Assembly (NCBI GenBank): GCA_021769625.1
Contig: JAETSN010000041.1
Coordinates: 1-39,084, forward strand
Direction of reading: 5' to 3'
Length of the DNA: 39,084 nucleotides
Source of the DNA: [Clostridium] symbiosum
Lineage (GTDB): Bacteria > Bacillota > Clostridia > Lachnospirales > Lachnospiraceae
Part shown: positions 1 through 39,084 of the stretch, one piece after another
Layout of the letters: each line of letters begins with the position of its first letter
Position numbering within the stretch: position 1 is the stretch's first letter
Position numbers and translations under genes: made by a program
The notes under the pieces: generated by a model
Database searches by the model: none
Told to the model about the DNA's origin: nothing
What the model saw: the letters and a program-made list of their open reading frames with translations, nothing else

Positions 1-236
1 AACAATCCGTGAAACTTGTGGAAGAATCGCTTCAGCGATTCTTCGAGGAATGACTTAGATTTTCTTAGGCAGCGTCCTTTGCGGCCTTAGAAAATCTTCA
101 TTCCTTTCACACTTCCCGACATGCCGCCTACGGCGGCACAAACAATCCGTGAAGAACGCTGCTTTTGCGTTCTTCGGTGTGAGACTTAGATTTTCTTAGC
201 GGGTGTCCTTTGGCCGCTTAGAAAATCTTCTCACAC
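1..236. repeat. Two tandem copies of a structured intergenic repeat
   Basis: Two copies start with the same 13 bases (AACAATCCGTGAA) at 1 and 141, a period of 140. Each has a short hairpin (21-44 with 10-bp arms; 151-175 with 9-bp arms) and a long imperfect hairpin (47-104; 177-236). The long hairpins share AGATTTTCT/AGAAAATCT arms and a loop containing GTCCTTT. A GC hairpin (GCCGCC/GGCGGC) at 123-136 joins the copies. Outer arms differ between copies but stay paired: GGAATG/CATTCC against GTGTGAG/CTCACAC. The last arm overlaps the stop codon of the kinase gene. A related 36-base piece lies near 11381. Confidence 0.8.
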
Positions 237-1883
237 TTTGAAACAGCTCCCGCCCACGAACTCTCTGCAGATCGAGTTATTCGGGATCGATGCACTGTCC
301 ACCCCAAGGAAATAATTCAGAAACCGCAGCAGGCGCTTCGCCTCATAAAATTCCGGTTCCCCTTCCCTGATGCTGAACAGAAGCGGTTCCGCATACTGTT
401 TCAGCACTGCCAGCTCATATACCAGCGCGGAATTGAACATCATATCCGCCTCCTCCTGGAACGGGAAAATATTCTCCTCCTCGCCGCGCCTTACCGACGG
501 CCACATCTGGATGGTTCGTTTTGCGGAGGCATTTCTCGTCCTCGCGTCCCGCACGATACGCCGCAGAAGCCGGGCATCCGTCGTGGGGATCCTGTTGTGG
601 TCGTCTATGTTCAGGCTTGTCAGTGCACTGATATAGATCTTAAATTTACTGTCCTCCGGCAGAGAGTAGGACATCTTTGGATTCAGGCCGTGGATACCCT
701 CTATCACAAGGATATCTTCCTCTTCCAGCTTCATCATATGTCCGTTGTATTCGCGATGCCCCGTCTTGAAATTAAAGAACGGCAGCTCCACCTCTTCCCC
801 GCCGAGAAGTTTTAACATATCCTGATTGAACAGCTCCACGTCGATCGCGCCGAGGCACTCAAAGTTGTAGTCGCCCTTTTCATCCAGCGGCGTATCCTCC
901 CGGTTCACAAAATAATCATCCAGACTGATCAGATGCGGCACTTTCCCCAGCGCCCGAAGCTGAATGGATATCCTGTTTGCAAAGGAGGTCTTTCCGGAGG
1001 AGGAAGGTCCCGCTATCATCACAAATTTCACATGGGAATGGCGCACCACTTCCTTCGCGATCTCACCGATGCGGCGCTCCTGCTCCGCCTCCTGCAGCAG
1101 GATCATCTCCTGCATCCGATTGCTGCAGATCATGTCATTCAGTTCACCCACGTTCTCAATTCCCACACGGGCTCCCCAGTCTGTGGACTCTTTCAGTGTC
1201 CTGAACAGTTTCTCCTGCGGCTTAAAGGGTTTCAGCACAAGCGGATCTTTCCGATCCGGCAGCACCAGCATAAATCCATCCGCATAGGGAAGCACCTGAA
1301 ATTTTTTCACATAAGACGCATTCGGCAGCATATAGCCGTAATAATAATCATAAAATCCATCCAGACAATACAGATTCACACCGGAACTCCTGCGGTAGCG
1401 GAACAGCTTCTCTTTCGCCTTCAGCCCATGCTTACGGATCAGCTTCATCGCCTTCACCATCGGGTAATACTTCTTTGTGATGGGCAGCTTTGCCTTTGCC
1501 ATCTCCTGCATCCTACACTGGACTTTTTCTGCCAGCTCGTCCGTGATCTCCAGATTTCCCTTAACCGTGCAGTAATAACCGTTGCCGATCGTAAACTCCA
1601 TTTTCAGCTTTTCCAGATTATCCCTGCCCACAACATCTGTTATCGCCTTTAAAAACATGATCTTGGCCGTCCTGATATACGCCCTGTGGCCGATGGCATC
1701 CCGCAGTGTCAGGAAAGAGACTTCACAGTCTTCCTCTATTTCCTTATGTAACTCCTGCATTTTTCCGTCCACGACCACCAGCGCGATCTCATTCCCGTAC
1801 TCTTCCTGATACTTTGACGCTGCCTCCTCAAAAGTTGTTCCTTTTGCATACTCAGTCACCACACCGTTCACTGTTACCTTCAT
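231..1883 (-). CDS. TGS-domain nucleoside (uridine-type) kinase
   Basis: A 550-residue cytosolic kinase of the uridine kinase/phosphoribulokinase superfamily, expected to phosphorylate a nucleoside with a nucleoside triphosphate. Residues 1-60 look like a TGS/ubiquitin-like domain, followed by a threonyl-tRNA-synthetase-like SAD-type region containing HRAYIRTAK. The kinase domain starts near 285, with Walker A GPSSSGKT at 292-299 and the downstream SLDDYF motif typical of uridine kinases. The length fits the long Firmicute form of this family. AGGAGG lies about 8 bases before the ATG. It follows the Nif3 gene on the same strand with an 82-nt gap. Its stop codon is inside a repeat hairpin, so its 3' end was probably reshaped by, or serves as, a hairpin transcript end. 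The exact nucleoside substrate cannot be read from the sequence. Confidence 0.88.
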   Translation of the reverse strand: MKVTVNGVVTEYAKGTTFEEAASKYQEEYGNEIALVVVDGKMQELHKEIEEDCEVSFLTLRDAIGHRAYIRTAKIMFLKAITDVVGRDNLEKLKMEFTIGNGYYCTVKGNLEITDELAEKVQCRMQEMAKAKLPITKKYYPMVKAMKLIRKHGLKAKEKLFRYRRSSGVNLYCLDGFYDYYYGYMLPNASYVKKFQVLPYADGFMLVLPDRKDPLVLKPFKPQEKLFRTLKESTDWGARVGIENVGELNDMICSNRMQEMILLQEAEQERRIGEIAKEVVRHSHVKFVMIAGPSSSGKTSFANRISIQLRALGKVPHLISLDDYFVNREDTPLDEKGDYNFECLGAIDVELFNQDMLKLLGGEEVELPFFNFKTGHREYNGHMMKLEEEDILVIEGIHGLNPKMSYSLPEDSKFKIYISALTSLNIDDHNRIPTTDARLLRRIVRDARTRNASAKRTIQMWPSVRRGEEENIFPFQEEADMMFNSALVYELAVLKQYAEPLLFSIREGEPEFYEAKRLLRFLNYFLGVDSASIPNNSICREFVGGSCFKV

Positions 1884-1965
1884 CTGCTCTACCTCCTGTC
1901 CCTTACGCTAACTCCCATTCACCGCATAAACGGCGCTCAAATAAAGATCGTGAAGTTTTATTATT

Positions 1966-2748
1966 TTATGCAATCCAAAACGGATCTTTTTCCGGTGCCG
2001 TGTAAACCGCCACACCGGTTAATTTTCGTCTGCAATATTCTTCCATATAGGGCACAAATATCTTTTCCAGCCCATAGTGCCCTGCGTCGATGATTGCAAG
2101 TCCCTGTTCCACCGAATCGATTCCCTCATGATGATCAATATCACCTGTTATTAATACATCTGCCCCCAGTCTGACCGCGTCCTCGATGCAGCTTTTCCCG
2201 GAACCCGGGCAGACCGCCGCCATCACGATAGTCTCCGCCGGCATCCCGAATACCTTCACCTGCTCAATATGACAGCGGTTCTTTACATAGGCGGCACATT
2301 CCGCCAGCGTCATGGGGACGGGGAGCGCTCCGATCCTGCCGATGCCCTCCTTGGAAAGTTCATCCTCATAGGTCACGGACAGCACTTTCCGATCCTCCAG
2401 GCCGAGCTGCTCCGCCACGGCGTCCGCCATACCCATCACATCAAAATTGGTGTGCATGGCATAATAACACATCCCGCTTTCCGCCAGCGTAAGGATCTTC
2501 TCCCCGATAAAATGACTCCCCGAAACCCGCTTCAAAGGCTTAAAGATCATAGGATGGTGCGTGAGCAGCATGTCCGCCCCGACAGCCTTCGCCTCCCCGA
2601 TCACTTCCTTTGTCGCATCCAGCGCAATATAGATGGAAGATACCTCCTTCTCCTCCCTGCCGCAGAGCAGTCCCACATTATCCCAGCTCTCCGCAAAGGA
2701 TTTCGGGGATACCTCCTCCAGACACTCCATGATCTCATAACATTTCAT
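1966..2748 (-). CDS. Nif3-like dinuclear metal centre protein (YqfO family)
   Basis: A 260-residue protein of the Nif3/YqfO (GTP cyclohydrolase I type 2-like) family. Family features visible are the N-terminal ESWDNVGLLCGR, the metal-ligand segment LLTHHPMIFKPL, THxNFD-like YAMHTNFDV, and a C-terminal TGDIDHHEG with further His ligands. Members form hexameric toroids with a two-metal site; the physiological reaction is still unsettled. The length matches the short form without the inserted PII-like domain seen in B. subtilis YqfO. AGGTCAGGGT precedes the ATG, with GGAGG about 8 bases away. It lies directly downstream of trmK, the usual yqfN-yqfO pairing in Firmicutes, with a 93-nt gap. Confidence 0.92.
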   Translation of the reverse strand: MKCYEIMECLEEVSPKSFAESWDNVGLLCGREEKEVSSIYIALDATKEVIGEAKAVGADMLLTHHPMIFKPLKRVSGSHFIGEKILTLAESGMCYYAMHTNFDVMGMADAVAEQLGLEDRKVLSVTYEDELSKEGIGRIGALPVPMTLAECAAYVKNRCHIEQVKVFGMPAETIVMAAVCPGSGKSCIEDAVRLGADVLITGDIDHHEGIDSVEQGLAIIDAGHYGLEKIFVPYMEEYCRRKLTGVAVYTAPEKDPFWIA

Positions 2749-2841
2749 ACCCTGACCTCCGACTCACAAACGCTTCGCTTTTTGCTCGTATCCCTCGCTT
2801 TCAGCTCGGTCCATTTCAGTTCCGCAGATGCAGTTTCCAGT

Positions 2842-3738
2842 TTATTGCCCTTTCATCATCCCGCGCACATCCCGGATCCTGCGAAGTTCTTCCTCCACCT
2901 GCTCCCTCCGCTCCGGATAAGCTGAAACTTCCTTTAAAATCTTATACTGCTGCCCTTCCCAAAAGTCCAGATATTCCGCAAGGACCGGATGCCTGTCCCT
3001 GATCAGACAGGGGCCGAACTCATCCGCAAGGCTCTCCTGATACGTCGGTTTTCCGCCAAGATCCCTCTGTCTTTCCCCCGGGGAAACCGGCTCTTTCGCA
3101 CTGCCGCAGATTCCGTCTTTCTTCCCTGGCGCGCTCTCTCTGCCGCAGATCCCATCTTCCCTTCCGGGCTCTCTCTCTCTGCCGCAGATCTCGTCTTCCC
3201 TCCCGGGCTCTCTCTCTCTGCCGCTGATCCCGTCTTCCTTCCCGGTCTCTCCAACCTCCGCCAGCATCATCGGATAGAACTTCCCGTCCTCCAGCACCAT
3301 ATCTTCTTTTCGGATCACAAGCCCCTCGCTTCTCAGGTATCTCCGCACGAAGGCAAGCTCCGACTGCGGCTGTAATACCAGATAACGCAGGCTTTTCCGC
3401 TTTTCAGGAAAATCATTTAAAATTTTTACGATCAGCCTGCCGCCCATCCCCGCGGCTATGATACACTCCGCTTCCCCTGTATTTAACTTTTCCATCCCGT
3501 CCGACAGGCGGGTTTCTATGTAGGAAGAAAGACCGGCACTCTCAATATGCTCTCTCGCCCGGGACAAAGGCCCCCGATTGATATCCATGGCGATCACCTT
3601 CGGACAGATATGTTCCTGCACCAGATAGATTGCCACAAACCCGTGGTCGCAGCCGATATCACAGACACTGACGCCGCAGGGTACAAGACGCGCCACCGCC
3701 GCCATCCTCTTTGATAAATTAAATTTCTGCATGCCCAT
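2842..3738 (-). CDS. trmK: tRNA (adenine-22-N1)-methyltransferase TrmK with repeat insertion
   Basis: A 298-residue class I SAM-dependent methyltransferase of the TrmK (YqfN) family, which makes m1A22 in tRNA. The SAM-binding motif CDIGCDHGFVAIYL is at 26-39, the acidic MDINRGPL at 51-58, the TrmK-type AAGMGGRLI at 95-103, and LQPQ at 122-125. The C-terminal helical part begins near 228. Typical members are about 230-240 residues. The excess is a proline/acid/arginine-rich insertion at 168-219 made of four 13-residue repeats, between the Rossmann core and the C-terminal helices. No good ribosome site precedes the ATG. The gene starts 19 nt after rpoD and is probably translated from the same mRNA. 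A 7-bp inverted repeat (AATAACA/TGTTATT) sits in that gap. Confidence 0.9.
   Translation of the reverse strand: MGMQKFNLSKRMAAVARLVPCGVSVCDIGCDHGFVAIYLVQEHICPKVIAMDINRGPLSRAREHIESAGLSSYIETRLSDGMEKLNTGEAECIIAAGMGGRLIVKILNDFPEKRKSLRYLVLQPQSELAFVRRYLRSEGLVIRKEDMVLEDGKFYPMMLAEVGETGKEDGISGREREPGREDEICGREREPGREDGICGRESAPGKKDGICGSAKEPVSPGERQRDLGGKPTYQESLADEFGPCLIRDRHPVLAEYLDFWEGQQYKILKEVSAYPERREQVEEELRRIRDVRGMMKGQ
3082..3237 (-). repeat. Four in-frame 39-nt repeats inside trmK
   Basis: Four imperfect 13-residue units, consensus EDGICGREREPGR, occupy TrmK residues 168-219. The unit length is a multiple of three, so copy-number change keeps the frame. The plus-strand DNA shows recurrent CTCTCTCT and TGCCGCAGAT blocks. 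Units one to three are close; the fourth is the most diverged. This is a candidate VNTR. Confidence 0.88.
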
Positions 3739-3757
3739 CTAACAATAACACTTGTTA

Positions 3758-4987
3758 TTAATTCAAATAATCTTTCAGTTTCCGGCTTCTGCTGGGATGG
3801 CGGAGCTTCCTTAACGCTTTCGCTTCGATCTGGCGGATGCGTTCCCTTGTCACGTTAAACTCCTTGCCCACCTCCTCCAGCGTTCTCGCCCTGCCGTCAT
3901 CCAGACCGAAACGCAGACGGAGCACCTTCTGTTCCCTGTCCGTCAAAGTGCTGAGCACCTCCACAAGCTGCTCTTTGAGCAGCGTAAAGGCTGCCGCCTC
4001 CGCCGGCACCGGCACATTGTCATCCTGAATGAAATCGCCTAAATGGCTGTCTTCCTCCTCCCCGATCGGCGTCTCCAAAGACACCGGCTCCTGAGAGATC
4101 TTCGAGATCTCCCGCACCCTTTCCACCGGGATATCCATCTTTTCCGCGATCTCCTCCGGCAGCGGCTCTCTTCCCAGATCCTGCAAAAGCTGCCTGTTCA
4201 CACGGATCAGCTTATTGATCGTCTCCACCATATGCACCGGGATCCGGATCGTCCTTGCCTGGTCCGCGATCGCCCTCGTGATCGCCTGACGGATCCACCA
4301 TGTCGCGTAAGTAGAGAATTTATATCCTTTTCTGTAATCAAACTTTTCCACGGCTTTGATCAGCCCCAGATTGCCCTCCTGGATCAGATCGAGAAACAGC
4401 ATGCCTCTCCCCACATACCGCTTCGCGATGGAAACCACCAGCCGGAGGTTTGCCTCCGCCAGTTTCTGCTTCGCCGCATCCCCGTCCGCTATACAATAGC
4501 CCAGCTCTTTCTTTTCTTTTTCCAGAGCTTCCTTTTCTTCTCCTTCGGCGCTCTCCAGCATCTTCTCGATATCTTTCAGTTTTTCCACCGCCGCCGCGCC
4601 GTCCTCGATCTTTTTGGCATACTCGATCTCCTCGTCCGCAGACAAAAGAGGCACTTTGCCGATCTCCTTTAAATACATCCTGACCGGATCTTCGATGCTG
4701 ACGCCGTCGGGTACGGAAAGGTCGATATTTTCCACATCCACCTCGTCCTCCTCCGACAGATTCACCTCATCGTCGTCCAGATCGCTCTCCACCGGAATTT
4801 CCACATTGCAGACAACACCGTTGGTCTCCAGGATCTCCAGCACTTTGTCGAACTGTTCCTCCTCCATCGGAAGATCCCGGAAAAAGTCATTGACTTCGGA
4901 ATAATCCAGTACATTCTTTTTCTTTTTGGCAAGATTCAAAAGTTCTTTTATCTTCTCGTCAAATTTTACTTTTGTGTTTTCATCCAT
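3758..4987 (-). CDS. rpoD: RNA polymerase primary sigma factor RpoD (SigA)
   Basis: The housekeeping sigma factor, directing core RNA polymerase to -10/-35 promoters. It is about 409 residues, the compact Clostridial length. The sequence shows region 1.1 at the N-terminus, region 1.2 ([16 protein letters not shown]), region 2 ([19 protein letters not shown] then [19 protein letters not shown]), region 3, and region 4 with the [24 protein letters not shown] near the end. The ATG at 4987 is preferred because GGAAG lies 5 bases before it; an in-frame ATG at 4999 has its purine run touching the codon. It follows dnaG by about 40 nt and precedes trmK by 19 nt, the conserved macromolecular-synthesis order. 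Confidence 0.97.
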
Positions 4988-5029
4988 TATGACTTCCATC
5001 CTTCCTTATTTAAACAAGTAGTATACTCC

Positions 5030-6802
5030 CTAATCAAGTGAAATATGCATTTTGTTAAGTTCTTCCAGCGCTTTTTTTCCCTCGATCACCTGATTTAGCG
5101 CCGAAATATCCGTTCCCAGCCTCTGGGAATAGTATTCATAACTGTTTCGCTTCACATTACAGATGATATCGTGCAGCGCCCGCTCCGCATCGCTCTTATT
5201 TTCCAGCCTGCCGATCCCCGTATGAAAAAGCTGCGCCACCTCTCTGTGCTGCTCTTCCTCCTCGAAGAGATCCACCATACCCGCCGGGTTGACTTCCCCC
5301 TTCTCGAGCTGCATAAAGAGCTGCTCTGCCACCTTTTTATAAAGCTCGTCCGTAAAATCATCCGCCATGATATACTTTTTGATCTTCGGGTAGATCTCAG
5401 GCCTGTCCGCCAGCCATGTGATCAAAAGCCTCTGCGCCTTTTTGGCGTTATCCTCCGGCGTCTTTTTGGGCTGTATGCCGGACTTCGGCCTCTCTATGGG
5501 CTTCGCCAGCCCGGTCTGAGCCGCCGCGGAGTTCACCAATTTTCGCAGATTTTCATGGCCGATATGGTATTTTTCCGCGATCGCTTCCATATAATTGGCG
5601 CGCTCCGCCTCCTCGGAGAAATCACAGAGCTTTTTTGCGATCTCCCGATGGAACTTCGTCTTTCCCGCCGGATCGTTCAAATCAAATTCTTTTGACAGGA
5701 TGCGGATCTCAAAGAAAAAGCTGTTTTCCGCTTCCGCAAGCCGCCTTTCAAATGCCTCGGCGCCTTCCGCCTTGATAAATTCATCCGGATCTTTATAAGG
5801 TGCAAAACTGATCACCCTTCCCGTGAGCCCCGACTCACGCAAGATCCCTATGGCGCGCAGTGCCGCCTTCACACCCGCCCCGTCAGAATCGTAGGCGAGC
5901 AGCACTTCCTCCGCATACCGCTTCAAAAGGGAGGCCTGTCCCGCCGTAAACGCTGTCCCCAGTGAAGCCACCGCCTGTGTAAAGCCGGCCTGATGCATCG
6001 TGATCACATCCATATAGCCCTCACACAGGATAAACTGATTCTTTCTGGAACTTCTGGCAAAATTCAGCCCGTAGAGGTTCCTGCTCTTGTCAAACACCGG
6101 CGTCTCCGGTGAATTCAAGTACTTCGGCGTCCCCTCCCCCATCACCCGGCCGCCGAAACCGATCACCCGGTGATTGATATCCTGAATCGGAAAAATGACC
6201 CTGTTCCAGAATTTGTCATGCATGCCGTAGCGCTCATCGAAGGTGCTGACGCCCGCCTCTTTTAGCAGCTCATCCGAAAAGCCCTTTTCCCTTAAATAAC
6301 GCGAAAGGTCATCGCTGGTCTTGTTCGCAAAACCGAGCCCGAATCTATGTATCGTCTCATCACTCAACTGTCTGTTCTTTAAATAGGCAAGCCCCTGCCT
6401 GCCCTGAGGCGCCCTGAGCTGATAGTAAAAATACTTTGCAGCCTCCTTATTCACTGCAAGAAGCCTTGCACGATGGTTTTCCTTCGCCCTCGCCGCCTCC
6501 GAATATTCCGCCTCCGGCAGCTTGATCCCCGCCCGGTCCGCCAGCATCTTTACCGCCTCCTGAAAACTTGCGTTTTCGTATTGCTGCAAAAAGGTGATCA
6601 CATTCCCCCCTGCCCCGCAGCCGAAACAGTAATACATCTGCTTGCTCTGGGACACCGAGAACGAGGGCGATTTCTCATTGTGAAAAGGACACAGGCCAAA
6701 ATGATTCGCCCCCTTTTTCTGCAGCCGCACATAGCCGGAGATCACATCCACTATATCGTTTCTCGCTCTGACTTCCTCTATCACTTCCTGCGGATAAAGC
6801 AT
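5030..6802 (-). CDS. dnaG: DNA primase DnaG
   Basis: A 590-residue primase that makes RNA primers at the replication fork. The N-terminal CHC2 zinc finger is intact: CPFH at 38-41 and CFGC at 59-62. The catalytic core follows, with the Toprim motif CEGYMDVI and the acidic LAYDSDGAGV. The C-terminal part is the helical DnaB-helicase interaction region. The length is normal for Firmicutes. The ATG has GGAGGCGGGT directly upstream. It sits between dgt and rpoD on the same strand, with short gaps, as expected for this operon. Nothing appears truncated or unusual. Confidence 0.97.
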   Translation of the reverse strand: MLYPQEVIEEVRARNDIVDVISGYVRLQKKGANHFGLCPFHNEKSPSFSVSQSKQMYYCFGCGAGGNVITFLQQYENASFQEAVKMLADRAGIKLPEAEYSEAARAKENHRARLLAVNKEAAKYFYYQLRAPQGRQGLAYLKNRQLSDETIHRFGLGFANKTSDDLSRYLREKGFSDELLKEAGVSTFDERYGMHDKFWNRVIFPIQDINHRVIGFGGRVMGEGTPKYLNSPETPVFDKSRNLYGLNFARSSRKNQFILCEGYMDVITMHQAGFTQAVASLGTAFTAGQASLLKRYAEEVLLAYDSDGAGVKAALRAIGILRESGLTGRVISFAPYKDPDEFIKAEGAEAFERRLAEAENSFFFEIRILSKEFDLNDPAGKTKFHREIAKKLCDFSEEAERANYMEAIAEKYHIGHENLRKLVNSAAAQTGLAKPIERPKSGIQPKKTPEDNAKKAQRLLITWLADRPEIYPKIKKYIMADDFTDELYKKVAEQLFMQLEKGEVNPAGMVDLFEEEEQHREVAQLFHTGIGRLENKSDAERALHDIICNVKRNSYEYYSQRLGTDISALNQVIEGKKALEELNKMHISLD

Positions 6803-6846
6803 ACCCGCCTCCTATTCCAAGATTCCAATATCAATCAGTTAGTACC

Positions 6847-7851
6847 TCATCCATGCCACGAAGCCGGCACAAAAATCTCTTCAAACTTTGCGATGGCATA
6901 CCGATCCGTCATCGCACTGATATGGTCGCATACCACCCGCTCCAAAGGTTCTCCCCGCCCGAGAAGCATCAGCATCTCATCCGGCAGTTTATCCTTGTTT
7001 TTGCAGAAATAGCCGAACAGGGTCTCCACCAGCATAACGGCTTTCCCCTCCTCGCTCTTCGCCTTCGGGTTCGTATATACATGTTCAAACATAAACTGTC
7101 TGAGCCTCTTCATGGCCTCCGCCACCGGGTCCGACATGACGATGCAGTTTTTCTCGTAACTGTTGGAAACGATATCGTGGATAAAATGGTCGATCCATTC
7201 CCCGCTGTTATAGCCGATCACTTCCCCGATCTCCTTCGGCACATCCGATTCTTTCAAGATGCCGCCCCGGATCGCATCATCCATGTCATGATGGATATAG
7301 GCTATCTTATCGGAATACCGCACGACCCTGCCTTCCAACGTGGACGGGGTCCCCTTTGTCTGATGGTGCCAGATGCCGTCCCTCACTTCCACCGTCAGGT
7401 TCAATCCCTGCCCGTTTTTTTCCAGAAGTTCCACAGTCCGCACGCTCTGTTCATTGTGCGCAAAGCCCAAAGAACAGACGTTATTTAAGGCCCTCTCCCC
7501 GGCATGCCCAAAGGGCGTATGCCCCAGATCGTGCCCTAAGGCGATTGCTTCCACCAGTTCCTCGTTTAAGCGAAGCGCCTTGGCGATGGTCCTGGCATTC
7601 TGGGAAACCTCCAGCGTATGGGTCAGCCTGGTCCTGTAATGGTCTCCCTCCGGCGTCAAAAACACCTGCGTCTTATCCTTCAGCCTCCGGAAAGATTTAC
7701 TATGTAGTATCCTGTCCCTGTCACGCTGGAAGACTGGTCGGATGTCGCACTCCTCCTCCGCCCTGTCCCTGCCCTTTGAGTCTGTACTGTGGCAGGCGTA
7801 AGGACTTAAAATCTCCTTTTCCCTCTTCTCCAGATTCTCCCGTATCTGCAT
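6847..7851 (-). CDS. dgt: Deoxyguanosinetriphosphate triphosphohydrolase-like protein (HD family)
   Basis: An HD-domain dNTPase that would hydrolyse dGTP or other dNTPs to the deoxynucleoside and triphosphate. The HD residues are seen in RLTHTLEVSQ and in ALGHDLGHTPFGHAGE, with SFRRLKDKTQVF upstream, all standard for the Dgt/DeoxyGTPase family. The protein is about 334 residues from the ATG at 7851, which begins MQIRENLEKRE and aligns with the usual family start. A TTG-initiated extension to 7911 adds 20 residues without family character and is not favoured. It is the first gene of the cluster with dnaG and rpoD, a common Lachnospiraceae arrangement. A role in dNTP pool control next to primase is inferred, not shown. 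Confidence 0.9.
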   Translation of the reverse strand: MQIRENLEKREKEILSPYACHSTDSKGRDRAEEECDIRPVFQRDRDRILHSKSFRRLKDKTQVFLTPEGDHYRTRLTHTLEVSQNARTIAKALRLNEELVEAIALGHDLGHTPFGHAGERALNNVCSLGFAHNEQSVRTVELLEKNGQGLNLTVEVRDGIWHHQTKGTPSTLEGRVVRYSDKIAYIHHDMDDAIRGGILKESDVPKEIGEVIGYNSGEWIDHFIHDIVSNSYEKNCIVMSDPVAEAMKRLRQFMFEHVYTNPKAKSEEGKAVMLVETLFGYFCKNKDKLPDEMLMLLGRGEPLERVVCDHISAMTDRYAIAKFEEIFVPASWHG

Positions 7852-8039
7852 CCCCTTCACCCACAATATTTCCAAACTGTTCCAAAGTTGTCTGCCCGCA
7901 ATCGTTTTCAAACTATCATTTTAATGTCTCTTAAATATATATTCTGCAAATTTTCTCCATTTCCTTTTTTATTTATGCCTTAAAATTTTATTTTTTTTCG
8001 ACTTTAACTAAATTTCACAATTTTGTCACAATTTTCCCT

Positions 8040-8066
8040 TAACTTTTTTCCCGTTTTGGCCGAGAA
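8040..8066 (+). promoter_or_regulatory. Sigma-D/sigma-28 (flagellar type) promoter
   Basis: TAAC at 8040-8043, a 15-base spacer, then GCCGAGAA at 8059-8066. The known sigma-D consensus is TAAA-N15-GCCGATAA, so spacing is exact and two positions differ. It lies 70 bases before the next start codon. Confidence 0.6.
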
Positions 8067-8135
8067 ACATAGTACAGGAATGTTGTATTTATTGTGTTTC
8101 TTTTTCATATTCACACATATAAAAGGAGTTATATT

Positions 8136-8528
8136 ATGTCACTGACAGTTCAAATGAGGCCGGACTACACTACTGACGTCATAACAAGAAGCATGCAGAA
8201 GCTGGGGTCTAACGGCGGCACTGATATGAATAACCTGACAAAGACCATGCTGGGCGGAGGCGGCGATAATACGCTGATCGATTATGCAGCCATCAAAAAC
8301 GGCAGTTACGGTAAACTGCTGAAGGCATATTACAGCGAGGTGGAGGATCCCGATACAAAGAAAACAGAAAAAAAAGAAGAAACAGGAAATAAGAAAGCGG
8401 AACTGGTGCAGGATGCCCTGAACAAAAAGCCCGAAAAATCTTCTACGGATACCACATATAACGCCATGGCTGATAAGGTTAAAAACCTGTCGGAATCCGT
8501 ATCCACCCTGTTTAATGAGAGTATTTAA
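8136..8528 (+). CDS. Small Lachnospiraceae-type protein, probably motility-regulated
   Basis: A 130-residue protein of unknown function. The start at 8136 is set by AAAAGGAG followed by 7 bases; the 14-residue upstream extension starts before the ribosome site. No signal peptide or membrane segment is visible. A segment DYAAIKNGSYGKLLKAYY near residues 49-66 is the one recognisable block; from memory, similar blocks recur in small Lachnospiraceae proteins near flagellin genes. A lysine/glutamate-rich low-complexity stretch follows, then a C-terminal amphipathic helix (NAMADKVKNLSES). It is preceded by a sigma-D-like promoter and followed by a strong terminator, so it is a single-gene transcript. 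A link to motility is inferred from the promoter only. Confidence 0.8.
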   Translation: MSLTVQMRPDYTTDVITRSMQKLGSNGGTDMNNLTKTMLGGGGDNTLIDYAAIKNGSYGKLLKAYYSEVEDPDTKKTEKKEETGNKKAELVQDALNKKPEKSSTDTTYNAMADKVKNLSESVSTLFNESI

Positions 8529-8542
8529 AATATGTGCCACAG

Positions 8543-8568
8543 GCAGCGGAAATTCCGCTGCTTTTTTT
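8543..8568 (+). terminator. Rho-independent terminator
   Basis: GCAGCGGA and TCCGCTGC form an 8-bp stem around a 3-base loop at 8543-8561, followed by seven T. It ends the transcript of the small gene at 8136. Confidence 0.9.
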
Positions 8569-8601
8569 GTTGTTTTTATCATAAATCCTTTCGACAATCT
8601 A

Positions 8602-8630
8602 TTGCATTTTCCTCCGTTTTCTATTACTAT
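8602..8630 (+). promoter_or_regulatory. Possible promoter for the PII-pot operon
   Basis: TTGCAT at 8602-8607 and TACTAT at 8625-8630 with a 17-base spacer. It is the best sigma-A-like pair seen between the terminator and the PII start. It would give a leader of about 150 nt, in which no further structure was recognised. Confidence 0.35.
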
Positions 8631-8787
8631 TGAAGATACTGCGGCAAATAACGGTATCGTCCGGTCCGGAAAATATTCTGCCCTGATCGTCCGTGATGCC
8701 GATCGTGACATAGTGGAAAAAAGGAATTTCTCACTCACCGGTCTGTGACGGCGCAGACTTGCTGATCATAGTCAAATGGAGGTAAAT

Positions 8788-9129
8788 ATGAAAAAAATAG
8801 AAGTGATCATCCGTCCCGAAAAACTCGAGGCTTTGAAGAAGATACTGACTAAAAATGAATACAGCGGCATGACTGTGCTTTCCGCCATGGGATGCGGCCA
8901 TCAGGAAGGATTTGACAACCCGGAATTTGAGAAACTCGGGCTGGAAGTAAACCTTCTCCCCAAACTCTATGTGATGACCGTAGTCTGGGATGAGGATCTG
9001 GAGGATATCCTCTCCGAGATCGTGGATACTCTGTCCACCGGCAACGTCGGCGACGGTAAAGTGTTCATCTCCGATATCGATGACGTTATGCGCATCCGCA
9101 CCGGCGAACGCGGCAAACAGGTACTATAA
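8788..9129 (+). CDS. Variant PII (GlnB/GlnK-like) signalling protein
   Basis: A 113-residue PII-family protein, normally a trimer that senses ATP/ADP and 2-oxoglutarate and controls transporters or enzymes through its T-loop. The N-terminal MKKIEVIIRPEKL, GMTV, NLLPK, and the C-terminal signature (GDGKVFIS and RIRTGERG) are all present. The T-loop region (GCGHQEGFDNPEFEKLG, 35-51) carries no tyrosine, so the Tyr51 uridylylation site of enterobacterial GlnB is absent and the loop sequence is atypical. The ATG at 8788 has GGAGG 5-6 bases upstream. It is followed after 89 nt by potA on the same strand, suggesting that the partner could be this ABC transporter instead of AmtB, which is not in the window. 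Confidence 0.9.
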   Translation: MKKIEVIIRPEKLEALKKILTKNEYSGMTVLSAMGCGHQEGFDNPEFEKLGLEVNLLPKLYVMTVVWDEDLEDILSEIVDTLSTGNVGDGKVFISDIDDVMRIRTGERGKQVL

Positions 9130-9218
9130 CAATGTGAGCTTCGCTCTCATTGTGAGTATTGCTCATATTGCGAGATTCGCTCCGCGAACTCGATTTCATG
9201 GAGGTATTCATAAAAGGA

Positions 9219-10382
9219 ATGATAAAAACTGACAGAGAACCCATCGTAAAGCTGTCCGGTGTGACAAAGGACTTTGGGAAAAGTGAAGTCTTAAAAAATA
9301 TTGACCTGGACGTGTACGAAGGTGAATTTCTGACCCTGCTGGGTCCCTCCGGCTGCGGAAAGACTACTACGCTCCGCATCATAGCCGGTTTTGAGACGCC
9401 GTCCGAGGGATGCGTCTATCTGGAACAGGCGGATGTGACAGGCCTCGCCCCCTATAAGCGCAACGTCAACACGGTTTTTCAGAGTTACGCCCTCTTTCCC
9501 CATATGAACGTCTTTGACAATGTGGCGTTCGGGCTCGTAGAAAAGAAAGTGCCGAAACCGGAGATCAAAGAACGTGTGGAAAAGATGTTGGATCTGGTGC
9601 AATTAAAAAACTTCGGCAGAAGAAAACCCCACCAGATGTCCGGCGGGCAGCGCCAGAGAGTCGCCATCGCAAGGGCTCTTGTCAACAACCCAAAAGTGCT
9701 TCTCTTAGATGAGCCTCTGGGTGCTCTGGACCTGAAACTGCGCAAACAAATGCAGATGGAATTAAAACACCTGCAAAAACAGCTCGGCATCACTTTCATC
9801 TATGTGACCCATGATCAGGAGGAAGCCCTGACCATGAGCGACCGCATTGCCGTTATGAACCACGGCTCTATCGAACAGATCGGGACCGCGCAGGAAATCT
9901 ATGAAAGGCCGAAAACAAAGTTTGTCGCCAGCTTTATCGGAGAGTCCAATATTATAGAAGCTTCTGTTACAGGCTTTGACGGCGATCTGATCGAACTGAC
10001 CGCGGAAAACGGCGTTGTCCACGGAAGAGGCACCGGGTTTGTGCAGGATGAAATGATCTATATCTCTGTCCGCCCCGAAAATACCAGATATTCCTTTGAG
10101 CCGGTGGAAAATTTCCGCCTTCGGGGTATCGTAAAAGAACATATTTATGTCGGTTCCATCATAAAGACTGTTGTGGCCCTGCCCAACGGCCAGAGGATCC
10201 GGCTGAATCAGCATCCCCACAGCCGCCTTCCGGCCATAGGCTCCGCCGTCACGGTATACTGGGATATGGATAAAGCCGTGATCATGCATACTGCGGAAGA
10301 TACGCTGTATGACCTGATCGAGGATGCGCTTTTAAACCGTCCGGATCTGGCGGTGCAGCAGGGACAGCACACAGGGGCATGA
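9219..10382 (+). CDS. potA: Spermidine/putrescine-type ABC transporter ATPase PotA
   Basis: The ATP-hydrolysing subunit of a polyamine-type importer. Walker A GPSGCGKTT, signature LSGGQ-equivalent MSGGQRQRVAIARAL, Walker B VLLLDEPLGALD and the switch His in YVTHDQEEA are all intact. A TOBE-like domain occupies the C-terminal third. The protein is about 387 residues from the ATG at 9219. The in-frame ATG at 9198 and a TTG at 9159 are alternatives; GGAGG at 9200-9204 is rather far (14 nt) from 9219, so the start is uncertain by up to 20 residues. The 89-nt gap from the PII gene holds several short GAGC/GCTC hairpins. The potB and potC genes follow on the same strand. Confidence 0.93.
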   Translation: MIKTDREPIVKLSGVTKDFGKSEVLKNIDLDVYEGEFLTLLGPSGCGKTTTLRIIAGFETPSEGCVYLEQADVTGLAPYKRNVNTVFQSYALFPHMNVFDNVAFGLVEKKVPKPEIKERVEKMLDLVQLKNFGRRKPHQMSGGQRQRVAIARALVNNPKVLLLDEPLGALDLKLRKQMQMELKHLQKQLGITFIYVTHDQEEALTMSDRIAVMNHGSIEQIGTAQEIYERPKTKFVASFIGESNIIEASVTGFDGDLIELTAENGVVHGRGTGFVQDEMIYISVRPENTRYSFEPVENFRLRGIVKEHIYVGSIIKTVVALPNGQRIRLNQHPHSRLPAIGSAVTVYWDMDKAVIMHTAEDTLYDLIEDALLNRPDLAVQQGQHTGA

Positions 10383-10470
10383 CAGATCACGCCATACTGT
10401 GCGAAGGCTATCCTTCTCACAGCATGTCCCGCGCGATATGAAACATTCTGAAAACAGACGGGAAACAGAT

Positions 10471-11358
10471 ATGAATATTTTGAAACACTCAGACAACAAC
10501 ATATCCGCCGATAACAAGGGACACAGAGGGGAAATTTTTTCCCTGGTGGGCCCGCTCTTTTTGTGGATGCTGCTTTTTCTGGCACTGCCGCTTGCTTATG
10601 TGGTCATCATCAGCTTTCTGGAAAAAGGCGTTTACGGCGGTATTCAGATGATATTTACGCTGGAAAACTATACGGCGCTCTGGAACCCCACTTACGGGAA
10701 GGTGATCTGGCGCTCCATCGTGCTGGCTTTCTGGACCAGCCTGATCTGCCTGCTCATCTCCTACCCGTTCGCCTTTATCTTGTCGAGATTCAGCAAAAAA
10801 TATCAGGGATTCTGCATCCTGCTGATCATGCTGCCCTTCTGGATCAACCAGCTGATCCGCTTAAACGGATGGAGCAATATCCTGCGGGATTCCGGCATCA
10901 TCAACACGATCCTGTTAAAACTCGGGATCATTTCCGAGCCGATCACAATGATGTATACGGACGGCGCCACTTTATTCGGTATGGTATATGCTCTCCTGCC
11001 CTTTATGGTGCTGCCCCTCAATAATTCCATATCCAAACTGGACGAATCCCTGATCGAAGCTGCCCACGATCTCGGCGCTTCCCGGATCAGCACTTTTTTC
11101 CGGGTCATCCTGCCGCTGACGCTGCCCGGCATTTTCGCCGGCACGATCCAGGTGTTCATCCCCAGTCTGGACGCTTTTTACATCGCGGACGTTATGGGCG
11201 GCGGCAACTCCACGCTGCTGGGCAACCTGATCAAGGATCAGTTCATGGCAGCCAGGAACTGGCCCTCCGGCGCCGCTTTCTCGGTGATACTGATACTTTT
11301 CACCCTGATCGTGCTGAAATTATATACCAAAGTTGGAAATCTGGAAGACCTGGCGTAA
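10471..11358 (+). CDS. potB: Polyamine-type ABC transporter permease PotB
   Basis: An inner-membrane permease of the PotB type, about 295 residues, with six hydrophobic segments starting near residue 25. The EAA loop that contacts the ATPase is visible: EAAHDLGASRISTFFRVILPLTLPG. The ATG at 10471 is preferred over GTG 10399 and ATG 10438 because it gives the usual short cytoplasmic N-terminus; no choice has a strong ribosome site (a weak GGGAAA precedes 10471). An 88-nt gap separates it from potA. Substrate is inferred from family resemblance to spermidine/putrescine importers. Confidence 0.9.
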   Translation: MNILKHSDNNISADNKGHRGEIFSLVGPLFLWMLLFLALPLAYVVIISFLEKGVYGGIQMIFTLENYTALWNPTYGKVIWRSIVLAFWTSLICLLISYPFAFILSRFSKKYQGFCILLIMLPFWINQLIRLNGWSNILRDSGIINTILLKLGIISEPITMMYTDGATLFGMVYALLPFMVLPLNNSISKLDESLIEAAHDLGASRISTFFRVILPLTLPGIFAGTIQVFIPSLDAFYIADVMGGGNSTLLGNLIKDQFMAARNWPSGAAFSVILILFTLIVLKLYTKVGNLEDLA

Positions 11359-11371
11359 TTTTATATTTTAT

Positions 11372-11416
11372 ACTTCCCGTCATACCGCTTGCGGCAGCAC
11401 AAACATTCTCCGGCAA
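11372..11416. repeat. Fragment related to the tandem repeat at the window start
   Basis: CTTCCCGTCATACCGC and GGCAGCACAAACA here match CTTCCCGACATGCCGC and GGCGGCACAAACA at 112-144 with a few changes, and keep the small GCCGC/GCGGC hairpin. Only this linker part of the repeat is recognisable. It lies in the potB-potC gap. Confidence 0.55.
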
Positions 11417-11455
11417 TGCACCTAAATCACTGTCGGTACAAAGGAGACATTTTCC

Positions 11456-12256
11456 ATGAAAAGAAAAGAAAAAAAACAGCTTGGCACATTTTCCTATCTC
11501 TATGCCGGACTGGTCTATCTGTTTTTATATCTGCCGATCTTTATGGTGATCGGCTACTCCTTTAACACAAACGACAATAATCTTGTCTTCAAAGGGTTTA
11601 CCCTGCACTGGTACGGCGCCATGTTCCACGACAGATCCCTTATGAGTTCCCTCCTGCTGACACTGGAGCTGGCTCTTGTCAGCACGCTGATCTCCGTTGT
11701 GCTGGGCACCCTCGCCGCCATCGGCATGCACCGCTATGACTTTAAGCTCAAAAAAACACTGGACAATATGCTCTATGTTCCCATTGTGATCCCGGAACTT
11801 GTCATCGGTATCGCATCCCTCGCCACGTTTACGATGCTGAATATCACGCTCAGTTTCTGGACGCTGGTGATCGCCCATGTGACCTTTTGCGTCCCCTTTG
11901 TGATCATCACGCTGCGGGCAAGGATCGCCGGTTTTGATAAGTCCATCGAGGAAGCAGCCATGGATCTCGGCGCGAGCCCGCTGCGCACGCTGCAGAGAGT
12001 GACGATCCCGATGCTGATGCCGGGCATCATTTCCGGCGCCCTTTTATCCATCACCCTCTCTCTGGATGATGTGATCATCAGCTACTTTGTGACCGGCGCA
12101 GGCGATACCACGCTGCCCATCAAAGTCTACGGCATGGCAAGGGGCAAGATCTCCACAGAAGTTTACGCCCTGTTCACGCTGATGATTCTTGTCACCATAG
12201 CGCTCTATCTGCTTTTTATGGGGATAAAGGCAGCGGCGGCAAAAAAGCAGCGCTAA
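11456..12256 (+). CDS. potC: Polyamine-type ABC transporter permease PotC
   Basis: The second permease, 266 residues, with six membrane segments and the EAA loop EEAAMDLGASPLRTLQRVTIPMLMPG. The usual PotC block near the end, LSLDDVIISYFVTGAG, is intact. GGAGACATTTTCC precedes the ATG. In most Firmicutes a potD gene (periplasmic-type lipoprotein binding protein) follows directly, often overlapping; here potC is followed by 164 nt of AT-rich DNA and then by toxin/antitoxin genes on the opposite strand. The importer therefore has no binding protein in this window. Confidence 0.92.
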   Translation: MKRKEKKQLGTFSYLYAGLVYLFLYLPIFMVIGYSFNTNDNNLVFKGFTLHWYGAMFHDRSLMSSLLLTLELALVSTLISVVLGTLAAIGMHRYDFKLKKTLDNMLYVPIVIPELVIGIASLATFTMLNITLSFWTLVIAHVTFCVPFVIITLRARIAGFDKSIEEAAMDLGASPLRTLQRVTIPMLMPGIISGALLSITLSLDDVIISYFVTGAGDTTLPIKVYGMARGKISTEVYALFTLMILVTIALYLLFMGIKAAAAKKQR

Positions 12257-12420
12257 AAGATCATGCGGCATCAGGAATATCAGCGACGATCCACCCACGA
12301 TAAATTCATATGGCTGCGGAATCTATTATTTGTATAACTACTCAAATCATCTTTGAAAATTTATTTGATTAATATGTAATAAGATTAAATTATTTAGAAT
12401 ATTCAGATAAGCTGTTTATA

Positions 12421-12777
12421 CTACATGCAATAAGTTTCCACAAGTTTAATTATTTCTTGATTCGTGGGAATATGATTGTCTTCTTTTTTATAATAGATTG
12501 TTAACAGATATATTTTACTATCATCTTTAACTGCATAATAAAGAATACGATAACCATTTGACTGACCAGTATTTGTATCCGTATTAGCTGAACGGACTTT
12601 AAATGTATGCCCTTCCGATTTTATTTTCAGTCCCGAAATTTCTTTTCCTATTAAATTTCCTTTTTCCAATTCATCTGTTATTGCCTTGATATCTTTTCCG
12701 ATATGTACAAATCCTTTTTTCTTGATATAGTATCTGACATCTTTTTCAAATCTTTCTGTTGGTATAACTTTATACAT
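12421..12777 (-). CDS. RelE/ParE-family toxin
   Basis: A 118-residue basic protein of the RelE/ParE toxin superfamily, most likely a ribosome-dependent mRNA interferase or gyrase poison; which cannot be told. The N-terminal block VIPTERFEKDVRYYIKKKG, the central helix pair, GLKIKSEGHTFKVRSAN, and the strand motif NGYRILYYAV are typical of the fold. The ATG follows the antitoxin stop codon directly (TAAATG), and the ribosome site AAAGGAG lies in the antitoxin's last codons, so translation is coupled. Downstream there is only AT-rich sequence until potC, which is convergent. Confidence 0.82.
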   Translation of the reverse strand: MYKVIPTERFEKDVRYYIKKKGFVHIGKDIKAITDELEKGNLIGKEISGLKIKSEGHTFKVRSANTDTNTGQSNGYRILYYAVKDDSKIYLLTIYYKKEDNHIPTNQEIIKLVETYCM

Positions 12778-12939
12778 TTATCTCCTTTCTTCCTCGCTCC
12801 ATCTCTCAATATTATCAAACAATTCTTTCAAAGAGCGTTCAGGGATCAATCCCTCCCGCATACCTTTTACTTCTTTACAGGACTGTATGATCGATTCAGA
12901 AACGGAACAAGGCCTTTTAGCATTAACTGTTGTACTCAT
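12778..12939 (-). CDS. Antitoxin of the RelE-type module
   Basis: A 53-residue protein immediately before the toxin. Start at 12939 is chosen because AAAGGAGGG lies 6-7 bases upstream; the ORF runs 9 residues further without a site. It begins STTVNAKRPCSVSESII and ends in an acidic helix (ELFDNIERWSEEERR) that could bind and neutralise the basic toxin. No clear DNA-binding fold was recognised in so short a protein; the N-terminal half might form a ribbon-helix-helix-like dimer. The assignment rests mainly on position, size and charge. Confidence 0.72.
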   Translation of the reverse strand: MSTTVNAKRPCSVSESIIQSCKEVKGMREGLIPERSLKELFDNIERWSEEERR

Positions 12940-13114
12940 TTCTTTACCCTCCTTTTCACACATCATAACACCTCTCCATCGTTTTGTATAGTATATATTT
13001 CAAAATCTAAACTATAATATATCATAAATCTATGACTCATGATCAGCATTCTCCGCTCGCCGAATAAGTAAACTCATTCTTCCCGCTGACGCTCATTATA
13101 TCATGTCCAGCTTC

Positions 13115-13483
13115 TCACCACATATACCGAAACCCCTTCTCCTTCTTTTTCACGGGCATATCCTCCTCCTCAACAGAGTCGATCCGGATCGGCTTCTTTT
13201 GATGCAGGCAGATGATCATCTCCTGTATCACCTCTGCCTGCCCCTGTACTTCCATCAGGACATCGCCGTCCGGCAGATTTTCCACATAACCGGTAAGCCC
13301 CAACATATCGGCAATGTACTTGGACTGGAAACGAAAGCCCACAAACTGCACTTCCCCTTTAAAGATCAGTTTTTTCCTGACGATCTCCCCGCTCATTTCC
13401 TTCCCTTCCTCCGCGTTGTCCTCCTGATTTACCGATTTGAACTTTGTGCGAACATTCCTGAAAATACTATCTATCTTCCCCAT
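13115..13483 (-). CDS. Acylphosphatase-family protein with N-terminal extension
   Basis: A 122-residue protein with an acylphosphatase domain at about 35-110, expected to hydrolyse carboxyl-phosphate bonds. The family signature is visible in KGEVQFVGFRFQSKYIADMLGLTG, with the catalytic Arg in GFRF, and in YVENLPDGDVLMEVQG, with the catalytic Asn in VENL. Typical acylphosphatases have about 90 residues; here there are about 30 extra charged residues at the N-terminus and a lysine-rich tail. Internal starts (for example MSGEIVRKK at residue 30) would give the usual length. It overlaps the upstream small membrane protein by 17 nt. Confidence 0.82.
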   Translation of the reverse strand: MGKIDSIFRNVRTKFKSVNQEDNAEEGKEMSGEIVRKKLIFKGEVQFVGFRFQSKYIADMLGLTGYVENLPDGDVLMEVQGQAEVIQEMIICLHQKKPIRIDSVEEEDMPVKKKEKGFRYMW

Positions 13484-13682
13484 CCTTCGCCACCTTCTGA
13501 CACAGGCCGCTGATCACACAAAAAAGCCCGATCGCCACCATGACAATCCCGGCGATCTTATAATCCGCCGCAAAAAACGGAAGGCCGATCACTGTGATCA
13601 CGATCCCCATGATGAAATCCACTTTCCAGCTTCTCGATTTTGCCTTGCCTTCCCTCTTCTCTTTTTCTATATCTTTCATCAT
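13467..13682 (-). CDS. Small two-helix membrane protein
   Basis: A 71-residue protein with a charged N-terminus (lysine/glutamate-rich, about 20 residues) and two hydrophobic segments near 24-38 and 43-60 separated by AADYK. No family recognised. Its stop lies inside the acylphosphatase start region, so the two are translated together. The start codon used is the first of two adjacent ATGs; GAGGAAAA precedes it. Function unknown. Confidence 0.65.
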   Translation of the reverse strand: MMKDIEKEKREGKAKSRSWKVDFIMGIVITVIGLPFFAADYKIAGIVMVAIGLFCVISGLCQKVAKDGEDR

Positions 13683-13704
13683 TTTTCCTCTATTATAACA
13701 ACTA

Positions 13705-15143
13705 TTATTTTTTTACCAATCTATATCGTCTTATTCTATTCGCCCCATAAGATTCAACTTTTTGCTGCTTTTGTAGTTCTTGAAGCAATTGCCTCGCTCT
13801 ACGTTCTTTTATATCCAAGAGAATACAAATATCTCTACAAGAGCATTCCGATTGTTCTGATAAATATTGGAATATCTGTTCCAACTGCTGTCTTGTCTTT
13901 ATCGGCACCTTTTTATCGGCATTTTTTATCGGCATTTTGTTGCCGACAATTTGTGCCGATAAATCGTTGCCGATATTATTAACATTATAATTCAAATTTC
14001 TAAGTATCAGCCAAAATTCACTATTGCTTGACCTAAACTCCGGTTTCATTTTTTCTGTATAATGTTCCTGAAATTCATAGGAATCCAAAATTTTCTTAAA
14101 TCCACTTCCTCGGCGATCCATATATTTTAAACGGTTAAATATATCGGCAATAATCGGATTCCGCCTTCTGGACGATATGTTTCTCAAATCCATATCCTGT
14201 ACCCTGCGCCCATCCGGCATACCGCCCGGAGAGTAAATTTCCATTCTGTCATCAAACATATCTATATGGACTTCACTCCCTAATTCCAGATAATCCCTGT
14301 GGATAAGTGCGTTCACAATTCCCTCAAGAACAGCCGTGTTTGGATAATCCGGCATTTCAATTCTGCCGTTACCTGTTTTTCTCCATGCCTTTTTCGTATT
14401 TCTAGAAACAAAACTCAAGCTATCCTGCAAAAGGTTTACAAGACCACCGCTATATTCTTCATCATCAATAGCATCAATCAGTCCTGATGCCTTGTCTAAA
14501 CCATTCCAACGCGTACAAAAAACTCTCGAATAATGAATTGGAGACTCATCTGCCAGCAATGCGCCGGCATTTGTTAGATACCCTCTTCATCTACAATTCC
14601 CCAAGATTCATAATCACTATCTTCAAAGTCTTTTCCTGTATTGTGCTTACACACCGAACGCAGTTTTGTAAATGCCATATTTGAAAATTTATAATTAGAA
14701 ACCAAACTGTCATAAGAACGATGTGTTCCCTGCAGAACCAACCTCTTGAGCGTAATATTATCTGCCGGAACACTTTCATTGCCTAATCGTATGTAAGCAG
14801 TCATATTCCCCTCGCCCACATAGTAGTATGGTGTTTCTTTACCCGCATACACATCAAGAAGAAGCAATTTCTTATCGTCTTCCTTATGAAATCGTAAATT
14901 TACTTTCGGGATAGAATCAATTTTTGTTTTGATTATTTCACTTATAAACTCTGCATCGGATTCCGCATTTTCTAATCCGACAACTTCATCATCATTCGTA
15001 ATTCCCCAAATCAAAGTGCCGCCAAAGCTATTTGCAAACGCACTGACGCTTTTCAGCCAACTCTTTACCTGTCTTCTTTCTACGCTGCTTTTTTTATCAT
15101 ATTCGGTTGCTTCTCCAATTAATTTCTTTGGATCAATCTGCAT
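13705..15143 (-). pseudogene. AlbA_2 (Schlafen-like) / HATPase_c_4 protein, broken by a frameshift
   Basis: Two ORFs are halves of one gene. 15143-14574 (189 residues) carries the AlbA_2 DNA/RNA-binding domain, with SAFANSFGGTLIWGITND and IRLGNESVPA. 14559-13705 (284 residues) carries the ATP-binding part (GIVNALIHRDY, YSPGGMPDG, RRGSGFKKI) and a C-terminal winged helix with RERRARQLLQEL-like sequence. At 14581-14583 there is a run of three C (GGG on the coding strand); adding one base reads through as DEEGYLTNAGALLADESP, the expected family junction. A one-base deletion is thus the simplest explanation. Such proteins are often accessory regulators; no partner is evident. It could be a true pseudogene, a phase-variable gene or a sequencing error. 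Confidence 0.85.
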
Positions 15144-15178
15144 TAGCCTATTACCTCCCTAACCGATAAACATAAGGC

Positions 15179-15599
15179 TTATCTGCGCCCTCTAAATACA
15201 TATTCTTTCTTTAATCTCTCAAAAATTTCAAAAGCTGCTGGACATATTTTTATCGTATCCAATATACTCAGCAAACTTGATAATCTCTCTGCCTGATCGG
15301 TATATGGATATTTCTTTCAACTATCCGGCTTACAATCCCCCAATTTACAGTTGCCATCTTCCTGCATAAAATCACAGGGCTTATGCTTGGTCTGATAGTT
15401 CATGCTATACATATCATCCTTATCGTCACCTACCTGTATATCAAGCAGTTCAAATGCTTCACATGGGACCTGTGAAGCAAATGGCGGAATTCCAACAATA
15501 CTTTTCTTTTTCAGAATTGTAGTCCTGTATATGCTGAAGCAGACGCACACGCACATTATCGGACTCCGTCTTTCGATTATTTTTTACTTGTAAATTCAC
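15179..15599 (-). pseudogene. Decayed cysteine-containing ORF of unknown function
   Basis: Reading from a GTG at 15599, a coding-looking frame (NLQVKNNRKTESDNVRVRL) runs to an A-rich stretch at about 15500-15512, where it must shift to the frame of SIVGIPPFASQVPCEAFELL. That frame reaches a TGA at 15317-15319 after CKLGDCKPDS and then continues open as KKYPYTDQAERLSSLLS to a TAA at 15179. Both halves look like real protein, so one frameshift plus one nonsense change is the simplest reading. The family is not recognised. It lies 28 nt downstream of the small HTH gene, probably its former operon partner. Confidence 0.5.
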
Positions 15600-15626
15600 G
15601 CATTCACAAAAAACGCTATTGCAATA

Positions 15627-15842
15627 TCACTCCTTTTCTCTCTTCACATAAGTCAACTGAATATCGTAACCGAGGACTTCAAGCATCTGCACAAAGGTTT
15701 TATTCACAATGGAATCGCCCCTTTTGATGAGCCGGTTTACATACTGCCCCGTTGTGCCGACTTCTTCTCCGAGTTTTACCTGTGTCATATCCGCTTCTAT
15801 GCATTTCACTTTGACATCAACTTCAAAGTTATTTTTGACCAT
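15627..15842 (-). CDS. Small XRE-like helix-turn-helix protein
   Basis: A 71-residue protein with one HTH of the Cro/CI type: helices at about 9-20, TQVKLGEEVG at 20-29 and the recognition helix TTGQYVNRLIKRG at 30-42, then a C-terminal strand (YDIQLTYVKRE). Length and layout match stand-alone antitoxin-like or phage-like repressors. The ATG at 15842 has GAGGTG about 6 bases upstream; a GTG at 15848 is in frame but overlaps that site. The upstream DNA repeats AATAATAC at two nearby positions, which may be an operator. Its downstream neighbour is decayed. Confidence 0.75.
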   Translation of the reverse strand: MVKNNFEVDVKVKCIEADMTQVKLGEEVGTTGQYVNRLIKRGDSIVNKTFVQMLEVLGYDIQLTYVKREKE

Positions 15843-15947
15843 TTTCACACCTCTATTGCTTTTAACGATTTTCTTGTTGTATTATTGCACTCACAGTATT
15901 ATTTATTGTACTACAGATTTATGAGGATTTCTACCCCCTAACGAGAA

Positions 15948-15972
15948 AAGCACCCAGCCGCAGCCGGGTGCC
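15948..15972 (-). terminator. GC hairpin followed by T-run
   Basis: GCACCC and GGGTGC pair around a partly paired GC-rich middle, followed on the minus strand by TTTT. It ends the intron/IS remnant side of the region and shields the small HTH gene from upstream transcription. It may instead be a right-end hairpin of the IS. Confidence 0.55.
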
Positions 15973-16564
15973 ATGAATGCACCATATTTCCCTATGTCTG
16001 TCCGGACGCGGTACCAGATTTCAGCGGGTCCAGCATCCCCTCCCACCGTGCCGAGGATGCCTTTCAGGATGGCGGGAATCTTCTCCCCATAAGTATGAAT
16101 CCCTGTCTGTTGCATTACACAACAGCATTCGCTTCTTCTGACATCCTTTCCTCCTGTGCATTGTATCTTTCTTGCGATTGACCTGCCTGTAAAAGGAGCA
16201 CACGAGGGTTTCCCATTTCCGTTGTCTGAATTATTGCGATGCATTTAGGCCCCATCTTTAGACCGGAGGTGCTTTGTCCATTCGGCTCAGCGTACATCGA
16301 AACCGCCAGCCCACGCCCTCTAACCGTTTTGATAATGGTGTATCAGCCACTTTCACCATTTCACATATCACGATCCTTACAATGGTTCACATATGTTAGC
16401 CATGTGCATCAATTCCTGGCAGTTGGGCGGATGTGGCTTCCACTTACCCGCATTGTCCCACTGCTTCACACCTTCCATTACTTACCAGGCATTTCGTGGC
16501 AGGAATATCACGAATGGAAGTGATAGCACATATGCACACTTTAAGCAGCGACCGCAGGCCGCAC
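15950..16564 (-). mobile_element. 5' part of a group II intron (no reverse transcriptase left)
   Basis: The segment starts at 16564 with GTGCGGCC, matching the group II 5' end GUGYG, exactly where tnpA homology stops. Downstream blocks resemble domain I of bacterial group II introns as I remember them: TGCCACGAAATGCC, AAGGTGTGAAGCAG, ACATATGTGAACCA, ACCGGTCTAAAGATGGGGC, and GGGAAACCC before a ribosome site (AGGAGGAAAGG) and ATGTCAGAAGAAGC near 16140. That would be the start of the intron-encoded protein, but the frame closes after nine codons and no reverse transcriptase or clear domain V follows. The 3' boundary is not defined. Confidence 0.7.
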
Positions 16565-16616
16565 CAATATAGTAGGTGCAATTCCAACGTGTATGTTGTA
16601 TACTTTGATCATCCAT
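16565..16616 (-). pseudogene. tnpA: IS200-type transposase TnpA, 5' fragment
   Basis: The ATG at 16616 begins MDDQSIQHTRWNCTYYI, which matches the N-terminus of IS200-family Y1 transposases (typically M-D-x-x-S-x-x-H-T-x-W-x-C-x-Y-H-I). AGGAGG lies 7 bases before the ATG. Homology stops after 17 codons, where a group II intron 5' end begins. The catalytic HUH and tyrosine parts are absent, so this copy cannot transpose by itself. Confidence 0.75.
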
Positions 16617-16622
16617 CTGGAT

Positions 16623-16681
16623 ACCTCCTGTGTTAAAATGGTAATGGCCTGCGAAACCTTTACCATTTTAACACAGGAGGT
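16623..16681 (-). repeat. IS200 left-end hairpin hiding the tnpA ribosome site
   Basis: Perfect 22-bp arms at 16623-16644 and 16660-16681 flank a 15-base loop. The proximal arm contains the tnpA ribosome site AGGAGG (plus-strand 16624-16629), so the site is sequestered when a longer transcript folds, the known way IS200 limits its transposase. On the plus strand the hairpin is followed by TTTTT and would also act as a terminator. Confidence 0.85.
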
Positions 16682-16753
16682 TTTTATACTCTATGCAGCA
16701 CTTCCGCTTATTCCGTTAGCTCCAGCTCTGCTGTGGGTAATAGACTAGATCAA

Positions 16754-18205
<1,452 letters not shown>

Positions 18206-18223
18206 CTATTCCAGTTCCGCAAA

Positions 18224-18562
18224 TTATTTATTTTCCAATTTTTTTAATCTCTCATCATATGCCGCAAAAATGCTGCACATCTGCTTAGCGATCATGATCT
18301 CGCTGTAGATCGTCATCAGGGTATCCTGCGCATGGGCAAACAGCACATTATAATCAAACTCCTCCCCTGCTATAGCCCCCTGAATACAATCTGTCTGAAT
18401 ATGATGTGCCTCCGCAATCCTGGCATCCGCTTCCTTTAAATGCTCTCCGGCCGCCGCCATATCCCCCGCCGCGATCGCGCCAAGCGCCGCCTGACAGCAG
18501 TTTCTGGCATCTCCCGCATGCATGATGATCTGCATCGCATTTTCTACTGTTTTCTCATTCAT
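18224..18562 (-). CDS. PTS lactose/cellobiose-family EIIA
   Basis: A 112-residue EIIA of the Lac/Cel family: a trimer-forming helical protein that passes phosphate from HPr to EIIB. The active His lies in LFAHAQDTLMT, the family signature near residue 75. The start at 18562 has GGGAGG 8 bases upstream; an ATG 15 bases earlier overlaps that site. It sits between EIIC and the GH1 enzyme, 98 nt after EIIC. The N-terminal part (ENAMQIIMHAGDARNCCQAALGA) is standard. Confidence 0.92.
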   Translation of the reverse strand: MNEKTVENAMQIIMHAGDARNCCQAALGAIAAGDMAAAGEHLKEADARIAEAHHIQTDCIQGAIAGEEFDYNVLFAHAQDTLMTIYSEIMIAKQMCSIFAAYDERLKKLENK

Positions 18563-18599
18563 AGAGCCACCTCCCATATATCGATTGTTATTTCTGCGG

Positions 18600-18645
18600 T
18601 TTTATACCGCCATCCGGCAACAGCCCGGCACCCGCCGGGCCGTCA
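18600..18645 (-). promoter_or_regulatory. GC hairpin in the EIIC-EIIA gap
   Basis: GCCCGGC and GCCGGGC (18623-18629, 18634-18640) form a stem with a 4-base loop, followed by a second small hairpin GCGGT/ACCGC. There is no T-run, so mRNA processing or stabilisation of the EIIA-bglA part is more likely than termination. Confidence 0.55.
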
Positions 18646-18660
18646 CCGCCATATAAGATT

Positions 18661-19914
18661 TTATTCTGCCGCCTCTTTCCCGCCTTCTTTCTTCAACTCG
18701 TTCGCCTCATAGGCTTTGAAGAACGGATACCAGATCAGTGTGGATACCGCTACCGATATGAGCAGGAAAATGATCGCCCTGAAACTTCTTGTATTGATCC
18801 ATGTGGAGATCGGATACGGGCAGTACCAGAGTTCAAACTGTACATCCGGGATCGGCGCAAACTTGATCACTTTCGTTCCGATCCATGTGAGCAGGGGAAT
18901 TAAAAGACCCTGCAGCCACATCGGAATCATCAGATAAGGATTCCATGCAACACAGCCGAAGATAACAGGTTCATTGATGTTAAAGATACCCGGCACAAGA
19001 CAAGCCCTGCCAAGAGATTTCAGTTCTTTTGACTTTGACAACACCAGAAGTATCACCAACGGCAACGTACATCCGATACCGCCTACCCACATATATGTAC
19101 AGAAAACAAGTCCCTCTGTAAAGATATTCATGCCTGCCGCTGTCGCTGTTCCTGCTGCGACCAGTTCCAGATTCGCTACGATAGCAGCCAGTTTAACAGG
19201 TTCGCTCACCGGCGTCAGCACCCAGCTTGAAATACCCATGGAGTAGATAAAGCAGGTAATGAACATGAATAATGTAAAGCCGTACCATGTCTGCAAAAAG
19301 CTCTGCAGCGGCATAAAGATGCTCAGAATGATGTTGTACAGGTTCACCTTCATAATCAGCACTACCACCCAGCCAAGTACGACAACCAGCCCCACCGGCA
19401 AAAGAGCATCAAACCACTGGCGCACAAAGTCGGGAATCGCGGAATCTTCTTTGAAGAATGTGAACTTCGCGAAAGCTCCCATGATCAGGCCTGTAATAAC
19501 ACCTGTTATCATTGCACAGAACATACCGCCGGCGCCCAGTGCAGAACTTCCGAAACCTACGGCACCCTCTTCTTCCACAATCGGTGTCACCACGATCAGA
19601 AACAGCAGCAGTCCGGAAAGTCCGGCGATCAGGCGCTGTTTTCTGTAGCGCTTTTTCTCGCAGTAGTTGAAAGGGATCAGAAATGCTACGAGAAGTGATA
19701 CCTTACCCATGGTCCAGCCAAAAGGCGTCCAAAAAGAAAACGGTAATGACACATAGTTTTCAATAATTGCCAGACAGCAGAATATGGAACCCAGAAAGAT
19801 AAAGGGCAGGATCTGCAGTACGGAATCTTTGATTGTTACAACCCAGATCATATTGCTGATCTTATTCATTTTAGGAGCAAAGCTGTTCTCCAGCCAGCTA
19901 ATCAGTTTTTGCAT
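18661..19914 (-). CDS. PTS lactose/cellobiose-family EIIC (membrane transporter)
   Basis: A 417-residue membrane permease that carries a beta-glucoside or similar disaccharide during phosphorylation. Many hydrophobic segments are seen from residue 29 on. The substrate-site motif IFNINEPVIFG (about 308-318) and the following AWNPYLMIP are the hallmark of the Lac/Cel EIIC family. A conserved FTEGLVFCTYMWVGGIG loop precedes it. The length is slightly below the common 430-450 residues, but no part is clearly missing. AAAAGGAGATAACAC precedes the ATG. EIIB lies 37 nt upstream. Confidence 0.93.
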   Translation of the reverse strand: MQKLISWLENSFAPKMNKISNMIWVVTIKDSVLQILPFIFLGSIFCCLAIIENYVSLPFSFWTPFGWTMGKVSLLVAFLIPFNYCEKKRYRKQRLIAGLSGLLLFLIVVTPIVEEEGAVGFGSSALGAGGMFCAMITGVITGLIMGAFAKFTFFKEDSAIPDFVRQWFDALLPVGLVVVLGWVVVLIMKVNLYNIILSIFMPLQSFLQTWYGFTLFMFITCFIYSMGISSWVLTPVSEPVKLAAIVANLELVAAGTATAAGMNIFTEGLVFCTYMWVGGIGCTLPLVILLVLSKSKELKSLGRACLVPGIFNINEPVIFGCVAWNPYLMIPMWLQGLLIPLLTWIGTKVIKFAPIPDVQFELWYCPYPISTWINTRSFRAIIFLLISVAVSTLIWYPFFKAYEANELKKEGGKEAAE

Positions 19915-19951
19915 TTGTGTTATCTCCTTTTCCTGTTCTTATTTTAAAAGT

Positions 19952-20269
19952 TTACTTTTCCCCAAAGAGCTCCAGGATCTGGTCCAGCGCCTTATCGCCG
20001 TTCAATTTTGCGTAGGCATCTTTGTCGATGAGCTCGATCTTGATATCGTACCCGTCACAGTCCTCCTCCAGAGAAGGGATCACTGTCGCCAGATGAGGCC
20101 CCACCATCAGGCAGTCGATATCCTCCACATAATTCAAAACCTCGGACTCGCTTCTCGCCGTCACGGTGATCTCGATTCCCCTTGCAGCAGCAGCCTTTCT
20201 GATATTTGCTGCCATAAATCCGCTGCTCGCACCGGAGCCGCATACCAATAATACATTGTGTTTAGCCAT
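19952..20269 (-). CDS. PTS lactose/cellobiose-family EIIB
   Basis: A 105-residue EIIB that receives phosphate on a cysteine and gives it to the sugar. The P-loop VCGSGASSGFMAANI at about 8-22 holds the active Cys. The start at 20269 (MAKHNVLLV) has AGGAGG 8 bases upstream; an 18-residue extension to 20323 is unsupported. It is the first gene after a terminator and a promoter, so EIIB-EIIC-EIIA-bglA can be transcribed separately from ptsI-ptsH-cof. Confidence 0.92.
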   Translation of the reverse strand: MAKHNVLLVCGSGASSGFMAANIRKAAAARGIEITVTARSESEVLNYVEDIDCLMVGPHLATVIPSLEEDCDGYDIKIELIDKDAYAKLNGDKALDQILELFGEK

Positions 20270-20302
20270 TGCTCTACCTCCTGTTTTATATTTGATAGAT
20301 CC

Positions 20303-20331
20303 ATTGTATTTTTTCCCAAACAAAAAAGCAA
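20303..20331 (-). promoter_or_regulatory. Promoter of the EIIB-EIIC-EIIA-bglA operon
   Basis: On the minus strand TTGCTT (20331-20326) and TACAAT (20308-20303) are separated by 17 bases. The leader would be about 30 nt. The -35 box overlaps the base of the terminator hairpin just upstream. Confidence 0.7.
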
Positions 20332-20366
20332 ACCGACTTTTTCACCCCCGGGGTGAAACGGTTTGC
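20321..20366 (-). terminator. Terminator with an embedded operator-like palindrome
   Basis: GCAAACCG/CGGTTTGC (20328-20335, 20359-20366) form an outer stem and TTTCAC-N7-GTGAAA an inner one, followed on the minus strand by TTTTTT. It would end transcripts of ptsI-ptsH-cof. Confidence 0.75.
20340..20358 (-). promoter_or_regulatory. Operator candidate 1 (TTTCAC-N7-GTGAAA)
   Basis: Palindrome centred at 20349, 18 bases from the upstream edge of the -35 box (20331). It is identical in half-sites and spacing to a second palindrome centred at 20391. Confidence 0.6.
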
Positions 20367-20373
20367 CTCAAAA

Positions 20374-20408
20374 ACAAAGATTTTCACCGTCAAAGTGAAA
20401 ATCTTTGT
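20374..20408 (-). promoter_or_regulatory. Operator candidate 2 in a 14-bp hairpin
   Basis: A perfect 14-bp inverted repeat with a 7-base loop contains TTTCAC-N7-GTGAAA centred at 20391, 42 bp (four helical turns) from operator candidate 1. On the minus strand it is followed by TTTTTG, so a weak terminator role is also possible. Confidence 0.6.
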
Positions 20409-20457
20409 ATCTGTTGAATATAAGGACAGTTCGCTAAACGCGCTGCCCGTTGTCTTT

Positions 20458-21288
20458 TTAATTGTCCTCAGATATCAGTCCGTATTTCAGAAAAGCATGA
20501 TAGACGCCGTCCTGCGCCACGGATTCCGTGACATCGTCTGCCGCCTTTTTCACATAATCCGACGCATTCCCCATGGCGATACCGACACCCGCCGCCTTCA
20601 GCATCTCGAGATCATTCTCGCTGTCGCCGATGGCTATCGTATCTTTCACAGGGACACCCAGATAATCGCTGAGATAATGCACCGCCGTACCTTTCGTAAA
20701 AGCCGTCTTTGTGATCTCACCGCTGTTTCCTCTTGTCTCCGCCTGAGAAAACGATGTCACGCTCATATCCCGCGCCTTCAGCCTTTCCCTGAACCAAAGG
20801 CTGTCCTCTTCCGCGTAAAAATAAGAGCATTTGTGTACCCTTTCGGCCTCCTCTACCATATCAAACGGAATCGTCTTATAGAAAAAACTCAGCATCAGCC
20901 TTTCTTCATCACGGGCACTTTCCAGTTCCCTGAAAAAACGTTCCCTGATATCCCTTTTCATGTAAAGGTTTTCAAAACCTTCCATAATATAGGTCGCCCC
21001 TGCTTCCTCCAGCAGGCCTGTCACAAACTCTTTTTCCTCTTCCGCAAAATATTCCGCCTGCAGAATTTCATCTTTCCACATAACACAGGCACCGGCAGCG
21101 CTGATCACACCGTCAAATCTCTTCATCCCCTCCGGCACCTCAGAGTATGCCCTGCCGGTACAGATACAGAGAAAATGTCCGTTGTCATATGCCTGTTTCA
21201 GTGCCTGTGCTACTTTCCCGGAAACAGGACCGCCGTTTTCCAGAAGAGTCCCGTCAATATCCAGAAATACCAGTTTTCTACTGCTCAA
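20458..21288 (-). CDS. Cof-type HAD phosphatase (HAD-IIB)
   Basis: A 276-residue cytosolic HAD-superfamily phosphatase of the Cof subfamily, usually active on sugar phosphates or nucleotide phosphates. Motif I FLDIDGTLL is at 9-17, motif II in ICTGRAYSEV, and motif III/IV in AIGDSENDLEMLKAAG, followed by GVAMGNA-like GIAMGNAS. The cap region lies between. It starts 2 nt after the ptsH stop (ptsH stop at 21291), so the two are translationally coupled. Its place between HPr and the EII genes suggests removal of toxic or non-metabolised sugar phosphates, which is inference only. Confidence 0.9.
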   Translation of the reverse strand: MSSRKLVFLDIDGTLLENGGPVSGKVAQALKQAYDNGHFLCICTGRAYSEVPEGMKRFDGVISAAGACVMWKDEILQAEYFAEEEKEFVTGLLEEAGATYIMEGFENLYMKRDIRERFFRELESARDEERLMLSFFYKTIPFDMVEEAERVHKCSYFYAEEDSLWFRERLKARDMSVTSFSQAETRGNSGEITKTAFTKGTAVHYLSDYLGVPVKDTIAIGDSENDLEMLKAAGVGIAMGNASDYVKKAADDVTESVAQDGVYHAFLKYGLISEDN

Positions 21289-21290
21289 AC

Positions 21291-21548
21291 TTACAGATTC
21301 TCCTTAAAGAATGCCTCTAAAGCTGCAGCAGCTTCCTCTTCCTGATCCCCCTCGCAGACAACGGTCACTTCGTTGTCCTTCTTAACACCCATAGCCATTA
21401 CATTCATGATCCTCTTCGCATTGCCCTTCTTCTCGCCGCACTTCAGGGTAATATCGCAGGGATACTTTGCCGCCTCCTTCACCAGAAGCCCCGCCGGACG
21501 GGCATGGATCCCCAGCGCATCCTGAACCGTGTAACTGAATTCCTTCAT
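21291..21548 (-). CDS. ptsH: HPr-family phosphocarrier lacking Ser46
   Basis: An 85-residue HPr that carries phosphate from Enzyme I to EIIA. His15 is present in GIHARPAG. The regulatory site of Firmicute HPr, Ser46, is Arg46 here (AKRIMNVM; codon AGG at 21411-21413), so HPr kinase could not phosphorylate it and it could not serve as CcpA co-repressor in the usual way. It is probably a dedicated paralogue; a canonical HPr may exist elsewhere. AAGGAGGA lies upstream of the ATG. It is separated from ptsI by 373 nt that contain a large palindrome, and directly precedes the Cof phosphatase. Confidence 0.93.
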   Translation of the reverse strand: MKEFSYTVQDALGIHARPAGLLVKEAAKYPCDITLKCGEKKGNAKRIMNVMAMGVKKDNEVTVVCEGDQEEEAAAALEAFFKENL

Positions 21549-21921
21549 GATAAAAATCCTCCTTCATTAAATTTGTTTTACTCTCTACCCATTATCAAGT
21601 ATTATCATTTTTCTGTCAAGCCCATTTGCCGGACCGTCTCCTGAACCAGTGTCATTTAGTTAATGGTGCCGGACGCTGGCAAGAACATAAAATACTTCGT
21701 CGCCACGCTCTCGCTGGCTCTGTTCTTCAAGAGCCTGTGAAAGAACGCAACGGACACATAAGGCGCTAAAATACAGCGCCTAAGTGCCGGCGTTTTTCAA
21801 AGGGCTCCTTAAGCATTTTATGTTCTTACCAGCTGACTGAGGTATTAACTGAATGTTGCCCTTCAGTCCCAGCCCCGGGAAGTATCTGCTGATGCCGCCC
21901 GGGGCGTCCGCATATGCAAAC
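21549..21921 (-). repeat. ptsI-ptsH gap holding a 159-nt palindromic element
   Basis: Outer arms at 21675-21697 and 21811-21833 pair over 23 positions, two of them G.T wobbles. Inside lie at least two further hairpins: GGCTCT/AGAGCC near 21716-21735 and a long imperfect stem closed by AGGCGCT/AGCGCCT around 21762-21782. No protein is encoded. The remaining parts of the gap show no clear feature beyond the ptsH ribosome site. Confidence 0.75.
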
Positions 21922-23532
21922 TTACATATTAACCACTTTATTGCGCACCGGCAGCACCATACCTGGCGACACCGAAAGCTCATCCACTCCCATATTCACA
22001 AACTCTTCGGTCAGCGTGGTATCCGCGCCGAGCTCTCCGCAGATGCCGGCCCAGATGCCCTCCTTATGGGCCGCATCCACCACCATCTTGATCATCCTGA
22101 GGATCGCGGGATGGTGCGCGTTGTAGAACATATCCAGCTTCGCGTTCTGACGGTCGATCGCCAGTGTATACTGGGTCAGATCGTTTGTGCCGATACTGAA
22201 GAAGTCCACTTCCTTCGCCAGTTCATCCGCAATGATAACGGACGCCGGTGTCTCGATCATGATACCGAACTCGATCTCGCCGACTTCCTTCCCCTCTGCG
22301 TGCAGTTCTTCCTTGATCTTTTCCAGAATATCTTTTACGGTCTGCACCTCCCATACGGAGATGATCATCGGCACCATGATAGCGATCCTGCCGTAAGCGG
22401 AGGCCCTGCAGAGTGCCCGAAGCTGTGTTTTGAAGACTTCCCTCTTATTCAGGCAGATCCTCACCGCGCGATAGCCGAGTGCCGGATTTTCTTCCTTATC
22501 CAGCCCGAAGTAATCGATCTGCTTGTCGGCGCCGATATCCAGCGTACGGATGATCACACGCTTACCGCCCATCTTCTCCGCAACCGCTTTATACGCCTCA
22601 AACTGCTCTTCCTCCGTCGGATAGTCGTTGCTCTGCAGATATAAAAATTCGCTCCTGAACAGCCCGATCCCCTCCGCATCGTTGGCGAGTACGGCTTCCA
22701 CATCCTCCACGCCGCCGATATTCGCATAAAGATTGATCTTTCTGCCGTCCTTTGTCACACTGGGTTTCCCCTTCAGGGAATTCAGCAGTTCCTGCTCCTT
22801 TTTCTGCGCTTCCAGTTTTTCCTGATAATCTTTTAATATCTCCTCATCCGGCTCCACGATCAGCTTTCCTTCCTTACCGTCCACGATGCCCATGAGGCCG
22901 TCCACATTCACCGCCTCCGACACCATGACCAACGCCGGAATGTTCATCGTGCGCGCCAATATCGCCGTGTGGGAATTGGTGGAACCCTTCCTTGTCACAA
23001 AAGCCAGCACTTTGCTGCGGTCAAGCTGCAGCGTCTCGCTGGGTGCAAGATCCTCCGCCACCAAAATAGAAGGTTCGTCCATCGCCGCGCCGCCTTCTTC
23101 CACGCCGGCAAGGATCCTCACTACCCTTGCGGAAATATCTTTTACATCCGCCGCGCGCTCTTTCATATAATCATCGTCCATGGCAGCAAAAATCTCTGAA
23201 AAGTTCTGTCCGGTCACGGAGACAGCATATTCCGCATTTAACTGCTCATCCCTGATCATCCCCTTAATGCTGTCAAGGTAATCCTCGTCTTCCAGCATCA
23301 TCTGATGCACCTCAAAAATCGCCGCATTTTCTTCGCCGACTTCAGCGACAGCCTTTTCATAGAGAACGCCAAGCTGGGATGCCGCAGTGTCCCTTGCTGC
23401 TTCAAACCGGGCTATTTCGGCTTCCACGTCAAAAACGGAGGTCCTGTTCACCTCCACTTTCTTTTCGCCAAACTCCCTGATCTTTCCGATGGCAACGCCC
23501 TTAAACGCCGCCTTCCCCGACAATACTTTCAT
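21922..23532 (-). CDS. ptsI: PTS Enzyme I
   Basis: A 536-residue phosphoenolpyruvate-protein phosphotransferase that starts the PTS relay. The active His188 lies in GSTNSHTAILARTMNIPALV. The PEP-binding barrel shows IGLFRSEFLYL, VIIRTLDIGADKQ, and the C-terminal FFSIGTNDLTQYTLAIDRQN. The start at 23532 has AAAGGAG 8 bases upstream; a GTG 18 bases earlier overlaps that site. Together with ptsH and the EII genes it makes this locus a self-sufficient relay. It is divergent from the PRD activator gene. Length is somewhat below the usual 570 residues, because the N-terminus and C-terminus are compact; no motif is missing. Confidence 0.95.
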   Translation of the reverse strand: MKVLSGKAAFKGVAIGKIREFGEKKVEVNRTSVFDVEAEIARFEAARDTAASQLGVLYEKAVAEVGEENAAIFEVHQMMLEDEDYLDSIKGMIRDEQLNAEYAVSVTGQNFSEIFAAMDDDYMKERAADVKDISARVVRILAGVEEGGAAMDEPSILVAEDLAPSETLQLDRSKVLAFVTRKGSTNSHTAILARTMNIPALVMVSEAVNVDGLMGIVDGKEGKLIVEPDEEILKDYQEKLEAQKKEQELLNSLKGKPSVTKDGRKINLYANIGGVEDVEAVLANDAEGIGLFRSEFLYLQSNDYPTEEEQFEAYKAVAEKMGGKRVIIRTLDIGADKQIDYFGLDKEENPALGYRAVRICLNKREVFKTQLRALCRASAYGRIAIMVPMIISVWEVQTVKDILEKIKEELHAEGKEVGEIEFGIMIETPASVIIADELAKEVDFFSIGTNDLTQYTLAIDRQNAKLDMFYNAHHPAILRMIKMVVDAAHKEGIWAGICGELGADTTLTEEFVNMGVDELSVSPGMVLPVRNKVVNM

Positions 23533-23580
23533 AGTTCCTACTCCTTTCACTCTACTGTTTCTTATCCTTTATTAATATAG

Positions 23581-23610
23581 AATATACTAAATTTATAAAA
23601 TGGCAGGCAA
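23581..23610 (-). promoter_or_regulatory. Promoter of ptsI-ptsH-cof
   Basis: On the minus strand TTGCCT (23610-23605) and TATATT (23586-23581) with an 18-base spacer. The leader would be about 40 nt, ending in AAAGGAG before the ptsI ATG. Confidence 0.6.
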
Positions 23611-23617
23611 GCAATCT

Positions 23618-23639
23618 TTTTCACTGACGCGGTGCAAAA
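23618..23639. promoter_or_regulatory. Operator candidate 3 (TTTTCAC-N7-GTGCAAAA)
   Basis: Near-palindrome centred at 23628 with the same 7-base spacing as the two sites before EIIB, one base inserted in the right arm. Its centre is 18 bases from the upstream edge of the ptsI -35 box, the same geometry as at the EIIB promoter. It also lies just upstream of the activator gene's own promoter, so autoregulation is possible. Confidence 0.55.
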
Positions 23640-23645
23640 CATAAC

Positions 23646-23673
23646 TTGTTCTTATCCGCACTTATAGTATAAT
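23646..23673 (+). promoter_or_regulatory. Promoter of the PRD regulator gene
   Basis: TTGTTC (23646-23651), a 16-base spacer and a perfect TATAAT (23668-23673). The regulator's ATG is at 23681, 8 bases after the -10 box, so the transcript start would be at or next to the ATG. Confidence 0.65.
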
Positions 23674-23680
23674 TGGTCAC

Positions 23681-25600
23681 ATGGAACAAAAATATACTCA
23701 GATAACAAGGCTTCTGCTGGAACAAAACGGCTGGGTGAGGGCAGCTTTCCTCTCCGACCATATGGGTGTTTCCGTCAGGACCGTAAAAAACTACATATCC
23801 GAATTGAACAGCATCTATGCTTCCCTGATCGAATCATCCAGCAACGGATACCGCATAGATACGGAAAAGGCAGCCAAATTGCTGAACGATAACTCCCAAC
23901 ATATTCCGCAGACCAACAAGGAGAGGTCTTCCTATGTTGCCATCCGTCTCCTGCGCTCTCCCGAAGCTCTCTCACTTTTCGATCTCTGCGACGAGCTTTA
24001 TATCAGTATGTCCACGCTGCGCACCGTCATGAAGCGGACAAAACGGATGCTGGAACAGTATAATCTGATCCTTGCCTCTTCCGGCGACATTGTCGAGATC
24101 AGGGGCGAAGAACGCAACAGGCGCCGCATGCTCAGTTCCATTATCTTCGATGAATCCCAGCTCTCCTTTTTCAACATGGAAGCACTGCAGGATTCTTTCG
24201 ATGAAATTGATATTGATTATATCATAGAAACAGTAAATTTAATACTGTTTGCCCACAAATATTTTATTAATGATTTTGCGCTGTTTAACGTAGTGCTGCA
24301 TATTACGATCGCCGTTGACAGACATTTAAAACCGCACACTGCATTCAATTACAGCGACATATGTTCCCTCCTTCCGGATAACCCGATTTATGAACTCGCT
24401 CAGGAGCTGTGCGATGAACTGGAAAATTATTTTGAGATAAAATTCCATCACGCAGAACTCGAAGACTTTGCCTTCCTGCTCTACACATCCATCACGTCCC
24501 TGATGATAGACGATATCAACGAATCCAATCTGGCGGAATACGTGGGGGAGGAATGCATTGTCCTGGTGGATTCCATGTTTGTAAAACTGCAGGACGACTA
24601 CGGCGTTTCCCTGGAATCCGAAGAATTCCGCATCCGTTTTGCCCTGCACATCCGGGGGCTTTTGCTGCGCCGCAAGACAAGGCACTATAACCACAATCCG
24701 CTGACAGATTCCATCAAAACTTCCTGTCCGCTTATTTATGACGCAGCTGTCAGTCTGAGCAGCGTTATCGACAGCAATGACGATTACCCCCCCATTATTG
24801 ACGATGAGATTGCCTACATCGCTTTCCATATCGGCAATTATCTGGAGGAACAGCAGGCAGCCAGATCCCATATCCGGATCGTGCTGAACTGCCCCACCTA
24901 TTATGACATGAGCACGACCCTGAAACAGAAACTGATGGAAAGGTTCCATAACGATATCATCATCTCCAACATCACTTCCAATGAGCTGCAGCTCTCAGAA
25001 TCTCTGGATGATGCTGACCTGATCCTTTCCACGATCCCGCTGCAGGGTGCCATAGGCGTACCCAGCATCACGATCAATCCGTTCCTCACCTCAGCTGATG
25101 CGGGCATCATCGAGCGCACCATTGCCCAGCTCAAGGAAACAAAGAAAATAAATACTTTTTATCAGGAGCTCCGCAAACTCCTCGTGCCGCAGTTTGTAGA
25201 GCACATCAATAAACCGCTGTCCAAAGAGGAAGTCATCCACTATATGTGCCATAAACTTTTTGAGAACGGTTACTGTCTGGAAGATTTCGAAAAACGGATA
25301 CTGGAAAGGGAATCCCTCTCTTCCACCGTGATCCAGAACTTCGCTATCCCGCACACCGTAAAAATGCAGGAGATCAATTCCTGTATGTATATCCTGATCA
25401 ATGACGTACCGATGGAATGGGGCGAAACCGCCATCCAGCTTGTCATCATGCTGTGTTTTTCCCCGGCGGACAGGCAGCTTTTCAACACGATCTTTGACCC
25501 GCTTGCCATCACGCTCTTAAACCGCAGCACGGTAAAAGAACTCCTTACCATCAGTACGCCGGAAGAATTTCTGGATGTACTGGTCAACTCGCGGAAATAG
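23681..25600 (+). CDS. PRD/EIIB/EIIA transcriptional activator (LicR/MtlR/ManR type)
   Basis: A 639-residue activator controlled by PTS phosphorylation. The order is an HTH (10-45, LSDHMGVSVRTVKNYISELN), a second winged-helix region to about 150, PRD1 (about 175-280; His207 and His215), PRD2 (about 290-395; His323 and His383), an EIIB-like domain with Cys404 (VLNCPTYYDMS), and a fructose/mannitol-type EIIA domain with His558 (FAIPHTVKM). Such proteins bind DNA and activate when the PRDs and EIIA report sugar flux. The start at 23681 gives a complete HTH, but no ribosome site precedes it and the promoter's -10 box is 8 bases away. It is divergent from ptsI and convergent with the DUF3592-like gene, whose stop lies 5 bp away. 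Confidence 0.93.
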   Translation: MEQKYTQITRLLLEQNGWVRAAFLSDHMGVSVRTVKNYISELNSIYASLIESSSNGYRIDTEKAAKLLNDNSQHIPQTNKERSSYVAIRLLRSPEALSLFDLCDELYISMSTLRTVMKRTKRMLEQYNLILASSGDIVEIRGEERNRRRMLSSIIFDESQLSFFNMEALQDSFDEIDIDYIIETVNLILFAHKYFINDFALFNVVLHITIAVDRHLKPHTAFNYSDICSLLPDNPIYELAQELCDELENYFEIKFHHAELEDFAFLLYTSITSLMIDDINESNLAEYVGEECIVLVDSMFVKLQDDYGVSLESEEFRIRFALHIRGLLLRRKTRHYNHNPLTDSIKTSCPLIYDAAVSLSSVIDSNDDYPPIIDDEIAYIAFHIGNYLEEQQAARSHIRIVLNCPTYYDMSTTLKQKLMERFHNDIIISNITSNELQLSESLDDADLILSTIPLQGAIGVPSITINPFLTSADAGIIERTIAQLKETKKINTFYQELRKLLVPQFVEHINKPLSKEEVIHYMCHKLFENGYCLEDFEKRILERESLSSTVIQNFAIPHTVKMQEINSCMYILINDVPMEWGETAIQLVIMLCFSPADRQLFNTIFDPLAITLLNRSTVKELLTISTPEEFLDVLVNSRK

Positions 25601-25605
25601 GCACG

Positions 25606-26400
25606 TCAGCTTAAAATGCTGACAACCCCTGCCAGTGCCATCAGCCAGAAGAGCACCGCCGCCGCCATCAGCACAGGGCTTGCCTTTTTTTCTATAATGC
25701 CGCCCGTCTCTTCGTCATAGAAGAGCTTTACCTTTGTCCCAACCTTATACGTTCCTTTGGTACTGGAATTATAAGCGGAGAGAAAGGTCTTTTCCCTTTC
25801 ATGAATCCTGCACTTTATGAGCGGATAATAGGATTCCGCAGGTTTGGTAAATTTCCTGTTCTCTCCTCTCCTGTAATACAGGATATCCGTTATCTCGCCT
25901 TCCGCCGCCGTAAGATTTTTCTTCCTGTCTTTCATAAAAGCCGCCATGCAGGCCGCGCCTCCCAAAAGCAGCAAAAGCACCAGCACCACAGAGCCCTCTT
26001 TTTCCCTGTTATTTTGGTAAACGATCGGGAAGACTGCCAGCCCCATACCGGCGAGAGTGATCGCCAGCGCCATGCCGAGAGTGACGCTGCTGCCCGAAAG
26101 AGGCACGATCTTACCGCCGTTTCTTACCAGCCTGATCTCCTCCCCTTTCCCGTATTCCGTCGCACTCTCTATCTTTTCGTTAAATGTCTTTCCGCCGCCT
26201 GTGCACTGCACCATCAGCTCATAGTAATGCTGGATCAGCCGCTCTTCCTTATCCCGCTTCTCGATGACTCTTGCGGAAAGCACCTTCCCCCGCAGGATAT
26301 TTTCGGGCTTTTGCAGCCGCAGATATGCCCGGATATTAGTGGTCCCTATCACAAAGACCGCTGCCCCAAGCAGCACCAGAAATATAGTTTGTATACTCAT
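25606..26400 (-). CDS. DUF3592-like membrane protein
   Basis: A 264-residue membrane protein with an N-terminal helix (5-22), two helices in the middle (about 107-128 and 137-155), and a C-terminal helix (about 244-262). Two similar soluble parts lie between them: one with YELMVQCTGGGKTFNEKI and EYGKGEEIRLVRN, the other with YYPLIKCRIHEREKTFLSAYNSSTKGTYKVGTKVKLFYDEE. This internal repeat and the last block are typical of the DUF3592 family as I know it; the function is unknown. It starts directly at the stop of the HAD gene (TAGATG), so both form one transcript. A short hairpin GTCAGC/GCTGAC overlaps its end. Confidence 0.7.
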   Translation of the reverse strand: MSIQTIFLVLLGAAVFVIGTTNIRAYLRLQKPENILRGKVLSARVIEKRDKEERLIQHYYELMVQCTGGGKTFNEKIESATEYGKGEEIRLVRNGGKIVPLSGSSVTLGMALAITLAGMGLAVFPIVYQNNREKEGSVVLVLLLLLGGAACMAAFMKDRKKNLTAAEGEITDILYYRRGENRKFTKPAESYYPLIKCRIHEREKTFLSAYNSSTKGTYKVGTKVKLFYDEETGGIIEKKASPVLMAAAVLFWLMALAGVVSILS

Positions 26401-27102
26401 CTACTCTCTTTCCCATCCCTCTTCGCGCAGATAGTCCTCAAAGGATTCTATCATCGGATAGTCCGAATCCCTGTCAGATAACCTGTTTTCCGGATGATAC
26501 CATGTCCCGGCCATGCCAAAGTCCACAGAACCTGCCACATCTTTTTTCAGATTGTCACCGATAAAAACACATTCCTCCGGCCTGCATCCGGCTTTTTTCA
26601 CACAGAGTTCAAAAAACTGCGGATCGGGTTTCTCCGCCCCCGCTTCCTCGCTGGTCACAATAAAATCCAGATAGCCCAGTGCACCTATTTTTTCCAACTT
26701 TTTATACTGTATATAGGCAGTCATATCGGAACCGATGCCGATCTTTATCCCTTTTTCCTTTAACCGCTTAAGCAAAGGCAAAAGGCCCGGTTCAGGCTCC
26801 ATCACATCCAAAAGGGTATCCCAATAGGTATGATACATTTCCATCGCCTTTTGATAGTCCGCAGAGCCGATCTGTTCCAGAAAACACTGAAAACGTATCA
26901 GCCTGTTATGAATAGCCGCATTGTTATCGCCGAGCCTTTTCGTGATGATATCCATACATTGTGCCGAAAGTTCTTTCGTTTTATCAGCATCCATCCCGAA
27001 ATTCTTTTCCGTATATGCGCAGAGCGCTGCCATGGCGCTCTTATGGGCCCTGCTGAAATTATACATGGTATTATCGATATCAAAAATAACCGCTTTGATC
27101 AT
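26401..27102 (-). CDS. HAD-superfamily hydrolase (YjjG/phosphoglycolate phosphatase-like)
   Basis: A 233-residue haloacid-dehalogenase-type phosphatase. Motif I is VIFDIDNTMYN at the N-terminus, motif II GIGSDMTAYIQ, the lysine in GAEKPDPQFFE, and motif IV VFIGDNLKKDVAGSVDFGM. A helical cap lies between. This pattern is like YjjG pyrimidine nucleotidases or general phosphatases; the substrate is unknown. The start at 27102 (MIKAVIFDID) is chosen because motif I begins at once; AGAGGGAG lies upstream. A 26-residue extension is unsupported. It is separated from ulaF by 129 nt with a hairpin, and coupled to the downstream membrane-protein gene. Confidence 0.87.
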   Translation of the reverse strand: MIKAVIFDIDNTMYNFSRAHKSAMAALCAYTEKNFGMDADKTKELSAQCMDIITKRLGDNNAAIHNRLIRFQCFLEQIGSADYQKAMEMYHTYWDTLLDVMEPEPGLLPLLKRLKEKGIKIGIGSDMTAYIQYKKLEKIGALGYLDFIVTSEEAGAEKPDPQFFELCVKKAGCRPEECVFIGDNLKKDVAGSVDFGMAGTWYHPENRLSDRDSDYPMIESFEDYLREEGWERE

Positions 27103-27168
27103 ATCCGCTCTTCTCCCTCTGTCAGTCCCTTCCCGGAAATACATATCCGTCCGGTTTATCCAAAGCTG

Positions 27169-27194
27169 CCGGACCCGCATTGAGGCAGGTCCGG
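27169..27194 (-). terminator. Possible terminator after ulaF
   Basis: CCGGACC/GGTCCGG form a 7-bp stem with a 12-base loop, 38 nt after the ulaF stop. The following sequence is only weakly T-rich (CAGCTTT), so it may be leaky. Confidence 0.4.
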
Positions 27195-27231
27195 AAATAA
27201 GTACATACTTTTCTGTCTCTGCAGCCGCATT

Positions 27232-27918
27232 CTACCGCTGTCCATAATAGGCATTTGCACCGTGTTTTCTGAAATAATGTTTATCCTGCAGCTCCTGGGG
27301 CGCCGGTTTCACATCGGGATTGATCAGCTCGCAGCGGCACGCCATCTTGGCAACCTCCTCCAGCACGACCGCGTTATGCACAGCCTCATGGCCGTCTTTC
27401 CCCCAGGTGAAAGGCCCATGGTTCTTGCAGAGCACCGCCGGAACCGCCTCGTAATCCTTGTCTTTGAACAGATCCACGATCAGGACGCCGGTATTTCTCT
27501 CATAATCTTTCAGTTCTTCCTCTGTCAGGCATCTTGCGCAGGGCACTTCTCCGTAGATATAATCCGCATGGGTCGTCCCGTAACAGGGGATCGCCCTGCC
27601 CGCCTGTGCCCAGCTTGTCGCCCAGGGGGAATGCGTATGCACTACGCCGCCGATCTTCGGAAATGCCTTGTACAGCTCCACATGGGTCGCCGTATCAGAA
27701 GAAGGATTATACTTTCCTTCCACTTTATTCCCATTGAGATCCATGATGACCATATCATCCGGCGTCAGCTTATCATAGTCCACACCGCTTGGCTTGATCG
27801 CAAACAGCCCGCTCTCCCTGTCGATCTCACTGACATTGCCCCAGGTGAAAGTCACCAGTTTGTACTTCGGCAGCAGCATGTTCGCTTCATAAACCCGTTT
27901 TTTCAGTTCTTCCAGCAT
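27232..27918 (-). CDS. ulaF: L-ribulose-5-phosphate 4-epimerase (UlaF/AraD family)
   Basis: A 228-residue class II aldolase-family epimerase converting L-ribulose-5-phosphate to D-xylulose-5-phosphate, the last step of L-ascorbate breakdown into the pentose phosphate pool. [26 protein letters not shown], the metal-binding [12 protein letters not shown] and the tyrosine/His-containing [13 protein letters not shown] match AraD/UlaF/SgbE. Length is normal. AAAAGGAG lies about 7 bases before the ATG. It is the last gene of the ula operon; a structured repeat fills most of the gap after the propeller gene. An L-arabinose role is less likely because no araA or araB is nearby. Confidence 0.93.
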
Positions 27919-27935
27919 AATTTTTCTCCTTTTCC

Positions 27936-28033
27936 CAGTTCCGCATAAGCCCTTCCGGTACCTTGTGCGGCAGAGAGATTTCCAGCCGCCTTCGCGTCTG
28001 TAAATCCTCTGGGCACCATCCGGGCTTATGCTG
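27936..28033 (-). repeat. Structured ula intergenic repeat, copy 3
   Basis: Arms GCATAAGCCC/GGGCTTATGC (27943-27952, 28022-28031) pair perfectly. An inner stem GATTT/AAATC surrounds a constant CCGCC...GCGTC part. It ends right before the ulaF ribosome site and begins 2 nt after the propeller stop codon. Confidence 0.8.
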
Positions 28034-28034
28034 T

Positions 28035-29084
28035 TTATTTTGTGATGGTGTAAAGCGCCACCTCGTCGATCTCCCTGTTAGTGGATACCAGCATATCCCT
28101 GCCGTCTTTCATAAAATGATATACATTCGCGGAACCGCAGTCTCTGTCGATGTATTCCATCTCATAGGTACCCTTTTCCTTATTAAAGAAGAACGCCATC
28201 AGGTCCCTCTCCCCTTTGCGGTGCCCGGTTACCAGAGCCGGCTTTCCGCAGAGCATGCCGCCGTAGATGGAGTGCAAAAAGTCCCTCTTCTCCTCAAACT
28301 CGTAAACCACTTGGAACACGCCGTCTTTCTTTTTATAGAACCGGACCGTATCCCCGTGGAACGGTGAGATCGTCGCCAGTTCCTTTTCGCCGTCCCCGTC
28401 AAAGTCCAGAAGGACCGCGTCGGAAGCCGCATCGGAGATCAGTTCCTCGATCTGCCACTCTCCGCCTTCCTTCCCGGGCGGGGTAAACCGAAATACGCCG
28501 TTGTCCGCGGAGATGATACTGCAGGGCACACCGTCCTCTTCCACCCTGTAATATCCGTGGTTTTTCAGCATGTTGTCCTTTATCACCGTGAGCGCAAGCT
28601 GGTTGTCCTCATTGTATGCGCTGAGGTCATCGGGCAGCACCGCCGCAAAAACCTTTCCCGGGAATCTCCAGTCGTCCTTATACTCATAATCGGACTTCAG
28701 GGCGCAGGCTATCAGGTATTTCACACCATCCCTTACCAATATATCAAATCTGTGTACAAAAGGCAAATCCACCAGCGTCCTGATCTCCCAGTTTCCTTTC
28801 TCCACGGGCGTTGCGATGACGATCTTCGCCTCCTTGGAATCGTTAGGGGAATAGAATTTATGGGTCGCGAGGAACTGTCCGTCGCTGCCGGGCACCTGCA
28901 CCATCGTCATAACGCCGCCGGGCTCGGTCCAGACAACATCCTCCTCGTTTCCGTCCGTGTCAAAGAGGAGACATTTGTCCACTTTCTCCGCCGCCACCAG
29001 TATATGCTCTTTCCCCTGATAAGTCAGCGGTGCGATGGAATAACATTTCGTCAGATTTGATATCACCTTTTTTTCTACTTTCAT
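28035..29084 (-). CDS. FG-GAP/VCBS-like beta-propeller protein of unknown function in the ula operon
   Basis: A 349-residue protein without signal peptide or membrane segment, so probably cytosolic. It is rich in alternating beta strands with turn motifs (FDTDGNEED near 41-49; [15 protein letters not shown] near 225-239), the latter a typical FG-GAP/EF-like calcium loop, which points to a six- or seven-bladed propeller. Conserved-looking His in similar strand positions (HRFD 111, NHGYY 176, FHGDT 243, LHSIYGG 271, TGHRKGERD 288) could line the central channel. No known enzyme family was recognised. The ATG at 29084 is preferred; a TTG at 29105 overlaps the ulaE stop. It lies between ulaE and ulaF where no other gene fits, and ulaD is absent from the locus, so a metabolic or sensor role in ascorbate use is possible but unproven. 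Confidence 0.8.
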
Positions 29085-29101
29085 CTCTATATCCTGTCCT
29101 T

Positions 29102-29944
29102 TCAAGCTTGTTTATCCAGAAGTCCTGCCATCATATCATGAGCAAAGCGCAGATTTGCCTTCCAGTCCTCGCTCCCCTTGTACCAGAACTCCGTCACATA
29201 CCTGCGGATGCCCATATCCCATGCCTTTGCAATGGCAGCCGCAAAATCCACATGTCCCGTTCCGTAGGGTACCTCTCGGTATCTCCCGGGCAGCGTCTCT
29301 TTTAAATGAAGGGATGTGATGTTCCCCCTTCCCAGTTCCATATCTTCCAACACATCCGACTGGTACTGCACCGCCGCATTGGTCATATTGCCCAGATCCG
29401 GATAGATCTTCAGATAGTTCGAACCGCACAGCGTCACATATTTCATGGCCTTTTCCACGGTGTTCATGAACTCGTTTTCCATGGTCTCAAGCCCCAGTAT
29501 CACGCCCGCCTTTTCCGCCATCTCGGCTCCCTTTTTCAGATTTTCCAGATAGAGGCGCTTTGTCTCTAACGTGGAGGATTCATAATACACATCATAACCG
29601 GGGATCATCACCACGCGGACGCCGATGTCATCCGCGAACTGGATGGATTTTTCCAGGATCTCCATACCCCTCTTTACATACTCGGGCTTGTCATTGCCCA
29701 TGGAGTATTTTGTCAGTGCGCTGACGCACATGGTGCGGATCGGAATCCCCACCTCGTACATGGTCTCCACCAGCGCAAGGCGCTCTTCCTTCGGCATGTC
29801 AAGCCGCCTTATCTTCTCCTCCGTAGCGTCGATGCTGAGTTCCACATAATCATAGCCCGCTTCCTTTGCAGCCCTGAGTTTTTCTCTCCAGGACAGTTCT
29901 TCGGGCATTGCCTTTTCATATAATCCCAAAGCATATGCTTTCAT
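29102..29944 (-). CDS. ulaE: L-xylulose/L-ribulose-5-phosphate 3-epimerase (UlaE family)
   Basis: A 280-residue TIM-barrel epimerase converting L-xylulose-5-phosphate to L-ribulose-5-phosphate. The start LGLYEKAMPEELSWREKL, AGYDYVELSID, MCVSALTKYSMGN, the metal-site GLETMENEFMNT, YPDLGNMTN, LHLKETLPGRYREVPYG, and the last glutamate region YVTEFWYKG match the UlaE/SgbU family. Length is normal. AGGAG lies 14 bases before the ATG, rather far. It follows the regulator gene by 109 nt and precedes the propeller gene by 17 nt (ATG) or overlaps it (TTG). Confidence 0.93.
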   Translation of the reverse strand: MKAYALGLYEKAMPEELSWREKLRAAKEAGYDYVELSIDATEEKIRRLDMPKEERLALVETMYEVGIPIRTMCVSALTKYSMGNDKPEYVKRGMEILEKSIQFADDIGVRVVMIPGYDVYYESSTLETKRLYLENLKKGAEMAEKAGVILGLETMENEFMNTVEKAMKYVTLCGSNYLKIYPDLGNMTNAAVQYQSDVLEDMELGRGNITSLHLKETLPGRYREVPYGTGHVDFAAAIAKAWDMGIRRYVTEFWYKGSEDWKANLRFAHDMMAGLLDKQA

Positions 29945-30053
29945 GATTTTCCACTATTTCTCCTGTTATCTCTATTTGTTATCACTGTTTTTCCCGTTTT
30001 CGGCCGTACTGCAATTTTTGTAGCTTTCAGGCGGACTATACGGCGGCTCCCGG

Positions 30054-30824
30054 TCAGTAATCACTTCTTCTCACCTGATAGACGTTCACGCCCTGCGCGC
30101 GCATCAGCTCCAGTTCCTCCTCCGACGCCGCCTCATCCGTGATCAGGTTTTTCACCATCTCGATCCCGCAGCTCGTGAAACTGCTGTTAATGCCTATCTT
30201 TGTGTGATCCGCCAGCAGATACACCTCCTGCGCCGCATGTTCTATCATCAACTGGTTCACATTCACCTCATTCGCAATCTCCGTCGTCATGCCCACCTTC
30301 GCGCTGATGCCCGAACATCCTACAAAAGCTTTTTTCGCATAGACATTCTGCAGGTTTCGGATGGCAAAATCTCCCACCAGCGCCTCCTTCGGGTGCCGGA
30401 CTTCCCCGCCGGTCAAAATGATATCCACACCGTCCGCCCTCTCCTGGGAGATCGCCTTTCCGTTGTTGGTGATCACCGTCACATGACGGCTCGTGATATA
30501 TTTCACCATATTCAGCGCGTTGCGGCTCGTATTGATAAAGATAGTATCCCCATCCTCCACCAGGGTTGCGGCATATCTCGCGATCAGATCCCTGTAGACC
30601 GCCACATCGTCCATATAACCGTCGGCGTCCTTGGACACGCTCGCGCCTCCGTAGAATCTTCTGATCTGTTTTTTTTCTTCCAGAAACTGAAGGTCTCTGC
30701 GCAATGTGACCACGGATACCCCCAGCCTTTTTGCCAGCTCATCCACGCGGACCTGCGGATTTCTCTGCAGCATTTCCAGCACCTGATGTCTTCTTCCTTC
30801 TACATACGCTCTCTCTCTCTTCAT
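30054..30824 (-). CDS. ulaR: DeoR-family regulator of the ula operon
   Basis: A 256-residue DeoR-type repressor. The N-terminal HTH is visible: RRHQVLEMLQRNPQVRVDELAKRLGVSVVTLRRDLQFLEEKKQIRRFYGGA is the usual DeoR start, with VSVVTLRRDL as recognition helix (given here in parts by position 10-60). The C-terminal sugar-phosphate-sensing domain shows DGDTIFINTSRNAL, VITNNGKAI, LTGGEVR, KAFVGCSGIS, and LADHTKIG. GGAGG lies 8 bases before the ATG at 30824; an upstream extension of 27 residues is unsupported. In enterobacteria ulaR is separate and represses the operon until L-ascorbate-6-phosphate appears; here it sits inside the operon between ulaB and ulaE, so it would be self-regulated. Confidence 0.9.
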   Translation of the reverse strand: MKRERAYVEGRRHQVLEMLQRNPQVRVDELAKRLGVSVVTLRRDLQFLEEKKQIRRFYGGASVSKDADGYMDDVAVYRDLIARYAATLVEDGDTIFINTSRNALNMVKYITSRHVTVITNNGKAISQERADGVDIILTGGEVRHPKEALVGDFAIRNLQNVYAKKAFVGCSGISAKVGMTTEIANEVNVNQLMIEHAAQEVYLLADHTKIGINSSFTSCGIEMVKNLITDEAASEEELELMRAQGVNVYQVRRSDY

Positions 30825-30887
30825 GCCGATATCCTCCGTGTGCCGGCTGACAGCACGGCAATGCCTTGTTCCGGTTTCCTCTGATAT

Positions 30888-30920
30888 ACCCGCGTCCCGC
30901 CACAAGGACGGGACGCGGGT
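30888..30920 (-). promoter_or_regulatory. Strong GC hairpin between ulaB and ulaR
   Basis: Twelve-base arms (ACCCGCGTCCCG and its complement) with a 9-base loop. The minus strand has no T-run after it, so RNA processing or partial attenuation that lowers ulaR-ulaE-ulaF relative to the PTS genes is likely. On the plus strand AGTTTTCGTTT follows. Confidence 0.65.
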
Positions 30921-30940
30921 AGTTTTCGTTTACACTGCTT

Positions 30941-31246
30941 TTATTCGATGATTCCTTTTTCTCTCATTTTGTCTTCCATTTCCTGTTGGGACATAATATT
31001 GCGAAGCCCGATCACGATGGTTCCTTTTTTCTCTGCATCTTTAAACATATTTGTAAAATTCTGTGCGCAGAACACTACATCATACTGTGAGGCTGCGGTC
31101 TTTCCTTCTGATAACGCACAGTGATGGACCTTACCCGGTTTGATTCCAACCTTATCCAATGTCTTCTGCATCGTCATCTTCATCATCAGGCTGGAGCCTG
31201 CTCCGTTTGCGCAACATACCAGAAAACTCATATTTTCCTTAGCCAT
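30941..31246 (-). CDS. ulaB: PTS L-ascorbate EIIB (UlaB family)
   Basis: A 101-residue EIIB of the ascorbate/galactitol class. The active Cys lies in the P-loop VCCANGAGSSLMMKMTMQKTL (described by position 8-28), with the phosphorylatable Cys being the second of the pair before A-N-G-A-G-S-S. VFCAQNFTNMF follows. It takes phosphate from UlaC and gives it to ascorbate during UlaA transport. AGGAGAAAAG precedes the ATG. It lies 101 nt after ulaA, a gap filled by three hairpins. Confidence 0.92.
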   Translation of the reverse strand: MAKENMSFLVCCANGAGSSLMMKMTMQKTLDKVGIKPGKVHHCALSEGKTAASQYDVVFCAQNFTNMFKDAEKKGTIVIGLRNIMSQQEMEDKMREKGIIE

Positions 31247-31276
31247 CTTCTTTTCTCCTATTCTATTAATTGATAA

Positions 31277-31357
31277 CCCGCATATATTACGGGAAACGCT
31301 TAGATCCGCTTTGCAGATCTAACCGTAGCAGAATAGATTCACTCCGTTCATCTATTC
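31277..31357 (-). promoter_or_regulatory. Three consecutive hairpins in the ulaA-ulaB gap
   Basis: GAATAGAT/ATCTATTC (31331-31357, overlapping the ulaA stop codon), TTAGATC/GATCTAA (31300-31322), and CCCG/CGGG (31277-31293) follow one another. None has a T-run. They probably stabilise or process the polycistronic mRNA. Confidence 0.6.
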
Positions 31358-32823
31358 TTTATTTCCTTGTATTTCTCATAATCTTCTGTCACGAGGAAAT
31401 ATCCTTCCTTATCCGCACGGTACTGCAGCTGCGGAATCGCCAGCAGCCCTACCGCAACGATCGCAACGCCTGCGTAACTTAAGAACTTCATAAGCGCTGT
31501 CATGACCGGCCATACTACAGCCCAGTCCCACATGCCGAGGTATCCGCCGTAAGCCGCCATGCCGACCCAGCCTGCGATGATCGCAGAACCGAATACCTGA
31601 CAGAGTCCGGAGATAAACGGCAGGATGAGTGCAGCTTTGATACCGCCTTTTTCATTTGCAAAGATAGCGATGGTAGCATTATCAAAGAATACAGGCACGA
31701 ATCCGCAGATAACAAGCACAGGGCTCTTTAAAACAATGAGCAGCGCGATCGCGATGATCTGTCCCAGGAAACCTGCAAGGAAGCCCAAAGGCACCGCGTT
31801 TGCGGAACCGAAACCGAAGATAACCGCACAGTCCACGCCCGGAACGGAACCCGGAAGCAGTTTATCCGCAATACCCTGGAAGGATGCCGTCAGCTCTGTC
31901 ACGAAAGTACGAACGCCGAGCTGCAGGATCGCCAGATATACGGAGAAGTACAGACAGGTCTGGATCACGTAGAATACCATACTTGCGCCTTCTTTTAAGA
32001 AACCGCCTTCGATCAGATAGTCCCTGCCCAGAATGCAGAGGATCGCCCCGAAGAAGATCAGCATCAAAATGGAAGTGCAGACCATATTTTCATTAAAGAT
32101 GGACATAAAGCCCGGCAGTTCGATATCGTCGATCTTCTTTACCTCTTTGCCGTCTTTCTTTTTGCCGAAAAGTTTTTCAGCCAGCCAGTAGTTAATGGCC
32201 ACGCCGAACATCTGCTGATGCGCCAGCGTGAAGCCTGCGCCGTCGGTAACTTCCTGACAGGGCTTGATCAGAAGGTTTGTGCCCACTGCCCAGTACGCGC
32301 CAAGAATAACTGCCATAACGATGATCATCGCCACATGCCGTGTCAAAAGCCCAGGCAGTGCGAACATGATCAGCCAGTAAGCCGTAGCCGCCTGCTGCAC
32401 CTGTACATGTCCTGTTGTGAACAGCGCGCGCAGCTTTGTCACTTTGCTGAAACGCACAAGCAGGATATTTACGATAAAAGCGATCAGCAGAAGGATCATC
32501 GCATCGCCGAAGCCTTTTCCGAAAACTTCCTCCACGCCCGCCGTCACCGCGTTCTGTCCGAAGTACGGATCGATCACCATGGCGTCGATCTGGAATACAT
32601 CTTTTAAACCTACCAGCACCGGACGGAAGTTGGATACCAGTCCGCCGGAACCCACTGTCAAGATCAGGTAGCCTACGATCGCTTTGATCACACCGGCAAG
32701 TACGTCATACCACGGTTTCTTCTGCAGTATGTACCCCAGCATAACGATGAGGCCGATCATAAATGCAGGCTGCTGTAAAATGTTTGTCGCAAAATACGAC
32801 CATGCAGTCATTAAAAAATTCAT
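31348..32823 (-). CDS. ulaA: PTS L-ascorbate EIIC (UlaA/SgaT)
   Basis: A 491-residue membrane transporter of the ascorbate-specific PTS family. About ten or more hydrophobic segments are seen from residue 18 on. Family blocks include QPAFMIGLIVMLGYILQKK, VGSGGLVSNFRPVL, the motif GSVPGVDCAVIFGFGSANAVPLGFL, and PVFFDNATIAIFANEKGG. Length is close to the E. coli UlaA (465). GAAAGGGAG precedes the ATG. A structured repeat fills the gap after ulaC. It works with UlaB and UlaC, which flank it. Confidence 0.95.
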   Translation of the reverse strand: MNFLMTAWSYFATNILQQPAFMIGLIVMLGYILQKKPWYDVLAGVIKAIVGYLILTVGSGGLVSNFRPVLVGLKDVFQIDAMVIDPYFGQNAVTAGVEEVFGKGFGDAMILLLIAFIVNILLVRFSKVTKLRALFTTGHVQVQQAATAYWLIMFALPGLLTRHVAMIIVMAVILGAYWAVGTNLLIKPCQEVTDGAGFTLAHQQMFGVAINYWLAEKLFGKKKDGKEVKKIDDIELPGFMSIFNENMVCTSILMLIFFGAILCILGRDYLIEGGFLKEGASMVFYVIQTCLYFSVYLAILQLGVRTFVTELTASFQGIADKLLPGSVPGVDCAVIFGFGSANAVPLGFLAGFLGQIIAIALLIVLKSPVLVICGFVPVFFDNATIAIFANEKGGIKAALILPFISGLCQVFGSAIIAGWVGMAAYGGYLGMWDWAVVWPVMTALMKFLSYAGVAIVAVGLLAIPQLQYRADKEGYFLVTEDYEKYKEIKNR

Positions 32824-32845
32824 ATTCTTCTCCCTTTCTATTTAA

Positions 32846-32941
32846 AGTTCCGCATCTTCCCTTCCAGTGCCGTCTGGGCAGAGCGATTTCCAGCCGCCAC
32901 TGCGTCTGTAAATCCTCCGGGCTCTGTCCGGGCAGATGCTG
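32846..32941 (-). repeat. Structured ula intergenic repeat, copy 2
   Basis: Outer arms GCATCT/AGATGC (part of a 10-position arm with one mismatch) and inner stem GATTT/AAATC with CAG/CTG. It ends close to the ulaA ribosome site. Sequence is about 80% like copy 3. Confidence 0.8.
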
Positions 32942-32963
32942 TTTTAAAGTTCCACCCCCGCTT

Positions 32964-33419
32964 TTAGTCCGGATATTTCTCTGCGAGCGCAAGAAGGTCT
33001 TCCGTATTTCTCGCTTCTTTCAGTTCCTCCATCAGCTCTTCATTGGACATCAGTTCCGCCAGTCTGGACATATTGTCCAGATGCTGGCTGGGATCGCAGG
33101 ATGCCAGTGTGAAAAACAGTGTCGCATCCTTTTCGGGATCGCCCGGGTCAAAGCTGACCGGCTCCTCCAGTTTCATAAAGGCGATCGCTGTTTTATGCAC
33201 CCCCTTCGCACATTCCTGGGAATGAGGCATCGCCACATCCGGCATGATCACGATGTAAGGACCGTACTCCTCCACACAGCGAATGATATCTTCCTTATAA
33301 TTCTCTTCCACCGTCCCGTCTGCCTCCAGCACTTCGCAGCTCATCCGGATTGCGTCCTTCCAGTCCTTAGCGCTCTGTGCAAACTTGCAGTGGTTTTTCT
33401 CAACAAACTCTCTTAACAT
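32964..33419 (-). CDS. ulaC: PTS L-ascorbate EIIA (UlaC family)
   Basis: A 151-residue EIIA of the mannitol/fructose/ascorbate superfamily. The active His lies in VAMPHSQECAKGVHKT near residue 88. FFTLASCDPSQHLDNMSRLAELM is the usual following block. It transfers phosphate from HPr to UlaB. Start ATG has GGAG 9 bases upstream, at the end of a structured repeat. It is the second gene of the operon, after ulaG. Confidence 0.92.
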   Translation of the reverse strand: MLREFVEKNHCKFAQSAKDWKDAIRMSCEVLEADGTVEENYKEDIIRCVEEYGPYIVIMPDVAMPHSQECAKGVHKTAIAFMKLEEPVSFDPGDPEKDATLFFTLASCDPSQHLDNMSRLAELMSNEELMEELKEARNTEDLLALAEKYPD

Positions 33420-33434
33420 ACTATACTCCTATTC

Positions 33435-33532
33435 CAGTTCCGCAGATATCCCTTCTGTACACCCAAGCGGAAAACGATTTTCTGCCGCCGTGCGTCAGCA
33501 AACCGTTTTGTGCACCTCCGGTATATCTGCTG
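33435..33532 (-). repeat. Structured ula intergenic repeat, copy 1
   Basis: Outer arms GCAGATAT/ATATCTGC and inner stem AACG-TTT/AAA-CGTT with CTG/CAG; the constant part CCGCCGTGCGTC is kept. Its last 13 bases (TTCCAGTTCCGCA on the plus strand) occur again at 33535-33547 as a second direct copy. It ends before the ulaC ribosome site. It is the most diverged of the three copies. Confidence 0.75.
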
Positions 33533-33559
33533 ATTCCAGTTCCGCAGATCAGCCAAATG

Positions 33560-34663
33560 TTACAGGCAGGAACGATACGGGATATTCTGCGGCGCTTCAA
33601 AACAGTCCTCGAACCCTCTTCTGTGATGGTAATAGATTTTGTCCTTATCCTGCGGATATACATATTTGCCGCCAACCTGCCAGAAGAACGGATGGAACTT
33701 GTACTCGTTGCGGTCCTTCTTGAAGTCATAGAGCAGTTTGATCTCCTCGCAGTCTGCCTGGAAGTTGGTCCATACATCCCAGTGAATCGGCACAACAACC
33801 TTGCACTGCAGATTTTCCGCCATACGCAGCACATCGATGGAAGTCATCTTGTCCTGCATACCGATCGGATTTTCGCCGAAGGAGCCGAAAGCCACATCAA
33901 TGTCATAATCTTTGCCGTGTTTTGCAAAATAGATAGAGAAGTGGGAGTCGCCTGAATGATAGATATTTCCGCCGGGCGTCTTCACAAGATAGTTGACGGC
34001 CTTGTCATCCATATCTGTCGGGCATACGCCGGTCAGCTCTTCCCTGTCGGGGCCTGTGGAATCCGTCGTCACGATACAGGTCCTGTCGAAGGAATCCAGT
34101 GCAACGATCTCAATATCTTTGATCTTGATCGTATCGCCGGGTTTCACCGTGATGCAGCGGTCTTCGGGAACGCCCCATTTCATCCATGTCTCCACGGATT
34201 TTTTCGGTCCGATGAAAGGCACGGGGATCACATTGCCCTTGTCGTCCGTTGTGGTCATGCCGCTCTTCAATACATGGGCAGCCCACTCCGCGGACATATG
34301 ATCCTGATGATAATGGGTCGCCAGAACCGCATCCACCTGCTTGAAGGCAAAGGGATCGATCACAAAAGGCACATTGCGCAGATTCGGCTGCATAGCCCTT
34401 CCGCCGCACATGTTCGCCATCTGATGGCCTACTTTCATCTTGCCGTCGCCATGTGTCCTCTTTCCGTTTCCGCACCATAAGTCGATGGTAACGTTGGCGC
34501 CGCCCGGTGTCTTAAACCACACGCCGGTACAGCCGAGCCACCACATCGCCACATTCCCCGGCTCGACAACTTCGTTTTCGATGTCCTCAACGAGCCAGGT
34601 CCCCCATTCCGGGAAAGTGGACATGATCCAACTCTCCCTTGTGATTTCGTCAATTTTGCTCAT
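33560..34663 (-). CDS. ulaG: L-ascorbate-6-phosphate lactonase UlaG
   Basis: A 367-residue metallo-beta-lactamase-fold hydrolase that opens L-ascorbate-6-phosphate to 3-keto-L-gulonate-6-phosphate, using Mn. The metal motif THYHQDHMS is intact, with further ligands in HSGDSHFS and PIHWDVW. The N-terminal [19 protein letters not shown] and [14 protein letters not shown] match UlaG very closely. The start at 34663 has AAAGGAGGG 6-7 bases upstream; a 35-residue extension lies in the promoter region. It is the first gene of the operon, right after the promoter and the ATTATATG repeats. Confidence 0.97.
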
Positions 34664-34692
34664 AAAACCCTCCTTTTCTTTTATGAATCGCT

Positions 34693-34796
34693 CATATAAT
34701 TCATATAATATAATATTATATGTTTTATTTGATTTCATTATAACACAAAAAAACAGTTTAACCAACACTATTATATGAGTTTTTCCGGATTATATG
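34693..34796. promoter_or_regulatory. Five ATTATATG half-sites around the ulaG promoter
   Basis: CATATAAT at 34693-34700 and 34702-34709; ATTATATG at 34715-34722, 34770-34777 and 34789-34796. Two lie upstream of the -35 box and three between the -10 box and the ribosome site. The longer forms CTCATATAAT and ATTATATGAG flank the promoter as an inverted pair. These are candidate UlaR sites. Confidence 0.5.
34737..34765 (-). promoter_or_regulatory. Promoter of the ula operon
   Basis: On the minus strand TTGGTT (34765-34760), a 17-base spacer and a perfect TATAAT (34742-34737). The leader is about 65-70 nt to the ulaG ATG. Confidence 0.75.
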
Positions 34797-35041
34797 CGCG
34801 TTGTTGCAAGTTTTACGGTTTGCACAAATTTAATAATATCATTTTGTGCAATATGTATAGGCATAAACCTGTCAAAATAACCCGCTCAACATTTTTAATA
34901 CTTTATAACGGCCGCGCTTCTGTGTTACAATAAATGCGAGGCTGCAGGCTGCGCCGCAGTGCATCATAATGCGGCAAAACAGCCATAAAATATACCTGCG
35001 AACAAAGCATATACAAAAATAGAGATCAGGGAGCGTGCCAA

Positions 35042-36706
35042 ATGCCATTCAAATTTCCTTATTTTATAAAAAATCTCATGAAAAAAAACGCACAATCACC
35101 CGACCCTGCCGAAGTCCGGAACAATGTTCCCTGTCAGGCTCCCAACAATACCTATTATGACAATATATTCTCCTCCATTTCCCGTCTCGAGGCTGGTCAG
35201 GAAAGCGCCCTCGCCGTTTTATATCCTGCGCTGCTGTCACGGGATGAACAACTGGTAAATTCTGCCGCGGAAGCGATCTGTGCTTATGTGGAAAGCCGAA
35301 ATGCGTCAGACATCATAAAACTCAGCCTGAGATTTCGGGAATATACCTCCATGGAATGGTCTGTCGAATGGAAAAATGTGTCGCTGTCGGATATCAGGGA
35401 AACCGTCCTGAACGAGAATGCCTATCTGAGCATTTTAAGGCTGGGAACCTTCCATCCCAACGGCTATTTCAGGCAAAAATGCATGCTCGCCCTGAAAGAT
35501 GACGAAACGTCGCTCCCTTATACAGCCCTTCGGTTGAACGACTGGGCGGCCCCCGTCCGGGATACCGCATACCGGATCCTGACAGAGAGGCTCCCCGACA
35601 TCAGGACTGATACCGCCGTAGAAATGCTTCCTTTTATCGAGCAGGCGGGAAAAGGTGAGCGTTATCAGGTTTGGCAGCTTCAGGAAGTGGAAGATGCCGT
35701 AACCCGGAAGATCCTGCGGCATCCTGACGAAATTTCCCTTGACAGGATCAGGGATTACATTCCCGCCACAAGAAGGCTTTTGTACAAAATACTGATCCGG
35801 CCGGACGTACTTTCCGAAGAAGCCGTCCGCCGGCTTTTTGACCGCGAAAAAAACGGAAACGAGAAAGCCCTCATCATCAGCAGGATTTTGAAATATTATG
35901 ATTGCAGTGAAGAAGAACTAATCCGCTTTATGAAGGACAAAAACCCCATCGTCCGGAAAAAAGCGCTGGAGATCAGATACGAGCGCCTCGGCGATGCCTG
36001 GCCGGGACTGAAGGCCTGTTTACTGGATAACGCAGGGGGCATACGGAGCGACGCCTGCTATATCCTGCGCAGACATACGGACTTCGATATCCTCTCTTTT
36101 TATAAATCCGCCCTCCACACGCCGCAGGAAGCGGCCGCCATACTGGGGATCGGGGAGAACGGTACGAAAAAAGATGCGGATCTCCTGACGGAATATCTGT
36201 ATGCCGACACGCCGAAGCTTGTCAGGTTCGCGATGAAATCCTTAAGCTCCCTGGGTGCTTCGGGACTTGATGAGATCTACTGGCAATATTTAGATGACAC
36301 AGATGTCGCAATTTCAAAAGCCGCATACGAGGCGGTCCGTAAAAGCAGTATCCATTACGGTGCGGAAAGATTATATCAGGCATACCAAAGCTGCCAGAAC
36401 TGCCATACCCGGAAATATCTGCTGTATCTGCTGGCACAGGAACCCTCATGGGAAAGGCTTCCCTATCTACTGCTGCTGTATAAACCCTATGCTGCTTTAT
36501 CCGGTCATGAAGATAAAAAAATACAGATGCTGATACGTCGGGCTCTCTCCTTCCGAGGCGTTTACGCCTGCATCTCAAAAAAACAGGCAGATTTTATCAT
36601 GGAAGTCATGGATATGCCGGAACTGGAAATTCCCGGGAATACGAAAAAGGAGATCCTGTTCGATCTGAAACATGTCAGGATCGAACAGGATATAAAGAAC
36701 CGTTGA
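35042..36706 (+). CDS. HEAT-repeat-like helical protein of unknown function
   Basis: A 554-residue soluble protein made almost wholly of predicted helical pairs. HEAT-like units can be picked out: ALLSRDEQLVNSAAEAICAYV (about 65-86), LNDWAAPVRDTAYRIL (about 165-180), FMKDKNPIVRKKALEIRYERLGD (about 300-320), LADTPKLVRFAMKSLSSLG-like YADTPKLVRFAMKSL (about 387-405), and LDDTDVAISKAAYEAV (about 418-433), each with the usual pattern of a proline/acidic turn and V-R/K-x-x-A. No enzyme motif, membrane segment or signal peptide was seen. Such proteins are scaffolds or DNA/RNA/protein adaptors; here no partner gene is adjacent on the same strand. GGGAG lies 9 bases before the ATG. It appears to be transcribed alone. 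Confidence 0.75.
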   Translation: MPFKFPYFIKNLMKKNAQSPDPAEVRNNVPCQAPNNTYYDNIFSSISRLEAGQESALAVLYPALLSRDEQLVNSAAEAICAYVESRNASDIIKLSLRFREYTSMEWSVEWKNVSLSDIRETVLNENAYLSILRLGTFHPNGYFRQKCMLALKDDETSLPYTALRLNDWAAPVRDTAYRILTERLPDIRTDTAVEMLPFIEQAGKGERYQVWQLQEVEDAVTRKILRHPDEISLDRIRDYIPATRRLLYKILIRPDVLSEEAVRRLFDREKNGNEKALIISRILKYYDCSEEELIRFMKDKNPIVRKKALEIRYERLGDAWPGLKACLLDNAGGIRSDACYILRRHTDFDILSFYKSALHTPQEAAAILGIGENGTKKDADLLTEYLYADTPKLVRFAMKSLSSLGASGLDEIYWQYLDDTDVAISKAAYEAVRKSSIHYGAERLYQAYQSCQNCHTRKYLLYLLAQEPSWERLPYLLLLYKPYAALSGHEDKKIQMLIRRALSFRGVYACISKKQADFIMEVMDMPELEIPGNTKKEILFDLKHVRIEQDIKNR

Positions 36707-36727
36707 AACTTCATTAGAAACCTCCCG

Positions 36728-38041
36728 TCACTCCAAAAGAAAATCCAGAGCCTTTATGATTTTGATCCCATCCTGTGTCCGGGTCAGATCACACTCCAGG
36801 GCAATGACGATCTTTTCAAAGCTATCCCGAATTTTGCGCAGGGGCGCAAGCTCCCGCTCCCTCGTTTCAGGAGCGTTCATGGATTCCGTAACCTGTATAT
36901 ATTTTTTATCGTCTGCTTTCGCCGCGATAAAGTCAACTTCCTGACTGTCAATCTTACCGATAGCGACATCATAGCCACGGCGCAGCAGTTCAAAGTAGAT
37001 GATATTCTCCAAAATATGCCCACTGTCACCATCCCGATAGCCCAACAGGTAATTCCGCAGTCCGATATCCACAATATAATATTTGCCCAGCGTTCTCAGA
37101 TACTCTTTACCCTTGATGTCAAAACGCCTGATCTCATAGAAAATATAGGCTTCTGTCAGCGCTTCGATATACGCCTGAACCGTCTGCACAGCGGGTTTTG
37201 CTCTTCTGCCTCCCTTCTCCAACAGTCTTTCGCCTGCTAAGGTGTTTCCGACGGACGTCGCAGAAGTATTGTTCCCGATATTGTCCGCTAAAAACAGGAT
37301 GATCTTCTTTAACAGAATAGGATCCGTGATACTGCGCCGCCCCTTTCTCTTTTCCCGCTCCAGAATATCATTGACAACGGCTGCGGAATACACGCCGTCC
37401 AAAGCCGCTGTTACCCGGTCTATTTCCAGTCCCACGTCCGCCAGCATGGGCATACCGCCAAATCTGACATATGCGTCAAAAAGTTCTTTTACATCGTAGA
37501 TTTCTCCTTCTGCATCCGTGACCCGTTTTCTGACGCCTCCTGCAGGCGATTTTTGTTCCGTCAGGGTATAGCCGTGAAATTCCAGAAATTCCTGAAAAGA
37601 TAAGGGCAGTACCCGGATCTCCACATATCGCCCGGAAAGATAAGTGGATAACTCCGAAGAAAGCAGATAAGCGTTGGAACCGGTGATATAGATATCACAA
37701 TCAAAGTCCACCCGGAAAGAATTGACTGCATTTTCCCAACCCTGCACCTTCTGCACCTCGTCAAAAAAAAGGTATGTCCGCTTATCCGGACAGATATGCG
37801 CTTTGACATATTCATAAAAGCCTCTGGCATCCATATCCGGAATGCTCATGGATTCAAAGTTCATCTCAATGATCTGATCATCAGCCACTCCGCTCTCACG
37901 CAAATGCTGTGCCATCAGTTTCATCAGGCTGGATTTTCCACAGCGCCGGATGCCGGTCATAACTTTGATCATCTCAGTGTCCTGAAATGCGATCATACGG
38001 TTCAAATAAATTTCACGTTTTCGCAGCCTCGTTTTTATCAC
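36728..38041 (-). CDS. AAA_14/DUF4143 ATP-binding protein
   Basis: A 437-residue P-loop ATPase common in gut Firmicutes and Bacteroidetes. Walker A GIRRCGKSSLMKL is at 31-43, Walker B YLFFDEVQKVQGW at about 94-106, and the sensor ITGSNAYLLSSELSTYLSGRY at about 120-140 (AAA_14). The C-terminal DUF4143 part shows SGFxAExV-like EVDFIAAKADDKKYIQVTESM, a weak PD-(D/E)XK-like end. Function is unknown for the family. The start is a GTG at 38041, supported by the usual N-terminal R-x-x-Y-L pattern (KREIYLNRMI); the internal ATG at 37996 is an alternative. It sits alone and convergent with the HEAT-like gene, with 21 nt between their stops. Confidence 0.92.
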   Translation of the reverse strand: MIKTRLRKREIYLNRMIAFQDTEMIKVMTGIRRCGKSSLMKLMAQHLRESGVADDQIIEMNFESMSIPDMDARGFYEYVKAHICPDKRTYLFFDEVQKVQGWENAVNSFRVDFDCDIYITGSNAYLLSSELSTYLSGRYVEIRVLPLSFQEFLEFHGYTLTEQKSPAGGVRKRVTDAEGEIYDVKELFDAYVRFGGMPMLADVGLEIDRVTAALDGVYSAAVVNDILEREKRKGRRSITDPILLKKIILFLADNIGNNTSATSVGNTLAGERLLEKGGRRAKPAVQTVQAYIEALTEAYIFYEIRRFDIKGKEYLRTLGKYYIVDIGLRNYLLGYRDGDSGHILENIIYFELLRRGYDVAIGKIDSQEVDFIAAKADDKKYIQVTESMNAPETRERELAPLRKIRDSFEKIVIALECDLTRTQDGIKIIKALDFLLE

Positions 38042-38067
38042 GGCCCAACCACCACCTTTCTTTTAAA

Positions 38068-38097
38068 ATCATAACACAAACCGCAAAAGAAAGTCAA
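38068..38097 (-). promoter_or_regulatory. Promoter of the AAA_14 gene
   Basis: On the minus strand TTGACT (38097-38092), an 18-base spacer and TATGAT (38073-38068), 27 bases before the GTG start. Confidence 0.6.
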
Positions 38098-38218
38098 GTT
38101 TATAGAATCATTTCTAAAAATTTATATTTTTCAGAAGTTTGTAGCATGCAGTCGATATATGACGAGTTCTTCCTCCCAAACAACTTTTATATATAGTTTT
38201 AACCCAAAACTGAATTCA

Positions 38219-38971
38219 TCACAAAATTTCCACAAAAGTCCTGTAAAAATCATATACCTTTCCATCCTCCTGCGCACACAGAAGAAACCGGCTGATCATG
38301 GCTCCGGTTTTATGAGTCTTCTGAATATTCAGCAGATGCTCCTGCAGATCATTCGGAAAATCATCGGCTATTTCTTCTTTCATCAAGAATGTAACATATC
38401 TGCCGCTGCGTTTTTTCCATAGAACCTGAGAGTCCGGAAATTGTATTTCCAGATCTGCCGGAACGGTAAGCCCCCTCTGCTCCTTTTCGGGATGGGCGGA
38501 GTGCTGTACACGGGAGTACAGATACGGATCGTCGATATATCTGCGCAGCTTGTCCCGTTCGATCAGGTCAAAAGAGACGATGCAGTCCGTGTCAATGTCT
38601 GTTTCCCTGTAAGGATTTCGCTTTAATTCCTCCATCATCTGAATCGCCTTCCTATGGCAGCGCAGTTTTTCCATACGCTGCTGAAGCAGTTTTTGCTCCT
38701 GTTCCAGTTCCGACAGCTTTTCCGCAAACAGACGGCTGTGCTGCTTTGGCGTGGCAGATTCCATCCCGCGGATCTGTTTCAGGGAAAGCCCGAGATTTTT
38801 ATAAAAGATCACATCGGAAATCGTCATCAGATCCTCTATCGTATATTCCCGGTAGTGATTTTCACTGCCCTTCAGCGGATTCAGAACGCCCATATCCTCC
38901 CAGTAGCGAAGGGTGGATGCCGGTACATCAAAAAAACGGGAAATCTCTCCGATTTGAAAATGAAAAGCCAT
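38219..38971 (-). CDS. MerR-family transcriptional regulator
   Basis: A 250-residue MerR-type regulator. The N-terminal winged HTH is clear: QIGEISRFFDVPASTLRYWEDMGVL then YREYTIEDLMTISDVIFYKNLGLSLKQIRGM (positions about 5-70). A coiled-coil dimer helix follows (KLSELEQEQKLLQQRMEKLRCH, about 90-112). The C-terminal half (about 120-250) is a larger effector domain with PADLEIQF and RYVTFLMKEEI, resembling neither the metal nor the simple TipAS type, so the signal is unknown. The start at 38971 is chosen by HTH position; AAAGGCGG lies 9 bases upstream. The target operon is not evident in the window. Confidence 0.9.
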   Translation of the reverse strand: MAFHFQIGEISRFFDVPASTLRYWEDMGVLNPLKGSENHYREYTIEDLMTISDVIFYKNLGLSLKQIRGMESATPKQHSRLFAEKLSELEQEQKLLQQRMEKLRCHRKAIQMMEELKRNPYRETDIDTDCIVSFDLIERDKLRRYIDDPYLYSRVQHSAHPEKEQRGLTVPADLEIQFPDSQVLWKKRSGRYVTFLMKEEIADDFPNDLQEHLLNIQKTHKTGAMISRFLLCAQEDGKVYDFYRTFVEIL

Positions 38972-39084
38972 ATTTATAATCCGCCTTTCTGCGAAAGGCA
39001 CCGATGGGGTTATGAAACCCGCAGCCGATAAACTTCCGCTTTTTATTTTTCTTTGTTATACTCCCCTTGCAGGATGCTGGTATA

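Follow-up and report, generated by a model that had tools for sequence, protein, structure and literature searches.

A predicted operator of a LicR/MtlR-type PRD activator and its overlap with a terminator-like hairpin in a divergent PTS locus of [Clostridium] symbiosum

In a divergent PTS locus of [Clostridium] symbiosum, a palindrome next to the EIIB promoter and a further copy between ptsI and the gene of an adjacent LicR/MtlR-type PRD activator are probably dimeric operators of this regulator, and a second palindrome farther upstream of EIIB is probably a terminator. The operator sequences of LicR-type PRD activators are not well characterized, and the papers found on them describe bacilli and streptococci. 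In this regard, if the distance between these sites and the -35 box is truly fixed, it could serve as a simple criterion to locate PTS regulons in gut Lachnospiraceae, and would predict how the polymerase is contacted. Likewise, if ptsH and ptsI are truly under one sugar-specific activator, the general PTS capacity and the PTS-linked catabolite control of the cell would be tied to a single substrate.

Palindromes and promoters of the divergent locus

The window, i.e. the whole 39,084-nt stretch of DNA that was analysed, carries a locus where PTS genes on the minus strand diverge from a PRD regulator on the plus strand (Table 1). It belongs to a genome of 4.08 Mb (96.6% complete, 145 contigs) in which we find a single EI at E <= 1e-100, together with seven EIIC matches of which six exceed the family cut-off. 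The GH1 protein of the locus is close to 6-phospho-beta-glucosidases. The regulator shows the LicR/MtlR-type architecture, with HTH_11, Mga, PRD (in two stretches) and PTS_EIIA_2 all above the Pfam cut-off, and is the sole protein of this type found in the genome, where the other PRD matches correspond to two short, presumably antiterminator-like proteins and a large, presumably LevR-like one, classes that we assigned from size and neighbours. A sequence search for relatives of the regulator with a solved structure returned none at E <= 0.001. In the accessible part of a published description, MtlR comprises two HTH domains, two PRDs and EIIB-like and EIIA-like domains, and LicR/MtlR-type proteins carry an EIIB-Gat-like domain between PRD2 and EIIA (PMC8560693); the Pfam scan reported no EIIB match for our regulator.

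Two minor features of the locus can be mentioned here. The ptsI-ptsH gap of the window spans 373 bases, versus about 105 in the orthologous locus of genome G005 (L030), and contains an insert-like stretch (21645-21870), a dispersed MITE-like repeat with 48 matches in its own genome, itself counted and some of them overlapping partial matches. At the other end, the TATAAT of the regulator ends 7 bases before the ATG (23668-23681 region), with no ribosome-binding site visible in between and with the spacing conserved in the alignment, and the mRNA of the regulator may be leaderless.

Table 1. Genes and sequence elements of the locus, in coordinates of the window
Feature	Positions	Strand	Basis
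ptsI (enzyme I)	21922..23532	-	protein-family match and sequence similarity
ptsH (HPr)	21291..21548	-	protein-family match
Cof-type HAD phosphatase, last gene before the palindromes	20458..21288	-	protein-family match and sequence similarity
EIIB, lac/cel type (ATG read at 20269-20267)	19952..20269	-	sequence, family match, similarity
EIIC, lac/cel type	18661..19914	-	family match and similarity
EIIA, lac/cel type	18224..18577	-	family match and similarity
GH1, 6-phospho-beta-glucosidase-like	16754..18193	-	family match and similarity
LicR/MtlR-type PRD activator (639 aa; HTH_11, Mga HTH, two PRD, EIIA_2)	23681..25600	+	open frame, Pfam
Near palindrome TTTCAC-N7-GTGAAA, proposed operator at the EIIB promoter	20340..20358	.	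exact match, 5/5 loci, register
Near hairpin (20366-20328) and T run (20327-20322), terminator-like, overlapping operator and -35	20322..20366	-	folding, alignment
EIIB promoter-like site: -35-like TTGCTT (20331-20326), 17-nt spacer, -10-like TACAAT (20308-20303)	20303..20331	-	read from sequence
Far palindrome, proposed intrinsic terminator of ptsI-ptsH-HAD; contains TTTCAC-N7-GTGAAA at 20382-20400	20374..20408	-	folding, conservation
Third copy TTTCAC-N7-GTGCAA, proposed operator common to the ptsI and regulator promoters	23619..23637	.	5/5 loci, register on both sides
ptsI promoter-like site TTGCCT-N18-TATATT	23581..23610	-	consensus scan, alignment
Regulator promoter-like site TTGTTC-N16-TATAAT	23646..23673	+	read from sequence, conserved in alignment

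A preliminary description of this DNA reported that the inverted repeat TTTCAC-N7-GTGAAA occurs twice before EIIB, with equal half-sites, with centres 42 bp apart and with the nearer centre 18 bp from the edge of the -35 box, and all these readings were confirmed, the two centres being located at 20349 (near palindrome) and 20391 (far palindrome), the latter within a longer palindrome of 35 nt. The exact pattern is found only in these two copies in the 4.08-Mb genome, and when one mismatch is allowed the number of sites rises to 18, versus 13 for the reversed pattern, figures in which no large regulon is apparent. Within the window, five matches with up to two mismatches were obtained, versus a mean of 1.83 in shuffled sequences, 6 of 100 shuffles reaching that number.

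A third copy with one mismatch, missed in the preliminary description, lies in the gap between ptsI and the regulator. The first base of the proximal GTG is separated from the first base of the -35 box by 14 nt at the EIIB, ptsI and regulator promoters alike, and since this register is equal on both sides of the third copy, one operator would face two promoters symmetrically.

Hairpins and conservation within the genus

When read on the minus strand, both EIIB palindromes give RNA hairpins followed by T runs, and the fold of the 171 nt concerned reaches -59.6 kcal/mol (z -6.44), a stability equalled by none of 200 shuffled sequences. A consensus scan of the window, with terminators defined by loops of 3-8 and a minimum of 3 G-C pairs and of 5 T in 8, did not list the EIIB promoter, nor did it list the EIIB hairpins as terminators.

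The far palindrome forms a stable 15-bp stem followed by T's after the last gene of the operon, where it is conserved, and is most likely the intrinsic terminator of ptsI-ptsH-HAD, as judged from these features of its sequence. Among the five loci of the genus that bear the regulator, it is present in the window (G000) and in G005 only, letter for letter identical in both, its place being occupied by an unrelated hairpin in G001 and by none in G004 and G008. Moreover, the hairpin also follows HAD in two genomes in which the search gave no regulator ortholog, and there EIIB is not the next gene. In the first of them, G006, the hairpin is nearly the same, keeps the exact TTTCAC/GTGAAA core and precedes a gene that we take to encode an acylphosphatase-like protein, and the two PRD matches of the genome fall in one protein elsewhere; in the second, G007, which gave no PRD match, the hairpin persists through G-U pairs, with the DNA dyad broken.

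These data bear on the model of the preliminary description, where two activator dimers would occupy both palindromes four helical turns apart on one face of the DNA upstream of EIIB. The exact half-sites at 42 bp, the letter-identity of the far palindrome in G000 and G005 and its exact core in G006 speak for such an arrangement, which is nevertheless quite unlikely: the far palindrome is missing from three of the five regulator-bearing loci, lies after HAD without EIIB next to it in G006 and G007, and in the latter has lost the dyad but kept the RNA pairing. No -35 box was found in register with it either, so that, given also this distribution, the binding of two dimers on one face is not supported. 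The regulator may still bind the far palindrome, and the sharing of the core by both palindromes is a feature that a pure terminator role of the far one does not explain.

In line with this shared core, both palindromes could alternatively be tandem intrinsic terminators of ptsI-ptsH-HAD only, with a core in common by chance or local duplication and no regulator bound, as would fit two stable minus-strand hairpins followed by T's, the far one recurring after HAD in G006 and G007. We regard this as unlikely, because the copy between ptsI and the regulator forms no stable hairpin (-5.5 kcal/mol, with other pairing) and follows no gene that it could terminate, but conserves the same core and register in all five loci, a register that moreover recurs in other genera.

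PTS operons are often under terminator/antiterminator control, and the hairpins upstream of EIIB could also be taken as a BglG/LicT-type switch in the leader of the EIIB operon, all the more as the genome encodes, at other loci, two short PRD proteins that are antiterminator-like. This kind of RNA control is highly improbable here, since the conserved promoter-like site of EIIB is located at and downstream of the hairpins, and its own transcript would therefore exclude them. In addition, no antiterminator-like gene is seen at the locus, where the regulator has HTH domains, and no Rfam family was found at the gathering score in 19900-20700 (six matches at E <= 1, all of them far below that score).

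The near palindrome, on which the operator proposal rests together with the third copy, is accompanied by a hairpin and six T's in all five genomes. Folding was done for the window, G001 and G008, and the other two genomes share the letters of that region. The stem of this hairpin is long and has a single internal mismatch in G001, G004 and G008, while in the window and G005, where four bases of the left arm are missing, the stem re-forms with a bulge. The promoter-like site of EIIB is kept in the five regulator-bearing loci, as seen in the alignment, with its -35 box at the 3' foot of the stem and partly within the T run. We read this stretch as a candidate operator and a candidate terminator in one, with the -35 box overlapping them. 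If true, the joining of terminator, operator and -35 box in a single stretch would be a compact design in which the pairing of the stem is separable from the letters of the operator.

The orthologous locus was found in four other genomes of the genus (L027-L030, from G008, G001, G004 and G005, respectively); counts out of five include the window, and the five loci are related, those of G004 and G008 closely. The near EIIB site is found in 5/5 loci, as is the one between ptsI and the regulator, with unchanged half-sites and variable spacers. The composite motif TNNCAC-N7-GTGNAAA-N7-TTG yielded 17 matches in nine genomes of the genus, all of them at these two sites and none elsewhere, and only in the five genomes with the regulator (0 in the four without its ortholog; 0 for the reversed control). 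In terms of direction, it was matched towards EIIB and towards the regulator in 5/5 loci each and towards ptsI in 4/5, the ptsI register of G001 ending in CTG, not TTG, and three matches in the reverse direction were obtained at the EIIB site of G001, G004 and G008. The EI of G006 and G007 is 95% and 94% identical, respectively, and inspection of their sequences shows that the ptsI -35/-10 region is kept and the distal half-site is gone, with a stretch similar to the proximal half remaining in G006. The ptsI tree did not resolve the timing of the gain or loss of the regulator.

Thus, the operator of a PRD activator that had been proposed for both palindromes of EIIB is supported for the near site, conserved in 5/5 orthologous loci, in fixed register, absent from the four genomes of the genus without an ortholog of the regulator and matched in geometry before some PTS genes of other genera, and is not supported for the far one, present in only 2/5. 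Paralogous PRD-PTS loci of the genus (five stretches) have no site or the proximal half only, as in G004_C3, where this half stands alone in register by eye; a looser scan of the same five stretches gave unrelated candidates in two. As a side observation, L027 (G008) has both operators intact but its regulator ortholog is broken into two frames that overlap; to judge from the sequence this is a frameshift or an assembly error.

Proposed mechanism and known PRD systems

In the mechanism that we propose, the regulator would bind TTT(T/G)CAC-N7-GTG(A/C)AAA, with its centre located 17-18 bp upstream of the -35 box (about -53 if the transcription start is canonical), and recruit RNA polymerase at three promoters, those of EIIB-EIIC-EIIA-GH1, of ptsI-ptsH-HAD and of its own gene, the latter two being driven from one shared operator. 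With a beta-glucoside present, which we infer as the inducer because of the GH1 and the lac/cel-type EII proteins, the regulator would adopt its active phosphorylation state, sit as a dimer on both operators and touch the polymerase at the -35 box from a fixed face. PTS phosphorylation via EI and HPr, which the regulator would help to make, would in turn set its activity, thus closing a feedback loop. The terminators, for their part, would keep the two minus-strand operons apart, and since the T run of the near palindrome overlaps the EIIB promoter, a short stretch could end one operon and carry the switch of the next one.

The general PTS genes ptsHI of Bacillus subtilis are controlled by GlcT, a PRD protein that acts as an RNA-binding antiterminator. 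PRD control of ptsHI would therefore be common to both cases, with a DNA-binding activator proposed in ours.

The closest parallels come from MtlR of B. subtilis, as far as its description in the accessible part of PMC3217849 goes. Like our regulator, MtlR is a PRD activator with HTH_11 and Mga-like HTH domains, and at PmtlA it binds TTGTCAC-N6-GTGCCAA, i.e. a CAC/GTG inverted repeat with TT and AA ends just upstream of a sigma-A -35 box; such a repeat just upstream of a sigma-A-like -35 box is also what we find. Moreover, a similar operator is present at the promoter of the MtlR gene itself (PMC3217849). The geometry, however, differs: an N6 spacer and about 25 nt from the GTG to the -35 box at PmtlA (25 nt as counted from the printed primers, PMC3217849) versus N7 and 14 nt here, so that the operator of PmtlA is 11 bp further from the -35 box, about one helical turn. 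Also, ptsHI, a proposed target here, is not named as a target of MtlR in the part of that paper that was available (PMC3217849).

In a similar way, the accessible text on UlaR2 of Streptococcus pneumoniae, another PRD activator of a PTS operon, gives a predicted matrix AACACARRMCTGTGTK with a CAC-N6-GTG core (PMC4324149), which shares CAC/GTG with our site and differs from it in the N6 spacer and in the flanks; the UlaR2 site is a predicted one only. The presence of the CAC/GTG core in the MtlR and UlaR2 sites indicates that this core is a common theme, of which N7 with 14 nt is a variant. Regarding gene content, the locus resembles that of streptococcal CelR, a PRD protein that activates a PTS operon for cellobiose with a phospho-beta-glucosidase, according to the available part of PMC3585215. 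The cre consensus of CcpA as given in the consulted part of PMC10992428, TGWNANCGNTNWCA, is misfit by the letters of the operator on inspection. A search of the literature on PRD operators, carried out largely outside subscription papers, found no name or description of this operator or locus.

Occurrence in other Lachnospiraceae genera

A search of 397 genomes of this family, sampled evenly out of a larger set, revealed relatives of the regulator in three other genera (28-38% identity at E <= 1e-70). The motif alone was not enriched in these 397 genomes, with 8 matches outside the window's genome versus 14 for the reversed control. Three of the 8 matches precede PTS genes, namely ptsH in G128, EIIB in G416 and, in G184, a gat-like PTS operon with a PRD-like regulator in its cluster. 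The cluster of G128, ptsH-ptsI-PRD-HAD-EIIB-EIIC-EIIA-GH1 as assigned by sequence similarity, has the gene set of the window; a site precedes ptsH, and a degenerate copy, again in register, lies upstream of EIIB.

All 57 EIIB matches outside the window were then surveyed over 350 bp upstream of each. The pattern CAC-N6/7-GTG-N11-TTG was present in 4/57 of these regions, versus a mean of 0.074 and a maximum of 2 in 1000 rounds of first-order resampling, and when other gaps from 2 to 25 were used on the same regions a single locus scored (gaps 6 and 17). The strict site was missing from the remaining 53. A scan blind to the letters, which required two 7-mers with symmetry at 6 or 7 positions in the true geometry plus a -10 box, also gave 4/57 at the true register, three of them common to the previous scan and the fourth, from G111, being TTTTCGT-N7-ACGAAAA. 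When the register was shifted by -10 to +5 the count was 0, except for one locus at +2 and two at +4, and resampled sequences gave a mean of 0.12 and a maximum of 2 in 100 rounds. Over 63 whole loci, some of them overlapping and with some matches falling in the same place, the geometry scan obtained 24 matches at the true register versus 7 to 16 at 14 other shifts. The site is in register in six of the ten EIIBs closest to that of the window, one of them degenerate and another with other letters, and by these scans in none of the remaining 47; the loci behind the geometry are thus a minority, made up of the closest ones to the EIIB of the window. The sites of L084 (EIIB gap), L085, L086 and L089 were first spotted by eye, from which the scans are independent, and no site was seen by eye in L087 and L088. 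The scan near PTS genes that the preliminary description had suggested thus found the geometry before some PTS genes elsewhere, no large regulon in the genome and no enrichment by motif alone in the family.

It is conceivable, as a tentative generalization, that LicR/MtlR-type activators of Lachnospiraceae use an inverted repeat with an N6/7 spacer whose proximal half begins 14 nt ahead of the -35 box and whose letters vary with the first HTH helix (CAC/GTG with Lys/Arg, CGT/ACG with Gln in G111), and that in the genus of the window this operator has been fused with a terminator hairpin, so that a self-regulating loop specific for one sugar would contain the only genes of the PTS phosphorelay that were found. 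A code linking residues of the first HTH to half-site letters was considered and set aside as suggestive only, many regulators with Arg at this position and other Gln regulators giving no such site in the scan.

Some isolated cases complete this survey. Upstream of the EIIB of G416_C41 there is a possible off-register TTTCG/CGAAA pair, seen by eye and not counted. A geometry match in G054 (L153), TTTTCCT/AGGAAAA, resembles the presumed motif of CelR, of the TTTTCC/AGGAAAA type. Finally, at positions 27-55 of the gap between the PRD gene and EIIB in G195 (L086), another palindrome similar to an operator, TGTGCAC-N7-GTGCACA, folds as a hairpin and is followed by a T-rich stretch, and the overlap of operator and terminator may thus occur in a second genus.
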